Positions 1 to 64,000 of a DNA stretch of 64,000 nucleotides are shown piece by piece. A program made the position numbers and the translations under genes. The notes below the pieces were generated by a model. It ran no database searches. It saw only the letters and a program-made list of their open reading frames with translations, and had not been told where the DNA came from. Within the stretch, counting starts at the first letter, position 1, and each line of letters opens with the position of its first letter. The DNA comes from Bordetella sp. BOR01 (lineage in GTDB: Bacteria > Pseudomonadota > Gammaproteobacteria > Burkholderiales > Burkholderiaceae_B): assembly GCF_019218885.1 (NCBI RefSeq), contig NZ_JAHUWT010000002.1:868001-932000 (forward strand), read 5' to 3'.

Positions 1-469
1 CGCGCGTGTACATCGAGCGCGCGCCGCTGTCGTACCAGGCCAGGCCGACGAATCCGGCGTCTTCGCACGAGCGCAGGATTTCCTCGCCGATATCGCTGTC
101 CAGCACTTTGTGCAGGTGCTCTTTCGAGCGGAACAGGAACGGCAGCGACGGCACTCGCGTGGTCTGGCAGATGTTGTGCATGGCGGCGCTGCTGACGCGC
201 GTCATGGCCAGCGCGCCCAGTTTGACCTGCTCGATCGAGTCTTCCTCGCGGCCCAGCGTGCTGCCCGCATAGACCTTGATTTCGATGCGTCCGTTGGTGC
301 GTTGCTTGACCAGCTCGCCCATGTAGCGCACGGCCAGCACCGTGGGATAGTCATCGGGATGGATGTCGGCCGAGCGCAGGGTTTCGGCTTGGACGACAGG
401 GGCGCCCGCGGACAGGAACAGGGCGGCCGACGCGGCCAGGGTGGCGCGTTTGAGGGTGAAGCGCAGCAT
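1..469 (-). CDS. TRAP transporter solute-binding protein, DctP type (partial)
   Basis: Periplasmic receptor of a TRAP importer, which captures an organic acid and hands it to membrane subunits driven by a sodium gradient. The 156 visible codons start with a signal peptide of about 28 residues (basic start MLRFTLKRA, hydrophobic core, cleavage after VQA) and continue into the DctP fold. The gene runs off the left edge, so the C-terminal half and the membrane subunits are not seen. It lies 98 bases downstream of the lactonase and uronate dehydrogenase genes on the same strand. A hexuronate or similar acid sugar is therefore the likely ligand; that is inference from context. Confidence 0.85.
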   Translation of the reverse strand, partial: MLRFTLKRATLAASAALFLSAGAPVVQAETLRSADIHPDDYPTVLAVRYMGELVKQRTNGRIEIKVYAGSTLGREEDSIEQVKLGALAMTRVSSAAMHNICQTTRVPSLPFLFRSKEHLHKVLDSDIGEEILRSCEDAGFVGLAWYDSGARSMYTR

Positions 470-567
470 TGTCTACCTCCGGGTTGGGAGTACGGCTGTT
501 ATGAGGGCTCTTGTGGAAATCTCTGCGTGACTGCGGCGTGGGCCAGGGGTGGCGGCCCGCTCGGGGG

Positions 568-1458
568 CTAACCGATATAAGCCGGTTCCTCCAGGCCACG
601 GGTGCCGGGCCGCAGGGCGAAGAGGGCGCCATCCAGGGCGTTGGCCGGCACGGCGGCCGGCCGGATACTGGTGACGAACAAGGTATCCAGGCCAGGACCG
701 CCGAACGCGCACATGGCCGGCTTGGCCACCGGCAGGGGCAGGCTGCGGTCGAGCCTGCCGTCGGGCGTATAGCGGTACAGCATGCCGGCGTCGTTGCCGC
801 AGATCCAATAGCAGCCATCCTGGTCGACCGCCGCGCCGTCGGGGCGGCCGGCGGGCAGGCGCGCGATGAACACGCGGCGGTTGCGCGGCAGGCCGGTCTC
901 GGTGTCGTAATCGAAGGCCCAGACGGTTTGGCGGTCGGGGTGCGAATCCGACAGGTACATGGTGCGGCCGTCGGGGCTGAAGGCCATGCCGTTGGGCACG
1001 ATCAGGGCGATGGACAGGGGCATGGCCAGTTCGCCCGATGCATAGCGGTACAGGCGGCCGCTGTCCAGGCCTTGCGACATGTCCAGCGCCATGGTGCCGG
1101 CCCAGAAGCGGCCTTGCCGGTCGCAGCGGCCGTCATTGAAGCGCATGCCGGGCGCGTCATGCGCGACCCGGGCCAGCGCTGCGGCCGCGGGGGTGGCATC
1201 GTCGGGCGCCAGCGCGGGCAGGGCATACAAGCCGGTCTCCATGGCGGCCAGCCAGCCCGCGCCATGCATGGCGATGCAGCCCGCCATTTCCGGCAGTTGC
1301 CACTGTTGTGCCTGGCCGCTGCCAGGCGCATAGCGCCACAGGCGGCGCGCCGGGATGTCGGTCCAGTAAAGCGCCTGCTCGGCGGCCCGCCACACCGGAC
1401 TTTCGCCCACGGCGCACAGCATCTCGCCCAGCCGCTCGGTCCGCGGTTGCGCGTTCAT
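568..1458 (-). CDS. SMP-30/gluconolactonase family lactonase
   Basis: A six-bladed beta-propeller lactonase of 296 residues, the usual size for the family. It hydrolyses sugar lactones in the cytosol using a bound divalent metal. Expected metal and substrate residues are visible: Glu19 (GESPVW), Asn108-Asp109 (RFNDGR), Asn156 (VPNGMAFSPDG) and Asp207 (PDGAAVDQDG). The start codon overlaps the stop of the uronate dehydrogenase gene (ATGA at 1455-1458), so the two are translationally coupled. Uronate dehydrogenase releases an aldarolactone, which this enzyme would open. The role as an aldarolactonase is inferred from the coupling; gluconolactone or another lactone is also possible. Confidence 0.88.
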   Translation of the reverse strand: MNAQPRTERLGEMLCAVGESPVWRAAEQALYWTDIPARRLWRYAPGSGQAQQWQLPEMAGCIAMHGAGWLAAMETGLYALPALAPDDATPAAAALARVAHDAPGMRFNDGRCDRQGRFWAGTMALDMSQGLDSGRLYRYASGELAMPLSIALIVPNGMAFSPDGRTMYLSDSHPDRQTVWAFDYDTETGLPRNRRVFIARLPAGRPDGAAVDQDGCYWICGNDAGMLYRYTPDGRLDRSLPLPVAKPAMCAFGGPGLDTLFVTSIRPAAVPANALDGALFALRPGTRGLEEPAYIG

Positions 1459-2285
1459 GACCCGAACGGCCCGGCCTTGACGAAGGCGCCGCCCTGGAAC
1501 TGGGTGGCCGGATCGTTCGGGTCTGGCGCCGGCTGGGCTTCGGCCGCCGCGCGAAAGCGTTCCGACGAATCCTTGGGCACGAAGCCCAGATGCTGGGCCA
1601 GGTGGTTGTCCCACCAACTGTCGCGGTTGGCCGATGCGCCATACACAATCGTATGGCCCACTTTGGGCGTGAACAGCGAGCGGGCCACCAACTGAGCCAG
1701 GTCGTCGTAGCTGAGCCAGGTCACCAGCATGCGGCGGTCGCGCGCTTCGGGAAACGACGAGCCGATGCGCAGGCAAACGGTCTCGATGCCATAGCGGTCG
1801 TAATAGAAGCGCGACAGGTTCTCGCCGAAGGCCTTGCTGATGCCGTAATAGCCATCGGGCCGCACGGGCGTGCCGGCATCCAGCACTTCGCCCTGGCGGT
1901 AGAAGCCGGTAACGTGGTTGGAACTGGCGAAGACGATGCGCCGCACGCCATGCACGCGGGCGGCCTCGTAGATGTTGTAGGTGCCCTGGATATTGGCGGG
2001 CAGGATTTCCTCGAACGGGCGTTCGACCGAGACGCCGCCCAGGTGCACGATGGCGTCGGTGCCGCGCGCCAGTTCCATGACGGCCTGCGGGTCGGCCAGA
2101 TCGCACACCACGACTTCTTCGCCCGGGCCGGCCGCCGGCATTGCCGAGATATCAGACAACCTGAGGATATCGGCATAGGGCCGCAGGCGTTCGCGCAGCA
2201 CGGTACCCAGGCCGCCGGCTGCGCCGGTAACCAGTAAATGGTGGCAACGCAGGGTGTCCAGAGACGATTCGGCAGGGGAATTCAT
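1455..2285 (-). CDS. udh: NAD-dependent uronate dehydrogenase (epimerase/dehydratase-like SDR)
   Basis: An extended-SDR protein of 276 residues resembling bacterial uronate dehydrogenases, which oxidise galacturonate or glucuronate at C1 to the aldarolactone with NAD+. Residues 21-27 form the nucleotide-binding GAAGGLG loop, Ser121-Ser122 supply the catalytic serine, and Tyr147/Lys151 (YGISK) form the YxxxK pair. Length and short C-terminus match Udh rather than sugar-nucleotide epimerases of about 330 residues. It is the first gene of a leftward operon with the lactonase and a TRAP receptor, and faces the GntR gene across a short promoter region containing a palindrome. Confidence 0.85.
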   Translation of the reverse strand: MNSPAESSLDTLRCHHLLVTGAAGGLGTVLRERLRPYADILRLSDISAMPAAGPGEEVVVCDLADPQAVMELARGTDAIVHLGGVSVERPFEEILPANIQGTYNIYEAARVHGVRRIVFASSNHVTGFYRQGEVLDAGTPVRPDGYYGISKAFGENLSRFYYDRYGIETVCLRIGSSFPEARDRRMLVTWLSYDDLAQLVARSLFTPKVGHTIVYGASANRDSWWDNHLAQHLGFVPKDSSERFRAAAEAQPAPDPNDPATQFQGGAFVKAGPFGS

Positions 2286-2328
2286 GCAGCGGTTCCAGCA
2301 GGTGTGGCAAGCGGCAGAGGAGGCTTAC

Positions 2329-2346
2329 TGGTACGTTATCGTACAA
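2329..2346. promoter_or_regulatory. Palindromic operator candidate between udh and the GntR gene
   Basis: TGGTACG-N4-CGTACAA is an inverted repeat with six of seven arm positions matching, centred in the udh/GntR intergenic space. A perfect TATAAT hexamer follows at 2358-2363 in the rightward direction, with only weak -35 options overlapping the palindrome. The arms resemble the short GT/AC dyads bound by FadR-subfamily GntR proteins. Binding by the adjacent regulator to control both promoters is inference. Confidence 0.55.
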
Positions 2347-2412
2347 CTTGATGGCAGTATAATGACCCGAAAATTTCGACGTCAAGCACACTATTACCCG
2401 GGATATCCCTTG

Positions 2413-3147
2413 ATGACCGACTCCGCAGACCCGCCTGCGCCTGCGCCGCGCCGGCCGCGCAACCTGGCACAGGGCCTGGTCGAGGATTTCTCCGAAAGGA
2501 TCCGCGGCGGGCGGATCCGGCCGGGCGACAAACTGCCCACTGAATCCGCACTCATGCGGCAATTCGGCGTAAGCCGCACCGTGGTGCGCGAGGCCCTGTC
2601 GCGCCTGCAGGCCGCCGGCCTGGTCGAGACGCACCACGGCGTCGGCACTTATGCGCTGGAAGCCAGCGGCGGGGCCGATTTCAGGGTCGATCCGGCCGAT
2701 ATCGCCACGGTGCGCGACGTGCTGGTGCTGCTGGAACTGCGTATCTGCCTGGAAAGCGAGGCCGCGGGCCTGGCGGCGCAGCGGCGCAGCGCCGGGCAGT
2801 TGGCCGAGATGCGCAGCGCGCTGGATGAGTTTCGCAAGTGCCTGGGCGCGGGCGGCGACACCATCACGCCCGATTTCCGGTTTCACCTGCTGATCGCGCA
2901 GGCCACGGCCAACCGCTATTTCGCCGACCTGATGTCACACCTGGGATCGGCCATCATTCCGCGCACGCGCATCAATTCGGCCCGCATCGCCCACGAAGAC
3001 CGCGAGCAATACCTGGCGCGCGTCAACCTGGAACACGAAGACATCTACGCAGCCATCCTGCGCCAAGAGCCAGAGGCCGCGCGCGCGGCCATGCGCACCC
3101 ACCTGTCGAACAGCCGCGAACGGCTGCGCCGCGCCCAGGACCGCTAG
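2413..3147 (+). CDS. GntR-family (FadR subfamily) transcriptional regulator
   Basis: A 244-residue regulator with an N-terminal winged helix (about residues 20-90, PGDKLPTESALMRQFGVSR then VVREALSRLQAAGLV) and an all-helical FCD ligand-binding domain (about 100-235) with the usual Asp/His metal-site spacing. FadR-subfamily repressors commonly sense sugar acids. The ATG at 2413 is chosen because the upstream in-frame extension runs back across the palindrome and promoter into the udh gene. It is divergent from the uronate dehydrogenase operon, so it most likely represses that operon and itself until a uronate or aldarate is present. Confidence 0.88.
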   Translation: MTDSADPPAPAPRRPRNLAQGLVEDFSERIRGGRIRPGDKLPTESALMRQFGVSRTVVREALSRLQAAGLVETHHGVGTYALEASGGADFRVDPADIATVRDVLVLLELRICLESEAAGLAAQRRSAGQLAEMRSALDEFRKCLGAGGDTITPDFRFHLLIAQATANRYFADLMSHLGSAIIPRTRINSARIAHEDREQYLARVNLEHEDIYAAILRQEPEAARAAMRTHLSNSRERLRRAQDR

Positions 3148-3148
3148 T

Positions 3149-3183
3149 GCGGTGCCCCCCGAAGACAAGGCGCGGGGCACCGC
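3149..3183. terminator. Stem-loop between convergent GntR and fahA genes
   Basis: Perfect 10-base inverted repeat GCGGTGCCCC / GGGGCACCGC with a 15-base loop, lying exactly between the two convergent stop codons. No T-run follows on either side, so it may act as a weak bidirectional terminator or only as an mRNA 3'-end protector. Confidence 0.5.
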
Positions 3184-3191
3184 CATGACGA

Positions 3192-4505
3192 TCAACGTGC
3201 CGCCAATACCGTACCGGAAGATTCCCCGAACCCGATGCGTGGGTAGCCTGGCTTGTGGCAGTGCGCGCGGATGATGACCTGGTCGCCGTCTTGCAGGAAG
3301 GTGCGCTGCTCGCCCCAGGGCAAGTCGACGAGCGTCTTGCCGCCCTGGCTCAGTTCCAGCAGCGAACCGGCCTGGTCGGGGTTGGGGCCCGACAATGTTC
3401 CGGTACCCAGCAGGTCGCCCGGCTGCAGGTTGCAGCCATTGACCGTATGGTGGGCGATCAACTGCGCGATGTTCCAGTAGGCATCGCGGAAGTTGCTGGC
3501 CGACAAGTGCGCCGGGGGATGCTTCGCGGAACGCGAGGCCTCGGTGGTCAGCAAGACTTGCATTTGCACATCGTAGGCACCGTGCGCGCGGTTGGCGTCC
3601 GACGACAGGTACGGCAGCGGCTGGGGTTCGCCGGCGGGGCGCGTCCAGGCAGCGCGGAAGGGTTCCAGTGCTTCCAGCGTGACGATCCAGGGCGAAATGG
3701 TCGAGGCGAAATTCTTGGCCAGGAACGGCCCCAGCGGCTGGTATTCCCAGGCCTGGATATCGCGCGCCGACCAGTCATTCAGGATGCACAGGCCGAATAC
3801 GTGGTCGTCGGCCTGGTCCAGCGCGATGCGGTCGCCTTGCGCATTGCCCGTGCCCACGAAGACACCGAGCTCGAGTTCGTAGTCCAGCCGCTTGCAGGGG
3901 CCGAACTGCGGGGCCTCGCCTTCGGCGGCGGGCCGGGTCTGGCCCACCGGGCGCGGGAACCGCTGGTCTACGCCCACGCTGGAGGCCCGGCCGTGATAGC
4001 CGATGGGCACCCATTTGTAGTTGGGCAGCAGCGGGTTGTCGGGGCGGAACTGCTTGCCCACCGCGGTGGCGTGATACAGCGAGATATAGAAATCGGTGTA
4101 GTCGCCGATGCGGGCAGGCGTGGTGTATTCGGCATCGGCCTGCGCCACCAGCGACGGCTCGATGCGCGCCTGCAGCGGCGAACCGCTGCGCAGGGCACGC
4201 GACAGCGCCAGCCGCAGGGCGCTCCAGTGCGGACGGCCCAGCGCCATCAAGGCGTTCAGGCTGTCGCCGGTGCAGGCGTCCAGGGCCTCGGCCGCCAGCC
4301 CGTCGAACACGCCTGCGCCCGCCAGGGCGGGCAGGTCGACGATATGGTCGCCGATGGCCACGCCGGGGCGAAAGGCTTCTTGTGTGCCGCGACGGCGAAA
4401 CGCCGCATAGGGCAGGTTCTGCACCGGGAATCCGGTGGCGTCGTCATTGGCGCTGGCCACCCAACTGGTCAGGGTGGCGTCATGGGTTTCGTTCAGAGTG
4501 GTCAT
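3192..4505 (-). CDS. fahA: Fumarylacetoacetase
   Basis: Hydrolyses fumarylacetoacetate to fumarate and acetoacetate, the last step of tyrosine/homogentisate degradation. The 437-residue length is normal. The N-terminal SH3-like domain spans about residues 20-120. The catalytic domain has the metal and acid/base region DFYISLYHATAVGKQFR near residue 140, the metal-binding DYELELGVF motif near 215, and FGLCILNDWSARDIQ near 245. The gene starts only 9 bases after the hmgA stop, so the two form one leftward operon. No maleylacetoacetate isomerase gene is in the window, so that step must be encoded elsewhere or bypassed. Confidence 0.96.
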   Translation of the reverse strand: MTTLNETHDATLTSWVASANDDATGFPVQNLPYAAFRRRGTQEAFRPGVAIGDHIVDLPALAGAGVFDGLAAEALDACTGDSLNALMALGRPHWSALRLALSRALRSGSPLQARIEPSLVAQADAEYTTPARIGDYTDFYISLYHATAVGKQFRPDNPLLPNYKWVPIGYHGRASSVGVDQRFPRPVGQTRPAAEGEAPQFGPCKRLDYELELGVFVGTGNAQGDRIALDQADDHVFGLCILNDWSARDIQAWEYQPLGPFLAKNFASTISPWIVTLEALEPFRAAWTRPAGEPQPLPYLSSDANRAHGAYDVQMQVLLTTEASRSAKHPPAHLSASNFRDAYWNIAQLIAHHTVNGCNLQPGDLLGTGTLSGPNPDQAGSLLELSQGGKTLVDLPWGEQRTFLQDGDQVIIRAHCHKPGYPRIGFGESSGTVLAAR

Positions 4506-4514
4506 GGGCGGCGA

Positions 4515-5816
4515 TCAGTGGGGCTTGGCGGGATTGAAGTGCTTCTTCAGCCCTTGCCAGCATTGGTAATAGTCGTCTTGCAGTTGCACGCTGGCCAGTG
4601 CCTGCGCAGTGGGACGGATGACGCGGCGCGTCTCGAACATGAACGCCATCGTATCGCGGATGTAATGCGCCTGCCGCGTATCGGCGGCAGTGGCTTTTTC
4701 GAATGTGCCGGCGTCGGGCCCGTGGCCGCTCATGCAATTGTGCAGGCTGGCGCCGCCGGGCGCGAAGCCTTCGGCCTTGGCATCGTAGATGCCGTGGATC
4801 AGGCCCATGAACTCGCTGGCCACGTTGCGGTGAAACCAGGGGGGGCGGAACGTGTCTTCCATGGCCAGCACGCGCGGCGGGAAGATGGCGAAATCCATGT
4901 TGGCGGTGCCCGGGGTGTCCGAAGGCGCGGTCAGCACGGTGAAGATGGATGGGTCGGGGTGGTCGAAACTGATCGAGCCTATGGCGTTGAAGTGGCGCAG
5001 GTCGTATTTATAGGGGGCGTGCGTACCGTGCCAGGCCACCACGTCCAGCGGCGAATGGTCGATGGGGGCGCGCCAGAAGCCGCCCGTGAACTTGCCGATC
5101 AGTTCGAAGTCGCCCTCGACATCTTCGTACCAGGCCACCGGGGTCTGGAAGTCGCGCGCGTTGGCCAGGCAGTTCGAACCGATGGGCCCCAGTTCCGGCA
5201 GGCGCAGCGCGGTGCCGAAGTTCTCGAGCATATAGCCGCGCGCCGGGCCGTCGGGCAACTCGACGCGCAAGCGCACGCCGCGCGGAATCACGGCGATCTC
5301 AAGCGGCTCGACCTCGATCATGCCCAGTTCGGTGGCCAGGCGCAGTCGGCCTTGCTGCGGCACGATCAGTAGTTCGCCGTCGGCGTTGTAGAAAAACCGG
5401 CCCTGCATCGAGCGGTTGGCCGCGTACAGGTGGATGCCGACGCCGCCGTGTTCGCCAGGCCCGCCGTTGCCGCCCCAGGTTTGCACGCCTTCGATGAAGT
5501 CGGTGGGCGCATCGGGTATGGGCGGTGGGCTCCAGCGCAACTGGTTGGGCGTGACCGGCCCGGTGCCGAACTCGCTGAGCCAGCGGGTGGCGCCGTCGAA
5601 TGGCTGGAACGGCCGATGTTGCGCCGCGGGCCTGATGCGGTACAGCCACGAGCGGCGGTTGTCGGCGCGGGGCGCGGTGAAGGCCGTGCCGGACAGCTGC
5701 TCGGCATACAGGCCGTAGGCGCAGCGCTGCGGCGAATTGCGGCCCGATGGCAGCGCGCCGGGCAGGGCTTCGGTCGCCCAGTCGTTGCCGAACCCGGATT
5801 GGTATTGCAGGGGCAT
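4515..5816 (-). CDS. hmgA: Homogentisate 1,2-dioxygenase
   Basis: Opens the ring of homogentisate with O2 and non-heme Fe(II) to give maleylacetoacetate. From the [12 protein letters not shown] start the product has 433 residues, the family norm. The start at 5816 follows a purine-rich AGAGAGAC ribosome-binding stretch; a longer upstream reading is not family-like. The iron-binding region is clear near residues 325-365: [13 protein letters not shown] gives the His/Glu ligands and [12 protein letters not shown] the distal histidines. It is first in an operon with fahA, divergent from a LysR gene that probably controls it. Confidence 0.97.
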
Positions 5817-5915
5817 GGTGTCTCTCTCTTGGGGGCGCGTCTTGGGGCGCGCGGCATGTAATCGGTATTTTCGGCAAAATGCCCGCCCATGGCTATGGGA
5901 ATACAAGAATATCGA

Positions 5916-5934
5916 CTATAAATTTCATGAATAG
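5916..5934. promoter_or_regulatory. LysR-type binding box upstream of hmgA
   Basis: CTAT-N11-ATAG is a perfect dyad with the T-N11-A spacing of LysR recognition boxes. It sits between the divergent hmgA and LysR starts in an AT-rich patch that contrasts with the GC-rich surroundings. Use by the LysR gene at 5962 is inferred from position. Confidence 0.6.
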
Positions 5935-5961
5935 GCATGCCCCCAACGCCCGGACCCGCCC

Positions 5962-6870
5962 ATGGCTGAACTACGCAACATCGATCTGAACCTGCTGGTG
6001 GTCTTCCAGCACTTGCTGGAAGAGCGCAATATTTCGGCCGTGGCCCGGCGCCTGGACCTGTCGCAGCCTGCCGTCAGCAATGCGTTGCGACGCCTGCGTG
6101 CCGCCCTGGGCGACGATCTGTTCGTGCGCACGCCGCAGGGCATGCAGCCCACGCCGCAGGCCGAACGACTGGGCGGCCCGGTGGGCGAGGCCCTGGCGCT
6201 GTTGTCGCACACGCTCGATGCCACGCAGGATTTTCGTGCCGCCGACAGCCAGCGGCGCTTTCGCATTGCCATGTCGGACGTGGGCGAGATCCATTTCATG
6301 CCGCGCCTGATCGAGCAATGCGCGCGCCATGCACCGGCGATACGCATCGATTCGCTGCGGCTGCTGGGCGCCGACCTGCGCCGCGAAATGGATGCCGGGC
6401 GGGTCGACCTGGCCATCGGCGCATTCGAAGACCTGGGCAGTGGCATCATGCAGCGCATGTTGTTTCGCCAGGGCTACGCCACGCTGTTCCGGCGCGGACA
6501 TCCCACGGCCCACGAGGGCATGGGGCTGAAGGCTTTTCGCGCCGAGAGCCACCTGGTGGTGTCGCGCGCCGCGCCGTATGGGCAGGTGAACCAGGCGCTG
6601 GAAAAAGCGGGCGTGGCGCTCGAGTCGAATTTCAGCGTGCCGCATTTTTCGGCGGTGCCCTATATCGTCAGCACCACCGACCTGCTGGCCACCGTGCCGC
6701 GCAAGCTGGCGGCCAGTGCGGCGCCGCACTTCCAATTGGGCATGCTGACGCCGCCCGTGCGGGTGCCGGCCCTGCAAACCAACCTGTACTGGCACCGGCG
6801 CTTCCATCGCGACAGCGGCAACCAGTGGTTGCGATCGATGGTGCAGGATACCTTCGCCGACGTTTCATGA
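5962..6870 (+). CDS. LysR-family regulator, probable activator of hmgA-fahA
   Basis: A 302-residue LysR protein: winged helix-turn-helix at residues 1-65 (ISAVARRLDLSQPAVSNALRRLR) and a periplasmic-binding-protein-like sensor domain at about 90-300. The sequence around FMPRLIEQCARHAPAIRIDSL is typical of the NodD/NahR-like LysR branch that senses aromatic compounds. It is divergent from hmgA with a dyad box between them, so homogentisate or a pathway intermediate is a reasonable ligand. The regulatory role is inferred from arrangement. Confidence 0.85.
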   Translation: MAELRNIDLNLLVVFQHLLEERNISAVARRLDLSQPAVSNALRRLRAALGDDLFVRTPQGMQPTPQAERLGGPVGEALALLSHTLDATQDFRAADSQRRFRIAMSDVGEIHFMPRLIEQCARHAPAIRIDSLRLLGADLRREMDAGRVDLAIGAFEDLGSGIMQRMLFRQGYATLFRRGHPTAHEGMGLKAFRAESHLVVSRAAPYGQVNQALEKAGVALESNFSVPHFSAVPYIVSTTDLLATVPRKLAASAAPHFQLGMLTPPVRVPALQTNLYWHRRFHRDSGNQWLRSMVQDTFADVS

Positions 6871-6875
6871 CCCGT

Positions 6876-7283
6876 TCAGGTGCCGGGCGCTGCCAGCGCC
6901 ACGGCTTCGACTTCCACCTTGAAGCCGTAGTGCAGCGGTCCGGTGGGCACGATGGCGCGGGCCGGCCGCGCCGTGCCGGCCCATTCGGCGTACACCGTAT
7001 TGAAGGCTGGCCAGTTGTCGACGCTGTCTATATATACCCGCACCTGCACCAGGCGCCCGATGCCGCTGCCCGCGGCCGCCAGCGCCGCAGCGACGTTGTC
7101 CAGCGCCTGGCGCGCCTGGGCCGGGAATGGCGCATCGCCCATCAGGGTGCCGTCGGGCCGGATCGGCAATTGGCCCGATATGTAGACCATGCCATTGGCC
7201 ACACAGGCGTGGCTGTAGTGCCCGCCTGGCGTGGACAAGGTCTCGGGCGACAGGTAGCGCGGGGCGGAATCTTCAGCGGCCAT
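6876..7283 (-). CDS. RidA/YjgF/Rid-family deaminase
   Basis: A 135-residue Rid protein. Such proteins hydrolyse reactive enamine/imine intermediates released by PLP enzymes, preventing damage and speeding ammonia release. Family features are visible: the YISGQLPIRPDG strand, the QARQALDNVAAALAAAGS helix, and the late Arg in RPARAIVPTGPL that binds the carboxylate in active RidA-type members. It is the last gene of a leftward operon behind a PLP-dependent D-threonine-aldolase-like enzyme, a sensible partner because that enzyme class can release imines. It converges on the preceding LysR gene with 5 bases between stops. Confidence 0.88.
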   Translation of the reverse strand: MAAEDSAPRYLSPETLSTPGGHYSHACVANGMVYISGQLPIRPDGTLMGDAPFPAQARQALDNVAAALAAAGSGIGRLVQVRVYIDSVDNWPAFNTVYAEWAGTARPARAIVPTGPLHYGFKVEVEAVALAAPGT

Positions 7284-7324
7284 GTTCAGCGGTATCCGGA
7301 AAAATCAGTCATCGCGGGCGCGGC

Positions 7325-8473
7325 CTACCAGCCGTAGCTGCGGTTCCATACCTGCAGGCTGCCGTCGGAAGCAAGGGCGTGGTATTGCGGGAACTGCGCG
7401 CCGGTGGCGCAGGCATGGTTGGGCAGAATGCGCAGGCGCGAGCCAATCGGAAACCGCGCCGCCAGGTCGCTGCCGCTGGCGGCTTCGCTGCCCGCCATGA
7501 TGCCGTGCTCTTGATTGGCGCCGATGAGCGTGAAGCCCGGCAGCGGTTCGCCTGCCAGGGTGCACACCTGGCCGTAGCCGAAATCATGCTTCTGCTTGCG
7601 CGTGCCCTGGTCGCGGCTCATGGCCATCCAGCCGGCGTCGACGATGATCCAGCCCTTGTCGGCCTGGTGGCCGATGACGGTGGCCAGTACGCTCAGTGCC
7701 AGCTCGTCGGGGCGGCATACGCCGATGTTGTGCATGACCAGGTCGAAGAACACATAGACCCCGGCACGCACCTCGGTGACACCCGCCAATTGCGTGGCCG
7801 ACAGCGCGGTCGGCGTCGAGCCCACGCTGACGACCGGGCAGGGCAGGGCCGCGGCGCGCAGGCGCTCGGCGGCCAGCACGCAGCCGGCGCGCTCTTGCTC
7901 GGCCATGGCCGCCAGGGCCTCGGGGGTGTCCAGGTCGTAGCTGGATCCGGCGTGCGTCATGACCCCGCCCAGCTTCATCCCGCCTTCATGCAGCGCCGCG
8001 CCCACTTCCAGCAGCGCGGCCTCGTCGGGCTTGATGCCCGAGCGATGGCCGTCGGTATCGATCTCTATCCATACCTCGAAGGCTTCGCCATGCTCGCGTC
8101 CGAAGGCGGCTATCGCGTGCGCGGCGGCGACGTTGTCGGTGATGATCTTCAGGTCGCAGCCGCGGCGGCGCAGCGCCATTGCGGCGGGCAGGCGATGCGG
8201 GATGATGCTGACGGCGTACAGGATGTCGGCGATGCCGGCCGCGTAGAACTGCTCGGCCTCTTTCAGCGTGGATACCGTGATGCCGCGTGCGCCGGCGGCC
8301 AGTTGGGCCTGTGCGACCGGGGTGCACTTGCTGGTCTTGACGTGCGGCCGCAGGGCGACGCCCAGTGTGTCGATGCGCTGCTGCATGCGGGCGATGTTGG
8401 CTTGCATGCGCGCCACGTCGATGATGGCCGCGGGCGTGTCCAGGTCTTGCAGGGAGGGCGATGGCAGGGTCAT
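7325..8473 (-). CDS. PLP-dependent D-threonine aldolase / D-serine dehydratase-like enzyme
   Basis: A 382-residue fold-type III PLP enzyme. Lys46 in RPHVKTSK is the expected Schiff-base lysine at the start of the alanine-racemase-like barrel. The C-terminal beta domain carries PNHAC (His353, Cys355), the zinc/manganese ligands shared by D-threonine aldolase and D-serine dehydratase (DSD1). Members cleave D-3-hydroxy amino acids or dehydrate D-serine or 3-hydroxyaspartate; the exact substrate cannot be read from sequence. Co-transcription with a Rid protein, a Bug receptor and a HAD hydrolase suggests import and breakdown of a hydroxylated D-amino acid. Confidence 0.85.
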   Translation of the reverse strand: MTLPSPSLQDLDTPAAIIDVARMQANIARMQQRIDTLGVALRPHVKTSKCTPVAQAQLAAGARGITVSTLKEAEQFYAAGIADILYAVSIIPHRLPAAMALRRRGCDLKIITDNVAAAHAIAAFGREHGEAFEVWIEIDTDGHRSGIKPDEAALLEVGAALHEGGMKLGGVMTHAGSSYDLDTPEALAAMAEQERAGCVLAAERLRAAALPCPVVSVGSTPTALSATQLAGVTEVRAGVYVFFDLVMHNIGVCRPDELALSVLATVIGHQADKGWIIVDAGWMAMSRDQGTRKQKHDFGYGQVCTLAGEPLPGFTLIGANQEHGIMAGSEAASGSDLAARFPIGSRLRILPNHACATGAQFPQYHALASDGSLQVWNRSYGW

Positions 8474-8517
8474 GAGATGCTGTGATTGCGTCGTCGGGGA
8501 TCAGGGTAAAGCAGGCA

Positions 8518-9510
8518 CTAGTTCAGGAATTCTTGCCTGGCCTTCAAGGCCGGGACATCGTCGCGCAGGCCGCGTTCGATCAGCGTGGCCACCGCCTGCG
8601 GCCCCGCGGCCGCGCCTTGCGGCAAGTCTACGCCCACCGCCCGCATCCGGGCGGCGAAATCCGGATCGGCGGCGGCCGCTTGCAACGCCTGCTGCAGCCG
8701 CGCCATGGCGGTTGCGGGCGTACCGCCAGGCGCGAATATCGCGTTCCAGGAACGCACGTCCAGGGCGTAGCCGGCCTCGGCCGCCGTGGCCACGTCCGGC
8801 AGTTGGGCCAGCCGTGTATTCGACAGTACCGCGATGGCCTTGAGCTTGCCGCCGGCGATCTGCGGCAATGACGTGGTGGTCTGGTCGCACATGAAATCGG
8901 TCTGGCCACCCATCAAGTCGCTGATGGCCGGCGCGACGCCGCGATACGGCACATGCGTGGCCGGCTGCTTCAGCGCCGCCAGCAATAGCACGCAGCCATA
9001 ATGCGAAATCGACCCGACGCCTGCGCTGCCATAAGTGGCCTGGTCCCCCTTGGCCGCCAGCCAGGCGGCAAATTGCGGCAGGTTCTCGGCCGGGAAATCG
9101 GCGCGTGCCAGCAGCAGCATGGGCGCCGTGCCGGCCAGCCCCACCGGCAGGAAGTCCGTCACGGGGTCGTAAGGCAGCCTGGGATAGACCGCCGTATTGG
9201 CGACATGGGTGCCCAGCGTGCCGAAGCCCAGCGTATAGCCGTCGGCTGTGGCGCGTGCCACGCGTTGCAGACCGATCGTGCCGCCGGCGCCGCCCACGTT
9301 CTCGACGATGACCGACTGGCCCAGCGCTGTGCCCATGTACTGCGCGACACCGCGCGCCAGGGCATCGCTGGGTCCGCCAGCCGGGAAGGGCACCACCAGC
9401 GTGATGGCGCGCTGCGGATAAGCGGCCTGTTGGGCACCCGCTGGCGTGGCGGGCGCGGCCAGCAAGGCCAGGGCGGCGAGCGAGGGGGCACAGCGTCGAA
9501 ACCGGATCAT
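8518..9510 (-). CDS. Bug-type (TctC) tripartite tricarboxylate transporter substrate-binding protein
   Basis: Periplasmic receptor of 330 residues. It has a signal peptide of about 26 residues (MIRFRRCAPSLAALALLAAP, cleavage near AGA-QQ), then the Bug signature YPQRAITLVVPFPAGGPSD and SVIVENVGGAGGTIG, and the ligand-loop region PDGYTL-like ATADGYTLGFG near residue 90. Bug proteins bind small carboxylates or amino acids with two water molecules; ligand is not predictable. The start at 9510 is chosen for the signal peptide. No TctA/TctB membrane subunits are nearby, as is common for Bordetella Bug genes. Confidence 0.92.
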   Translation of the reverse strand: MIRFRRCAPSLAALALLAAPATPAGAQQAAYPQRAITLVVPFPAGGPSDALARGVAQYMGTALGQSVIVENVGGAGGTIGLQRVARATADGYTLGFGTLGTHVANTAVYPRLPYDPVTDFLPVGLAGTAPMLLLARADFPAENLPQFAAWLAAKGDQATYGSAGVGSISHYGCVLLLAALKQPATHVPYRGVAPAISDLMGGQTDFMCDQTTTSLPQIAGGKLKAIAVLSNTRLAQLPDVATAAEAGYALDVRSWNAIFAPGGTPATAMARLQQALQAAAADPDFAARMRAVGVDLPQGAAAGPQAVATLIERGLRDDVPALKARQEFLN

Positions 9511-9529
9511 GGCGGTATCTCCAGTGGGT

Positions 9530-10186
9530 TCAGTAGGGTGCGGCCCCGAACGCCCGCAGCCACGGCAGTGCCGCGTCCAGGGTGGGTGACTGCAGTTCGG
9601 GTTCGGGGGCGCCTTGCGGCAAGGCCAGGCCGACGCGGTTGTGCCAGTAGGTGCGCAGGCCCACGCGCGAGGTGCCGAACAAGTCATAGCCAGAGCCGGC
9701 GACGAACGCGGCACCGCCAGGCTCGACCTCCAGCCTGTCCAGCGCCATGCGGTAGGCATGGGGGTCCGGCTTGTAGTAGCCGGCCTCTTCAGAGGTCACG
9801 ACCGCGTCCCACTCGATGCCCAGCAGGGCGGCCGCCTGGTGGCCCAGCCGCTGCGAGCAGTTGGTTACCACGGCCAGCTTGCAGTGCGGGCGCAGGGCCA
9901 GCAGCAGTTCGCGCGCGCCGCTCCAGGGGGGCAGCGTGTGCCAGCCGGCTTCCAGGGCGGCGGGAGCGCTGTCGGGCAGATGGCAGGCCCGCGCCGCCTG
10001 GCGTACCAATTGTTCATAGGGCTCATAGCGGCCGCAGCCATAGGTCAGGCGCAGATACTCCGCCCGCCAGGCCCGGCCCGCGGATTCGGAGCCCGCTGCC
10101 GTATTCCAGACCGTCCAGGAATCGAGCAGCGCCGTCAGCAGGTCGAACAGGACGGCGCGGGGATAGGATGAGGGTGCGGCAGGCAT
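9530..10186 (-). CDS. HAD-superfamily hydrolase, haloacid-dehalogenase-like
   Basis: A 218-residue HAD protein. The nucleophile is Asp15 in VLFDLLTALLDSW; the phosphatase general acid two residues later is absent, as in L-2-haloacid dehalogenases. Motif II is VVTNCSQ (Ser/Thr, near residue 107), motif III is YYKPDP (Lys near 138), motif IV is AGSGYDLFG, where VGD/VAxxxxD is usual. It may act on a halogenated or phosphorylated small acid. It is the first gene of the leftward operon with Bug, PLP-enzyme and Rid genes, and divergent from a LysR gene. Confidence 0.8.
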   Translation of the reverse strand: MPAAPSSYPRAVLFDLLTALLDSWTVWNTAAGSESAGRAWRAEYLRLTYGCGRYEPYEQLVRQAARACHLPDSAPAALEAGWHTLPPWSGARELLLALRPHCKLAVVTNCSQRLGHQAAALLGIEWDAVVTSEEAGYYKPDPHAYRMALDRLEVEPGGAAFVAGSGYDLFGTSRVGLRTYWHNRVGLALPQGAPEPELQSPTLDAALPWLRAFGAAPY

Positions 10187-10248
10187 GGTGGGATCCGGAA
10201 TCGAAGAGACAACGGCTTGACTATAGGCTTCATGGCCCCTTGCGTGAT

Positions 10249-10273
10249 TTAATGATTATTCATCAATCGTTAA
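10249..10273. promoter_or_regulatory. LysR-type operator candidate between HAD and LysR genes
   Basis: TTAATGATT-N7-AATCGTTAA, an inverted repeat with eight of nine arm positions matching, lies 10 bases before the LysR start in an AT-rich stretch. A smaller dyad ATGA-TTAT-TCAT is nested inside. Position and symmetry fit LysR autoregulation plus control of the divergent operon. Confidence 0.58.
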
Positions 10274-10283
10274 GCTGCACTGA

Positions 10284-11183
10284 ATGTTGAAAATCGAGGA
10301 CCTGCAGTTGGTGGCGGCCTTGGCGCAGGCGCCCTCGCTAAGCGCCGCGGCACGCACGCTGAACGTGACGCCGCCCGCGCTGTCGATGCGGCTGCGCAAA
10401 CTGGAAGCCGCGCTGGGGTTGGCGCTGGCGGTGCGCACGGCGCGCCGCCTGAGCCTGACGCCCGAGGGCGAACGCTTTGCCCGCGATGCCGCGGCGTTGC
10501 TGGCGCAACTGCAGGCGCTGCCCGAGTCGTTGCAGCGCGACGACAACCGCTTGACCGGTACGCTGCGCATCGCTGCGCCGTTCGGCTACGGCAGGCATCA
10601 CATTGCCCCGGTGTTGGCACGGTTGGCATTGCGTCATCCCGGCTTGCGGGTACAACTGGACTTGCGCGAAACCCCCTGGCCGGATCACCACGATGCCGAC
10701 GCCGTCGTGCACATCGGCGTGGTGCGGGACTCTTCCTGGGTGGCGCGCCGCCTGGCCCCCAACGAACGCTGGCTGTGCGCCAGCCCCCAATACCTGCAGC
10801 ACCACGAAGCGCCGCGCGAGCCGCGCGACCTGCTCAAGCACCGCTGCATCTGCATTCGCGAAAACGATGAAGATGTCACGCTGTGGCGCTTTCGCCGGCC
10901 CGGCCGGCGGGCCGCGGGACAGAAAGCCTTCGAGACCGTGCGCGTAACGCCGGACTATGTCTCTAATGATGGCAATGTGGCGCGCGCCTGGGCCGAACAG
11001 GGGCTGGGCATGGTGGTGCGCTCGCAGTGGGATGCCGGGCCCGCGGTGGCGCGCGGCACGCTGGTGCGCGTGCTGCCTGCCTGGCAACTGGACCCGGCGC
11101 CCGTCACGTTGCTGGTGCCGGGGCGCAAGGGCCGCAGTGCGCGGGTCAAGGCCCTGCTGGCTTGTTTCGACGATCCGGCTTGA
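10284..11183 (+). CDS. LysR-family transcriptional regulator
   Basis: A 299-residue LysR protein with an N-terminal helix-turn-helix (LSAAARTLNVTPPALSMRLRKLEAAL, residues 18-45) and an effector domain from about residue 88. The effector part has the DADAVVHIGVVRDSSWVARRLAPNERWLCASPQYL pattern (split here across about 135-175), typical of the DsdC/GcvA-like group controlling catabolic genes. It faces the HAD-Bug-PLP enzyme-Rid operon across a strong dyad, so it probably activates that operon in response to its substrate. Confidence 0.85.
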   Translation: MLKIEDLQLVAALAQAPSLSAAARTLNVTPPALSMRLRKLEAALGLALAVRTARRLSLTPEGERFARDAAALLAQLQALPESLQRDDNRLTGTLRIAAPFGYGRHHIAPVLARLALRHPGLRVQLDLRETPWPDHHDADAVVHIGVVRDSSWVARRLAPNERWLCASPQYLQHHEAPREPRDLLKHRCICIRENDEDVTLWRFRRPGRRAAGQKAFETVRVTPDYVSNDGNVARAWAEQGLGMVVRSQWDAGPAVARGTLVRVLPAWQLDPAPVTLLVPGRKGRSARVKALLACFDDPA

Positions 11184-11405
11184 CCCCGCGGATGGGCGTT
11201 AAGCCGCTCGCCAATGTTGTCGGCCTTGTCCGCAACGATGGCGGCCACCTCGCGGATTTCCTCCACCAGGTCGTCGATGGCCAAGCCGGCTCGCGCCACT
11301 TTGCCCGCCCCCCATTCAATGGCCGCGGCACCGCTCTTGACGCTGCGCACGGTCGCGCTCAGGATTTTCTTACGGCAATGCCCAAGGCAAACTATCGGGC
11401 AGGCA
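11184..11405 (-). other. Gap with an open frame resembling a chemoreceptor C-terminal remnant
   Basis: No intact gene is found between the LysR stop and the DUF2783 gene. On the minus strand (about 11375-11200) an open frame encodes alanine-rich helical sequence including VARAGLAIDDLVEEIREVAA and IVADKADNIGERLN. That heptad pattern recalls the late helix of methyl-accepting chemotaxis proteins, but there is no convincing start, and the frame runs on antisense into the LysR gene. It could be a decayed gene end or chance coding potential. Confidence 0.25.
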
Positions 11406-11615
11406 CTAGTCGGCCGGGCCGGGCAACACCGACAGGCGTGCCCGCGCCAAGGCATCGTTGATGACGTCCATATCGCCGATATGGTTGGCCAGCAGCAGGA
11501 TCAGCGCGGCGTTCAGCTCGGCGCTTTGCGCGTCGCTCAGGTCGCGGTGGGTATCGATCAGCGCTTCGTAGAAAGCGTCCGGGGCCGGCAAGTTGGGCTC
11601 GATGATCAGGGGCAT
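11406..11615 (-). CDS. DUF2783 small protein, partner of the flavin monooxygenase
   Basis: A 69-residue helical protein matching what is known of DUF2783: the acidic pattern IEPNLPAPDAFYEALIDTHR followed by LSDAQSAELNAALILLLANH and GDMDVINDALARAR. Its function is unknown, but the family is found almost only next to FAD monooxygenase genes of the aromatic hydroxylase type, as here. The ATG at 11615 is chosen for the AAGGAACC ribosome-binding sequence 6 bases upstream; it begins 13 bases after the monooxygenase stop, so the two are in one operon. Confidence 0.8.
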   Translation of the reverse strand: MPLIIEPNLPAPDAFYEALIDTHRDLSDAQSAELNAALILLLANHIGDMDVINDALARARLSVLPGPAD

Positions 11616-11628
11616 GATGTCGGTTCCT

Positions 11629-13308
11629 TCAGGCATGGCCAAGCGCGCGTGCCAGGGCGCCGGCCATGGTGGCTGCGTCGAAGGCGCGGCGGCGCGCCGC
11701 GACGTGCTGGTCGGGCCGCAACAAATAGCAGGTGCCCGGGCGGGCGTCGTAGCGTTGTGCCAGGCAACCTTGATGATCATGCGCGACGGCGCAGTCCGGC
11801 GGGGCATCCAGCGGGCCGCTGCCGTCGCCGACCAGCACGATGCGCACCGGCACCGGGCCCTGGGCCAGGCCCCGCAAAGCCGCCAGCGTGGCGCGGTCGG
11901 GCTGCTGGCCGCCGCAGAACAGCGCCAGTACGAAGTCGCCAGCCAGGTACGACAGCCACCAGGTTTCATTGCCCTGGGCATCGCGCACCGGTGCATCCAG
12001 CGCCACCGCGCCCGGCATCATGCGGCCCGCGTAGGGTTCCGTGTCTGGCGTGTTGAGCGGCGAAGCACCATACGTGCTGGGCAGCGACAGCCGGCCGCTG
12101 TTGACCAGGCCGCGCGCAAACGGATGCTCGCGCGCCAGGTTCAGCACGGCATTGCGAAAGCTGCGGCTGACCGCGCTCTTGGGGGTGATGAAATCGGTGG
12201 ATCGCGTCGAGTTCAGCAGGTTCTCGTCGGCCGCCTGTTCGCGTTCCGCCGCATAGGAATCAACCAGGGATTCGGGCGCCAGGCCGTCGAGCACGGCTTG
12301 CAGTTTCCAGGCCAGGTTCTCGGCGTCTTGCACGCCGCTGTTGGCGCCCCGCGCGCCAAAGGGCGACACGCGGTGCGCGGCATCGCCGGCGAATACCACC
12401 CGTCCGTGGCGAAAGGCGTCCATGCGTTCGCACGCAAAGGTGTAGACGCTGACCCATTCCAGTTCGAACTGGGTGTTGGCGCCCAGCAAGGCGCGGATGC
12501 GCGGCAGCACGTTGGCGGGCTTGACGGCCTCGACCGGGTCGGCATTCCAGCCCAGCTGGAAGTCGATGCGCCAGACATGGTCGGGCTGCATGTGCAGCAG
12601 CACCGACTGGTTGGGATGAAAGGGTGGGTCGAACCAGAACCAGCGCTCGGCCGGAAAGTCCGCCGCCATCCTGACGTCGGCGATCAGGAAGCGGTCTTTG
12701 AAGACGCGACCGTGGCTTTCCTGGCCCAGCAGTTTGCGTACCGGCGAACGGGCGCCATCGCAGGCAACCAGCCATTCGGCCTGCAGCGTATAAGCGCCGT
12801 CGGGCGTCTCGACGGACAGGTCCACCCCATCGGGGCGCGGCGCCACGCCCACGACTTTGCTTTTCCAGCGCAGGTCGATCAGTGGGTGGGCGCAGGCGGC
12901 CTCGTGCAGAAAACCCTCGACGTAGTACTGCTGAAGGTTCACGAACGCCGGGCGGCGATGGCCGGGTTCGGGCAGCAGGTCAAAGCGCCAGACCTCCTGG
13001 TCGCGAAAGAACACTTTGCCCACATGCCATGACACGCCTTTTTCGGCCATGCGCTGGCCCACGCCCAGGCGGTCCCAGACTTCCAGGGTGCGCTTGGCAA
13101 AGCAAATGGCGCGTGAGCCGGTGGACAAGCGATGGTCGTCATCCAGCACCACCACGCGCACGCCGCGCTGCGCCAGGTCGAGAGCCGTGGTCAGCCCCAC
13201 CGGGCCCGCACCCACCACCACCACGCGATGCGAGGCGGGTGCCGGGCACGATTGATCGGCGTGTTTCTGATAGGCGAACTCCAGCGCCTGGTAATCGATA
13301 TCGGTCAC
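11629..13308 (-). CDS. FAD-dependent aromatic monooxygenase (PheA/TfdB type)
   Basis: A 559-residue class A flavoprotein hydroxylase. It shows the Rossmann GAGPVG motif (33-38), the DG motif at 184-185 (CDGARSPVRKLLG) and the GD motif at 308-309 (FAGDAAHRVSPFGARG), followed by a C-terminal thioredoxin-like domain. Such enzymes hydroxylate phenolic rings using NAD(P)H and O2. The start is the GTG at 13308: AGGAG lies 7 bases upstream, and an upstream in-frame extension is arginine-rich and unlike the family. Its operon partner is DUF2783; the MBL-fold gene lies upstream on the same strand. Substrate unknown; a 3-hydroxyphenylpropionate-like or other phenol is possible. Confidence 0.88.
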   Translation of the reverse strand: MTDIDYQALEFAYQKHADQSCPAPASHRVVVVGAGPVGLTTALDLAQRGVRVVVLDDDHRLSTGSRAICFAKRTLEVWDRLGVGQRMAEKGVSWHVGKVFFRDQEVWRFDLLPEPGHRRPAFVNLQQYYVEGFLHEAACAHPLIDLRWKSKVVGVAPRPDGVDLSVETPDGAYTLQAEWLVACDGARSPVRKLLGQESHGRVFKDRFLIADVRMAADFPAERWFWFDPPFHPNQSVLLHMQPDHVWRIDFQLGWNADPVEAVKPANVLPRIRALLGANTQFELEWVSVYTFACERMDAFRHGRVVFAGDAAHRVSPFGARGANSGVQDAENLAWKLQAVLDGLAPESLVDSYAAEREQAADENLLNSTRSTDFITPKSAVSRSFRNAVLNLAREHPFARGLVNSGRLSLPSTYGASPLNTPDTEPYAGRMMPGAVALDAPVRDAQGNETWWLSYLAGDFVLALFCGGQQPDRATLAALRGLAQGPVPVRIVLVGDGSGPLDAPPDCAVAHDHQGCLAQRYDARPGTCYLLRPDQHVAARRRAFDAATMAGALARALGHA

Positions 13309-13472
13309 GCATGGTCTCCTGATAGCGAGCGGCGGCTCGCCACGGCACGCCGCGCCCTCTGCGGGGCGCTGGCGCGGCCTGTACAACTTATGAGAGGGCG
13401 GTGTCAGTGCTTCATCGCGCGCTGCGCTACCCGCCCGGGAGTGAAAACAGGTATGGCTAGACTGGGGACGCC

Positions 13473-13541
13473 GCGGAGCCGGCTCCGCCGGTCCGCCAGC
13501 GTCACCCCCTTGAGGGGGAAGCGCATAGCGCTTCGGGGGTG
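13473..13541. repeat. GC-rich palindromic intergenic element (REP-like)
   Basis: Two adjoining dyads. One is the perfect 16-base palindrome GCGGAGCC/GGCTCCGC (13473-13488). The other is a compound hairpin at 13503-13541 with outer arms CACCCCC/GGGGGTG, inner arms GAAGCGC/GCGCTTC around ATA, and a competing CCCCC/GGGGG stem. It ends 10 bases from the MBL-fold gene stop. Elements of this design recur between genes in Bordetella, Achromobacter and related genomes; only one copy lies in this window. It may terminate transcription or protect the 3' end. Confidence 0.6.
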
Positions 13542-13551
13542 GGGTTTCACT

Positions 13552-14505
13552 TCAGCCTTCCAGTTGCTGCCACATTTCCCGGTCGCGCTTGTCGGTCCAG
13601 ATGCGCGGATGGTCGTGGCCGGTGGCCTCGTCATAGGCACGCGACACATCGAACGGCATGCAGTGATCGAAGATGACCCAGTCGCTGTAGCGCGGCTGCA
13701 TGAAGTCGTAGACCTCGCGGTAGAGGGTCTTCAGGTCTTTGCCTTGCGCCACGCCGCGGTTGACGGCACCGTACAGGTCGGTCAGGAAGGCGCGCGTGCC
13801 GGCCAGGCCCTGGCGCACTTCGGCGGCGTTCGTCAGCGCCGGGCCGCGGCCGGGCACCATTTTCTCGGCATCGAACCTGGCCAGCGCATCCAGCGTGGTG
13901 GGCCAGTCGCGGAAATAGGCGTCGCCGCAGTACGGCGTGGACTGGTATTCGACCAGGTCGCCCGCAAACAGGATCTTCTGCTCGGGCAGCCAGGCAATCG
14001 TGTCGCCCTTGGTGTGGCCGCGTCCCACCTGCAGCAGGTGGACTTCCAGGTTGCCCAGGTTGACCGTCATGGCGCCCTGGAAGGTCATGGTGGGCCAGAC
14101 CAGGCCGGCCGGAATCGATTCGGCATTGCGGAACAGGCGCGGGAAGCGGCCGATCTCGCTGGCCTTGTCCTGTTCGCCGCGCTCGGCGATCAGGTCGTGG
14201 GTGTCGCGGCTGGCCAGGATTTCCTGGGCGTCGTAGGCCGACGCGCCGAACACGCGCACCGCGTGGTAGTGCGACAGCAAGATGTACTTGATGGGCTTGT
14301 CGGTCACTTCGCGGATGCGGCGGATGACATCCTGGGCCATGACCGGCGTGGCCTGGGTGTCCACCACCATGACGGCTTCGTCGCCGATGATCACGCCAGT
14401 GTTGGGATCGCCCTCGGCGGTATAGGCGTAGGCGTTGTCGGACAGCTTGTCGAACGATACGGCCTTGTCGGCAAGGTCGGCCTGCGAGGCGAATTGCTTG
14501 CTCAC
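13552..14505 (-). CDS. Metallo-beta-lactamase-fold protein with altered metal motif
   Basis: A 317-residue MBL-fold protein. The usual HxHxDH signature reads H79-Y-H81-A-V83-R84 (SHYHAVRVFGA), so Asp and the following His are missing, while the later ligands are present (GRGHTKGD, His164 and Asp168; a GD at about 186-187 in LFAGDLVEY). A related group with the same HYHAVR motif exists in other Proteobacteria, so this is a family trait rather than a fresh mutation. It may bind one metal or act differently. It lies upstream of the FAD monooxygenase on the same strand, separated by a palindromic element, and may act on the ring-hydroxylation product. Confidence 0.82.
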   Translation of the reverse strand: MSKQFASQADLADKAVSFDKLSDNAYAYTAEGDPNTGVIIGDEAVMVVDTQATPVMAQDVIRRIREVTDKPIKYILLSHYHAVRVFGASAYDAQEILASRDTHDLIAERGEQDKASEIGRFPRLFRNAESIPAGLVWPTMTFQGAMTVNLGNLEVHLLQVGRGHTKGDTIAWLPEQKILFAGDLVEYQSTPYCGDAYFRDWPTTLDALARFDAEKMVPGRGPALTNAAEVRQGLAGTRAFLTDLYGAVNRGVAQGKDLKTLYREVYDFMQPRYSDWVIFDHCMPFDVSRAYDEATGHDHPRIWTDKRDREMWQQLEG

Positions 14506-14590
14506 GGTGTCTCCTGGTCTGTAAATGGACGGCCGCGGCGCGCCGCGGCAATGTGGCCAATATAGCGGTCAGTTCGTTTTTATGCAATAC

Positions 14591-14607
14591 GTTCGCTATA
14601 GACGAAT
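14591..14607. promoter_or_regulatory. Dyad upstream of the MBL-fold gene
   Basis: GTTCG-N7-CGAAT carries a symmetric TTCG/CGAA core in an AT-rich patch 86 bases upstream of the MBL-fold start. The symmetry is like IclR or MarR-type operators, but no such regulator gene is adjacent, so the assignment is weak. Confidence 0.3.
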
Positions 14608-14648
14608 TTTTGGGGCGGCCGAAAGCGCCGCTTATGAGCCGGACGGCC

Positions 14649-15476
14649 TTAGCGGCGTTGGCAGGCAGGGCAGTAGTACGTGGCGCGCTGGCCCTGGACC
14701 AGGCGCCGGATGGGGGTGCCGCATACGCGGCAGGGCTGGCCCGCGCGTTCGTAGACGGCGGCATGGATCTCGAAATAACTGCCCGGCTGGCCGCTGGCAC
14801 CCACGTAGTCGCGCAGCGTGCTGCCGCCCGAGGCCAGGGCGTCGGCCAGGGTGGCGCGCACCATGTCGGCCAGCCGGGTGCAGCGCGCCAGCGAAATGCG
14901 CCGCGCCGGCGTGCGCGGGTCGATGCCGGCGCGGAACAGGCTTTCCGAGGCGTAGATGTTGCCCACGCCCACCACGGCATCGCCGGCCAGCAAGGCCTGC
15001 TTGACCGAGATGCTGCGGCCGCGGAACTGGCTGTGCAGCCAGGCGCCGTCAAAGCGCGGGTCGAAGGGTTCGATGCCCAGCCGCGCCAGCAGCGGATGGG
15101 CGCTTACCGGCCCGGCATCGCCGGGGTGCCACAGCACCGCGCCGAAGCGTCGTGGGTCGTGCAGCCGCAAGACAGCATGGTCGAAGATCCAGTCGACGTG
15201 GTCGTGCTTGCGCGGGGTTTCGCCGGCCGGCACGCTGCGCAGCGAACCCGACATGCCCAGGTGCACGATCTGCGTGCCATGCTCGAAGCGCAGCAGCAGG
15301 TACTTGCCGCGCCGCGCGCATTCGAGCACGGCGCGGTCCGAAAGCAGGCCGGGCAGGTCGGGCGGAATGGGCCAGCGCATGCGCGCTTCGCGCACGACCA
15401 GGCGGCGCAGCGTCTTGCCGGTGATGACGGCGTCAATCCCGCGACGGGTGGTTTCGACTTCAGGGAGTTCCGGCAT
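14649..15476 (-). CDS. mutM: Formamidopyrimidine-DNA glycosylase
   Basis: Base-excision repair glycosylase/AP lyase that removes 8-oxoguanine and formamidopyrimidines. The 275-residue product begins [13 protein letters not shown] with the catalytic Pro2 and Glu3. Lys near residue 58 (RRGKYLLL) and the helix-two-turn-helix around [18 protein letters not shown] follow. A C-terminal zinc finger closes the protein with four cysteines ([10 protein letters not shown] and YYCPACQRR). It is divergent from the TPR protein gene with 60 bases between starts, the arrangement found in many Burkholderiales. Confidence 0.97.
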
Positions 15477-15536
15477 GAGCCAGTGTAAGATGGTCAATCG
15501 TGTACAGGTGATTGTGCCATCAACCGGACAGGCCGC

Positions 15537-17360
15537 GTGAAGTCGTCGCTTAAACAAGTTCATTCCGTAGTTACAGTGCTGGCGCTTGCGCTGGCGGGTT
15601 TGCAGGCCTTGCCGGCCCTGGCGGCCGACCGGCTTCCGGGCGATGCCACCGGGCCCCGCCTGGTGCCCCAGTCGCGCACCCCCGAAACGCAAGTCATCCG
15701 GCTGCGTCCCGGGCAGACACCACTGGTGTCGTTGACCGCCGATATCTTCTACCGGGTGCTGGCCTCTGAAATCGCCGCCCAGCGCGGCATGTACAGCACC
15801 GCGGCCTCTACCCTGGTGAACCTGTCGCGCGAAACCGGCGATCCGCGGCTGGCGCGGCGCGCCCTGGAATTCCAGCTTGCCGGCGGCAACTTGCCCGGCG
15901 CCCTGGACGCCGCGCGCGAATGGGCGCGGCTGGCCCCGGGCGACATCGAGGCCTCGTCGACCGAACTGGCCCTGGCCGCCGCCAATGGGCAGACGGCCGG
16001 GCTGGCCGCCGCGCTGCGCGCGCGCATCGATGCTTCCCCCGACAAAGCGACCGCCATTGCCCAGTCGCTGGGCGTGCTGGGCCGCCTGAACGACCGCCGG
16101 CTGGCCTTGCGCATTCTCGACGAATCGCTCAGCCCCGCGGTACGCAAGTTGCCCGAGGCGCACCTGGCCCTGGCCGACGTGGCGCAGGCGGCCGGCGACT
16201 ACACCCGTGCTGCCGATGAGGCCCGCGCCGCGCTGGCGGCCGATCCGCGTTCCGAAGCCGCCGCCCAGCGCGTGCTGGAATACGGCACCCGCACCGATCC
16301 GCAACGCGCCGAGACCGAGGCGCGCGCCTTCCTGGCCAAGCACCCCGACGCGCGCAAGCTGCATCTGTCCCTGGCCGGCCATATGGCCGACCGCGGCGAC
16401 TACGACAGCGCGCTGGCCGAACTGCAGGCCATGTCGCGCCGTTCGCCCGAAGATTTCGACCTGCTGTTCATGCAGGCGCAACTGGCCTACAAGGCCGGCC
16501 GCAAAGACCAGGCCCGCACGCTGCTGCAGCAATACCTGGACGTGCAGAACCAGCGCCAGGAAGCCATCGCGCCGGGCGCCACCGATGCCGGCGCGGCCGA
16601 GGCCGATGCGCGCGTGCTGCTGTCGCGCATTGCCGAAGACCAGGGCCGCTACGACGAGGCCATTGCCCAGTTGGGCCAGATCGACGACCCGTCGCTGCGC
16701 TATTCGGCGCAGATGCGCCAGGCGGCCCTGCGCGCCAAGCAGGGCCGTATCGATGATGCGCTGGCCATGATCGACGCCGCGCAGCCGCACGACGAAGACG
16801 ACCAGGTGCAAGGCGTGCTGACCAAGGCCCAGATCCTGCGCGATGCCGGCCGGGTCGACCAGGCCGTGGCTGCACTGGAAGCCGCCAACCAGGCCCAGCC
16901 CGATACGGTCGAGATCAAGTACGAACTGGCCATGCTGTATGAACGCCAAAACCGTTACGGCGAGCTCGAAACGCAATTGCGCCAGGTCATCGCGCTGGAC
17001 CCCGACCACGCCCATGCCTACAACGCGCTGGGCTATACGCTGGCCGACCGCAAACAGCGCCTGCCCGAGGCGCTCGACCTCATTACCCAGGCGCTGGAAT
17101 TGTTGCCCGACGACCCCTTCATCCTGGACAGCATGGGTTGGGTCAAATTCCGCATGGGCGACAACCAGGCCGCCGCCGATTACCTGTCGCGCGCCTACGC
17201 GCAGCGTCCCGAGGCTGATATTGCCGCGCACCTTGCCGAAGTGCTCTGGACCGAAGGCAAGCGCCAGCAAGCCCGGGAACTCTTGCAGGCCGGTTTCAAG
17301 AAAGACCCCAAGAATCAAACCCTGATCGACACCGCGAAGCGGCTGGGGGTCTCGCTGTGA
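15537..17360 (+). CDS. Secreted tetratricopeptide-repeat protein
   Basis: A 607-residue TPR protein starting at GTG. It has a signal peptide of about 30 residues (basic MKSSLKQ, core [20 protein letters not shown]) and many helical repeats from about 70 to 600, for example [19 protein letters not shown] and [19 protein letters not shown]. It is probably periplasmic or a lipid-free envelope protein. Conserved placement directly before lolB and ispE suggests an envelope-assembly role, but no specific function is established from the sequence. Its stop overlaps the lolB start, so expression is coupled. Confidence 0.88.
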
Positions 17361-17968
17361 TGGGTGCCGCGGGCACGGTGGGCCGGGCGGCCCGGCGGCA
17401 CGCATGGCTGCGCGGTTGGCTGGCGGCAGGGCTGTGCGCCTTGCTGGCGGCGTGCGCCAGCGTGCCCGATGCGCCGCCAGGCACGGCCGATGGCGCCTTC
17501 GTGCGCAGTGGCCGATTCGCCATCACGGTTACCGAAGTATCGGGCCAGCAGCAGGCCGTACAGGGCGGATTCACGTGGCGCGACGATGGCGGGCAGTACC
17601 AGCTCGACCTGACCAATCCGCTGGGCTCGACCGAGGCCCGCGTGGCAGGCCAGCCCGGCCATGCCACCCTGACCAAGGCCGACGGCACCGTGCTGCAGGC
17701 CGATACCCCCGACGCATTGGCCGAAGAGGCGCTGGGCGGCCCGGTGCCGGTATCCAGCCTGCGTGACTGGCTGCGCGGCCGGGTGGCTGGCGATGCGCCG
17801 GTCGACAAACTGCAGCGCGACGCCCAGGGGCGCCCGGTGGCATTCGAACAAGATGGCTGGCAGGCCCGCCTGTCGCGCTACGACGACCAGGGGCCAGGCC
17901 TGCTGGTGCTGCAGCGTACCGAACCCGGGCGCCGCATCGTGGTGCGGCTGGCCGTCAGCCAGCCCTGA
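17360..17968 (+). CDS. lolB: Outer-membrane lipoprotein receptor LolB
   Basis: Accepts lipoproteins from the periplasmic carrier LolA and inserts them in the outer membrane. The 202-residue product has a lipoprotein signal with lipobox LLAAC (Cys near residue 33) and then the LolB beta-barrel pattern ([19 protein letters not shown], then [19 protein letters not shown]). The ATG at 17360 overlaps the TPR gene stop; an adjacent GTG three bases earlier is an alternative. ispE follows 7 bases after the stop, so this is one operon. Confidence 0.92.
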
Positions 17969-17975
17969 TCCCGCC

Positions 17976-18917
17976 ATGCTGTACGACGTACCCGCGCCGG
18001 CCAAGCTGAACTTGTTCCTGCACGTGGTCGGCCGCCGCCCCGACGGCTACCACCTGCTGCAAACCGTGTTTCGCTTCATCGACCTGTGCGACACGCTGCA
18101 TTTCGACGCGCGCGCCGATGGCCGCATCGAACGTGCCGCCGACCTGCCCGGCGTACCGGCCCGGCACGACCTGACCTTGCGTGCCGCGCAGGCCCTGCAG
18201 CAGGCTACCGGCACCCGGCAGGGCGCCACCATCACCCTGGAAAAAAACATTCCGCAGGGCGGCGGGCTGGGGGGCGGTTCCAGCGATGCCGCCTCGACCC
18301 TGATCGCCCTGAACCGCCTGTGGGGTACCGGGCTGTCGCGCCGCGACCTGATGGCGCTGGCGCTGCCGCTGGGGGCCGATGTGCCGGTGTTCGTCTTCGG
18401 CCAGTCGGCCTTCGCCGAAGGCGTGGGCGAAGTGCTGGCGCCGCTTGACCTGCCCCCGGCCGGCTACCTGGTGGCCCAGCCCGATGCCAGCGTGCCCACG
18501 GCAGGCATTTTTTCCGACCCCGATTTGACAAGGAACACGCCTTCAGTCACAATAGCCGACTTTCTTGCCTCGCAAGATTTTGGTGCAAAGGTTGTTGCAA
18601 AACGCGTTGCAGCCTCTGCCCAGTTTCTTTTTGGCAGAAACGACTTGGAACCGGTGGTCTACCGGCGCTACGTGGCAGTATCACAGGCAGCGCGGTGGCT
18701 TTCGGGGCGTGGTATCCACGTTCGCATGTCGGGGTCTGGCGCGTGCTTGTTCGCCCAGTACGCTACAGTGCAGCAAGCCGTTTTGGCTCAGCAAGAAATT
18801 ACCGCTACAATGCGCGTCGCTGGTGATTCAACCGGCCACATGCAGCCAGGGTTCCGGTTAGTGCGGGCTTGTCCCGGGTTGGCCGAGCATCCGTTGCGGA
18901 ACTGGATCGCAAGATAG
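17976..18917 (+). CDS. ispE: 4-diphosphocytidyl-2-C-methyl-D-erythritol kinase
   Basis: GHMP kinase that phosphorylates CDP-methylerythritol in the MEP isoprenoid pathway. The 313-residue product shows PAPAKLNLFLHVVGRRPDGYH at the N-terminus (substrate site, catalytic Lys; positions 6-26), the ATP loop PQGGGLGGGSSDAAS near residue 92, and the GHMP C-terminal motif RMSGSGACLF near 250. It is slightly longer than the usual 285-300 residues because of its C-terminal tail. The stop is 1 base before the tRNA-Gln gene. Confidence 0.97.
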   Translation: MLYDVPAPAKLNLFLHVVGRRPDGYHLLQTVFRFIDLCDTLHFDARADGRIERAADLPGVPARHDLTLRAAQALQQATGTRQGATITLEKNIPQGGGLGGGSSDAASTLIALNRLWGTGLSRRDLMALALPLGADVPVFVFGQSAFAEGVGEVLAPLDLPPAGYLVAQPDASVPTAGIFSDPDLTRNTPSVTIADFLASQDFGAKVVAKRVAASAQFLFGRNDLEPVVYRRYVAVSQAARWLSGRGIHVRMSGSGACLFAQYATVQQAVLAQQEITATMRVAGDSTGHMQPGFRLVRACPGLAEHPLRNWIAR

Positions 18918-18918
18918 T

Positions 18919-18995
18919 TGGGGAGTCGCCAAGCTGGTTAAGGCACCGGATTTTGATTCCGGCATGCGAAGGTTCGAATCCTTCCTCCCCAGCCA
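18919..18995 (+). tRNA. tRNA-Gln (anticodon TTG)
   Basis: Complete cloverleaf. The acceptor stem is TGGGGAG/CTCCCCA with discriminator G and an encoded CCA. The anticodon stem CCGGA/TCCGG holds the loop TTTTGAT with anticodon TTG, and the T arm is GAAGG-TTCGAAT-CCTTC. It begins one base after the ispE stop and is followed by a strong terminator, so it is probably processed from the ispE operon transcript. Confidence 0.97.
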
Positions 18996-19007
18996 CCAAA
19001 TATCAAT

Positions 19008-19063
19008 AAAAAAGCTGTTGAACGCGCCTGTCAGACACTGGCCACGGTTCAGCAGCTTTTTTT
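19008..19063 (+). terminator. Rho-independent terminator after tRNA-Gln
   Basis: Long inverted repeat (A-run then GCTGTTGAAC at 19008-19023, GTTCAGCAGC then a 7-T run at 19047-19063) with one mismatch in the stem. The T-run on the plus strand makes this a classical intrinsic terminator ending the TPR-lolB-ispE-tRNA unit before prs. Confidence 0.85.
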
Positions 19064-19125
19064 ATTTGCCGGTTTTCCGGCTGCAGCACACGTTCGCGTC
19101 CTAAACGACCATCGCAGCTTCCATC

Positions 19126-20076
19126 ATGGCAAACGACAGCTTCATGATCTTCACGGGTACGGCCAATACACGCCTGGCCGTGGATGTAGTCAACCACCTG
19201 GACATGTCCCTGGGCAAGATGACGGTTGGCCGTTTCTCCGATGGCGAAGTCATGGTCGAGATCAACGAGAACGTGCGCGGCAAAGACGTTTTCGTATTGC
19301 AGCCCACCTGTGCGCCCACCAACGACAACCTGATGGAAATCATGGTGATGGTCGATGCCCTGCGCCGCGCTTCGGCGGGCCGCATCACCGCCGCCATCCC
19401 GTATTTCGGCTATGCCCGCCAAGACCGCCGCCCGCGTTCGGCGCGCGTGGCCATCTCGGCCAAGGTCGTGGCCAACATGCTGCAGGTGGCCGGGGTCGAC
19501 CGGGTGCTCACCATGGACCTGCACGCCGACCAGATCCAGGGCTTCTTCGACATTCCGGTCGACAACATCTACGCCGGGCCGATCTTGCTGGGCGACATCT
19601 GGCGCCGCAATTTCTCCAACCTGGTGGTGGTGTCGCCCGACATCGGCGGTGTAGTGCGCGCCCGAGCGCTGGCCAAGCAGCTCGAGGCCGACCTGGCCAT
19701 CATCGACAAGCGCCGCCCGCGTGCCAACGTTTCCGAAGTCATGAACATCATCGGCGAAGTCGACGGACGCACCTGCATCATCATGGATGACATGGTCGAT
19801 ACCGCCGGCACGCTGTGCAAGGCCGCGCAGGCCCTGAAAGACCGCGGCGCCGGCGCCGTCTACGCCTATTGCACGCACCCCGTGCTGTCGGGCGGCGCCA
19901 TCGACCGCATCGAAGGGTCGGAACTCGACGAGTTGGTCGTAACCGACACCATTCCGCTGTCCGAACAAGGCCAGGCCAGCGGTAAAATCCGCCAGCTCTC
20001 GTGCGCGGCACTGCTGGGCGAGACCATTCTGCGCATTTCCAATGCCGAATCGGTCAGCTCGCTGTTTGTCGACTAA
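19126..20076 (+). CDS. prs: Ribose-phosphate pyrophosphokinase (PRPP synthase)
   Basis: Makes PRPP from ribose 5-phosphate and ATP, feeding purine, pyrimidine, His, Trp and NAD synthesis. The 316-residue product shows the ATP-binding [16 protein letters not shown] region, the catalytic flexible loop around [11 protein letters not shown]-like [16 protein letters not shown] (about 95-110), the [13 protein letters not shown] metal region near 130 and the PRPP loop DDMVDTAGT near 222-230. It is the first gene after the terminator, followed by rplY and pth as in most Betaproteobacteria. Confidence 0.98.
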
Positions 20077-20212
20077 GCCCGAGAGCCAGCCCCGAATTCC
20101 CGTATTTGCCTGCCTGCTGGTCGCGGCAGATGGGCAAAAACACGGCGCGCATGTCGCGAGCCGTGCAATTTAACCGGCAGCCTTACCGCTGCCAGCTTGT
20201 CTGGAGTCATCC

Positions 20213-20836
20213 ATGAAATTCATTGCCACTGCGCGTAGCGTCCAGGGTTCGAGTGCGAGCCGCCGCCTGCGCCGCGCGGGCCGCGTTCCTGCCATCGTTT
20301 ATGGCGGTACGGCTGCCCCCCTGAACATCGAACTCGACCACAACGAGATCTACCACGCCCTGCGCAAGGAAGAATTCCACGCCTCGATCCTGCAAATGCA
20401 GTACGAAGGCAAGGAAGAAGCCGTGCTGCTGCGTGCGGTTCAATGGCACGCCTACAAGCAGCAAGTGCTGCACATCGACTTCCAGCGCGTCGATGCCAAC
20501 CAGGCCCTGCACACCAAGGTGCCCCTGCACTTCATCAACGGCGACTCCTCGCCCGCGGTCAAGCTCAGCAGCGCCGTCATCAGCCACGTGGTCACCGAGC
20601 TGGAAATCACCTGCCTGCCGGCCGCGCTGCCCCAGTTCATCGAAGTCGACCTGGGCAACCTGCTGGGCGGTGGTTCGGTGCACTTGTCCAGCGTCAAGCT
20701 GCCCAAGGGCGTGACCTACGTCGCCCACGGCAGCGATGCCGATCCGGTGCTGGCCTCGGCGCTGGTCAAGGGCGGCGGCGCTGCTACCGTTGAAGACGAA
20801 GGCGACGCGCCGGCCGCGGAAACCCCCGCTGCCTAA
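20213..20836 (+). CDS. rplY: 50S ribosomal protein L25/general stress protein Ctc
   Basis: Binds 5S rRNA in the large ribosomal subunit. The 207-residue product is the long two-domain Ctc/TL5 form. The L25 domain is at about 1-95 ([20 protein letters not shown], then [13 protein letters not shown]), and the C-terminal TL5 beta domain at about 96-185 ([20 protein letters not shown]). An Ala/Glu-rich tail closes the protein. TGGAG lies 6 bases before the ATG. It is 136 bases after prs with no terminator visible between. Confidence 0.96.
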
Positions 20837-20870
20837 GCCCCCGGTACTGAAACACCCGGGCGCCAAGCCG

Positions 20871-20908
20871 AAACCCTGCGCGTGCGAGTTGCATGCGCAG
20901 GGTTTTTT
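20871..20908 (+). terminator. Intrinsic terminator after rplY
   Basis: AACCCTGCGC / GCGCAGGGTT stem with a 13-base loop followed by a T-run on the plus strand (20901-20908). It separates prs-rplY from pth. Confidence 0.85.
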
Positions 20909-20988
20909 GCCTTTTGGGGCCATCCCAAGGCAAAAAAACTCCGTGGGGCCAGCAAGCCGGGCCCTTCCTGGTTTAAAACATGCCCATC

Positions 20989-21585
20989 ATGTCTACTGCC
21001 ATCCGCCTGATCGCGGGCCTGGGGAACCCGGGGCCCGACTACGAAACCACCCGCCACAACGCCGGCTTCTGGCTGGCCGACCACCTGGCCGACGACCTGC
21101 GCACTACGTTCGCGCTGGAAAAAAGCTTCTTCGGCATGGTGGCCAAAGCGCGCCATGCGGGCGACAACGTGCTGCTGGTCAAGCCCATTACCTATATGAA
21201 CCGCTCCGGCCAGGCCGTGGGTGCGCTGGCGCGCTTCTACAAGCTGGCGCCTGAACAAGTGCTGGTGCTGCACGACGAGCTGGACCTGCTGCCAGGGCAA
21301 GTCAAGTTGAAGCAGGGGGGCGGGCATGCCGGCCACAATGGCCTGAAAGACATCCAGGCGGCCCTGGGCAGCCCCAACTTCTGGCGCCTGCGCATCGGCA
21401 TCGGCCATCCCCGCACACTGGGCCTGGCCCAGCAGGTGGCCGATTTCGTGCTGCATCCGCCGCGACGCGACGAACAAGGCGCGATCGACGACGTCATCCA
21501 CCGCTGCCGCGCCGTGGTGCCGGCCATGCTGGATGGCGATTTCGCCCTGGCCACACGCCAGCTGCACAGCGGCAACGGGGCTTGA
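20989..21585 (+). CDS. pth: Peptidyl-tRNA hydrolase
   Basis: Recycles peptidyl-tRNAs that drop off the ribosome. The 198-residue product shows the family signatures [20 protein letters not shown] (catalytic His at residue 23), [26 protein letters not shown] (Asp near 95) and [13 protein letters not shown]. The ATG at 20989 is preferred by comparison with the family; an in-frame ATG at 20980 adds three residues. The stop is 5 bases before the CPBP protease start. Confidence 0.97.
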
Positions 21586-21590
21586 GCGGC

Positions 21591-22352
21591 ATGTCTGCGG
21601 CGTCGGCGGCCTTGCCCGGCAAACTGCGCTTTCGGGACGAACTGGCCGATTTCTGGCGCTTTTTGTTCCAGTCCGACCTGCGCCGCCTGCCCGGCCGGCG
21701 TTCGCGCAGCGGGCTGCGCAACGACTGGCTGCCCGATGTGCCGCTGCGCCGGCTGCTGGCGTGGGCGGCCGTGCTATGGGGCTTGAACTTCTTTGCGCTG
21801 GGCCCCATCGCGGTGACGGCGGCCGGCGCTGGCGGCGCCGTGCACCGCATCGACCCGTCCGCCATTCCCTGGCTGACCGCGATCCTGTGGGCGCCGCTGA
21901 TCGAGGAAATGCTGTTTCGCTACGGCTTGCGCCGCCCCAGGCAGGCGCTGTGGGTCTGCCCGGCCGTCCTGCCGCCGCTGCTGTGGGGCGTGCACGGCTG
22001 GACGGTGGCGTGGGCGGCCGCGGTGGTGCTGCTGGCCTGCCTGCCGCTGCGGCGCGAGAAGGTGGCGCGGGTGCGCTGGCGCATGGATTGGCGCCGCCAA
22101 TATCTCATGCATTTCGGCCGGGTCTATCACTTGTCGTCGCTGGCCTTCGCGGTCGTGCACCTGAACAATTTCATGCTGGCCGATACCGCCTACTGGATGC
22201 TGCCGCTGCTGGTGCTGCCGCAGTGGGCCACCGGCCTGGTGCTGGGCTGGATCCGCGTGCGGCGCGGTATCGGCGCGGCGGTGGCGCTGCACAGCATCTT
22301 CAATGCCGGGCCGATGCTGCTGATCGTGCTGGTGCTGGGGCTGGGCAGCTAG
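21591..22352 (+). CDS. CPBP-family (Abi/Rce1-like) intramembrane glutamic protease
   Basis: A 253-residue membrane protein with about six hydrophobic segments between residue 53 and the C-terminus. CPBP motifs are visible: LIEEMLFRYGL (Glu105-Glu106 and Arg110), HLSSLAFAVVHLNN (near 180) and ALHSIFNAGP (near 237). In eukaryotes this fold is the CAAX prenyl protease; bacterial members act on membrane peptides, bacteriocins or anti-sigma factors, or have unknown targets. It begins 5 bases after pth, so it is likely co-transcribed. The substrate cannot be told from sequence. Confidence 0.85.
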   Translation: MSAASAALPGKLRFRDELADFWRFLFQSDLRRLPGRRSRSGLRNDWLPDVPLRRLLAWAAVLWGLNFFALGPIAVTAAGAGGAVHRIDPSAIPWLTAILWAPLIEEMLFRYGLRRPRQALWVCPAVLPPLLWGVHGWTVAWAAAVVLLACLPLRREKVARVRWRMDWRRQYLMHFGRVYHLSSLAFAVVHLNNFMLADTAYWMLPLLVLPQWATGLVLGWIRVRRGIGAAVALHSIFNAGPMLLIVLVLGLGS

Positions 22353-22390
22353 CGCAACGGCGCCTTTGTCATCCTGGGCAAGCCTTGTTC

Positions 22391-22423
22391 GATGGATTCT
22401 TACGTTACGCGTATGAATCCATC
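22391..22423. promoter_or_regulatory. Large inverted repeat upstream of the Bug-amidohydrolase operon
   Basis: Arms GATGGATTCTTACG and CGTATGAATCCATC (13 of 14 positions pair) around a 5-base centre, 75 bases before the Bug gene start. No T-run follows, so an operator is more likely than a terminator. It is a candidate target for the LysR protein at the end of the same cluster or for another regulator. Confidence 0.55.
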
Positions 22424-22497
22424 TCACGAAACAGGCTTTCGTCGCCGGAGTGAGAGTGGGAGACTCTCTTCCAACGATTACACCTACGGAGACAAAC

Positions 22498-23520
22498 ATG
22501 GGGAGCCATTCATTTCGCCTGTCCAGGCCTGGTGCGGCTTTTTTCGCCGGGCTGGCCGCGAGCCTGTTCGCTGGCATGGCGCTGGTCTCGCCAGGCATGA
22601 GCCTGGCGCAGGACTACCCCGGCGACCGCCCCATCAGGTTGGTGGTGCCCTGGCCTGTAGGGGGCGTGACGGATGCGGCCAGCCGCATCCTGGCCAGCCG
22701 GCTGGGCGAAAAACTGGGAACGACGATCGTCGTTGAAAACCGCAGCGGGGCGAACGGCCGGGTCGGCACCGACTACGCCGCGGCGGCGCGCCCGGATGGG
22801 TACACGCTGTTCGTGGCAAGCGCCGAAACCCACGCCATCAATCCGCATGTGTATGCGAAGCTGTCCTATGACCCCGTCAAGGCCTTCGTGCCGGTGGCTC
22901 CCTTTGCGGTCAATCCCTTCAGCCTGGTTGCCCGCCCCGACCTGAAGGCCGATACGCTGCAGGACATCATCGAGCTGGCGAAAGCCAGCCCGGGCAAGCT
23001 GACATTCGCCTCCTGGGGAATCGGCAGCACATCGCAGATCGGCATGGAAATGCTGAAAGACCGCGACGGCCTGCAGATGCTGCATGTGCCCTTCCAGGGC
23101 GAGGCACCGGCCGTCAACGCATTGATGGCCGGCCAGGTCGACCTGATGGTGCTGCCGGTTGCCCGCGCCAAGGCGCTGAGTGCCGACGGCAAGGTAAAGG
23201 TCTATTCCATGATGACCCGCGAACGTTCATTCGTGATGCCCGACCTGCCCAGCCTGGAAGACATGGGCGTCAAGGGCATCGATGTCGTCAACTGGTTTGC
23301 CGTGGTTGCTCCGGCCAAGACACCCGGCCCGATCGTGCAGCGTGTCGCGGCCGCCATCGACGCCATCATCCAGTCGCCCGACGCGATTGCCAGTTTCCGG
23401 GCGCTGGGGGTAGACGTGCATCGGCCCATGAGCCCGGCCGAGCTCAAGCGCTTCATCGATGCCGAGACCCTGCGCTGGGGCGATGTGATTTCCAAGGCCC
23501 ATATCAAGCTGGACGGCTGA
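22498..23520 (+). CDS. Bug-type (TctC) substrate-binding protein
   Basis: A 340-residue periplasmic receptor. The signal peptide covers about residues 1-38 (core FFAGLAASLFAGMALVSPG, cleavage near SLA-QDYP). It continues with DRPIRLVVPWPVGGVTDAA, TTIVVENRSGANGRVG and the ligand-loop ARPDGYTLFVASAETH near residue 98. The start at 22498 has GGAG 8 bases upstream. It opens a rightward operon with an isochorismatase-like hydrolase, an SDR, a flavoprotein and a LysR gene, and probably binds the starting compound of that pathway. Confidence 0.92.
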   Translation: MGSHSFRLSRPGAAFFAGLAASLFAGMALVSPGMSLAQDYPGDRPIRLVVPWPVGGVTDAASRILASRLGEKLGTTIVVENRSGANGRVGTDYAAAARPDGYTLFVASAETHAINPHVYAKLSYDPVKAFVPVAPFAVNPFSLVARPDLKADTLQDIIELAKASPGKLTFASWGIGSTSQIGMEMLKDRDGLQMLHVPFQGEAPAVNALMAGQVDLMVLPVARAKALSADGKVKVYSMMTRERSFVMPDLPSLEDMGVKGIDVVNWFAVVAPAKTPGPIVQRVAAAIDAIIQSPDAIASFRALGVDVHRPMSPAELKRFIDAETLRWGDVISKAHIKLDG

Positions 23521-23644
23521 TAGCGCTGCTTCAAGCACGAAGCTCCGCCGCGCCGGCGGGCTTTCTTTCAAGCAAGGCCCTGTGAAGCCGCCCGCTTGCA
23601 CGGGACGCTGCGACCCCATGAATCGAACCCAGAAGGACTGTTCC

Positions 23645-24232
23645 TTGAATTCCATCTACCTTGTCCTTGATATGCAGAACGACCTGGTCAACCCTGAAGA
23701 CGCCAGCCGATCCAATCCGCTGGCCGAACAGGCGCGCGGCCGGGGCATCGTCGAACGGACTGCCCGCGCGATCGGCGCCGCGCGCAATGCCGGCGTTGCC
23801 GTCGGCTTCGTGCGCGTCGGATTTTCCAGCAACTATCACGAATGCCCGGCGGGATCGCCCCTATTTTCCGGCGCGCCGCGCGCGGGGCTTTTCAAGCTGG
23901 GGTCGCGGGGGGCGGAGCTGCATCCCGACCTGGATGCGCGCGAAACCGATATACACGTCATCAAGCATCGGGTCAGCCCGTTCTATGCAACCACGCTCAT
24001 GGCGCAATTGAGCGCCTTGCGGGTGCAACGCATCTATTGCTCGGGGGTATCGACCCAGGCGGTGGTCCAGGCCGCGGTTCGCGATGCGCATGACCGCGAT
24101 TTCGACGTGGTGCTGTTCGAAGATTGCTGCGCCGCGCATTCCGCTGAAGAACATGCCAACTCGATTCAATCGCTGGCCAGGTTCTGCCGGGTTGCCCGTT
24201 TCGATGACACCGGTTTTGGAGCGGCACCATGA
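23645..24232 (+). CDS. Isochorismatase-like (cysteine hydrolase superfamily) protein without the cysteine
   Basis: About 195 residues with the isochorismatase fold. The catalytic Asp is in VLDMQNDLVNP (residue 9) and the catalytic Lys in HVIKHRVSPF (near 107). The third member of the usual Asp-Lys-Cys triad is not there: the Gly-Val-x-Thr turn reads GVSTQAVVQAA, with Val at the Cys position. True isochorismatases such as EntB also lack Cys (Gly there), so hydrolysis by water rather than by a thioester is possible. TTG at 23645 is chosen for AAGGA upstream; ATG at 23618 is an alternative. Its stop overlaps the SDR start (ATGA). Confidence 0.75.
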   Translation: MNSIYLVLDMQNDLVNPEDASRSNPLAEQARGRGIVERTARAIGAARNAGVAVGFVRVGFSSNYHECPAGSPLFSGAPRAGLFKLGSRGAELHPDLDARETDIHVIKHRVSPFYATTLMAQLSALRVQRIYCSGVSTQAVVQAAVRDAHDRDFDVVLFEDCCAAHSAEEHANSIQSLARFCRVARFDDTGFGAAP

Positions 24233-25023
24233 CTCTGTCGTCTGACGTTGCGCTGGTCACCGGCGCCGCCCAGGGCCTGGGGCGCGCCATTGCATTGGCG
24301 CTGGCCAATTCCGGATGCCGCATCGTCGTCGCCGATATCAATGCGGCGGGCGCCGAGCAGGTGGCGGCCGAAATCTCGGTTGCCGGTGGCGACGCCTTGG
24401 CGGTGCACCTGGACGTCTCGGATGTCGCCAGCGTGCAAGCCGCGATGCAGGCCACGCAAGCACGGTTCGGCAAGTTGAGCATATTGGTCAACTGCGCGGT
24501 ATTCGCCAAATATGGGCCGCTTGCCGAAGTGGCAACGGATGTACTCGACCGCATGTTCGCCGTGGGCCTGAAAGGGGCTTTGCTGATGACCAAGGCGGCG
24601 GTCGAGCCGATGCGCAAGGCGGGTGGCGGCACTGTCATCAATATCTCGTCGGTGGTCGCGCTGACCGGTATTGCCTACAGCAGCGCCTACGCAACCGTAA
24701 AGGGCGGCCTGGACGCGATGACGCGCGCGCTGGCGGTGGAGCTGGGCCCCATGGGCATCCGCGTCAACTCGCTGGCGCCGTCCGCCATTCCTTCAGCCAT
24801 GTCGAATTCGAACCTGGATGCGAACGGGTGGGAAGAGCGGCGGCGTCGAACCGCGCTGGGCCGTATCGGTTCGCAGGACGATGTGGCGGCAGCCGCGTTG
24901 TTCCTGGCATCGCCGGCGGCGTCCTTCCTGACCGGCGTGGTGCTGCCCGTCGACGGGGGCTTCAGTATCGCGGGCATGGTGCCGGGGGTCGACCTGGCCA
25001 CGGTGGGCCGCACGCGCGGCTGA
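24229..25023 (+). CDS. Short-chain dehydrogenase/reductase
   Basis: A classical SDR of 264 residues: cofactor loop TGAAQGLG (11-18), Ser140-Ser141, Tyr154 and Lys158 (YATVK). The usual NNAG motif reads NCAV (88-91), an unusual variant. The C-terminal LFLASPAASFLTGVVLPVDGG is standard. Acidic Asp36 at the end of beta-2 (VVADINA) favours NAD+. It is translationally coupled to the upstream hydrolase and followed by a flavoprotein, so it probably oxidises or reduces a hydroxyl/keto intermediate. Substrate unknown. Confidence 0.87.
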   Translation: MTLSSDVALVTGAAQGLGRAIALALANSGCRIVVADINAAGAEQVAAEISVAGGDALAVHLDVSDVASVQAAMQATQARFGKLSILVNCAVFAKYGPLAEVATDVLDRMFAVGLKGALLMTKAAVEPMRKAGGGTVINISSVVALTGIAYSSAYATVKGGLDAMTRALAVELGPMGIRVNSLAPSAIPSAMSNSNLDANGWEERRRRTALGRIGSQDDVAAAALFLASPAASFLTGVVLPVDGGFSIAGMVPGVDLATVGRTRG

Positions 25024-25077
25024 ACAGTATTCATTGTTCGTCGCGCCCGCGGCGCGGCGTTATCAGGAGATCGATCA

Positions 25078-26547
25078 ATGGCTGAGACGCACACGTTCGA
25101 CGTGGTGGTGCTTGGGCACGGCATTGCGGGCTTGTCCGCGGCGGTGGCGGCAATGGAGCAGGGCGCGCGCGTGGCCGTGCTCGAGCGCGCAACCGAGGAA
25201 GAAAGCGGTGGCTGCACCCGGTACACAGAGGCCTTCCTGCGCCTGAAGAGCGAAACCGAGCTGTCCGACGATTTCGACGAAGCCATGTCGGAAGTCGCCG
25301 GCGCCAATCCCGATCCCGGCCTGATCGCCGACATGGACAGCCCGCCCGGCACCTGGAGCAATGTGGTGCGGTCCATGCCGGTCACCGACACGGAATACCT
25401 GGCGACGTTCTCGCGCGAGGCGGTCCCCACCATCCAGTGGATCAAGACGCATGGCGTGCGGTTCATTCCCACCATGCTGCCGCAGATCACACTGCGGCCC
25501 ATGCCCATGATCACGCCCAGCGGCGGCGGCGCGGCGATGCTGGAAGCCTTGGGTAATTCGGCGCGCCGGGGAGGCGTCGAATTCTTCTATGAAACGACCG
25601 GGCGTTGCCTGATCGAGAAGGACGGCGAGATCGCCGGCGTGCAGGCCGTTGCGCGCGGCAACCGGCGGGTCGATTTCCTGGCCAAGGCCGTGGTGCTGGC
25701 CAGCGGCGGGTTCGAAGGGTCGCCGGAAATGATGGCGCGCTACCTGGGCGCGGGTTCGAGCGGCATTCGCCCGGTCGCGCGGGGCGCGCACTATAACCGT
25801 GGCGAAGGGATACGCATGGCATTCGAGGTGGGCGCCGCGGCGGCTGGCGACTTTGGCGCCTACCATTCCACGCCGGTGGATGAACGATCTGCCCGGGCCG
25901 AGGCCAAGGTGCTTATTTTTCCGTTCGGCATCGTGGTCAACCGGCTGGGCAGGCGCTTCTGCGACGAGGGGGGCGGTGCCGACTACAACAACTACGACCG
26001 CATCTGCTGGGCGATCCAGAAGCAGCCCGACAGCATCGGCTACGCCATCCTGGATGCAAAGATCGAAGACGTGCCCAATTATGCGCGGGCGGTGCTGAGC
26101 GATGTGCCGCCGATACGGGCGGAAAGCGTGGCAGACCTGGCCTGCAAGCTCGATGTGCCCGCGCGCGTCCTGGCGGAAACGCTGCAGACGTTCAATGCCG
26201 CCTGCCAGCCTGGGCTGTTCGTTCCATCGAAGGCCGACGGCCTGGCCACGACGGGCCTGGCCCCGCCCAAGAGCAACTGGGCGCGCCGTGTCGACACGGC
26301 GCCGTTCTTTGCGTATCCGCTGATCCCGTCAGGCATCATCACGTTTGGCGGGGTCAAGACCGATTCGAACGCCCAAGTGCTCAACGCCGATGGCGATGCC
26401 ATCGCTGGCTTGTATGCCGCGGGCGCGATGACAGGCGTCTATTACCGGCGCTATCCCGCCGCGACATCCGTATTGCGGGGCGCCACCTTCGGCCGCATTG
26501 CCGGCACGCAGGCCGCCCAGCAGGCCGGCGTATCGGCGATGCGCTAA
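25078..26547 (+). CDS. FAD-dependent oxidoreductase of the fumarate reductase/tricarballylate dehydrogenase type
   Basis: A 489-residue flavoprotein. The Rossmann motif is VVVLGHGIAGLSAAVAA (residues 9-25, GxGxxG), the FAD domain includes AVVLASGGFEGSPEMM (near 205), and the C-terminal return motif is GLYAAGAMTGVYYRRYPAA (near 445). The capping domain sits around 240-350. Relatives desaturate or reduce C-C bonds next to carboxylates (fumarate reductase, TcuA, 3-ketosteroid dehydrogenase). Lack of a signal peptide makes it cytosolic. It follows the SDR by 54 bases in the same operon. Confidence 0.83.
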   Translation: MAETHTFDVVVLGHGIAGLSAAVAAMEQGARVAVLERATEEESGGCTRYTEAFLRLKSETELSDDFDEAMSEVAGANPDPGLIADMDSPPGTWSNVVRSMPVTDTEYLATFSREAVPTIQWIKTHGVRFIPTMLPQITLRPMPMITPSGGGAAMLEALGNSARRGGVEFFYETTGRCLIEKDGEIAGVQAVARGNRRVDFLAKAVVLASGGFEGSPEMMARYLGAGSSGIRPVARGAHYNRGEGIRMAFEVGAAAAGDFGAYHSTPVDERSARAEAKVLIFPFGIVVNRLGRRFCDEGGGADYNNYDRICWAIQKQPDSIGYAILDAKIEDVPNYARAVLSDVPPIRAESVADLACKLDVPARVLAETLQTFNAACQPGLFVPSKADGLATTGLAPPKSNWARRVDTAPFFAYPLIPSGIITFGGVKTDSNAQVLNADGDAIAGLYAAGAMTGVYYRRYPAATSVLRGATFGRIAGTQAAQQAGVSAMR

Positions 26548-26605
26548 GTCGCCGGATGGCCGGGGCCGCGCCTTGTCGACGCGCCCTGGCGTTATCATGC
26601 CCGGC

Positions 26606-27490
26606 ATGGACCTGTTTGCCGCGATTCGCACCTTCGTCACGATAGTCGATGCCGGCGGGCTTGCGCAGGCGGCAGAGCGGTTGCAGATATCGGCGGCAGC
26701 CGTCAGCCGCCATCTGGCTTTGCTCGAGAATCACCTGGAAGCACGGCTGCTCGACCGCACCACGCGCCGCCATCGCCTGACCGAAGTGGGCGAGGCCTGC
26801 TTCGAGCGTTTTTCGCGCATCCTGGCCGATATCGAACAGACCCGGCAGCTTGCCACGGCCGGTACGACCGAGGCGAAAGGGGTGCTGCGGGTGGCTTCGA
26901 CCATCCATTTCTGGACATGGCGTATCGCCAATGTGCTGCCGGAGTTCATGCGCCAGCACCCGAAGCTTGACGTGCAAGTCAACCTGAGCGAGCGCCTGGT
27001 CGACCTGGTCGAGGAAAACTATGACGTTGCGCTGCAGTTTCATCCGCCGCTGAGCCAGTCTGTGGTGGGCCGCAAGATCACCACGCTGCACCGGGTGGTC
27101 TGCGCGTCGCCCGATTACTTGCGGATCCACGGCGTGCCGCAAACCATCGAAGCACTGTCCAGTAGGGAATGCCTGCTGTACGCCAGCCGAGGCGAGCTTG
27201 TCGAATGGCGGTTCCGCACGCCAGAGGGCGAGCGTTCGGTGCGCGTCTCGGGCCGCTTGCGATCCACCGATGCGAATACCCTGCGGCTGGCCAGCATTGC
27301 CGGCATAGGCATCATCCGGTCTCCGCTTTTCGTCGTGGAAGACGATCTGCGCGCCGGCCGGTTGCAAAGGATCTTTCCCCACCTCGGCTCGGTCGATCCG
27401 GACCTGCTGGCCGTGTTCCCCAGCCGGCGGCATTTGCCCGCCAAAGTGCGGGTCTTCGTGGATTTCCTGTGCGATCGCTTCGGGCCTTAG
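26606..27490 (+). CDS. LysR-family regulator of the PcaQ/CrgA-like type
   Basis: A 294-residue LysR protein with helix-turn-helix GLAQAAERLQISAAAVSRHLALLE (split over residues 18-41) and an effector domain from about 90, including the ENYDVALQFHPPLSQSVVGRK strand typical of the CrgA/DmlR branch. It is the last gene of the Bug-hydrolase-SDR-flavoprotein block, in the same direction, and lies only 58 bases after the flavoprotein, so it may be part of the operon and regulate its promoter. An ATG 9 bases earlier (26597) is an alternative start. Confidence 0.85.
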   Translation: MDLFAAIRTFVTIVDAGGLAQAAERLQISAAAVSRHLALLENHLEARLLDRTTRRHRLTEVGEACFERFSRILADIEQTRQLATAGTTEAKGVLRVASTIHFWTWRIANVLPEFMRQHPKLDVQVNLSERLVDLVEENYDVALQFHPPLSQSVVGRKITTLHRVVCASPDYLRIHGVPQTIEALSSRECLLYASRGELVEWRFRTPEGERSVRVSGRLRSTDANTLRLASIAGIGIIRSPLFVVEDDLRAGRLQRIFPHLGSVDPDLLAVFPSRRHLPAKVRVFVDFLCDRFGP

Positions 27491-27726
27491 CCATTGCGGG
27501 CCCGGCCCGGCCAGTACGCCCAGGGCGGCGCGCCGTTAAAACTGGCGATTACCGCTACAATTCCCCGTAACTTTTTGGACAAAACAGGTACGCAACAGGC
27601 TGCTTGCCCCGGTTTTCCCCCGGGCCGCACGCGGTTGCCAGGCTCTAGACCCGCCATCGCTTGCGGATCAACGGCTTGCGTCATGCCCCCATCGGGCGTG
27701 GCGGTGCCGAATAATCAAGGATTTCC

Positions 27727-28818
27727 ATGGCTCTGCAATGCGGCATCGTCGGCCTGCCCAACGTGGGCAAATCGACGCTTTTCAACGCCCTGACCCGCGC
27801 GGGCATCGCGGCGGAAAACTACCCCTTCTGCACCATCGAACCCAACGTGGGCGTGGTGGAAGTACCCGATCCGCGCCTGCAGAAGCTGGCCGATATCGTC
27901 TCGCCCGAGCGCATCCTGCCGGCCACGGTGGAATTCGTGGATATCGCCGGCCTGGTGGCGGGTGCCAGCCAGGGCGAAGGCCTGGGCAACCAGTTCCTGT
28001 CGCACATCCGCGAAACCGACGCCATCGTCAACGTGGTGCGCTGTTTCGAAGACCCCAACGTCATCCACGTGGCCGGCAAGGTCGACCCGATTGCCGACAT
28101 CGAAGTCATCGAGACCGAACTGGCGCTGGCCGACCTGCAAACCGCTGAAAAAGCCCTGCATCGCCATTCCAAGACCGCCCGCTCGGGCGACAAGGAAGCA
28201 CAGCGCCTGGTGGCCGCGCTGGAAAAATGCATGGCCGCGCTGAACCAGGCCAAGCCGGTGCGCTCCATCGATCTCAGCGACGAAGAAAACGTGTTGATCA
28301 AGCAGCTTTGCTTCATCACCGCCAAGCCCGCCATGTACGTGGGCAACGTCAGCGACGATGGCTTTACCGATAACCCGCTGCTGGACCGCCTGACTGAATT
28401 CGCGGCGTCGCGCAACGCACCGGTGGTGGCCATCTGCGCCGCCATCGAATCCGAGATCGTCGACCTGCCCGATGAAGACCGCCAGGCGTTCCTGGCCGAC
28501 ATGGGCATGGAAGAGCCCGGCCTGAACCGCCTGATCCGCGCCGCCTTCAAGCTGCTGGGCCTGCAGACGTACTTCACCGCGGGCGTGAAAGAAGTGCGCG
28601 CCTGGACGGTTCCTATCGGCGCTACTGCGCCGCAGGCCGCCGGCGTCATCCACACCGATTTCGAACGCGGCTTCATCCGCGCGCAAACCATTTCTTTCGA
28701 CGACTATATTGCTTGCAAGGGCGAGCAGGGCGCGAAAGAAGCCGGGAAGATGCGGGCGGAAGGCAAGGAATATGTCGTGCAGGATGGGGACGTGATGAAC
28801 TTCTTGTTCAACGTCTGA
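27727..28818 (+). CDS. ychF: Redox-regulated ATPase YchF (OLA1 family)
   Basis: A 363-residue Obg-like P-loop ATPase that binds ribosomes and modulates stress responses. G1 is GLPNVGKST (residues 9-17), G3 is [10 protein letters not shown] (near 76), the YchF-type NLSD/NVSD element appears as YVGNVSDDG near 208, and the C-terminal TGS domain ends [12 protein letters not shown]. The length is exactly that of the family. In many Betaproteobacteria ychF follows pth directly; here about 6 kb of other genes lie between. Confidence 0.98.
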
Positions 28819-28869
28819 CACGCGATCGACAAGATCCGCACGCCTGCCAACAATGCGCTGTGCCTTACA

Positions 28870-28897
28870 CGCGGGCCTTTGTCACCCGCGGGCTTTC
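28870..28897. terminator. Stem-loop at the ychF / LysR convergence
   Basis: CGCGGG (28870-28875) and CCCGCG (28885-28890) form a stem followed by GGCTTTCTTC on the plus strand, a weak T-rich tail after ychF. It overlaps the stop of the convergent LysR gene, so it could serve both directions. Confidence 0.42.
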
Positions 28898-29892
28898 TTC
28901 GGCACGATGACTTTCTTCGCGAATTCGGGCATCAGCGTGGCTACGCCGGGCAGTACGACTTCTCTTAACGCAGCCTTTGCGGCGGCCGCGATCTTTCCCG
29001 CAATCTCGGAACCGTCGGCGCGGCGGGCGGCCACGACCAGTTTACGGGACATGGGCGCGCCGGGAAGCGCTTGAACGCGAATCGTCTCGGCCGCGTTGGA
29101 AGACTTCAGGAAGACGAGCGGGGTGGTAATGGTCCAGCCCAAGCCGCTGCCCACCATGCGCATCGCGGCATCGGTCGTATCGAACTGGTACCGGCGCAGC
29201 GGTTGCATGCTTGCTGCTTGCAGATAATCGTCGATGCGCTGGCTCATATGCGCTTCGCGGCCGTAACGGATGAAGTCCAGGTCGCTGGCCAATGTCGCGG
29301 TATTGACCACCTTGGCGTGGTAGCTTCGGGGCAGCGCCAGCATGAATGGCTCGGTCAGGATGGGATAGATATCGACGTTGGACGGTACGGGGTTTTCGTC
29401 GGCAGTGATGATGAAATCCACTTGGCGATCGATCAGCGCCTGGAATTGCGTTGCGCGAAAACCCGAGACGATGGTCCAGTCTGACGTGATGTCGCGCAGC
29501 AGGTTGATCATGAAGGGGCCCGCCGTTGCGGCGAAACTGTTCAGGATGCCAATGCGCAGGAACGACAACTGGTCTTTTGTGCCGTAGCGCGCCGCTTCGC
29601 CAAGTTCTTGCGTTTTGACGACAATTTCGCGGGCGCGGTCGTAGACGGAATTGCCCGTCAGGGTAAGCGCGGGCGGGCGCACCGAACGATCGAACAACTT
29701 GACGCCAAGCGCCTGTTCCAGCGTGGTGATCGCCAGCGAAATCGCCGGCTGCGTAAAGTCAAGTTTCTCGGCGGCCAGGCTCATGCTGCCCGTCTCGGCG
29801 ACGGTCACGAAAACTTCCAGCAAACGCAGCGTGACGCCTGAAGTCGTCAAAGGCCGCACCGGTGATTTCGGGTCAGTGGATACCTGCGGCAT
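28882..29892 (-). CDS. LysR-family transcriptional regulator
   Basis: A 336-residue LysR protein with a leader of about 20 residues before the helix-turn-helix (MSLAAEKLDFTQPAISLAIT, residues 37-56) and an effector domain from about 110. It is longer than most LysR proteins because of both ends. It lies downstream of a TauD-like dioxygenase and a Bug receptor on the same strand (133 bases after the Bug stop), so it is likely the regulator of the dioxygenase cluster rather than of ychF. Codon use is less GC-biased than in the core genes. Confidence 0.83.
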   Translation of the reverse strand: MPQVSTDPKSPVRPLTTSGVTLRLLEVFVTVAETGSMSLAAEKLDFTQPAISLAITTLEQALGVKLFDRSVRPPALTLTGNSVYDRAREIVVKTQELGEAARYGTKDQLSFLRIGILNSFAATAGPFMINLLRDITSDWTIVSGFRATQFQALIDRQVDFIITADENPVPSNVDIYPILTEPFMLALPRSYHAKVVNTATLASDLDFIRYGREAHMSQRIDDYLQAASMQPLRRYQFDTTDAAMRMVGSGLGWTITTPLVFLKSSNAAETIRVQALPGAPMSRKLVVAARRADGSEIAGKIAAAAKAALREVVLPGVATLMPEFAKKVIVPKKARG

Positions 29893-30025
29893 TCATTCGA
29901 TCCGGGTGGGTTGGAAAGGCCTCGTGTTCCTTTCGCTATAAGGCGCGCGTCGCCAATCTGATCGCGCAACGATTATACCCGCGGGCAAATCGCGATCGCC
30001 CGCCCGGCCTGGATTGGCCGGCGAT

Positions 30026-31000
30026 TCAATCGACGCGCGCCCCCGAGATCTTCACGATTTCGGCCCACTTGGCCGAGTCCTCGCGTACCTGGCGGGCAAA
30101 CGCAACCGGACTGGATCCGACGGGTTCATTGCCTGTCCGCAGCACCTGTTCCCGAAAATCCCGATCGGCGGCCATGCGGGATATCGCCTGGCTCAGGCGC
30201 TCGATGACACCGCGCGGCAGGCCGGCCGGGCCCACCAGGCCTGCCCACGCGTCGGCCACATAGCCGGGTATGCCGGCCTCTTGAACCGTGGGCAATTCCG
30301 GAACTTGAGAGGAGCGCGTCGCGCCTGTGACGGCGAGTCCGCGAATCTGGCCGGATTTCAGGTACGGCAGTGTCGTGCTGAGGGTATCGAACATGCCCTG
30401 TATTTGACCGCCCAGCAGGTCGTTCAATGCCAACGACGTTCCGCGATAAGGGACGTGGACAATGTCGATTCCCGCCTTCGTCTTCAACATCTCCAGCGAA
30501 AGGTGGGCCAGCGTGCCATTGCCGCCGCTGCCGAAATTGAGCTTGCCGGGATTCGCCTTGGCGTAGGCCACGAGATCATGCACGGACCGTATCGGCAGTC
30601 TGGGCGATACGTTCAGGATCATCATGCCGGAGACGACCTGGGAAACGCATGTCAGATCCGTGTTGGGATCGAACTCCATGTTCGCATAGAGATGGGGGCT
30701 GATGGCCATGGTCCCCGCCGACACCATCGCCAGGCTGTATCCATCGGGCGCCGATTGTGCGATGGAGGCGGTTCCGACGATGCCGTTGGCGCCTGGCCGG
30801 TTTTCCACGACGACCGACGTGTTCCAGTCTTGGCTGAGCATGTGTGCCACCAGGCGCGCAATAAGATCGAGATTGCCGCCGGCGGTATATGGCACGACCA
30901 ATCGCACCATTCTGTCCGGATAGTCCGCTGCGTAGCTGGCGGGCGCCAAGGCGCTTGCTGCCACGGCGGCCAGGGCCTTGCCGAACGCTCTCCTGTCCAT
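30026..31000 (-). CDS. Bug-type (TctC) substrate-binding protein
   Basis: A 324-residue receptor with a signal peptide of about 24 residues (MDRRAFGKALAAVAASALAP, cleavage near SYA-ADYP). The Bug pattern DRMVRLVVPYTAGGNLDLIA, TSVVVENRPGANGIVG and SAPDGYSLAMVSAGT (near 90) follows. It starts 46 bases after the stop of the first TauD-like dioxygenase in a leftward operon. Import of the dioxygenase substrate is the obvious role, inferred from the arrangement. Confidence 0.92.
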   Translation of the reverse strand: MDRRAFGKALAAVAASALAPASYAADYPDRMVRLVVPYTAGGNLDLIARLVAHMLSQDWNTSVVVENRPGANGIVGTASIAQSAPDGYSLAMVSAGTMAISPHLYANMEFDPNTDLTCVSQVVSGMMILNVSPRLPIRSVHDLVAYAKANPGKLNFGSGGNGTLAHLSLEMLKTKAGIDIVHVPYRGTSLALNDLLGGQIQGMFDTLSTTLPYLKSGQIRGLAVTGATRSSQVPELPTVQEAGIPGYVADAWAGLVGPAGLPRGVIERLSQAISRMAADRDFREQVLRTGNEPVGSSPVAFARQVREDSAKWAEIVKISGARVD

Positions 31001-31046
31001 GATGCCTCCTTTTTCTTGTTGTCGGTGCGGGTGCTGCGGCTTTGAA

Positions 31047-31940
31047 TCAATACGGCTCGGTTCCCGCCACCCCCGCCCGATATAGGCGGCGCGGCTGGCT
31101 CGCCGGATAATCCATGGTCGCCAGGTGCTGGGTACTGCAGTTGTCCCAAATCAGCAAATCATTCTCGGCCCAGCGGTGGCGGAATACAAACTGGGGCTGC
31201 TTGATGTGCGCCCACAACTGTTCCAGTAACGCCTGGCTTTCGCTTGCGGACAACCCGTCGACGCGCGCGGTATGGCCCTCGCTGACAAACAAGGACTTGC
31301 GGCCCGTTACCGGATGGGTTCGCACGATCGGGTGGCTGACGTCTGGTGTCTTGGCTTTTTGTTCCGCTGTCAGTGGAGCGCGCTTGAGCTGGGCTTTGGC
31401 GTTTTTCTTTTCCAGGTGGGCTTCGAAACTATGGACCGCGGTCATGGCCAACAACCGTTTCTGTTCGTCGGCGGGCAAGGCTTCGTATGCAGCTGCCGTA
31501 TTGGTGAAAAGCGTGTCGCCCAAGGCTGTTCCGTTCGTGTCGCGCGGCACCTGAAGCGCATATAACTGCGTATACATGTCGGGTGTGCGCAAGTACGACG
31601 CATCTGTATGCCAGAGGCTGCCCGCATCGACGATGCCTATGGCGCGTCCACTGACGGGGTCAACGATATTGGACACGACGGTCAACTCGGGCTGGTCGGG
31701 CACAGCGTACTGGTTGTAGAAAGAGGTACGCAGCGGGCCAAGCCGGTTTGCCAGATCGACAAGCTGGCGCGGTGTCAGGTGCTGGTCGCGAATCAGCAGG
31801 ACGGCATGCTGATGCAACGCGTCGCGGATTGCGTCGAACGTTTTCTGCTCGATCGCGTTGGCAAGATTGACACCCTTCACCTCGACGCCCAGCACGGGCG
31901 ATAAAGGGTGGATATCCATAGATAGGTCAACGGCCTGCAT
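31047..31940 (-). CDS. TauD/TfdA-family 2-oxoglutarate-dependent dioxygenase (copy 1)
   Basis: A 297-residue Fe(II)/2-oxoglutarate oxygenase. Iron ligands are His111 and Asp113 (SLWHTDAS) and distal His272 (DNCSTQHLA); the Arg of QPRRLYRAG near 283-287 binds 2-oxoglutarate. Family members hydroxylate taurine, alkylsulfates, 2,4-D or related acids, releasing aldehyde or keto products. The start at 31940 has GGAGAG 6-10 bases upstream. It heads a leftward operon with a Bug receptor and LysR gene, and is divergent from copy 2. It is only distantly similar to copies 2 and 3, so substrates may differ. Confidence 0.9.
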   Translation of the reverse strand: MQAVDLSMDIHPLSPVLGVEVKGVNLANAIEQKTFDAIRDALHQHAVLLIRDQHLTPRQLVDLANRLGPLRTSFYNQYAVPDQPELTVVSNIVDPVSGRAIGIVDAGSLWHTDASYLRTPDMYTQLYALQVPRDTNGTALGDTLFTNTAAAYEALPADEQKRLLAMTAVHSFEAHLEKKNAKAQLKRAPLTAEQKAKTPDVSHPIVRTHPVTGRKSLFVSEGHTARVDGLSASESQALLEQLWAHIKQPQFVFRHRWAENDLLIWDNCSTQHLATMDYPASQPRRLYRAGVAGTEPY

Positions 31941-32117
31941 GTGGGCTCTCCGGTTGGCAGCAGCAACTCGCTGGCGGATGGCGGGGCTGCCGGGCAGCCA
32001 GCCTCCTGGCCGCCATCCTTGGACATAGTAGATTAAAAACAATATACTTAATATAAATAAATAGGATGGTCGCGTCAACGCGCATGCGGATGCATCTGAC
32101 TTTCAGGAGGCAGGGAT

Positions 32118-32990
32118 ATGGCAATCGAAGTCATTCGTAGCGGTGCCCCGGCAGGGGCCGAAATTACCGGAGTGGACATCAGCGCGGGCGTTGATGAAGA
32201 AACCTTCATCGATATCCGGAACGCGTTGCATGAATACGGTGTCGTCGTATTGCGCGAACAGCGAATTTCTCCCGAACAGCAACTTGGGTTCTGTCGCCGG
32301 TTTGGAAATTTCGAGCCCCACGCCGTGCCCCAGTACCTGGTGCCGGGCTACCAGGACCTGCTTTGCGTGTCGAACATCCTGGACGACAACGATCAGCCGA
32401 TCGGTTTAATCGATGCGGGCAGGGTATGGCACACCGATGGACATTTCGACGAGCGTCCCAATATGTACTCCATGCTTTATGCCTTGGAGATACCCAGGGA
32501 TGAACAAGGTCGTACGCTGGGTTCCACCTGGTTCCTGAGTACCGCGGCGGCTTACGATAGCTTGCCCCTCGAGCTTAAGCGCCGATTGGAGGGCATGCGG
32601 GCAGATAACAGCCTGGCGGCCGTTTATCAGGCAATGAAGCGTATACATGCTGCCACCAAGCGCGCGCCCTTGTCGGCGGAGCGCCAGGCAAAAGTCGTGA
32701 CTCATCCTGTTGTTCGCACTCACCCGGCCACGGGGCGCAAGTGCATATACGTAAGCCAGGCGGCCACCTTGCGCATTCATGGCCTATCCGACGAGGAAAG
32801 CCGTGCGCTCATCGATGAACTCCATGCAATCTGCGTTAGAGAAGAAATGATCTATCGGCATCGGTGGGAGGTGGGCGATCTATTGCTTTGGGATAATTGC
32901 TCCACGCAGCATTATGCCGTTGGCGATTATGCGCTTCCGCAGCGCCGCTTGATGCACCGTACAACGATCGAAGGTGCCGTACCCGTTTAG
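32118..32990 (+). CDS. TauD/TfdA-family 2-oxoglutarate-dependent dioxygenase (copy 2)
   Basis: A 290-residue enzyme with iron ligands His105, Asp107 (RVWHTDGHF) and His265 (DNCSTQHYA) and the 2-oxoglutarate Arg in PQRRLMHRTTIEG. AGGAGG precedes the ATG by 8 bases. It is followed 73 bases later by an HpcH/HpaI-type aldolase gene on the same strand, suggesting that oxidation is followed by C-C cleavage. The 177-base divergent space to copy 1 includes an AT-rich stretch at 32032-32063 that probably holds both promoters. Confidence 0.9.
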   Translation: MAIEVIRSGAPAGAEITGVDISAGVDEETFIDIRNALHEYGVVVLREQRISPEQQLGFCRRFGNFEPHAVPQYLVPGYQDLLCVSNILDDNDQPIGLIDAGRVWHTDGHFDERPNMYSMLYALEIPRDEQGRTLGSTWFLSTAAAYDSLPLELKRRLEGMRADNSLAAVYQAMKRIHAATKRAPLSAERQAKVVTHPVVRTHPATGRKCIYVSQAATLRIHGLSDEESRALIDELHAICVREEMIYRHRWEVGDLLLWDNCSTQHYAVGDYALPQRRLMHRTTIEGAVPV

Positions 32991-33063
32991 CCCTCCCGCC
33001 GGAAGGGCGGAAACGGTGCGGGCACGGGGGCATTTCGGTGTCAATGGATTGCGGGAGTTGAAA

Positions 33064-33747
33064 ATGAGTGCGGCAATGAAAGAAAAGCTGAGCAGGGGCG
33101 AGGCTGTCGCCATGGTCGGCATGCGGTACGGAGCACCGGGCCTGGTCGAGCGTATCGGTGCGTTGGGTTTTGACGCCGCATTCATCGACTGCGAAAAACG
33201 CAGCTTCACGATGGAGCGAATCGAGGATATGTGCCGGGCCGCGCGGGTGGCCGGTATTCCGGCCATCGTACGGCCCTGGGCCAACGAGGCGGGATTGATC
33301 AGCCGCTTGCTGGACATCGGTGCCGACGGCGTCATGATTGCCTCTATCGACAACGCGGATGCGGCGCGCGCGCTGGTTGCCGACGTACGCTACGCGCGTT
33401 ATGCGGATCATGAAAGCAAGATTATCATCGGCATGATCGAATCGCCTGAAGCTGTCGATCATCTGGCCGAAATGCTGACTGTCGATGGCATCGACGTCTG
33501 GTTCATCGGTGGTAACGATCTGGCGCAACGCATGGGTTTTCCCGGCGCAGCAAGCAGGCCCGAGGTGCAGGCTGTTATCGACAATGCGATCCGTCTTATC
33601 GTCGACTCGAACCACGTCTGCGGTGCGCTGGTCGATTACGACACGGTGCAGTTACGCTTGCAGCAGGGTGTCCGCTTTCTGCTGCTCAATGTTGACACAC
33701 TGCTCGCCGGCGGAACTACACAGTTCAACCGCGTGCTGGATGCGTGA
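33064..33747 (+). CDS. HpcH/HpaI-family class II aldolase / citrate-lyase-like protein
   Basis: A 227-residue TIM-barrel lyase. The substrate-binding Arg70 (AIVRPWAN), metal ligands Glu126 (GMIESPEA) and Asp152 (GGNDLAQRMG) are in the expected places. Relatives cleave 4-hydroxy-2-oxo acids to pyruvate or glyoxylate plus an aldehyde. At 227 residues it is shorter than HpaI (about 260). The ATG at 33064 has GGGAG 7 bases upstream, better than an earlier in-frame start. It follows copy 2 of the dioxygenase and converges on copy 3. Confidence 0.85.
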   Translation: MSAAMKEKLSRGEAVAMVGMRYGAPGLVERIGALGFDAAFIDCEKRSFTMERIEDMCRAARVAGIPAIVRPWANEAGLISRLLDIGADGVMIASIDNADAARALVADVRYARYADHESKIIIGMIESPEAVDHLAEMLTVDGIDVWFIGGNDLAQRMGFPGAASRPEVQAVIDNAIRLIVDSNHVCGALVDYDTVQLRLQQGVRFLLLNVDTLLAGGTTQFNRVLDA

Positions 33748-33805
33748 CGCGCGCATTCGGTATTCGGTAAGCGGGGGCCGGTCCGGAAACCGGCCGCTAT
33801 GGCCG

Positions 33806-34663
33806 CTACGCGATCGCCTGGCCCGCAACCGTGGCGCGGCGCATCAGCCGGCGCCGCGGCAATTGATAATCGAACGTGGCGCGATGCAGCGTGGCCCGGT
33901 TGTCCCAGATCAGCAGGTCCCCCACCGCCCAGCGGTGGCGATACTGGAACTCGGGTCGAACCACGTGTTCGCACAATTCCGCCAGCAGGGCCGAACTTTG
34001 CTCTTTGGTCATCCCTTCAATATGGGTCGTATACCCTTCACTCAAGTACAGGCATTTTTTTCCTGTATCGGGGTGGGTGATAACCAACGGGTGGGACGCG
34101 GGGGGGTACTCTTTGGCGCGCTTGCCCATCTCTGCCGTGGCGCCTTCTTTTTCGCCATAGCGATGATACAGATCGTGATAAGCGCGCAAACCGTCCAGGC
34201 GTGCCTTGAATTCTTCCGTCAGTGCTTCGTAGGCCGGGCCCATCCCGGCGAACAGCGTGTCCCCCAATGGTTGTCCGTCTTCGCGATGCGGCACTTCCAG
34301 AGCGTATAGCAGCGATACGTTGTGCGGTTTTTCAAGATAGGCGCCGTCGGTATGCCAGAATTTTCCCGCATCCGTCGCCCCGATCGGTTTGCCGTTTTCC
34401 AGGATGTTGGACACCAGGAAGAGTTCCGGATATCGGGAAGAAAGGTGCTCGGCCAAAAATATCTTCTGCAGGTTGCCGAAACGCCGGGCGAACGCCACGT
34501 GGTCTTCTTCGCTGAGCTCCTGGTCCCGGACCACGGCGACTCCGCGCTCGTGAACCGTTTTCCTGATGTGGTCGAATTCGGTATCCGTCAGATTCCCGTC
34601 GAGGCGGATGCCGTGGATTTCGGCCCCGGTCGGGCCCGCGGGATATTGGATGGTCATACTCAT
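33806..34663 (-). CDS. TauD/TfdA-family 2-oxoglutarate-dependent dioxygenase (copy 3)
   Basis: A 285-residue enzyme with His104 and Asp106 (KFWHTDGAY), a distal His in DNRATLHRATFDY (near 257) and Arg in PRRRLMRRATVAG. Its C-terminal region resembles copy 2 more than copy 1. GGAG lies 9 bases before the ATG at 34663; a second ATG two codons later is possible. It is downstream of a Bug receptor gene on the same strand, so a receptor-oxygenase pair recurs twice in this cluster. Confidence 0.9.
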   Translation of the reverse strand: MSMTIQYPAGPTGAEIHGIRLDGNLTDTEFDHIRKTVHERGVAVVRDQELSEEDHVAFARRFGNLQKIFLAEHLSSRYPELFLVSNILENGKPIGATDAGKFWHTDGAYLEKPHNVSLLYALEVPHREDGQPLGDTLFAGMGPAYEALTEEFKARLDGLRAYHDLYHRYGEKEGATAEMGKRAKEYPPASHPLVITHPDTGKKCLYLSEGYTTHIEGMTKEQSSALLAELCEHVVRPEFQYRHRWAVGDLLIWDNRATLHRATFDYQLPRRRLMRRATVAGQAIA

Positions 34664-34737
34664 TCTGTCGACTCCTTGATGGCTTCGCATGGCGTCCGCG
34701 GCCAGGGTTCAGCGAACTGTACGCAGGCCTGAAATGA

Positions 34738-35715
34738 TCATTGGAATTCGATGCCGGCCTGGCGTACAACGTTGGCCCATTTCTTGACGTCGGTATTGAT
34801 GAGATCGGCGAATTGCCGCCTGCTCAGGGTCTGCGGTTCCATCCCCTGGGCCTCGAACCGCTTGCGTACGTCGGGATCGGCGAGCGCGCTGACCGTGTCG
34901 GCGTGGATTCTGTCCAGCACCGCGGGTGGCGTGCCGCCGGGCGCCATCAGTCCAAACCAGATATTGACCTCGTAATCCGGAACACCTGCCTGCATGATGG
35001 TGGGTGTGTCAGGCAAGCTAGCCGAACGCCTCGCATCGGTCACGGCCAACGCGCGGACTTTGCCGCCTTGAATATGAGGCATCAGCGCGGCGGGCGTGTC
35101 CAGCACCATGTCGATCTGTCCGGCTAGCAAGGCATTAAGCGCTGCCGGGCTACCCTTGTAGTGGATGATGGTCGACCGGGTACCCGTGCGGAATTGCAGC
35201 AGTTCGAAACCCAGGTGCGAAAGCGTTCCCAAGCCAGGCGAACCGAAATTGAGCGCCTGTGGTTTTTCCTTGGCGAGGTTGATCAGTTCCTGCACGTTTT
35301 GAGCGGGTAGCGACGCCCTGACTGCGAGGATATACGGTGAACTGCCAACCAGTGTGATGGGGGCCAGGTCTTTGACGACGTCGTAGGGCAGATCGGAATA
35401 CGCGGTGGGGCTGACCGCCAGCGTACCCGCCGTCATTAATAGCGTATAGCCGTCGGGCGGCGCATTGACCACCGCCTGGGTCCCGATGATCGCACCTGCG
35501 CCAGGACGGTTTTCGATGACAACCGGTTGATGCCACATCTCTGCGAGTTTCTGCCCGACGATGCGCGAAATGGAATCGATTCCGCCACCCGCCCCATAAG
35601 GTACGGAAATCTTCACGGCATGATTCGGATAATCGCCGGCCTCTCCGGCTTGAGTGAGACCGGAAATTGCGGTGATCGCGAACACGATTGCTGCATAGGC
35701 GACGTTACGGACCAT
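34738..35715 (-). CDS. Bug-type (TctC) substrate-binding protein
   Basis: A 325-residue receptor with signal peptide of about 24 residues (VAYAAIVFAITAISGLTQAG). HAVKISVPYGAGGGIDSISR, QPVVIENRPGAGAIIG and APPDGYTLLMTAGT (near 90) are the Bug signatures. It heads a leftward operon with dioxygenase copy 3, 74 bases downstream. Its promoter region (35716-35815) is AT-rich. Ligand unknown. Confidence 0.92.
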   Translation of the reverse strand: MVRNVAYAAIVFAITAISGLTQAGEAGDYPNHAVKISVPYGAGGGIDSISRIVGQKLAEMWHQPVVIENRPGAGAIIGTQAVVNAPPDGYTLLMTAGTLAVSPTAYSDLPYDVVKDLAPITLVGSSPYILAVRASLPAQNVQELINLAKEKPQALNFGSPGLGTLSHLGFELLQFRTGTRSTIIHYKGSPAALNALLAGQIDMVLDTPAALMPHIQGGKVRALAVTDARRSASLPDTPTIMQAGVPDYEVNIWFGLMAPGGTPPAVLDRIHADTVSALADPDVRKRFEAQGMEPQTLSRRQFADLINTDVKKWANVVRQAGIEFQ

Positions 35716-35888
35716 GTTGTCTCCTGCTACGAGTGCTTCTCTTGCGTGCCGGACAAGTTCGCGCTCTTCGCATGTTGTTTTATATTCTTATATTTATAAT
35801 ACCGTTTTTCGAATACTGAGTCTACCGGGAAAAGGTGTTCGCAGCCCTGCAGGCGTTGTCATGTCATTCAAATAATGGATTCAATTAA

Positions 35889-35913
35889 TTCAAATATTTA
35901 ATTTGTGAATAAG
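35889..35913. promoter_or_regulatory. AT-rich motif, copy 1, upstream of the amidohydrolase gene
   Basis: A 25-base AT-rich motif with core AATATTTAA and a trailing ATAAG, flanked by ATTCA/TGAAT half-sites. It matches a second copy at 38055-38079 in 21 of 25 positions. The two copies lie upstream of the amidohydrolase gene and of its neighbouring LysR gene, as expected for a shared operator. Confidence 0.5.
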
Positions 35914-35989
35914 TGGTGTGGCCGCTATCGTGGTCGGGATGCTTCAAGGCCATTTTGGCCGCGGTTCGAAGCGCATTGGAAACCTGGTC

Positions 35990-37177
35990 ATGATCGAACG
36001 TGTCTTCACAAATTGCATTGCCGGTGATGGCAAGCGCATCTGTATTGCAGTGGCCGATGGCCGCATCGAATCCCTGGGCCCCGAGTTGCCCGCATACGGC
36101 AGCGCCGAAGTGGTGGACCTGCAGGGCTGGCTGGTGCTGCCCGGCTTTGTGGACGGCCATATCCACCTGGACAAAAGCTTCGTGGGCGACCGCTGGCATC
36201 CGCACCAGCCAGCGGGCAGCCTGCGCGAACGGCTGGCGATCGAGAAGCAGGCATTGGCCGATGCGCGGCCGATTGTCGAGCGTGCCCATGCCCTGATTGC
36301 GCAAGCCGCCGCATATGGCACGGTGGCCATGCGCAGCCACGTCGACGTCGACGCCACCACCGGCCTGGCGAACCTGCATGCCGTCATGCAGGCGCGCGAA
36401 CAATGGCGCGGCATCGTGGACATCGAACTGGTGGCCTTCCCGCAGGCCGGCGTCATGTCCTGCCCGGGTACCGCCATGGTGCTGGAGGCGGCCGCGCGCG
36501 AAGGCGCCGACGTGATCGGCGGCATCGACCCGACCACGCTGGACGGCGATGCCGATGGCCAGCTGGATGTGGTGTTCGGCATCGCCGAAAGGCACGGCGT
36601 GAAGATAGACATTCACCTGCACGAGCCGGGGCAGCAGGGCGTGTCGCAACTGCACGGCATCGCGGCGCGCACCCGCGCGGCGGGGCTGGGTGGACGCGTG
36701 GCGGTCAGCCATGCCTATTGCCTGGGCGACGTCGAGCCGGACGTACTGGATGGCGTGGCCGCGGCATTGGCCCAGGCCGGCGCGGCCATCATGACGAATG
36801 CGCCCGGCAACCGGGCGTTCCCGCCGGTGCTGCGGCTGCGGCAAGCGGGCGTGCAGGTGTTCACCGGCAATGACAATATCCAGGACGCCTGGTGGCCTTA
36901 CGGTTCGGGCGACATGCTGCAGCGGGCCATGCTGGTGGGCTACCGGTCGGGCTTTTACACCGATGAATCGCTCGAGGTTGCGCTGCACATGGCGACGGCA
37001 GCGGGCGCCGAGGTGCTGGGATTGCGCGGCTATGGCCTGAAGGTAGGCAACGACGCCACGTTCGTGGCGCTTGAAGCGCCGAATGCCGCGGCGGCAGTGG
37101 CCGCCGTGCCTGCCCGGCGCCTGGTGGTCCGCCGGGGCCATGCCCACGGCCCGGCGGGCTTGCCAGGCAATGCTTAG
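35990..37177 (+). CDS. Amidohydrolase-superfamily protein, cytosine-deaminase-like
   Basis: A 395-residue metal hydrolase with GHIHLDKSF (His57, His59), IDIHLHEPG (near 210), VSHAYCLGD (near 242) and the catalytic Asp in TGNDNIQDAWWPYGSGDM (near 298). These are the motifs of CodA and N-isopropylammelide hydrolase, except that CodA's HDDV is NDNI here. It probably deaminates or opens a pyrimidine- or triazine-like ring in the cytosol. The ATG at 35990 is chosen by comparison with family N-termini. Its stop overlaps that of the convergent LysR gene. Confidence 0.82.
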   Translation: MIERVFTNCIAGDGKRICIAVADGRIESLGPELPAYGSAEVVDLQGWLVLPGFVDGHIHLDKSFVGDRWHPHQPAGSLRERLAIEKQALADARPIVERAHALIAQAAAYGTVAMRSHVDVDATTGLANLHAVMQAREQWRGIVDIELVAFPQAGVMSCPGTAMVLEAAAREGADVIGGIDPTTLDGDADGQLDVVFGIAERHGVKIDIHLHEPGQQGVSQLHGIAARTRAAGLGGRVAVSHAYCLGDVEPDVLDGVAAALAQAGAAIMTNAPGNRAFPPVLRLRQAGVQVFTGNDNIQDAWWPYGSGDMLQRAMLVGYRSGFYTDESLEVALHMATAAGAEVLGLRGYGLKVGNDATFVALEAPNAAAAVAAVPARRLVVRRGHAHGPAGLPGNA

Positions 37178-38055
37178 GCGTCGTCGCGCTCCAGCATCCG
37201 TACCAGCACGCCAGCCAGTTCCTTGACCATGCGGTCGGCGGCGGGCCGATGGAAGATGCCGATCTCGTACGTATCGATATCGGGCAGGCCGCCTTTCTTC
37301 TTGAGTATCGCGTGGTCTTTGGTGACGGTGCGGCGCGGCAGCAGGCTGATGCCCATGCCGTTGGCGACGGCGCCCTGGATGCCGCCCAGGCTGGAACTGG
37401 TGAAGCTGATGCGCCAGCGCCGGCCCATGGTTTCCAGCGCCTGGATCATGTCGTCGCGGTACAAGCCCCGCATCGGGAAGGTAACCAGCGGCACGGGGTC
37501 CATCTGGAAGCAGGGATACCGGGCGCTGTCGACCCAGGCCATTCTCTCGGGCCGGCATGCCACGGCCGCGCGACTGTGGCGGCGTTGCTTGACCAGCACC
37601 AGGTCCAGTTCGCCGTTGTCGTACCCGGTGCCCAGGTCGCGGCTCAGGCCGCTGGTGACTTCCAGTTTCACGTGCGGGTGGCGGCGATTGAAGGCGGACA
37701 GTTCCCGTGTGGTCGGCCCGGTGGCGAAGTCTTCCGGCAGCCCCAGCCGGATGGTAACGGCCACCATGGCGCCCGACAGCGCCTCGGCGAGCTGCTCGTT
37801 GGTGGCCAGCATATGTCGCGCGTAGCCCAGCAGCGTCTGCCCGGCTTCGGTGGGCCGCACGTCGCGGTTGCCGCGGTCGAGCAGGGTATGGCCGGCCAGT
37901 TCTTCCAGCCGGCGCACCTTCTGGCTGACGGTGGACTGGGTAGAGTGCAGCCGCGCGGCGGCGGTGGTGAAACTGCCGCATTCGGCCACGGCGACCATGG
38001 CCCTGAGCAGGTCCAGGTCGAATAGCACTCTATTCGATTTTTGACTGGTGGCCAT
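37174..38055 (-). CDS. LysR-family transcriptional regulator
   Basis: A 293-residue LysR protein: helix-turn-helix SFTTAAARLHSTQSTVSQKV (about 28-47) and effector domain from 90, with the IDTYEIGIFHRPAADRMVKE end (near 265). It converges on the amidohydrolase with overlapping stop codons (37174-37177) and is divergent from the ankyrin gene. The AT-rich motif shared with the amidohydrolase promoter begins at its own start codon, suggesting it represses itself and regulates that gene. Confidence 0.85.
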   Translation of the reverse strand: MATSQKSNRVLFDLDLLRAMVAVAECGSFTTAAARLHSTQSTVSQKVRRLEELAGHTLLDRGNRDVRPTEAGQTLLGYARHMLATNEQLAEALSGAMVAVTIRLGLPEDFATGPTTRELSAFNRRHPHVKLEVTSGLSRDLGTGYDNGELDLVLVKQRRHSRAAVACRPERMAWVDSARYPCFQMDPVPLVTFPMRGLYRDDMIQALETMGRRWRISFTSSSLGGIQGAVANGMGISLLPRRTVTKDHAILKKKGGLPDIDTYEIGIFHRPAADRMVKELAGVLVRMLERDDA

Positions 38056-38079
38056 TCGAATATTTAACTTCTGGATAAG
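38055..38079. promoter_or_regulatory. AT-rich motif, copy 2, at the LysR start
   Basis: Second copy of the 25-base AT-rich motif described at 35889-35913 (21 of 25 positions the same). It begins on the last base of the LysR start codon and extends into its upstream region, where bound protein would block LysR transcription. Confidence 0.5.
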
Positions 38080-38150
38080 ACTCCAGACTTTTATCATGGT
38101 GCGGACCGGGCCGGCAATGCCGGCCAGCAACGATGCCGAGGTGGATCCCG

Positions 38151-38828
38151 ATGCTGCTCAAGCGCTTATCGATTTTCTTGACCATGGCGTTGGCCATGGC
38201 GCACAGCGTGGCCGCCACGCCGACGGGCGCGCCCCTGGACAGCCGCTTGCGCCAGGCGGCGGCCACGGGCAGCGCGCAAGACGTGCAGGCCTTGCTGCGG
38301 CAAGGGGCCGCGGTCGAGGCGCGCGACAGCCGGGGGCGCACGCCCTTGCTGATTGCCACGCACCACAACAACGTGCCGGCCGCCCAGGCGCTGGTGCAGG
38401 CCGGCGCCGATGTGAACGCGCAGGACGCCATCCACGACAGCCCCTATTTATATGCCGGTGCGCGCGGCCACGACGAGATCCTGGCCATGACGCTGGCGCA
38501 CGGCGCCGACCTGAAAAGCACCAACCGCTATGGCGGCACGGCGCTGATTCCCGCTGCCGAGCGCGGCCACGTGCAGACGGTACGCACCCTGATCGCCGCC
38601 GGCGTCGAGGTGGACCACGTCAACAACCTGGGCTGGACCGCCTTGCTCGAGGCCGTCATCCTGGGCGATGGCGGGCCCCGGCACGTGCAGATCGTGCAAC
38701 TGCTGGTCGATGCCGGTGCCGACGTCGACCTGGCCGACGGCCAGGGCGTGACGGCGCTGGCGCACGCGCGCCGCTCGGGCTACGCCGACATGGTGCGCAT
38801 CCTGCAGCAGGCCGGCGCGCGCGGCTAG
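38151..38828 (+). CDS. Secreted ankyrin-repeat protein
   Basis: A 225-residue protein with a signal peptide of about 22 residues (MLLKRLSIFLTMALAMAHSV) and five ankyrin repeats from about 30 to 220, for example GRTPLLIATHHNNVPAAQAL and GGTALIPAAERGHVQTVRTL. Such periplasmic ankyrin proteins serve as protein-binding scaffolds; no partner is evident. GAGGTGG precedes the ATG at 38151. The stop overlaps the stop of the convergent LacI gene by 4 bases. Confidence 0.88.
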   Translation: MLLKRLSIFLTMALAMAHSVAATPTGAPLDSRLRQAAATGSAQDVQALLRQGAAVEARDSRGRTPLLIATHHNNVPAAQALVQAGADVNAQDAIHDSPYLYAGARGHDEILAMTLAHGADLKSTNRYGGTALIPAAERGHVQTVRTLIAAGVEVDHVNNLGWTALLEAVILGDGGPRHVQIVQLLVDAGADVDLADGQGVTALAHARRSGYADMVRILQQAGARG

Positions 38829-39862
38829 GGCAGGTTCTCGCGGAAGATCACATCGGTGCGCGTGGCCTCTACGCCCGACAGCATGCTGCGATGTTCGCGC
38901 AGGTTGGTGAAGATGCGGATGCTGTTCAGGATGGTCGTCAGGGGGCTTTGGTTGATGACGGCATCCATCCCGCCGTCGATCAGCAGCGCGCGCGTATCCG
39001 GCGTCAGGCCATGGCCGATGAACGCGATGTCGTGCTGCTTGCCGCATTCTTTCAAGGCCTGGCCGATGCCTTCGGCGCCGCCGCCGATGTTGTAGATGGC
39101 GGCCAGGTCGGGGTGCTCTTTGAGCAGCGCCAGGGTCTGGCGATAGTTGGTCTGGGTGTCGTCGTAGCCTTCGCGCAACCCCACTACGCGCATCTGCGGA
39201 TACTGCTCGGCGAACAAGTGCAGGAAGCCCGCCTCGCGCTCTTCATGGGCGCGGTAGCTGAGCGACCCGGCCAGCATTGCCACCTTGGCGCCGCGCCGCG
39301 CCGGCCCCAGGAAGCGGCCGATCAGGTGCGCCGCCGTGCGCCCGGCGGCGCGGTTGTCCAGGCCCACATAGGCACTGCGCCGCGAGTGCGACAGGTCTGA
39401 GACCAGCGTGACGCTGGGAATGCCCTGGTCGGCAAGCTCGGCCACCGCCTCGCGCACCTTGGGGTGTTCCAGCGCCATGAAGGCCACGCCGTCGCATTGC
39501 TTGCCGCGTCGTCGCAGAATGTGCGTCAGCGCGTCGGGGTCGAAGCTTTCCACCGGCGCCACGCGGCAACTGACGTTGTAGGGCGCCCAGTGTTCCTGCG
39601 AGTGCCGCACCCATTCGCCCAGCATCGACAGGAAGCGGCTGCTGCGGTCGGGCAGGATGAACAGCAGCCGCATCGGCGGCGGAGCCATGGCGGCATACAG
39701 TTCGGCCTGGGGCAGGTACTGCAGGTCGGCGGCTGCTTTCAGTACCCGCTGCAGGGTTGCCTGGCGCACGCCTGGGCGACGATGCAGCGCGCGGTCGACC
39801 GTGGCCGGCGAGACACCGGCCAATCGCGCAATATCAATCACGGTGGGCAAAGCCTGGGGCAC
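38825..39862 (-). CDS. LacI-family transcriptional repressor
   Basis: A 345-residue LacI regulator starting at GTG (GGGAG about 8 bases upstream). The DNA-binding domain is PTVIDIARLAGVSPATVDRA (about 6-25) plus a hinge, and the sugar-binding-protein-like effector domain spans 63-340. The VDRALHRRPGVR variant is typical of the branch sensing sugar acids or inositol-like compounds. It is divergent from the SDR-TRAP-RuBisCO-like operon. In the shared space TTGCGG is directly repeated at 39878-39893. It probably represses the operon until its acid sugar is present. Confidence 0.87.
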   Translation of the reverse strand: MPQALPTVIDIARLAGVSPATVDRALHRRPGVRQATLQRVLKAAADLQYLPQAELYAAMAPPPMRLLFILPDRSSRFLSMLGEWVRHSQEHWAPYNVSCRVAPVESFDPDALTHILRRRGKQCDGVAFMALEHPKVREAVAELADQGIPSVTLVSDLSHSRRSAYVGLDNRAAGRTAAHLIGRFLGPARRGAKVAMLAGSLSYRAHEEREAGFLHLFAEQYPQMRVVGLREGYDDTQTNYRQTLALLKEHPDLAAIYNIGGGAEGIGQALKECGKQHDIAFIGHGLTPDTRALLIDGGMDAVINQSPLTTILNSIRIFTNLREHRSMLSGVEATRTDVIFRENLP

Positions 39863-40023
39863 CGGGTTTCTCCCAATTTGCGGAAACTTGCGGGCTATAC
39901 CTTACACGGATTGCCGAGGTGAACCTCAAAAGCCATCAAAAAACGGGCTTGGGATTTTGCCGGCCGCGCCCCTATCCTACGCAACTATCTGCAGCAGCGC
40001 CCCGGGCGCAAACAAGGAAAAAG

Positions 40024-40824
40024 ATGGAGACAACAGGCAGGTTGGCCGGCCGCGTGGCCCTGGTATTCGGCGCCGGTTCGGTGGGCGAAGGCTGGGGCAA
40101 TGGCAAGGCCGCCGCGGCCGCGTATGCCCGGCAAGGCGCCCGGGTGGTGGCGGTGGACCGTGTGCAGGAAGCCGCCCAGGCCACCCAGGACGCGATTCGC
40201 GCCGAGGGCCACGAGGCCGTGGGCGTGCAGGCCGACGTCACCAACTTTGCCGACATCCAGCGCGTGGTGGACCATGCCTTGTCGCTGTATGGCCAGGTCG
40301 ACGTGCTGCACAACAATGTGGGCATTACTTCGCAGGGCGGTCCGGTGGAAACCGGCGAAGACGTCTGGGACCGCGTCATGACGGTGAATGTCAAGAGCAT
40401 GTTCCTGACCTGCAAGGCGGTGCTGCCGCACATGGAAGCGCGCCAGAGCGGCGCCATCATCAACATCGGGGCGCTGGGCGGCGTGCGCTGGACGGGCTAC
40501 GCCTATTGTGCCTACGCGGCTTCGAAGGGCGCGGTGAATTCCTTTACCCAGAGCGTGGCGCTACAGTACGCCGCCAAGGGCATCCGGGCCAACTGCATCC
40601 TGCCCGGCGTGATGGATACGCCCCATATCTACCAGCAGATCTCGGGCTTCTACCAGAACACCCAGGAAATGGTGCAGGCGCGCAATAAGTTGTCACCCAC
40701 CGGCCGCATGGGCGATGGATGGGACGTGGCTCACGCCGCGGTGTTCCTGGCTTCGGACGAGGCACGCTACATCAATGGCGTTGAGCTGTTCGTGGATGGA
40801 GGCATGCACGCCCGCTGCAACTGA
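40024..40824 (+). CDS. Short-chain dehydrogenase/reductase lacking the catalytic serine
   Basis: A 266-residue SDR. The cofactor loop is extended (GAGSVGEGWGNGKAA, residues 16-30), Asp45 (VVAVDRV) favours NAD+, and Tyr164/Lys168 (YAASK) are present. The NISS segment carrying the catalytic Ser reads NIGA (147-150), so Ser is replaced by Ala. Activity could be altered or assisted by another residue. AAGGA precedes the ATG by 7 bases. It opens the operon with TRAP transport, VOC, RuBisCO-like and kinase genes, so oxidation of an imported sugar acid or lactone is likely its job. Confidence 0.85.
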   Translation: METTGRLAGRVALVFGAGSVGEGWGNGKAAAAAYARQGARVVAVDRVQEAAQATQDAIRAEGHEAVGVQADVTNFADIQRVVDHALSLYGQVDVLHNNVGITSQGGPVETGEDVWDRVMTVNVKSMFLTCKAVLPHMEARQSGAIINIGALGGVRWTGYAYCAYAASKGAVNSFTQSVALQYAAKGIRANCILPGVMDTPHIYQQISGFYQNTQEMVQARNKLSPTGRMGDGWDVAHAAVFLASDEARYINGVELFVDGGMHARCN

Positions 40825-40920
40825 TTCGAGCCCGGAACCGGCGCCATGGCGGGCGGGCCGGTACGGAAATTTCCAACATCGCTGGCCCGAGCCGGCGAAC
40901 TGTGCACAGGAGACAGTGCC

Positions 40921-41955
40921 ATGACAGATAACAAGACCTTCACGCGCCGCAGTGCGCTGCGCACCCTGGCAGGCCTGCCTTTGGCCGCCACCATGATCGG
41001 CGTGCCGCGGCTGGCCGCGAGCGCCGCGCCGGAATACGTGTTCAAGTACGGCAACAACCTGCCGACCAGCCATCCGCTGAACATCCGGGCGCTGGAAGCC
41101 GCCGCCCGCGTCGCCAAGGAAAGCAACGGCCGCATGGAAGTGCGGGTGTTCCCCAACAACCAGTTGGGCGGCGACACCGACATGCTGGCGCAAGTGCGCA
41201 GCGGCGGTATCGACATGTTCAATGCCGGCACCATGGTGATCGCGACGCTGGCGCCCATCAGCGCGATCACCGCCATGGGTTTCGCGTTTTCCAACGACGA
41301 AGAAGTCTGGAAAGCGGTCGACGGCAACCTGGGCAACAGCATTCGCGCCGCGTTCGCCAAGGTGGGGCTGTATACGCTGGACAAGATGTGGAACAACGGC
41401 TTTCGCCAGATCACCAGCAGCTCGCGGCCCGTGGCCACGGCCGCCGACCTGGATGGCATGAAGATCCGCGTGCCGGTCAGCCCGATGGGGATATCGCTGT
41501 TCAAGTCCCTGTCGGCTGCGCCCACCAGCCTGCAGTTCAGCGAGGTGTATTCCGCCCTGCAGACCAAGGTGGTGGATGCCCAGGAAAACCCCCTGGCCAT
41601 CGTGCAGACCGCCAAGCTGTACGAAGTGCAGAAATACTGCTCGCTGACCAACCACAGCTGGGACGGCTACCACCTGGTGATCAACGGCCGCGCCTGGCGC
41701 GGCCTGCCGGACGACCTGAAGACCATTTATGCACGCGCCTTCAATGAAGCCGGCTTGCAGCAGCGCGATGACCTGGTCAAGCTCAATACCACCCTGCAGG
41801 ACGAACTGACCTCCAAGGGCCTGCAGTTCAACGCCGCCGAGGCACAGAGCTTTCGCGAGCAACTGCGCAAGGCCGGCTTCTATGCCGAGTGGAAGCAGAA
41901 GTTTGGCGACCAGGCCTGGGCTTTGCTGGAAGAATCCGTCGGCAAGGTGTCCTGA
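40921..41955 (+). CDS. TRAP transporter solute-binding protein, DctP family
   Basis: A 344-residue periplasmic receptor with a twin-arginine-like leader (TRRSALRTLAGLPLAATMIG) and cleavage near SAA-PEYV. The DctP fold is clear: YGNNLPTSHPLNIRALEAAA, MEVRVFPNNQLGGDTDMLAQ, and the ligand-Arg region GMKIRVPVSPM near residue 180. ADALMYQLQ-like features are replaced by SALQTKVVDAQENPLAIV near 212. AGGAG lies 9-13 bases before the ATG. Its stop overlaps the start of the fused membrane subunit. The ligand is probably the acid sugar used by the downstream enzymes. Confidence 0.93.
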   Translation: MTDNKTFTRRSALRTLAGLPLAATMIGVPRLAASAAPEYVFKYGNNLPTSHPLNIRALEAAARVAKESNGRMEVRVFPNNQLGGDTDMLAQVRSGGIDMFNAGTMVIATLAPISAITAMGFAFSNDEEVWKAVDGNLGNSIRAAFAKVGLYTLDKMWNNGFRQITSSSRPVATAADLDGMKIRVPVSPMGISLFKSLSAAPTSLQFSEVYSALQTKVVDAQENPLAIVQTAKLYEVQKYCSLTNHSWDGYHLVINGRAWRGLPDDLKTIYARAFNEAGLQQRDDLVKLNTTLQDELTSKGLQFNAAEAQSFREQLRKAGFYAEWKQKFGDQAWALLEESVGKVS

Positions 41956-43859
41956 TGTCGGCGGGCCACGAGACCAAGGCCTGGGTGGCCGGGCCGCTGC
42001 CGGCCGCGCCGGCCAGGCAGCGTTCGGACACGGGCCTGCTGGCCTGGATGGACCGCGCCCTGGGCGTGGTGTCCGAATGGCCGGCGGCCTTGCTGGTGCT
42101 GGTCGAGGTGGCCGTGCTGTTGTCCGGCGTGGTGGCGCGCTACGTGTTTCATGAGCCCATCGTCTGGACGGACGAGCTGGCCTCGATCCTGTTCCTGTGG
42201 CTGTCGATGCTGGGTGCCGTGATCGCGCTGCGGCGCGGCGCGCACATGCGCATGACGGCCGTGGTGGCCAAGTGCGCTCCGGACACACGCGCCTTCCTGG
42301 AGACGTTCGCGCTGGCCGCCGCCCTGGTGTTCCTGGTGCTGCTGATTCATCCCGCCTGGGAATACGCTTACGAAGAAGTGATCATCGTCACGCCCGCCAT
42401 GGAGATCAGCAATGCCTGGCGCGCCGCCGCGCTGCCCGTGGGCACCTTGCTGATGCTGCTGGTATGCGTGGTGCGCCTGCTGCGTACCGAGCACACGCGG
42501 CACGTGATGCCGGCACTGCTCGCCGCCGTGGCCATCACGCTGCTGTTCTGGCTGGCGGGGCCCTGGCTGATGACGCTGGGCAAGCTGAACTTGCTGATTT
42601 TCTTCGCCGGCGTCGTGGGCGCCTGCGTATTCGCCGGGGTGCCCATCGCTTTCTCTTTTGCGTTGGCGACCTTCGGCTTCCTGGCCCTGACCACGCGCAC
42701 GCCCATGCTGGTGATGGTGGGGCGGCTGGACGAAGGCATGTCGCACCTGATCCTGCTGGCGGTGCCGCTGTTCGTGCTGCTGGGCATGCTGATCGAGATG
42801 ACCGGCATGGCGCGCGCCATGGTGCAGTTCCTGTCCAGCCTGCTGGGCCACGTGCGCGGCGGGCTGAACTACGTGCTGATCGCCGGCATGTACCTGGTGT
42901 CGGGCATTTCAGGTTCCAAGACCGCCGACATGGCCGCCATTGCGCCGGTGCTGCTGCCGGAAATGAAAAAACGCGGCGCCAAGCCGGGCGACCTGATCGC
43001 GCTGCTGTCGACCACGGGCGCGCAGACCGAGACCATTCCGCCGTCCATCGTGCTGATCACCATCGGCTCGGTGACCGGCGTGTCGATCTCGGCGCTGTTC
43101 ACCGGCGGCATGCTGCCCGGCCTGGTGCTGGGCCTGGCGCTGTGCGTGATCGTGTGGTGGCGCTATCGCCATGAAGACCTGAGCAACGTCCCGCGCGTAT
43201 CGCGCGGCTTGATCGGCAAGAGCTTCCTGGTGGCGCTGCCTGCCCTGGCATTGCCTTTTGTGATACGCGCGGCGGTGGTCGAGGGCGTGGCCACGGCCAC
43301 CGAAGTGTCGACCATCGGCATCGCCTATTCGGTGATTGCCGGCCTGCTGCTGTATCGCCAGTTCGACGTCAAGCGCCTGCCCGGCATCCTGATCGAGACC
43401 GCGACGCTGTCGGGCGCCATCCTGTTCATCATCGGCTGCGCCACGGCCATGGCCTGGGCATTGACGCAATCAGGCTTCGCGCACGACCTGGCCGAGGCCA
43501 TGAGCGGCCTGCCCGGCGGCAAATACACCTTCATGGCCGTGTCGCTGGTGGCGTTCATCGTGCTGGGCAGCGTGCTGGAAGGCATACCGGCCATCGTGCT
43601 GTTCGGGCCGCTGATGTTCCCGATTGCGCGCGCCGTGGGCATCCACGAAGTGCAGTACGCCATGGTGGTCATCCTGGCCATGGGCGTGGGCCTGTTCGCC
43701 CCGCCGTTCGGAGTGGGCTACTACGGGGCCTGCGCCGTGGGCAAGGTCGATCCCAACGAGGGCATCGGCCCCATCTGGGGCTATATGGCCGCGCTGCTGG
43801 TGGGCCTGGTCCTGGTGGCGGCCATTCCCTGGATTTCCATCGGTTTTCTCGACAACTGA
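41955..43859 (+). CDS. Fused TRAP transporter permease, DctQ-DctM
   Basis: A 634-residue membrane protein joining the small DctQ domain (about residues 30-200, four helices; WTDELASILFLWLSMLGAVI) to the large DctM domain (about 205-630, roughly 12 helices; GVPIAFSFALATFGFLAL, VSGISGSKTADMAAIAPVLL). In many TRAP systems these are separate genes; fusions are known. It imports the receptor's cargo with sodium. TGATG overlap with the receptor gene shows coupled translation. Confidence 0.93.
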   Translation: MSAGHETKAWVAGPLPAAPARQRSDTGLLAWMDRALGVVSEWPAALLVLVEVAVLLSGVVARYVFHEPIVWTDELASILFLWLSMLGAVIALRRGAHMRMTAVVAKCAPDTRAFLETFALAAALVFLVLLIHPAWEYAYEEVIIVTPAMEISNAWRAAALPVGTLLMLLVCVVRLLRTEHTRHVMPALLAAVAITLLFWLAGPWLMTLGKLNLLIFFAGVVGACVFAGVPIAFSFALATFGFLALTTRTPMLVMVGRLDEGMSHLILLAVPLFVLLGMLIEMTGMARAMVQFLSSLLGHVRGGLNYVLIAGMYLVSGISGSKTADMAAIAPVLLPEMKKRGAKPGDLIALLSTTGAQTETIPPSIVLITIGSVTGVSISALFTGGMLPGLVLGLALCVIVWWRYRHEDLSNVPRVSRGLIGKSFLVALPALALPFVIRAAVVEGVATATEVSTIGIAYSVIAGLLLYRQFDVKRLPGILIETATLSGAILFIIGCATAMAWALTQSGFAHDLAEAMSGLPGGKYTFMAVSLVAFIVLGSVLEGIPAIVLFGPLMFPIARAVGIHEVQYAMVVILAMGVGLFAPPFGVGYYGACAVGKVDPNEGIGPIWGYMAALLVGLVLVAAIPWISIGFLDN

Positions 43860-43887
43860 TCACCCCTTTTTCGCACGGGAGCATTTC

Positions 43888-44427
43888 ATGAGCCGATTCC
43901 TCGGCCAGATTCGCCAGTTGGGCTATGTGGTGCCCGACATCGAGGCCGCCATGGCCTATTGGAGCAAGACGCTGGGCGTCGGGCCCTGGTTCTACAACCC
44001 GCGCGTGCCCATCGTGAACTATCGCTACGACGACCAGCCGTACGAGCCGCACAATTCCGTGGCGCTGGCCAATTCCGGCTACGTGCAGGTCGAGCTGATC
44101 CAGACCCGCAACGACGTGCCCTCGATGTATCGCGATTTCCAGCAGGCGGGCCGTACCGGGCTGCAGCACGTGGCCTACTGGACCGAAGACTACGATGCCG
44201 ACCTGGAGCGCTTGCTGGGCCAGGGCTTCAAGCCCAAGATGAGCGGCGAAGTGGGTGATCGCGGCCGCTTCATTTACTTCGATACCGAATTCCATCCGGG
44301 CACCGTGATCGAGCTGTCCGAGGTGGCGGGCCCGAAGGGGCGCATGTTCCAGCAGATCCGCGAAGCCGCCGACGGCTGGGACGGCAGCGATCCGGTGCGC
44401 CCGTTTCCGAACCTGGGGGCGCAATGA
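43888..44427 (+). CDS. VOC (glyoxalase/epimerase) superfamily protein
   Basis: A 179-residue protein with the paired beta-alpha-beta-beta-beta modules of the VOC fold (LGYVVPDIEAAMAYWSKTLG at about 11-30 and LQHVAYWTEDYDADLERLLG at about 91-110). His93 and the Glu of VIELSEVAG (near 145) can serve as metal ligands; the usual first-module His is Gln (RQLGY). VOC proteins isomerise, epimerise or cleave. Position between the TRAP permease and the RuBisCO-like gene, overlapping the latter by ATGA, ties it to the same pathway, perhaps as an isomerase or lactone-handling enzyme. Reaction unknown. Confidence 0.82.
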   Translation: MSRFLGQIRQLGYVVPDIEAAMAYWSKTLGVGPWFYNPRVPIVNYRYDDQPYEPHNSVALANSGYVQVELIQTRNDVPSMYRDFQQAGRTGLQHVAYWTEDYDADLERLLGQGFKPKMSGEVGDRGRFIYFDTEFHPGTVIELSEVAGPKGRMFQQIREAADGWDGSDPVRPFPNLGAQ

Positions 44428-45698
44428 GCGCAGGGCGCATCCTGGCCAGCTACGTCATCGAGACACCGCTGGACCCGGCTTCCGTGGCCGAGGTGATGGC
44501 GGGCGAGCAATCGTGCGGCACCTTCACCCGGGTGGCGGGCGAGACCGACGCGCTGCGCGCCCGCGCGCGCGCGACGGTGGAAGCGGTGCAATTGCTGGAT
44601 GAAACCGGCCAGCCCAGCTTGCCCAACGCGCTGCTGGAACGGCGGCGCCAGGCGGGGCCGTGGCGCCGCGCCCGCGTGGATATTGCCTTTCCGCCGGCCA
44701 ACATCGGCGCGAACCTGCCCACGCTGGCCAGCACGGTGGCGGGCAACCTGTACGACCTGGGCGAAGTCACCGGGCTGCGCCTGGAAACCCTGCACTTGCC
44801 GGCCGAGTACCGCGCGCGCTTCGATTTCCCGCGCGCCGGTATTGCCGGCACGCGGCGCGCCGCCGGCGTGCCGGCCGGTGCACTGGTGGGCACCATCATC
44901 AAGCCCAATGTGGGGTTCTCGGCCGAAGACACGGCCGAGCTGGTTGGCCGGCTATGCGCGGCCGGTGTGGATTTCATCAAAGACGATGAAGTCTGCGCCG
45001 ACCCTGAACACGCGCCGTTGGCACAGCGCGTGCCGGCCGTGATGCGCGTGGTGCGCGCCCATGCCGAACGCACCGGCAAGCGCGTGATGGTGGCGTTCAA
45101 TATCACCGACGAGACCGACGCCATGCGGCGCCATGCCGACCTGGTCGAGCGCGAGGGCGGCACTTGCGTCATGGCCAGCCTGAATGCCTGCGGCTATTCG
45201 GCCATCCAGACCCTGCGGCGCCATACGCCGCTGGTGCTGCACGGCCATCGCAACGGTTTCGGCGCGCTGTCGCGCCATCCGCTGCTGGGCATCGGCTTCC
45301 AGGCCTACCAGACCCTGTGGCGGCTGGCGGGCGTGGACCACATGCACGTGCATGGCCTGCAAGGCAAGTTCTCGCAGCCCGACGAAGAGGTGATCAGCGG
45401 CGCGCGCGACTGCTACACGCCGCTGGCGCAAGGGCTGGCGCATGACGACACCGTGATGCCGGCGTTCTCGTCCGGCCAGTGGGCGGGCACCGTGCCGGCC
45501 ACCTGGGCGGCCATCGGCCGCGATGACCTGCTGTTCATGGCGGGCGGCGGCATCCTGGCGCATCCGGACGGCGCGGCCGCCGGCGTGGCCAGTATCCGCC
45601 AGGCATGGGATGCGGTGCGCGCCGGCCGCGGCCTGGCCGAGTATGCCAGCCAGGCGCCCGAGCTGGCGCGCGCGCTGGCGTTTTTCGGCGCGCGATGA
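44424..45698 (+). CDS. RuBisCO-like protein (form IV)
   Basis: A 424-residue RuBisCO-fold protein. Most active-site positions are kept: Asn108 (GNLYDLG), Lys160 (TIIKPN), the carbamate/metal cluster Lys186-Asp188-Glu189 (FIKDDE), His273/His275 (LHGHRNGFG), Lys315 (LQGKFSQ), Ser349-Ser350 (AFSSGQW) and GGG 374-376. The second lysine of the RuBisCO KPK motif is Asn162, so CO2 fixation is not expected. Family knowledge: RuBisCO-like proteins next to DUF1537 kinases act on 3-oxo-isoapionate 4-phosphate as decarboxylase or transcarboxylase (OiaX/OiaT). That reaction type is inferred here from pairing with the kinase. Confidence 0.9.
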   Translation: MSAGRILASYVIETPLDPASVAEVMAGEQSCGTFTRVAGETDALRARARATVEAVQLLDETGQPSLPNALLERRRQAGPWRRARVDIAFPPANIGANLPTLASTVAGNLYDLGEVTGLRLETLHLPAEYRARFDFPRAGIAGTRRAAGVPAGALVGTIIKPNVGFSAEDTAELVGRLCAAGVDFIKDDEVCADPEHAPLAQRVPAVMRVVRAHAERTGKRVMVAFNITDETDAMRRHADLVEREGGTCVMASLNACGYSAIQTLRRHTPLVLHGHRNGFGALSRHPLLGIGFQAYQTLWRLAGVDHMHVHGLQGKFSQPDEEVISGARDCYTPLAQGLAHDDTVMPAFSSGQWAGTVPATWAAIGRDDLLFMAGGGILAHPDGAAAGVASIRQAWDAVRAGRGLAEYASQAPELARALAFFGAR

Positions 45699-46996
45699 GC
45701 CTGCCCGCGCCACGCCTGGCGTACTACGGCGACGATTTCACCGGAGCCACCGACGCGCTTGCCACCGCCACGCGCGCCGGCCTGCGCAGCCTGTTGTTCC
45801 TGGGCGTACCCACGGCGGCGCAGCGCGAGCGTGCCGGCCCGCTGGACTGCCTGGGTATTGCCGGCGCCACGCGTGCCATGGACCCCGGCACCATGCGCGC
45901 GGCATTGCAGCCGGTGGCGCAGTTCTTCGCCGGCCTGCAGCCGCGCGTGGTGCACTACAAAGTGTGCTCCACCTTCGACAGTGCCGGCCAGGTCGGCAAT
46001 ATTGCCGTGGCGATGCAAGTGCTGGGCGCTGCCATGCGCCAGCCCTGGCCTGTCATTGTCGGTGGGCAGCCCAGCCTGGGGCGCTATTGCGTGTTCGCCC
46101 AGTTGTATGCGGCGGCCGACGGCGAGGTCCATCGCATCGACCGGCACCCCACCATGAGCCGCCACCCGGTTACGCCCATGCACGAGGCCGATTTGCGGCG
46201 CCACTTTGCCCACTTGGGGGCGGGGCGTGTGGGGTCGGTTGATTACCGCACCTGTGCGGCGGGGCACGACGCTATCCAGGCCCGCTTGCGGGCGCTGCGC
46301 GCGCAAGGCATGGATGCCGCGCTGTTCGATGTGGCCGAATCGGCGCATCTCGAGGCGATCGGCGCCGTGCTGGCGGGGTGGGCGGCGGCCGAGCCGCTGC
46401 TGGCGGTGGGCGCCAGCAGCGTGATCGAGGCGCTGGGCAGCCAATGGGGCAATGCCGCCAAGGCACGGCCCGATGCTTTTGCGGCGGCCCAGGGGCCCGT
46501 GCTGCTGCTGGCCGGCAGCCTGTCGCCGGTGACGGCGCGACAGGTCGAGGCCGCCAGGTCGTATCAAAAAATCCGGTTGGATCCGGTGCGCCTGGCCAGC
46601 GACGACGGCGCCTATCGCGCCGCGTCGGCGGCCGAACTGGCACAGGCCTTGCGCGACGGGCGCCATGTGCTGGCCTGGATCGACAACGCACAGGGCCAGC
46701 GCACTGCCGGCGTGCAAAGCCAGGCCTTGGCCCGGGCAGGCGGGCGCCTGCTCGACACGGTGCTGCGGCAGGTGCGCATTGCCCGCATGGGCGTGGCGGG
46801 CGGCGATAGTTCCAGCCTGGCCATGCAGGCGCTGGATGCCTGGGGCCTGTCGCACCTGGCGCGCATCGAGCCGGGCGTGGCCTTGTGCCGCGTGCACAGC
46901 GACGTGCCGGCCCTGGACGGCATGGAAGTCATGCTCAAGGGCGGACAGATGGGGTCGGTGGATCTGTTCGAACGGTTCTTGCGCGGGTCGGATTAG
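45695..46996 (+). CDS. DUF1537 four-carbon/acid-sugar kinase
   Basis: A 433-residue two-domain kinase: N-terminal sugar-acid domain starting YYGDDFTGATDALATA (residues 9-24) and C-terminal ATP domain with VAGGDSSSLAMQAL (near 368) and VMLKGGQMGSVDLFERF (near 412). The family (OtnK, DtnK, OiaK) phosphorylates 3-oxo-tetronates or 3-oxo-isoapionate. The usual GGETSG motif reads GGDSSS here. The start overlaps the RuBisCO-like gene stop (ATGA), so the products are made together: kinase first, then RuBisCO-like C-C cleavage is the likely order. Confidence 0.9.
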   Translation: MSLPAPRLAYYGDDFTGATDALATATRAGLRSLLFLGVPTAAQRERAGPLDCLGIAGATRAMDPGTMRAALQPVAQFFAGLQPRVVHYKVCSTFDSAGQVGNIAVAMQVLGAAMRQPWPVIVGGQPSLGRYCVFAQLYAAADGEVHRIDRHPTMSRHPVTPMHEADLRRHFAHLGAGRVGSVDYRTCAAGHDAIQARLRALRAQGMDAALFDVAESAHLEAIGAVLAGWAAAEPLLAVGASSVIEALGSQWGNAAKARPDAFAAAQGPVLLLAGSLSPVTARQVEAARSYQKIRLDPVRLASDDGAYRAASAAELAQALRDGRHVLAWIDNAQGQRTAGVQSQALARAGGRLLDTVLRQVRIARMGVAGGDSSSLAMQALDAWGLSHLARIEPGVALCRVHSDVPALDGMEVMLKGGQMGSVDLFERFLRGSD

Positions 46997-47026
46997 CGGG
47001 CCGCGCGCGTGGTGTCGCGGCCGGGG

Positions 47027-47986
47027 TCAAGGCAGGCCGGTCGCGCGCGCCAGCCCCGGCGCACTGCGGGCCTGTTGTTGATAGGCCAGCACGAATTGCT
47101 TGAATTGCAGTAGCACCGGATGCAAAGGGACATGGTTACGCCAGATCATGGCGACATGGTCGTCCAGGGCAGTCAGCTTGGCGACGACGATACTGGCGAT
47201 GCGGCGTTCCACCAGGTGTTGCGCAACGGATTCGGATGACAGCCCAAGGAAGCTGCCGGCGCGGAACATTTCCATCTGCGCCGACGCGTCGCTGATTGCA
47301 ATGGAATTGGCCGGCCCCTGCAAGCCGCGCATGGCCAGGAATTCGTCGAACCGGTCACGCAATGGCGTACCGGTGGGCGGCAAGACCCAAGGCAAGGCCA
47401 GTAGCGTGGGCCAGTTGGGCCGGGCCCTGGGCGGCAGTGCGTGGCTGCCGCTGCCCACGACGGCCGAACGTATCGTGAACAAAGGCTGGAAAGCCAGGTC
47501 TTGAGGTCCGTGCATGGGCCCGGCGCGTGCGAACCCGATGTCGACTTCGCCGCAAGCGATGCTTTCATGCAGGCCGTCCACCAGCGACACCGAGACGCCA
47601 GGAAAATGGGTGCGAAATTGCACAATGGCCGGCGTCAGCCATTGCAGGGCATCGGGTGAGCGCACGCCCACCACCAGGTGGCCATGCAATCCGTCGCGCA
47701 ACGCGGCGATTTCTTCGCCTGCGCAATCCAGTTCGGCCAGGATGCGCCGGCTGGCCTGGACCAGGCATGTCCCGATCTCGGTAAAGACGGCCGCATCTCC
47801 CCGGCCGGCGAGCAGCCGGGCTCCCAGGGTTTCTTCGATTTCCAGGCGCGTCTTCACGACCGCGGGATAGCTGACCGACAGGCGCTCGGCGGTGCGTGCC
47901 AGGCTGCCTGTTTCGGCCAGCGCCAGCATGAAGCGCAAGTGGCGAAATTTCAGCCGGCTGACAATGGAGGACGACGGCGTAGACAT
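47027..47986 (-). CDS. LysR-family transcriptional regulator
   Basis: A 319-residue LysR protein with helix-turn-helix SLARTAERLSVSYPAVVKTR (about 28-47) and an effector domain from about 95 (GLHGHLVVGVRSPDALQWLT). The MSTPSS start at 47986 follows family lengths better than an earlier in-frame ATG. It is divergent from the CocE-type hydrolase with a perfect dyad in between, and its 3' end converges on the DUF1537 kinase gene. It probably controls the hydrolase-Bug operon. Confidence 0.84.
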   Translation of the reverse strand: MSTPSSSIVSRLKFRHLRFMLALAETGSLARTAERLSVSYPAVVKTRLEIEETLGARLLAGRGDAAVFTEIGTCLVQASRRILAELDCAGEEIAALRDGLHGHLVVGVRSPDALQWLTPAIVQFRTHFPGVSVSLVDGLHESIACGEVDIGFARAGPMHGPQDLAFQPLFTIRSAVVGSGSHALPPRARPNWPTLLALPWVLPPTGTPLRDRFDEFLAMRGLQGPANSIAISDASAQMEMFRAGSFLGLSSESVAQHLVERRIASIVVAKLTALDDHVAMIWRNHVPLHPVLLQFKQFVLAYQQQARSAPGLARATGLP

Positions 47987-48014
47987 GAGAAATGGCCAGG
48001 AGCAAAATCGATTT

Positions 48015-48030
48015 ATAACCGTTTGGTTAT
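48015..48030. promoter_or_regulatory. LysR-type box ATAACC-GTTT-GGTTAT
   Basis: A perfect 16-base dyad, with T-N-A spacing of LysR boxes, 28 bases upstream of the LysR start and 104 bases before the divergent CocE-type gene. It is the only strong symmetry in this AT-rich spacer. Confidence 0.62.
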
Positions 48031-48133
48031 TGAATCTCAAAAAAACATCCCTTTACGGTCACTGTTTGCTTACCTACCATGCTTCACCACGCAGGCCGTT
48101 CCATGGCCTGCGCATTTATTTTCAATCGAGGCA

Positions 48134-50059
48134 ATGAACATGCATGGTGGTCCCGGCGCTTCTCCGGCCGATGCGTTGCGGCGCATCGCAGCAGGCGTGC
48201 AGCAGATCGATATCGGCGTCCTGCTGTTCATCGGCATCGACGTGTCCATGCGCGATGGCACGCTTCTGACCGCGAATGTGTACTGCCCCGCGCCACCGGG
48301 CGAGGCGGCCGGCGGCGCGCTGCCCGTGGTGCTGGAGCGCACGCCTTACGGACGGGCATCGGCCCGCTTTCATGATTTCGGCCTGGCCGCTGCGCGGGCG
48401 GGCTACGTGTTCATGATCCAGGACGTGCGCGGGCGCGGGGATTCAGGCGGGCGGTTCCATATGATGACCAATGTGCCGGACGAAGGCGTGGATGGCATCG
48501 ATACCTGGAACTGGCTGCTTGCCCAGCCGTGGTGCGATGGCCGCCTGGCCACGGTAGGCGGCTCATTCAGCGCGGCCAACCAGCAGGCCATGGCGCTGCA
48601 TCGGCCGGCGGGCTTGCGCGCACAGGTGCTGCGGGATGCCGGGACGAATTACCGGCAGCGCATGTTCAGATACCACGGCGCGTTCAATGTCGGCGTGGCG
48701 CTGCCTTGGGCGATCGAGCATGGCCTGCAAAGCCCGCAGGCCCGGGATGATGCCGGCGTGCGCGATGCGTTGACGGCGATGCGCGAACGTTCGGCGCAGT
48801 GGGCCGACGAACTGCCTTTGCGGCGCGGCCAATCTGCCCTGGCCTCGGCCCCCGATTATGAAGATGTGTACTTCGCGATGCTGGAAACGGCAGACGACAC
48901 CTCTTATTGGCACAATCCCACCGTGCGGCTTGAAGGCCGCTGGGATGACTACCCCGATGACGTTGCCGTGCTCATGGTGTCGGGTTGGTTCGCCCACCAT
49001 GCCAACGCCAATCTCGACAAACTGCGCGAACTCGGACGCCGGCTGAAACAGCCCGTGCGGCTGGTCATGGGGCCCTGGGTGCACAGTCCGGCCATGCTGG
49101 AAGCCACCTCGGCCGGCGAGGCCGAGTTCGGCCCGGCTGCCGGGCAGCATGGCCCCATCCACGCGGCTTGGCTGGCCTGGCTGGACAGGTTCGTGCTTGG
49201 GCACGAGAACGGCGCGGGGGACGAACCTGCCTTGCGCTATTTCGTCATGGGCCTGGGCGATGGGCACAAGACTGCCGAAGGGCGTGTCTTTCACGGCGGG
49301 CAATGGCGAGAGTCGGCCGAATGGCCGTTGCCGTCCACTCTTGCCACCCCCTATTACCTGCACGCAGACGGCCGGCTCGGTATCGATCGGCCTTCCGTCG
49401 GCGCGGCGCCGCTGGGTTATCGATATGACCCTGCCGATCCCTGCCCGGGTATCGGCGCAAGCAGCCTGCAAAGCGAGACTTTCCCCGCCTTCGTCCTGCC
49501 GGGCCCGCGCGACCAGCGTTGCCGCCCGACGCTGACGGCGTGCCGCGGCAGCGACCGGCCCTTGGCCGAGCGCGCGGATGTGCTTGTTTTCCAGACGGAA
49601 CCCCTGGCCCAGGATTGCGAGGTGACCGGCCCGCTGTCCGTCCGGCTGTGGGTGGCCTCGTCGGCGCCCGACACCGACTTCACTGCCAAGCTGCTCGACA
49701 TCTATCCGCCCAGCGCCGATTTTCCCGACGGCGTGGCCTTGCTGTTGTCCGAGGGCATACTCAGGATGCGTTATCGAGACGACCGTGCCACCGGCGAATT
49801 GATCGAGCCCGGTCGCGAATACGCGGTCACCGTCGAACTGAATCCGACCAGCAATGTGTTCAAGGCCGGGCACCGTATTCGGCTGGACATTTCCAGTTCC
49901 AGCTTTCCCGAATACGACCTCAATCCCAATACCGGTGAGGCGCCGGGGGCGCACACGCATACGCAGGTGGCCACGCAGACCTTGTTCGTCGACGGTCTAC
50001 GGGCCTCGCATATTGTGCTTCCCCTGCAACCTATCAGCGCTGAAGGAATCTCGGCATGA
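48134..50059 (+). CDS. CocE/NonD-type serine hydrolase (X-Pro dipeptidyl-peptidase S15 family)
   Basis: A 641-residue alpha/beta hydrolase. The nucleophile is Ser144 (VGGSFSAAN, a variant of GxSYxG), the oxyanion Tyr lies in RTPYGRA (near 72), the acid Asp is unclear (SGWFAHHANANLD near 290) and the His is in MGPWVHSPAM (near 318). A C-terminal jelly-roll domain (about 420-640, GPLSVRLWVASSAPDTDFTA) completes the cocaine-esterase architecture. Substrates of the family are esters, amides or beta-lactams. No signal peptide, so probably cytosolic. The Bug gene overlaps its stop (ATGA). Confidence 0.86.
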   Translation: MNMHGGPGASPADALRRIAAGVQQIDIGVLLFIGIDVSMRDGTLLTANVYCPAPPGEAAGGALPVVLERTPYGRASARFHDFGLAAARAGYVFMIQDVRGRGDSGGRFHMMTNVPDEGVDGIDTWNWLLAQPWCDGRLATVGGSFSAANQQAMALHRPAGLRAQVLRDAGTNYRQRMFRYHGAFNVGVALPWAIEHGLQSPQARDDAGVRDALTAMRERSAQWADELPLRRGQSALASAPDYEDVYFAMLETADDTSYWHNPTVRLEGRWDDYPDDVAVLMVSGWFAHHANANLDKLRELGRRLKQPVRLVMGPWVHSPAMLEATSAGEAEFGPAAGQHGPIHAAWLAWLDRFVLGHENGAGDEPALRYFVMGLGDGHKTAEGRVFHGGQWRESAEWPLPSTLATPYYLHADGRLGIDRPSVGAAPLGYRYDPADPCPGIGASSLQSETFPAFVLPGPRDQRCRPTLTACRGSDRPLAERADVLVFQTEPLAQDCEVTGPLSVRLWVASSAPDTDFTAKLLDIYPPSADFPDGVALLLSEGILRMRYRDDRATGELIEPGREYAVTVELNPTSNVFKAGHRIRLDISSSSFPEYDLNPNTGEAPGAHTHTQVATQTLFVDGLRASHIVLPLQPISAEGISA

Positions 50060-51048
50060 ATTTGTTCTTTTCCTCTTCCGTACGCCGCCGGCTCAGTGCG
50101 GCGCTCTTGGCCGCCGGAGTATGCGGCGGCGCGCCCGCGCTGGCCGCGCAGGACTACCCCGCCCGCCCGTTGACGATGGTTGTTCCCTTCTCGGCCGGGG
50201 CCACCGCCGATACGCTGGGCCGCATGATAGCGCGCGAGATGCAGGACGAACTGGGCCAGACGGTCGTGGTGGAAAACCGCGCCGGCGGCGGCAGCACGAT
50301 AGGAGCCGCCGCCGTGGCGCGCAGCGCGCCCGATGGCTATACCCTGTTACTGGGTTCGGGTTCTACCCACACGGTGGCGCCGGTGGTCATCAAGGACATG
50401 AAATACGACCCCGTGAAAGACTTCCAGCCCATTGCGCTGATCGGCACGACTTCTTATGTGGTACTGGTCAATGCCGATTCACCGATGCGTACGCTGGCCG
50501 ACCTGGTTGAGTACGGCAAGACGCATCCGCAGAAACTGAGCTACGGTTCGACGGGCGTCGGCGGTGCCGTGCACCTGGCTACAGTGATGCTCCAGAACCA
50601 GACCGGCGCCAGCTTCCTGCATGTGCCCTATCGCGGCGGGGCACCAGCCATCGCCGATTTGCTGGGCGGCCAGATCGATTTCACACTGGGAACGGCCGAG
50701 GCCGCGGGCATGGTCAGCCAGGGCAAGCTTCGCGCGCTGGCTGTGCTGGGTCCGGATCGCCTGCAGGCGCTGCCCGATGTTCCCACGTGCAACGAAACAG
50801 GCGTGCCCGATTGCACGTTTCCGGTCTGGAATGCCATCTTCGCGCCCGCCGGCACGCCTGCGCCTGTCGTGGCCAAGCTGACGGCGGCCGTGGAGCACGC
50901 CTTGGCCGAGCCGCAGACGGTGACGCGCCTGCGCGAGCTGGGATATCAACCCGCGACGGGCGGCGCCGAAGCGCTGGGCAAACGTGTCGTCGAAGAGTCG
51001 GTTTTCATGCACAAGACCGCAGCGGCGGCAGGGGTCCAGCCGCAATAG
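50056..51048 (+). CDS. Bug-type (TctC) substrate-binding protein
   Basis: A 330-residue receptor with a signal peptide of about 31 residues (RRRLSAALLAAGVCGGAPAL, cleavage near LAA-QDYP). RPLTMVVPFSAGATADTLGR, QTVVVENRAGGGSTIG and APDGYTLLLGSGSTH (near 97) are the family hallmarks. Its start overlaps the CocE-type hydrolase stop, so receptor and hydrolase are made from one message, implying the receptor binds the ester/amide or its product. Confidence 0.93.
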   Translation: MNLFFSSSVRRRLSAALLAAGVCGGAPALAAQDYPARPLTMVVPFSAGATADTLGRMIAREMQDELGQTVVVENRAGGGSTIGAAAVARSAPDGYTLLLGSGSTHTVAPVVIKDMKYDPVKDFQPIALIGTTSYVVLVNADSPMRTLADLVEYGKTHPQKLSYGSTGVGGAVHLATVMLQNQTGASFLHVPYRGGAPAIADLLGGQIDFTLGTAEAAGMVSQGKLRALAVLGPDRLQALPDVPTCNETGVPDCTFPVWNAIFAPAGTPAPVVAKLTAAVEHALAEPQTVTRLRELGYQPATGGAEALGKRVVEESVFMHKTAAAAGVQPQ

Positions 51049-51074
51049 GCCCGATGCCAGTGGCGCGACGCGGC

Positions 51075-51557
51075 TCAGCCTGGCAAGGCCGCGGCCAGTT
51101 CGACCGCCTGCCGCGCCACGTCGGCTACGCCGAAGCTCAAGGCCAAGTCCTGCGATGCCAGCTTGCCAATCGGAAACCAGCGCGCGTCCAGCGCATCGTC
51201 GCCCGCCGCCGGTTCGCCATCGATCCAGCGGCACAGGACGGCAATCAGGATGTAGTGCCTGCTGAGTTCGCCCTGCGCGCCGCGATCGTAGACATCCCGG
51301 GCATCGAATACCTGCAGGGCCTGCGCCCGCACGCAGGTCTCTTCGTAGAGTTCGCGCATGGCGGCCTCGCGCACGGTTTCGCCCAGCTCGACCTTGCCGC
51401 CGGGAAAAGCCCAACGCCCGGCGTCGGGCGCATGCGCGCGCCGCACCAGCAGCACATGGCCATCGCGCACCACGGCTGCGATCGTGGCGGCGATGGGGCG
51501 CTGCGGATCGTGGCTGGACGCCGCGGCGGCGGGGGGATGGAAGATGGGGGCAGTCAT
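51075..51557 (-). CDS. NUDIX hydrolase
   Basis: A 160-residue pyrophosphohydrolase. The Nudix box GGKVELGETVREAAMRELYE plus ETCV spans about residues 52-75 with the REUxEE catalytic glutamates. Members cleave nucleoside diphosphate-X compounds; substrate not predictable. It begins 11 bases after the siderophore-interacting protein stop, so it is the last gene of the PadR-SIP-NUDIX unit, and converges on the Bug gene with 26 bases between stops. Confidence 0.9.
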   Translation of the reverse strand: MTAPIFHPPAAAASSHDPQRPIAATIAAVVRDGHVLLVRRAHAPDAGRWAFPGGKVELGETVREAAMRELYEETCVRAQALQVFDARDVYDRGAQGELSRHYILIAVLCRWIDGEPAAGDDALDARWFPIGKLASQDLALSFGVADVARQAVELAAALPG

Positions 51558-51568
51558 GAAGTCATGGC

Positions 51569-52393
51569 TCAGTCGCCGAATACTTCATGGGCGCCCGCGT
51601 CGCCACGGCGCCAATAGCTGGCGGCGCGGATGCGCGATTTGTCGATGCCGCGTTCTTGCACCAGGTACTGGCGTATGCCGCGTATGGCAGCCGACTCGCC
51701 CGCGGCCCATACATAGCCTTCGCCGTCGGGCAGCTGCAAGCGGCGTACCACGCGTTCCAGCACGGGCGGGCCGTCTTCGGGCTCGGCGGCATCATGTACC
51801 CAATGCAGGCTCAGGTCGGCCTGGGTAGGCAGGGCGATGCGGGCAGCAGGGTGGCGCGTCTCGATGACGGCCAGCACACGCTTGCCCCGCGGCAATTCTT
51901 CCAGGCGCCGGGCAATGGCGGGCAGGGCGGTTTCGTCGCCGATCAGCAGGTGCCAGTCGAAGTCGTGGGGAATGACGAACGAGCCGCGCGGGCCCGCCAC
52001 GCCCAGGTATTGCCCCGGCGCGGCCTGGGCCGCCCAGCTGGCGGCGGGCCCATGCCCATGCAGCACGAAGTCGATATCGAGTTCGCCGGCGTCGGCATCG
52101 TAGCGGCGCGGGGTGTAGTCGCGCGATACCGGGCGCGGCGCGTCGTCCGCATATACCGGGCCTTGGGGGCCGATGGTGGGCATCACAGGCATGCCGTCGG
52201 CCACGGGCAGGAACAGCTTGACGTGGTCGTCGAATGACGCCGACACGAAGCCGGCCAGCTCATCGCCCGCCAGGGTCACGCGCAGCAGATAGGGGCCGAT
52301 GCGTTGTATGCGCCGTACCTGCAACAGGCGCGCCTTGAGGGTATGCCGCACTTTCTGCACGGCATGGCGATCGGAAACAAGAGAAGTTTGCAT
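51569..52393 (-). CDS. Siderophore-interacting protein (FAD-dependent ferric reductase)
   Basis: A 274-residue cytosolic reductase of the ViuB/YqjH type that releases iron by reducing ferric siderophores with NAD(P)H. The FAD motif is RDYTPRRYD (about 90-98), and the NAD(P)H-binding region includes LLIGDETALPAIARRLEE (about 150-167) and AAGESAAIRGIRQYLV (near 232). The gene is 42 bases downstream of a PadR-type regulator, the same partnership as E. coli YqjI-YqjH, in which the regulator represses the reductase. Likely iron- or nickel-controlled. Confidence 0.92.
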   Translation of the reverse strand: MQTSLVSDRHAVQKVRHTLKARLLQVRRIQRIGPYLLRVTLAGDELAGFVSASFDDHVKLFLPVADGMPVMPTIGPQGPVYADDAPRPVSRDYTPRRYDADAGELDIDFVLHGHGPAASWAAQAAPGQYLGVAGPRGSFVIPHDFDWHLLIGDETALPAIARRLEELPRGKRVLAVIETRHPAARIALPTQADLSLHWVHDAAEPEDGPPVLERVVRRLQLPDGEGYVWAAGESAAIRGIRQYLVQERGIDKSRIRAASYWRRGDAGAHEVFGD

Positions 52394-52410
52394 GAGTGTC
52401 CTTGGTCTGG

Positions 52411-52444
52411 CCGGCTTAGGATCTGTTTGCAGGCCCTAAGCCGG
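52411..52444 (-). promoter_or_regulatory. Hairpin over the PadR stop codon, before the ferric reductase gene
   Basis: CCGGCTTAGG and CCTAAGCCGG form a perfect 10-base stem around a 14-base loop, covering the PadR stop and ending 17 bases before the reductase start. There is no T-run, so it is more likely a processing or attenuating structure that sets the reductase level relative to PadR than a full terminator. Confidence 0.5.
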
Positions 52445-53128
52445 ATCACAGGGCCCTGGCGCATTGCCCATGATCTCGGCGGTGGCGCGCTGCAGGATGG
52501 CTGCCAGGCGCCGCTGTTCGGCGGCATCGACGTCGGTACGGCGCAGCAGGGCCTCGCGCAGCGCGCGGCGCGCCTCGACGAATTCATGCAGCCAGCCGCT
52601 GGCCTGTTCGGCCTCTTGCACGCCGGCTTCGCCTTGCCAGGCCTGTTTCATCCAGGCCATCTTGCGGGCGGCATGCTGCAGGCCGGCGAACAGCAGTTCG
52701 ACGCGTTCGCGGTTGGCATCCAGGTGGGCCAGGCCGGGCGCGGCCAGGTGGTAGCGCTTGCGGTTGCCGTGGGTCTCGACCGTGGTGTAGTCCAGTTCTT
52801 CCAGGTAGGTCAGGGCCGGGTAGATGACGCCGGGGCTGGGGGTGTAGAAGCCATTCGAGCGGGTCTCCAGTGCTTTGATCAGCTCGTAGCCGTGGCGGGG
52901 CTGTTCTTCCAGCAAGGCCAGCAGCATCAGCTGCAGTTCGTCGGCGCCGAACTTGCGGCCGCGCATCATCATGCCGCTGCTGTCGCCGCCCATGCCATCG
53001 CCGTTGCCCATCCAGCCGCGGCCGCCATGGCGGCCGCGATGGCCGGCCGGCCCCAGGTGTTGCGGGAAATGGCCCGTGCCGGGGCCAGGCAGGCGCGAGC
53101 CGGGGAAATCGTGGTGTCGTGCGCGCAT
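52436..53128 (-). CDS. PadR-family metal-responsive regulator, YqjI-like
   Basis: A 230-residue PadR protein. An N-terminal leader of about 58 residues is rich in His, Gly and Met (RARHHDFPG, GHRGRHGGRGWMGNGDGMGG), the kind of metal-binding extension seen in E. coli YqjI. The PadR winged helix follows at about 62-140 (LLALLEEQPRHGYELIKALE, GVIYPALTYLEELDYT) with C-terminal dimer helices. ATG at 53128 is chosen because AAAGGA lies 8 bases upstream; an ATG at 53143 lies in the operator candidate. It precedes the ferric reductase, which it likely represses when metal is plentiful. Confidence 0.87.
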   Translation of the reverse strand: MRARHHDFPGSRLPGPGTGHFPQHLGPAGHRGRHGGRGWMGNGDGMGGDSSGMMMRGRKFGADELQLMLLALLEEQPRHGYELIKALETRSNGFYTPSPGVIYPALTYLEELDYTTVETHGNRKRYHLAAPGLAHLDANRERVELLFAGLQHAARKMAWMKQAWQGEAGVQEAEQASGWLHEFVEARRALREALLRRTDVDAAEQRRLAAILQRATAEIMGNAPGPCDPA

Positions 53129-53142
53129 CTTGCGTCCTTTCA

Positions 53143-53166
53143 TATCTTACGATGTATCGTACGATA
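53143..53166. promoter_or_regulatory. Tandem 12-base operator candidate upstream of the PadR gene
   Basis: TATCTTACGATG followed at once by TATCGTACGATA, the second a perfect palindrome and the first matching it in ten of twelve positions. They lie just upstream of the PadR ribosome-binding site, so two dimers could bind side by side to shut off the gene. Autoregulation is inferred. Confidence 0.62.
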
Positions 53167-53215
53167 TTACCGAGGCTATATCGCTGTCAAGCGCGGCAGC
53201 GATCCGGGGCGGTTG

Positions 53216-55375
53216 TCAAAACTGGTAGGTGGCTCCCAGGCCGGCGATCCAGGTCCGCCCTGGCGCCGGCTCGTAGTAGCGGTCTTGCCCGGCGTTGACG
53301 ATGACCGACCCGACGTAGTGGCGGTCGAACACATTGTCCAGGCGAGCAAAGGCGTCGAACTGCCAGTCTTGCCACGACCAGGCGTAGCCGGCATGCACCG
53401 CGGCGGTGAAATAGCCAGGCGCGCGATGCTGGTTGCGGTCGTCGGCATACATGGCGCCCAGGTAGCGGCCTTCGATACCGGCCCGCCAGCCCTTTGGCGG
53501 TGCCCACGCCAGCGCGACATAGGCGGCGTGCTGCGCGATGCCCGGGATGCGGTTGCCCGCCGCCACGCGGTTGTCCGGGGTGGGCGCGCCGTCATGGAAG
53601 CCGTCGCGATAGCGGGCGTCCAGCCAGGTGTAGGCCAGCGCGGCCCGCCAGTGGCGCGCCAGCGTGGCGGTCCAGCGCAACTCGGCGCCCTGGCGGCGCG
53701 TGCGGCCGGCATTCTGGTAAGTGGTGCGGCCGTCCTGGCTGGTGTCGACTGCGATCTCGTCGGCGGTGCGGGTCTGGAATAGCGCGGCGGTCAACGTGCC
53801 TTGCCCTATGTGTGCCTTCGCGCCGGCCTCGATGCTGGTGTTCACCGATGGCTGCAGCCCGAAGTTCAGGCCGGGCTGGCCGTCCGGGCGATAAGAAAGT
53901 TCATTGAAGGTGGGGGTCTCGAAACCACGGCCGGCGGTGGCATACAGGTTCAAGCCGGGGTTGACCTGGTAGCGCAGGGCCGCCATGGGCAGGGCTTTGC
54001 GGTAGCGCGCGCTGCCGCTGTCGTCGGCGTTGCCGGGGGTGATGTATTGGTCTTGCGAGTCGAATCGCACCGTGCTGTAGCGCAGTCCGGCCTCCAGGGT
54101 CCAGGCGGGCGCGAATTGCCACGAGGCTTGCAGGTAAGGGTCCAGGTTCCAGGCGCGGTTGCGCTCTTTGCGGCGCAGCTTGCCCTGCACGCCCAATTGC
54201 GGCCCCTGCGCGGTCTGGACAAAATTCTCGTAACCGCGGCGGTCTTCGGTCATGGTGTCATAGGCCAGGCCAGCCGCCATGGTGAACGGGCGTGCCGCCA
54301 ATTGCGATTGCCAGGTCCATCGCAGGTCGGCGCCGCCGTAGTCGCGCCGCAGGTCGATGACGCCGCCCGCCTGGCCGGGCGCGGCCTGCGTCGCTACCGG
54401 AATCGACAGGAACTGGCGGGTATCGCGTTGCCCGTAATACAGCATCAGGCGCAATGCATTCTGGTTGTCGACGCGGTGCTCATAGACTGCGCCGCCCTGC
54501 GTTTGGCGCACGGTCTTGCGCGTGTCGAAGCGCAGCGCACCGGGCGCCGCGCTGCGCGGATCGTCTTCGAACTCCTGGCGCGTCAGGCCCTGCGGGTCGT
54601 CGGCCGCCAGGTCTACGCTGTTGAACACCAGCGTCAGGTCGTTGTCGGCGCCCAGGCCGATGCCCAGCTTGGCGTTGGCCAGCGTCTTGCGCGCCGCACT
54701 GTGCTCGCGATAGCCGTCGGTCAGGTAGCGGTTGGTGCTGAGCAGGTAGCGGAAGTCTTGCGGTGCGTCGCCGGCCGAGCCGCTGGCTTTCAGCCCGTAG
54801 CGGCGCTGCCCGTCGCTGCCCGCGGCAAAGCTGGACGTGATGCGCGCGGGTCCGTCGCCGTCTTCGGTCGTGACGCTGACCACGCCGCCCGATGAATTGC
54901 CGTGCAACGCCGAGAATGGCCCGCGCAGCACTTCCACGCGATCGATCGAGGCGATGTCGATGTTGGACGTCTGGCCTTGCCCGTCGGGCATGGTGGCGGG
55001 AATGCCGTCCACATACAGGCGCACGCCGCGTACGCCAAAGGTAGAGCGTGCGCCGAAACCGCGCAGCGACAATTGCAGGTCTTGCGCGTAGTTCTGGCGG
55101 TTCTGGATAAGCAGGCCCGGCACGCTGCCCAGGCTTTCCGACAAGTTGACCTGCAAGTGGCTGTCGCGCATCGATCGCCCATCGATCACATCGACGGAAG
55201 CGGGCGTATCGAAGGCAGGCTGCACGATCTGGGTGCTGGTTACCTGAACGGGCGGCAGGGTGGCCGTGGTGTCGGCTGCGTCGGCCGATGCCGCGGCCAG
55301 GGGGAACGCCGCATACTGGCCGGCGCGCTGCAATAGCCTGGCCAGGCTACGCCACGACGCATGGGCCGGCCCCAT
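53216..55375 (-). CDS. TonB-dependent outer-membrane receptor
   Basis: A 719-residue receptor. A leader of about 35 residues precedes a TonB-box-like TLPPVQVTST. The plug domain covers about 45-165 (VDVIDGRSMRDSHLQVNLSE, GVRLYVDGIPATMPDG, SIDRVEVLRGPFSALHGNSS) and the 22-strand barrel runs to a terminal Phe (LGATYQF). Such receptors import ferric siderophores or other scarce ligands; neighbouring ferric-reductase and PadR genes favour iron. The start at 55375 directly follows the MarR stop (TGACATG), so the two are coupled. Confidence 0.92.
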   Translation of the reverse strand: MGPAHASWRSLARLLQRAGQYAAFPLAAASADAADTTATLPPVQVTSTQIVQPAFDTPASVDVIDGRSMRDSHLQVNLSESLGSVPGLLIQNRQNYAQDLQLSLRGFGARSTFGVRGVRLYVDGIPATMPDGQGQTSNIDIASIDRVEVLRGPFSALHGNSSGGVVSVTTEDGDGPARITSSFAAGSDGQRRYGLKASGSAGDAPQDFRYLLSTNRYLTDGYREHSAARKTLANAKLGIGLGADNDLTLVFNSVDLAADDPQGLTRQEFEDDPRSAAPGALRFDTRKTVRQTQGGAVYEHRVDNQNALRLMLYYGQRDTRQFLSIPVATQAAPGQAGGVIDLRRDYGGADLRWTWQSQLAARPFTMAAGLAYDTMTEDRRGYENFVQTAQGPQLGVQGKLRRKERNRAWNLDPYLQASWQFAPAWTLEAGLRYSTVRFDSQDQYITPGNADDSGSARYRKALPMAALRYQVNPGLNLYATAGRGFETPTFNELSYRPDGQPGLNFGLQPSVNTSIEAGAKAHIGQGTLTAALFQTRTADEIAVDTSQDGRTTYQNAGRTRRQGAELRWTATLARHWRAALAYTWLDARYRDGFHDGAPTPDNRVAAGNRIPGIAQHAAYVALAWAPPKGWRAGIEGRYLGAMYADDRNQHRAPGYFTAAVHAGYAWSWQDWQFDAFARLDNVFDRHYVGSVIVNAGQDRYYEPAPGRTWIAGLGATYQF

Positions 55376-55376
55376 G

Positions 55377-55829
55377 TCAGCTGCCGGGCTCGGCCCGCGG
55401 TACGGCGGCCTGCGCAAAATTGCGTTCCAGCATGCTTAGCACGTTGTTCAGCGTCTGGATGTCCTGGCTGGACAGGCCTTGCAGGGATTCTTCGAAGAAT
55501 GCCGCGCGGCGCGGCAGGGCCTGGTTCACCACGACCTGGCCGGCCGCCGTCAAGGCGGCGTTGGTGACGCGATTGTCGAGCGGGTCGACGCTGCGCGTGA
55601 TCCAGCCCTGCTGCTGCATGGCTTGCAGCAGGCGGGTCAGCGAGGCCGGGTCCAGGCGACAGCGCTCGGCCAGCGTTTTCTGCGGACACTGCCCGTGCTC
55701 GTGCAGGGTCAGCAAGATTCGCCACCGCGGCAGTGCATGGCCCACGCGGCTGCTGAACGCGGCCTGCATGGCGCGGTAGGTCTGGCCCAGGTGCTGGATA
55801 GTCTGCAGGCCCTGTTGTTCTTTGGGCAA
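55377..55829 (-). CDS. MarR-family transcriptional regulator
   Basis: A 150-residue winged-helix protein with recognition region LAERCRLDPASLTRLLQAMQ (about 55-74) and wing RSVDPLDNRVTNAALTAAG (about 82-100). The TTG start at 55829 gives the usual MarR length and has GGAGA upstream; a longer reading from 55892 would begin inside a hairpin. It is encoded directly upstream of the TonB receptor, so it may control uptake of a ligand, but the effector is unknown. Confidence 0.82.
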   Translation of the reverse strand: MPKEQQGLQTIQHLGQTYRAMQAAFSSRVGHALPRWRILLTLHEHGQCPQKTLAERCRLDPASLTRLLQAMQQQGWITRSVDPLDNRVTNAALTAAGQVVVNQALPRRAAFFEESLQGLSSQDIQTLNNVLSMLERNFAQAAVPRAEPGS

Positions 55830-55860
55830 GGCTGGATCTCCGACGGGGAGGGTTGCATGA

Positions 55861-55879
55861 AGCGGCGCCAGGCGCCGCT
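55861..55879 (-). terminator. Stem-loop after the adenine deaminase gene
   Basis: AGCGGCGCC and GGCGCCGCT form a tight perfect dyad (effective loop about five bases) 34 bases after the deaminase stop and 32 before the MarR start. No T-run follows; probable weak terminator or 3'-end stabiliser. Confidence 0.45.
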
Positions 55880-55912
55880 CACCAAGGAACATTGTGCCAG
55901 GAATGACAGGCC

Positions 55913-56962
55913 CTAGGCCTGGCCAAGCTGCGCGACGGTGCGTGCCAGGTCGGCCTGCCAGCGTGCTTTCCAGTCAGCGGGGACGAAGCTTGCTTCGAAG
56001 CTGTTGCGGGCCAGTTGCACCGCGTGGCGGGCATCGAGCTGCGGCAGCGCGCGGAAGGTTTCCAGGAAGTTCTGGTTCAGGTAGCCCCCGAAATAAGCCG
56101 GGTCGTCGGAGTTCACCGTGACGCACAGGTTCGCGTCCAGCAGTGTGGCCATGTTGTGGTCGGCCATCGTGTCGAACACGCGCAGTTTTATGTTCGACAG
56201 CGGGCACACCGTCAAGGGGATGCGTTCGCGCGCCAGGCGCTCGACCAGTTGCGGGTCTTCGACGCAACGGACGCCGTGGTCGATGCGCTCGGCACCCAGC
56301 AGGTCGAGCGCATCGCGGATATATTGCGCCGGGCCTTCCTCGCCGGCGTGCGCAACGATGCGCAAACCCAGTTCGCGGCAACGCGCGAAGACGCGGGCGA
56401 ATTTTTCCGGCGGATTGCCGCGTTCGCCGCTGTCGAGCCCGACGCCGATGAAGTGCTGGCGATACGGCAAAGCCTGTTCCAGGGCCTGGAATGCGTCGGC
56501 CTCGCTCAGGTGCCGCAGGAAGCACAGGATCAGCGCGCTGCTGATGCCCAGTTCGGCATGGGCGGCATCACAGGCCCGCGCCAGCCCGGCCACCACGGTT
56601 TGCATGGGCACGCCGCGCGCGGTGTGGGTCTGGGGGTCGAAGAACAATTCGGCATGGACGATGCGGTCGGCGGCCGCGCGCCGGAAATACGCCATGGCCA
56701 GGTCGAAAAAGTCTTGTTCGTGCAGCAGCACGCTGGCGCCGGCGTAATAGATATCCAGGAAGCTCTGCAGGTTCGTGAAGGCGTAGGCGGCGCGCAGCGC
56801 CTGCACGCTGTCATAGGGCAGGGCAACGCTGTTGCGCTGCGCCAGCGCGAAGATCAGCTCGGGTTCCAGCGTGCCTTCGATATGCACGTGCAGCTCGGCC
56901 TTGGGCATGGCCTGCAGCAGGGCGGGCAACTTCTGGCGGGGAAAATCGGCTAGGGTATCCAT
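55913..56962 (-). CDS. Adenine deaminase (adenosine deaminase-like, type 2)
   Basis: A 349-residue TIM-barrel zinc hydrolase converting adenine to hypoxanthine in purine salvage. Zinc ligands and catalytic residues are visible: His25 and His27 ([14 protein letters not shown]), HAGEEGP with His and Glu near 206-210, IDHGVRC near 232 and [16 protein letters not shown] near 288-303. The [11 protein letters not shown] and DDPAYFGGY motifs match adenine rather than adenosine deaminases (yeast Aah1 and its Pseudomonas relative). The start at 56962 fits the family. Divergent from the AsmA gene. Confidence 0.9.
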
Positions 56963-57120
56963 GACAGGGACCGTAAATATCAGCATTGGGGCGGTTTTGG
57001 CCCCCGGTTTGTTACCATATTGCCACGCCGCCGGCTCGCAAGCGGCGAAATCGTCCCATACCTTACCGGAATGGCGCGCGGTTAATTCCAATTTCCAGTC
57101 GAGGTACCCGCGGGGCGGCA

Positions 57121-59637
57121 ATGAAAACGTGGTTCAAGCGCATATTGATAGGCCTGGTGGTATTGGTTGTCGTGGCCGTCGTCGGCCTGGCCATCTTTTT
57201 GCTCACGTTCGATCCCAACGCCTATAAGTACAAGCTCGAAGAGCTGGTCCAGGATCGCTATCACCGTACCCTGGCCATCGACGGCGAAATCGAGTTGTCG
57301 CTGTTTCCCCGCATCGGCCTGAGCGTGCAGGGCGTATCGCTGTCGGAAGTCAACAGCACCGATACCTTCGCTTCCATCGAAAGCATGCGCCTGGCGGTGG
57401 CCGTGTGGCCGCTGCTGTCCAGCAACCTGGTGGTCGACCACGTGGCCATCAATGGCTTCAAGGCGCGCGTGGTGCGCGACAAAAGCGGCCATCTGAATTT
57501 CGAAGACCTGGTGGGCGGCGGCGTGGCCAATGCGGCCCAGCCGGCAGGGCCGGCCACCGCCGCCGTGGGCGCCATGGCCGGCGCCGCCCAGGCCATCGCT
57601 ACCGGCGGCGCGTCGGCGCCCGCCACCATGCAGATCGATATCGCCGGCCTGGACCTGCAGGCGGGCGAACTGCAATTGCAGGACGAAATCTCGGGCATGG
57701 CGGTGGCCGTTACCAACCTCACCGCCAATACCGGGCGTGTCACGTACAACCAGCCCTTCGATGTCAGCCTGTCGGCCAAGATCGAAGGGGGCAACCCGCG
57801 GGTGGATGCCAACCTTACCGGGCAGGGGCTGTTGACGCTCGATCCGCTGGGCAAGCGCTTCGCGGCGCAGAAGCTCGACGTGCGCATGGATGGCAACGTG
57901 CTGGGCGCCGAAGCCAAGAGCCTGGCCGCGCGCGGCAACCTGGCGTTCAACGGCCGTACTTCGTCGCTGGATGCCGGCGGGCTGGAAATCGTGTTCCAGG
58001 GCGACGTGCCTGATCCGGCCACGCCCATGAAGAACGTCGAGGCCAGCGTAACGGTTCCGAAACTGGTGCTGGACCCGCACAAGCTGCAGCTGCAGATCGA
58101 AAAGCTGGCGGTGCGGGCCAAGGGCGCCTTGCCCGGCGGGCCGTTCGAGATCGCGGCCGATGCCCCGGCGCTGAACATTTCGCCGTCTTCGGCCACCGGG
58201 CAGGCCCTGACGGGCCGGGTTCGCCTGCAGGGCATGGATGCCAGCTTCGGACTGAACGGCATCAGCGGCAACGCCAGCGAACTCGACATCAAGGAAATCA
58301 AGCTCGACAGCACCCTGACGCAGGGCGAGCGCGTGGTCAAGGCAATGTTCACGTCGCCGGCCACCTTCAACCTGTGGCAGCGTGCCATCGGCCTGTCGGC
58401 CTTGAAGGGCGATGTCAACATCACCGACCCGGGCCTGCCCAAGGGCAGCCTGCAGATCCCGGTCATCGGCAGCATGAACGCCAATCTGCAGAAAGACCAG
58501 GGCGGCGCCAAGATCAACGCGGTGCTCGAAGGCGGCAAGTTCGACCTGACGGCCGACATCAAGAAATTGTCCGAAGTGCCCGACATCACGTTCGCGCTGG
58601 CGGTGGATACGCTCGATCTGGACAAGCTCGCGCCGCCCATACCGGTTGCCGCCCCCAAGGCGCCCGCCGGCGATGGCAAGCAAGCCGACGCAGCCAAGCA
58701 GCCGGCCAAGCCCGCCGCCGAAACGCCCTCGGTGGCCGACAGCTCGATCGACCTGTCCGCCCTGGTGGGCCCCACCGCCAACGGCACCATCAAGATCGGC
58801 CAACTGGTGGTGCGCGGCCTGAAGGCCAGCGAACTCAGCGCCAAGATCAAGCTCGAAAAAGGCAAGCTCGATATTTCCACGCTGGCCGCGTCGCTGTACG
58901 ACGGCAAGCTGGGCGGCACCATGTCGGTCAACGCCGCCGAAGGCAACCAGGTGGCGGCCAAGATGACGCTGGCCGGCATTGCCATCGGTCCGCTTTTGTC
59001 CGATCTGGTGAAGCAGAGCGCGCTGACCGGCACCGGCAGCCTGGCGCTGGACCTGAAGACCGCGGGTTCCAATTCGTACACACTGACCACCGGCCTGAAC
59101 GGCAGCATGCAGTTGCGCTTGCGCGATGGCGCGGTGCGCGGCATCAATATTGCGCAAACCTTGCGCGAACTCAAGGCTGCCTTTACCGGCCAGGCGCAAG
59201 ACCCCACCCTGGCCGCCGACCAGGCCCGCCAAACCGATTTCACCTCGCTCGAGGCCGACCTGGTTTTCGTCAAGGGCGTGGCCAATGCCAAGCGGCTCGA
59301 CATGGCATCGCCGCTGCTGCGCGTGTCGCAGGGCGACCCGGCTGCCATCGACTTCGTCCAGAAGACCCTGAATTTCGTGGCCAAGGTGCGCGTGGTCAAC
59401 ACCAGCACCGGGCAAGACGGCGCAGACCTCGAAGAGCTCAAGGGCATCACCATTCCCGTGCTGGTCAGCGGTCCGTTCGACAAGCCGACCTACACCGTGC
59501 AATGGCGTGGCGTGGCCACTGAAGCGCTCAAGCGCGGGCTCGAGAAAAAACTCAAAGATGCTGCCAGCAAGAAGGCCGGCGATGCCAAGCTGGCCCCGCA
59601 ACTCGATAACGCACTGAAAGGACTCCTGGGCAAATGA
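57121..59637 (+). CDS. AsmA-family envelope protein
   Basis: An 838-residue protein with one N-terminal membrane helix ([19 protein letters not shown], residues 8-26) and a large periplasmic part. The AsmA N-terminal domain is at about 30-150 ([20 protein letters not shown]) and the AsmA-like C-terminal domain at about 580-800 ([20 protein letters not shown]), with an Ala/Lys/Pro-rich linker near 515-540. AsmA proteins are bridge-like lipid-transfer relatives that influence outer-membrane composition. Its stop overlaps the MOSC-N gene start (ATGA). Confidence 0.92.
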
Positions 59638-60020
59638 GCGCATCCGCATTCCAGCCTGTCGCCGAATGCGGCGAAACTTCGCAGCCGCAAGCGCAGCCGT
59701 ATCAAAAGCGCTGGCTGGTGGCCAACGATGCCGGTACCTGGCTCGACCGCGACCTGTGCCCCCGGCTGGCCGAAATCGCCATCGAATTGCGGCTGGGCTA
59801 CTTGGTCATGAAGGCGCCAGGCATGCTGCGCATGGATATTCCGCTGGATGTCATCGAAGACGACGACAGCGTGCGCTACCAGATCCGCATTGGCGATCAA
59901 ACGGTGGACGTGGTCGACGAAGGCGACCTGGCGGCGGCATGGGTGTCGAATTTCTTGCAAATACCCTGCCGGCTGCTGAAAGTGCACCCCGACATGGCCG
60001 CCGTGCAGTGGCCCGCCTAA
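59634..60020 (+). CDS. Stand-alone MOSC N-terminal domain-like protein
   Basis: A 128-residue protein whose middle (KRWLVANDAGTWLDRDLCPR, about 25-44, then LGYLVMKAPGMLRMDIPLDV) resembles the beta-barrel domain at the N-terminus of MOSC molybdenum-cofactor sulfurase-type proteins. The catalytic MOSC domain that normally follows (about 150 residues with a conserved Cys) is not present: the frame ends and the next gene is on the other strand. It may be a binding module or a natural short form. It is coupled to the AsmA gene by a 4-base overlap. Confidence 0.7.
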   Translation: MSASAFQPVAECGETSQPQAQPYQKRWLVANDAGTWLDRDLCPRLAEIAIELRLGYLVMKAPGMLRMDIPLDVIEDDDSVRYQIRIGDQTVDVVDEGDLAAAWVSNFLQIPCRLLKVHPDMAAVQWPA

Positions 60021-60059
60021 GTCCGGGCCCGAGCCAGCCGGGCGGCAGCCAATAGGCGC

Positions 60060-61540
<1,481 letters not shown>

Positions 61541-61572
61541 TCATTGTAGCGCCGCCGTCCAAGGCGGCCGGC

Positions 61573-62079
61573 TCAGCCTGCCGGCCAGGATTGTTCGCGG
61601 TGTTCCTTGGCCTTGGCCTGCAGCCAGCGCTCGACGGAAGGAAACACGAACTTGCTGACGTCGCCACCCAGTTGCGCGATCTCGCGCACGATGGTGCCCG
61701 AGATGAACTGGTACTGGTCCGACGGGGTCATGAACATGGTTTCGACTTCGGGCAGCAGGTGGCGGTTCATGCCGGCCATCTGGAACTCGTATTCGAAGTC
61801 GGATACGGCGCGCAAGCCCCGCACGATGACGCGGCCGTTCTGCTCGCGCACAAAGTCCTTGAGCAGGCCGGCGAAGCTTTGCACTTCGACGTTGGGGTAG
61901 TGGCCCAGGACTTCCCGGGCGATTTCGACGCGTTCTTCGATGCTGAAGAACGGCTTCTTGTTGCGGCTGTAGGCGATGCCCACCACCACCTTGTCGAACA
62001 GCGAGGCGGCGCGGCGCACCAAGTCTTCATGGCCGCGGGTTAGCGGGTCGAACGTACCTGGGTAGACGGCGGTAATCAT
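61573..62079 (-). CDS. coaD: Phosphopantetheine adenylyltransferase
   Basis: Transfers AMP from ATP to 4'-phosphopantetheine, the penultimate step of coenzyme A synthesis. The 168-residue product shows the nucleotidyltransferase start [20 protein letters not shown] (residues 4-23, His17 of the T/HxGH motif), [33 protein letters not shown] near 90 and the C-terminal ISGTIVRE near 128. It lies between rsmD and the ferredoxin gene in a leftward group, the standard order. Confidence 0.98.
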
Positions 62080-62136
62080 GCTGGCTCCGATCCTTGTAAC
62101 TGGCGTATACCTTCCTCCGAACTCCGGATTATTGAC

Positions 62137-62718
62137 TTATTTCCGCATTGCAGCAAATTGAAGCAATCCATAGTGGACGGCGCCTGCCCGATCGTGGCGC
62201 ACGATCTCGAAATCGGCGGGCGGGTCCAGGGGCGCCTCGGACTCGGCGTAGACCAGTCCGGATTCGGTCAGGATGCCTGGCAACAGCGGCCACAGGCGCG
62301 CCAGCCAGTCTTGGCCGAAGGGCGGATCGAGCAGGATCAGGTCGAAGCGCGAGGCGTCCATGCGCTGGACGACCTGCATGGCTTCGCCGGCGTGCACCCG
62401 CACCGTGCCCGCGTCCAGTTTGTCGCGCAGCGTGCGCAGGGCGGCTACCGCCGTGCGGTCGTGTTCGACCAGCAGCACTTGCGCGGCGCCGCGCGAAGCC
62501 GCCTCGAAACCCAGCGCCCCGCTGCCGGCGAACAGGTCCAGCACCTGCTTGCCGGCGAATTCACCACCCCACAGGTGGGCCAGCCAGTTGAACAGGGTTT
62601 CGCGCACCCGGTCGGGCGTGGGGCGCAGGCCCGGTACGTCGGGCACGGTGATGGGCGTGCGCCGGTACTGGCCGGCCACGATGCGGATAGGCTTGCTGCT
62701 CGTGTTGGGTTTCTTCAA
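62137..62718 (-). CDS. rsmD: 16S rRNA (guanine(966)-N2)-methyltransferase
   Basis: Methylates G966 of 16S rRNA using S-adenosylmethionine. The 193-residue product has the family start RIVAGQYRRTPI, the SAM motif LDLFAGSGALGFEAASRGA (about 59-77) and the catalytic DPPFG near 130. The TTG start at 62718 is chosen because AGGAGG stands 9 bases upstream and the next residues (KKPNTSSKPIRIVAG) fit the family. It is divergent from ftsY, an order conserved across Proteobacteria. Confidence 0.95.
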   Translation of the reverse strand: MKKPNTSSKPIRIVAGQYRRTPITVPDVPGLRPTPDRVRETLFNWLAHLWGGEFAGKQVLDLFAGSGALGFEAASRGAAQVLLVEHDRTAVAALRTLRDKLDAGTVRVHAGEAMQVVQRMDASRFDLILLDPPFGQDWLARLWPLLPGILTESGLVYAESEAPLDPPADFEIVRHDRAGAVHYGLLQFAAMRK

Positions 62719-62799
62719 GAAAACAGACCTCCTGCGCGAATAGTAGCCGGCCCGCGCAAGCCCGGCTCGCGGCGCGGCGATGGGAATATACTCTCGCCC

Positions 62800-63966
62800 A
62801 TGTTCCGCTTCTTCAAGAAAAAATCCCCGCCCGCCACCCCCGCGCAGCCCGACGCCGCGCCGCAGGCGGATGCGCCGCCAGGCCCGGCCGATGCGCCTGT
62901 TCCCGACCCTGTACCGGCTGCCCCGGCCCCCGAGGCCCCTGATGTTCCCGATGTTCCTGCGGAGGTCGAGCCCCGGGGCGATGCCGCCGCCGGGCAGCCC
63001 GCGGTAGCCCAGCCCTCCGCGGCGCCACCCGAGCCAGCCCCCGAACCCGCCAAGAAAGCATCCTGGCTGGGCCGGCTCAAGCAAGGCTTGTCGCGCACCG
63101 GGCAAAGCCTGGGTGGGCTGTTCGTAGGCGTCAAGGTCGACGAGAACTTGTTCGAAGAACTTGAATCGGCGCTAATCATGGCCGATGCCGGACTCGAGGC
63201 CACCGAACAACTGCTGACCGCGCTGCGCGCGCGGGTGCGCAAAGAACGTATCGAAGACGCAGCCCAGGTGAAATCGGTCTTGCGCCAAGTGCTGGCCGAC
63301 CACCTGCGGCCGCTCGAACGTACATTCGACCTGCGCCGCGCCAATCCGCTGGTGGTGATGATTGCGGGCGTCAACGGCGCCGGCAAGACCACCTCCATAG
63401 GCAAGCTGGCGCACACCTTCCAGCGCCAGGGCGCCAGCGTGCTGCTGGCCGCTGGCGATACCTTCCGCGCGGCGGCGCGCGAACAACTGATCGAATGGGG
63501 CAGCCGCAACAACGTCAGTGTCATCGCCCAGGAAGGCGGCGACCCGGCAGCCGTGGCCTTCGATGCCGTCAATGCCGGCCGTGCGCGCGGCGCGGGGGTG
63601 GTCATGGTGGATACGGCCGGCCGCTTGCCGACGCAATTGCACCTGATGGAAGAGCTGAGGAAAATCCGCCGTGTCATCGGCAAGGCCGATGGGGCCGCGC
63701 CGCACGAGGTGCTGCTGGTGATCGACGGCAATACCGGCCAGAACGCGCTGGCGCAAATCCGGGCCTTCGATGCCGCCATCGGCCTGACGGGCCTGGTGGT
63801 GACCAAGCTGGATGGCACCGCCAAGGGCGGCACGCTGGCCGCGGTGGCTGCCGGCAGCCAGGGCGTGCGCCCGGTGCCGGTGTACTGGATCGGCGTGGGC
63901 GAAGGCATGGAAGACCTGCAGCCCTTCATGGCCGACGAATTCGCGGCCGCGCTGCTGGCCGACTGA
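62800..63966 (+). CDS. ftsY: Signal recognition particle receptor FtsY
   Basis: SRP-dependent membrane-targeting GTPase. The 388-residue product starts MFRFFKKKSPP with a basic membrane-binding end, then a Pro/Ala-rich acidic linker (about 12-85), the four-helix N domain (about 90-180, LGRLKQGLSRTGQSLGGLF) and the G domain with GVNGAGKTTSIGK (G1, near 189), DTFRAAAREQL, DTAGRLPTQ (G3, near 270) and TKLDGTAKGG (G4, near 340). It ends DLQPFMADEFAAALLAD. The ATG at 62800 is chosen because the product then has the known FtsY N-terminus. Confidence 0.98.
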   Translation: MFRFFKKKSPPATPAQPDAAPQADAPPGPADAPVPDPVPAAPAPEAPDVPDVPAEVEPRGDAAAGQPAVAQPSAAPPEPAPEPAKKASWLGRLKQGLSRTGQSLGGLFVGVKVDENLFEELESALIMADAGLEATEQLLTALRARVRKERIEDAAQVKSVLRQVLADHLRPLERTFDLRRANPLVVMIAGVNGAGKTTSIGKLAHTFQRQGASVLLAAGDTFRAAAREQLIEWGSRNNVSVIAQEGGDPAAVAFDAVNAGRARGAGVVMVDTAGRLPTQLHLMEELRKIRRVIGKADGAAPHEVLLVIDGNTGQNALAQIRAFDAAIGLTGLVVTKLDGTAKGGTLAAVAAGSQGVRPVPVYWIGVGEGMEDLQPFMADEFAAALLAD

Positions 63967-63970
63967 ACGG

Positions 63971-63992
63971 GCCGGCGCGGGCCCGCGCCGGC
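63971..63992 (+). terminator. Perfect 22-base palindrome after ftsY
   Basis: GCCGGCGCGGG and CCCGCGCCGGC form perfect 11-base arms 4 bases after the ftsY stop, followed by TATTTCC. Strong GC-rich hairpin and a weak T-containing tail: likely terminator or 3'-end stabiliser. Confidence 0.6.
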
Positions 63993-64000
63993 TATTTCCA

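Follow-up and report, generated by a model that had tools for sequence, protein, structure and literature searches.

A conserved cassette of a RuBisCO-like protein, a VOC-fold protein and a DUF1537 kinase in Bordetella, candidate for sugar-acid catabolism

In the OtnK/OtnC pathway, a DUF1537 kinase phosphorylates 3-oxo-tetronate and the resulting 3-oxo acid 4-phosphate is then decarboxylated by OtnC, a class II aldolase-fold protein and not a RuBisCO-like protein (RLP). The nearest characterised kind of system to the locus analysed here is the OiaX/OiaC and OiaK pair of D-apiose catabolism, in which an RLP likewise lies beside a DUF1537 kinase. The enzymes of the D-apiose pathway include an oxidoisomerase, a kinase and a decarboxylase, according to the excerpted text of PMC11747546, and one RLP family member is reported, in the excerpt of PMC6302742, to be a transcarboxylase/hydrolase that puts the carboxylate back. 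The same excerpt describes RLPs such as MtnW that enolise a diketo phosphate. For D-hamamelose, the available part of PMC8914248 cites an RLP oxygenase (Kim 2018) in a pathway that ends in 3-phosphoglycerate and glycolate.

We analysed a stretch of 64,000 nucleotides from Bordetella sp. BOR01 (the window), which carries an RLP gene in a cassette with the order LacI regulator, SDR oxidoreductase (in part of the loci), TRAP importer, VOC-fold protein, RLP and DUF1537 kinase (Table 1). This cassette is a conserved variant of RLP/DUF1537-kinase systems, with five to six genes kept together from Bordetella and Variovorax to Azospirillum and a Roseobacter-group plasmid. The literature searched, which covered subscription journals thinly, held no paper on a VOC-RLP cassette; a description may exist elsewhere.

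Gene cassette and its distribution

Table 1. Features of the cassette, in window coordinates
Feature	Position	Strand	Basis or remark
LacI-family regulator, divergent	38825..39862	-	in 82/83 VOC-linked loci with wide flanks
SDR oxidoreductase, start uncertain	39985..40824	+	in 14/93 VOC-linked loci, window included
TRAP solute-binding protein DctP	40846..41955, start likely nearer 40921	+	family models; best PDB match 4OAN, E 4.6e-125
Fused TRAP permease DctQM	41949..43859	+	family models
VOC-fold protein (Glyoxalase_4), 179 aa	43888..44427	+	Pfam PF13669, E 4.2e-25, scanned from upstream start 43699
RuBisCO-like protein (RLP), 424 aa	44424..45698	+	main feature under study
Asn162 codon, RuBisCO Lys177 position	44907..44909	+	alignment; Asn in 92/93 VOC-linked, Ser in 23/23 ApnO-linked RLPs
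KDDE: carbamate lysine K186, metal ligands D188 and E189	44979..44990	+	all three invariant in 134/134 RLPs
K315 codon, loop-6 lysine (RuBisCO K334)	45366..45368	+	alignment
DUF1537 (SBD_N + NBD_C) acid-sugar kinase, OiaK-like	45695..46996	+	Pfam PF07005, E 4.1e-53; PF17042, E 4.1e-26

The RLP reading frame runs from ATG to TGA with no internal stop, its ATG overlapping the VOC stop codon by 4 bases and its stop overlapping the kinase ATG by another 4, an arrangement that fits translational coupling of the three genes. One match to the RLP query was found in the 6.18 Mb genome. The nearest named relatives are from Bordetella petrii MY10 (93%) and B. genomosp. 4 (89%), and at E 1e-100 matches occurred in 23 of 81 related genomes, this one included, and in five of nine within the genus. 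Comparison of the RLP codons with those of Bordetella petrii (locus L002) gave 122 synonymous and 30 replacement differences, which suggests purifying selection. The VOC frame as mechanically called begins at a TTG at 43624, inside DctQM, and so includes 43624-43887 as extra sequence; the start at 43888 is supported by the alignment of 84 relatives, in which Met1 (partly by construction) and Ser2 are invariant.

Around the best 80 of at least 581 RLP relatives, we found the kinase in 80 loci, the VOC gene in 79, LacI in 77, DctP in 65 (63 at 45% identity or more) and the SDR at 45% or more in 12, some of the absences being contig ends (L043, L060, L061). Twelve of these 80 loci lack both DctP and DctQM despite sufficient sequence length; the importer in all six that were inspected resembled, by eye, a polar amino-acid-type ABC transporter, with an SBP_bac_3 domain by Pfam in L005. 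The gene order of the window recurs in four annotated plasmid records and in L156 and L157, with the permease split in two of these six. The RLP, the kinase and the VOC protein gave no match to anti-phage families.

For residue and neighbour comparisons we assembled 134 distinct RLPs (162 proteins less 29 duplicates, plus that of the window), leaving out three own-genome loci with a match and keeping every other matching locus. Recruitment was biased, VOC-linked sequences having been gathered by similarity to the window protein and ApnO-linked ones mostly through the OiaX model and plasmid hits. Labels assigned by tblastn (VOC at 150 bits or more, ApnO at 120 bits or more with a query identified by annotation and context; the window by hand) gave 93 VOC-linked and 23 ApnO-linked RLPs, 18 with neither neighbour (10 with wide flanks, 8 narrower) and none with both. 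The kinase lies in the same locus for 92 of the 93 VOC-linked and all 23 ApnO-linked RLPs. Where VOC-linked RLPs had 5 kb or more of sequence to either side (n = 83), the kinase accompanied 83, LacI 82, DctP (at 300 bits or more) 67 and the SDR 14; among the 23 ApnO-linked loci this LacI was found in none and this DctP in two.

Just downstream of the cassette, at 48110-51048, a large frame tentatively read by eye as a CocE/NonD-type hydrolase overlaps a frame for a TTT/Bug-type solute receptor; the large frame had no match in 85 loci outside the window.

Active site and family placement of the RLP

The initial annotation had proposed an RLP with an intact carbamate and metal site in this frame, and the exact reading frame, the motifs, the Pfam RuBisCO_large domain (E 6.4e-65) and the alignment all bear this out. 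The motifs comprise FIKDDE (K186, D188, E189), HGHR (H275, R276), GKF (K315, F316), SSG (S349-G351), GGG (G374-G376), KPN (K160, N162) and TF (T33, F34). We compared the active site by pairwise alignment with the form I large subunit RbcL of Cupriavidus necator, in what we take to be spinach numbering, anchored on the carbamate lysine; RLP residues 275-351 were numbered by motif because of a one-residue indel. Fifteen of twenty RuBisCO positions are kept (E60=E28, T65=T33, N123=N108, K175=K160, K201=K186, D203=D188, E204=E189, H294=H275, R295=R276, H327=H308, K334=K315, S379=S349, G381=G351, G403/404=G375/376) and five are changed (W66=F34, T173=I158, K177=N162, L335=F316, G380=S350). The RLP thus has an intact carbamate and metal site, the lysine of loop 6 and most residues of the phosphate sites. 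Of the departures, the initial annotation had correctly picked out Asn162 for Lys177 and Phe34 for Trp66 and missed the other three.

The AlphaFold2 model of the RLP (pLDDT 82, below 50 at 191-193 and 278-287) places it in the RuBisCO superfamily by fold as well as by Pfam domain. Its best match is PDB 3NWR (Z 49.9, 2.5 Å over 402 residues, 68% identity of aligned residues), and it also matches archaeal RuBisCO 2cwx (Z 41.6) and 2zvi, the MtnW comparison (Z 40.6); the superposition proposed with the initial annotation was made here at the level of fold. 3NWR, from Burkholderia fungorum, belongs to the same subfamily (640.6 bits over residues 6-424) and has both KPN and TF; its title says only 'a rubisco-like protein', and the cassette gives this solved but functionally unassigned branch of the RuBisCO family a concrete, testable genomic setting.

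The carbamate lysine, the two metal acids, K175, H294, R295, K334, G403 and G404 do not vary across the 134 RLPs. The window RLP shares four of its five changes with its OiaX-like, ApnO-linked relatives: W66F (Phe at position 34, also in 93/93 VOC-linked RLPs), T173I and G380S occur in 23/23 of the ApnO-linked sequences and L335F in 22/23. Among the twenty active-site positions only 162 separates the two groups, with Asn in 92/93 VOC-linked and Ser in 23/23 ApnO-linked RLPs; the 18 with neither neighbour have Ser (12), Ala (2), Asn (2) or Lys (2), the last only in RuBisCO-type sequences. Because the other four changes are common and 162 alone splits the groups, Asn162, on these alignments, marks a clade and is no isolated peculiarity. 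The initial annotation had taken Asn at Lys177 as the mark of an enzyme that does not carboxylate; this is weakened by the retention of K175 and K334 and by the OiaX-like RLPs, which likewise have no lysine at this position.

In RuBisCO, N123, H294, H327, K334 and S379 act after the enediolate. Within the 134 RLPs, N123, H327 and S379 were changed together in only three (L151, L152 and L154), the same three in which E60 is Asp; these read D/G/Q/C at positions 60, 123, 327 and 379, whereas the window RLP reads E/N/H/S. All 93 VOC-linked RLPs keep N123, H327 and S379, and E60 too is unchanged in the window clade. L151 and L152, both from plasmid records, exceed the cut-off of the OiaX model NF042437, which is named a decarboxylase (760 and 777 bits, cut-off 700), and L154 was placed with them by its residue pattern. 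The window RLP scores 422 bits with this model, its best NCBIfam hit. No match above the cut-off was found in 150 genomes of the window's order, four others, 248 genomes of the Ancylobacter family and 385 of the Azospirillum class. Likewise, the best named model for the window kinase, NF042436 (OiaK, 3-oxo-isoapionate kinase), gave 296.7 bits against a cut-off of 700, and that for OtnK 179 against 350.

VOC and ApnO as alternative neighbours

At K177 the window RLP has Asn where its OiaX-like relatives have Ser or Ala, and its cassette has VOC rather than ApnO. In the 64 kb of the window the single ApnO-like query reached nothing better than E 2.0, and in the genome it had no match at E 1e-5, in a search without a positive control. 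To follow the alternation we used a tree of 78 RLPs with the VOC-linked ones thinned to 37 (a single search, for which the program warned of long branches including L166); the comparison with OiaX and OiaC runs through family models, the characterised A. radiobacter OiaC and X. autotrophicus OiaX lying outside this tree. The VOC label required 4 changes, as compared with a mean of 26.3 for shuffled labels, and the main VOC clade unites 38 RLPs (36 VOC-linked, 2 unlabelled) with 100/98 support. The alternation thus follows phylogeny, indicating that independent switches were few.

One natural swap is seen in L142, where a VOC, TRAP and LacI module accompanies an RLP that groups with L169 (support 100/96) within the ApnO clade and a kinase that, among seven kinases scanned, is the closest to OiaK (551 bits). 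Judging from this locus, what the VOC and ApnO front ends supply seems to be one compound or two closely similar ones. L166 and L167 have an OiaX-like RLP and kinase accompanied by an orthologue of the window SDR (55-56%) and a related DctP (50-51%); VOC and ApnO are both missing from these stretches. Our reading is that VOC, ApnO and SDR/TRAP are interchangeable front ends onto one RLP/kinase core.

The predicted metal ligands of the VOC protein, Q10, E69, H94 and E142, are invariant in 84/84 aligned cassette VOCs, and this Q-E-H-E set is presumably that of glyoxalase I, an enediolate proton-transfer enzyme. Among solved structures the closest in sequence is 3gm5 (E 5.9e-13), whose name says no more than that it is related to lactoylglutathione lyase.

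We considered, and rejected, the VOC protein as an obligate partner of the RLP. Among the 23 VOC matches listed for 248 genomes of the Ancylobacter family, 14 (at 72% or less) have no adjoining OiaX-model match and the remaining nine (at 76% or more) do. VOC matches at E 1e-25 occurred in three of 200 genomes of the window's order, all with the cassette and one with a second, distant copy. VOC and TRAP genes occur without an adjacent RLP in L208-L211; in L209 and L210, whose stretches contain no RLP, they are joined by a DUF1537 kinase and an enzyme of the PdxA family (L209 by Pfam, L210 by similarity and by eye), possibly as a parallel route for the same imported compound, and L208 and L210 also have a DeoC/LacD aldolase. 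More distant VOC relatives lie in acyl-CoA-type or TTT-linked clusters. With matches outside RLP loci, the substrate of the VOC protein is not fixed by the RLP context alone.

A VOC relative (50%) also occurs in L207 and L216 with an SDR 42-45% identical to that of the window, TTT receptors and a LacI-like regulator (L216 by eye), and in L207 with a ChrR-type cupin.

Candidate pathway and competing explanations

We propose, with a probability of roughly 0.55, that the cassette serves to break down a short sugar acid, probably a 2-branched one, and that the RLP, as its terminal enzyme, decarboxylates the beta-keto-acid phosphate made by the kinase. The substrate, the chemical steps and the order of SDR, VOC and kinase given here are those that gene order and its conservation, protein families, residues and the VOC/ApnO alternation make plausible. 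The TRAP transporter would import the sugar acid, which the SDR (where present), the VOC metal enzyme or both would convert into a beta-keto acid of the 3-oxo-isoapionate type (2-hydroxy-2-substituted-3-oxo-4-hydroxybutanoate), and the kinase would phosphorylate its 4-hydroxyl. The RLP, with Mg2+ on carbamylated K186, D188 and E189, would then strip the carboxylate to leave an enediolate, which may take a carboxylate back at the other carbon before being hydrated and cleaved, as by an OiaX-type transcarboxylase/hydrolase, to 3-phosphoglycerate and a C2-type acid.

Gene adjacency and family models make the adjoining kinase a plausible source of the RLP's phosphate, as first suggested. The RuBP-like phosphate then envisaged is unlikely, since the kinase belongs to the acid-sugar kinases and a beta-keto-acid monophosphate suits better than a bisphosphate. 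Nor is action 'without fixing CO2' established: the nearest chemistry decarboxylates, and one family member is reported to return the carboxylate.

In favour of the sugar-acid pathway, we count that the best named family of both RLP and kinase is the OiaX/OiaK pair, below cut-off; the shortfall itself counts against it. The nearest solved DctP, 4OAN, whose modelled ligand we take to be 2-acetolactate, a 2-hydroxy-2-methyl-3-oxo acid, is counted for a 2-branched 3-oxo acid. 2-Acetolactate is also listed as a TRAP ligand, with the protein unnamed, in the accessible part of PMC5812351. A gene 100% identical to 4OAN (L139) adjoins one for an AMP-binding enzyme, with no RLP in the 18.5-kb stretch, which counts against inferring the substrate from 4OAN, so that its neighbourhood is a weak hint; the structure model of the cassette DctP, from 6 sequences, had a pLDDT of 40, too poor for ligand inference. 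Also in favour of the proposal, BKACE-family (beta-keto-acid cleavage enzyme) genes lie beside such kinases in L166 and, by annotation, in L151. Four further observations count against it: VOC and TRAP genes are found together in L208-L211 with no RLP next to them, the kinase and PdxA of L209 and L210 would suit a hydroxy acid rather than a beta-keto acid, the SDR accompanies few VOC-linked RLPs (Table 1), and the amino-acid-type ABC importer of the TRAP-less loci is odd for a plain sugar acid.

For the fate of the enediolate, we lean weakly towards transcarboxylation and hydrolysis over simple protonation, because the RLP keeps N123, H294, H327, K334 and S379 and because enolase and pyruvate kinase genes lie near two OiaX-like RLP/kinase pairs, on a Cupriavidus plasmid (L086) and a haloarchaeal plasmid of Haloterrigena (L155), as expected if 3-phosphoglycerate is the product. 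Neither gene is annotated in six VOC-type plasmid stretches, which counts against 3-phosphoglycerate. The best match to glycolate oxidase in the genome scored 534 bits (model cut-off 568), which speaks neither way. If the RLP does re-fix the released CO2, it would represent RuBisCO carboxylation chemistry in a heterotroph with Asn at Lys177, and would inform which residues make a carboxylase.

The strongest competitor is possible but doubtful: the RLP may be a plain 3-oxo-acid-4-phosphate decarboxylase of the OiaC type, its enediolate being protonated to give, with CO2, a tetrulose phosphate, and the VOC protein then acting as isomerase or epimerase on this tetrulose phosphate or on an upstream intermediate. 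That a model named for a decarboxylase, NF042437, tops the NCBIfam matches agrees with this, and the VOC ligands, presumably those of glyoxalase I, suit an isomerase. However, the residues altered in both RLPs that pass the decarboxylase model (N123, H327 and S379) are kept throughout the VOC-linked RLPs, and the four annotated cassettes share no additional enzyme that would act on ketose phosphates.

A more specific version of the sugar-acid pathway, which we put forward as quite unlikely, is that the VOC protein, as a metal-dependent isomerase working on its own, replaces ApnO without redox chemistry (for example by a ketol-acid carboxylate shift, with the SDR oxidising where present) and feeds an RLP that decarboxylates and then re-fixes CO2 on the neighbouring carbon. 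If true, the VOC superfamily would gain a new activity, and heterotrophs would have a second, independent front end feeding carboxylation chemistry of the RuBisCO type.

We regard as improbable the original view of the RLP as an enolase or tautomerase that does no carboxylate chemistry and has a RuBP-like or MtnW-like sugar phosphate as its substrate. The RuBisCO fold, common to MtnW (2,3-diketo-5-methylthiopentyl-1-phosphate enolase), and the intact metal site would allow it, and enolisation of a diketo phosphate by RLPs such as MtnW has precedent (PMC6302742, in excerpt). Nevertheless, the RLP gave only 136 and 158 bits with the MtnW models TIGR03332 and NF007095 (cut-offs 514 and 409), no methionine-salvage gene is among the annotated neighbours in four plasmid cassettes, and the partner is an acid-sugar kinase.

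Finally, it is highly improbable that the RLP truly carboxylates RuBP or is an oxygenase like the one proposed in the hamamelose pathway: K175, K201 and K334 are kept and the available part of PMC8914248 reports a CO2-uptake phenotype for an RLP mutant besides citing the oxygenase, but five of the twenty positions of the full carboxylase active site are changed (K177N, W66F, T173I, L335F, G380S), the form III RuBisCO model TIGR03326 gave 241 bits against 497, and 14C counts for one strain in that paper contradict its text. In that strain, CIAT652, the counts in the part available were 1047 for the mutant and 630 for the wild type, opposite to the diminished fixation in the mutant that the text describes.
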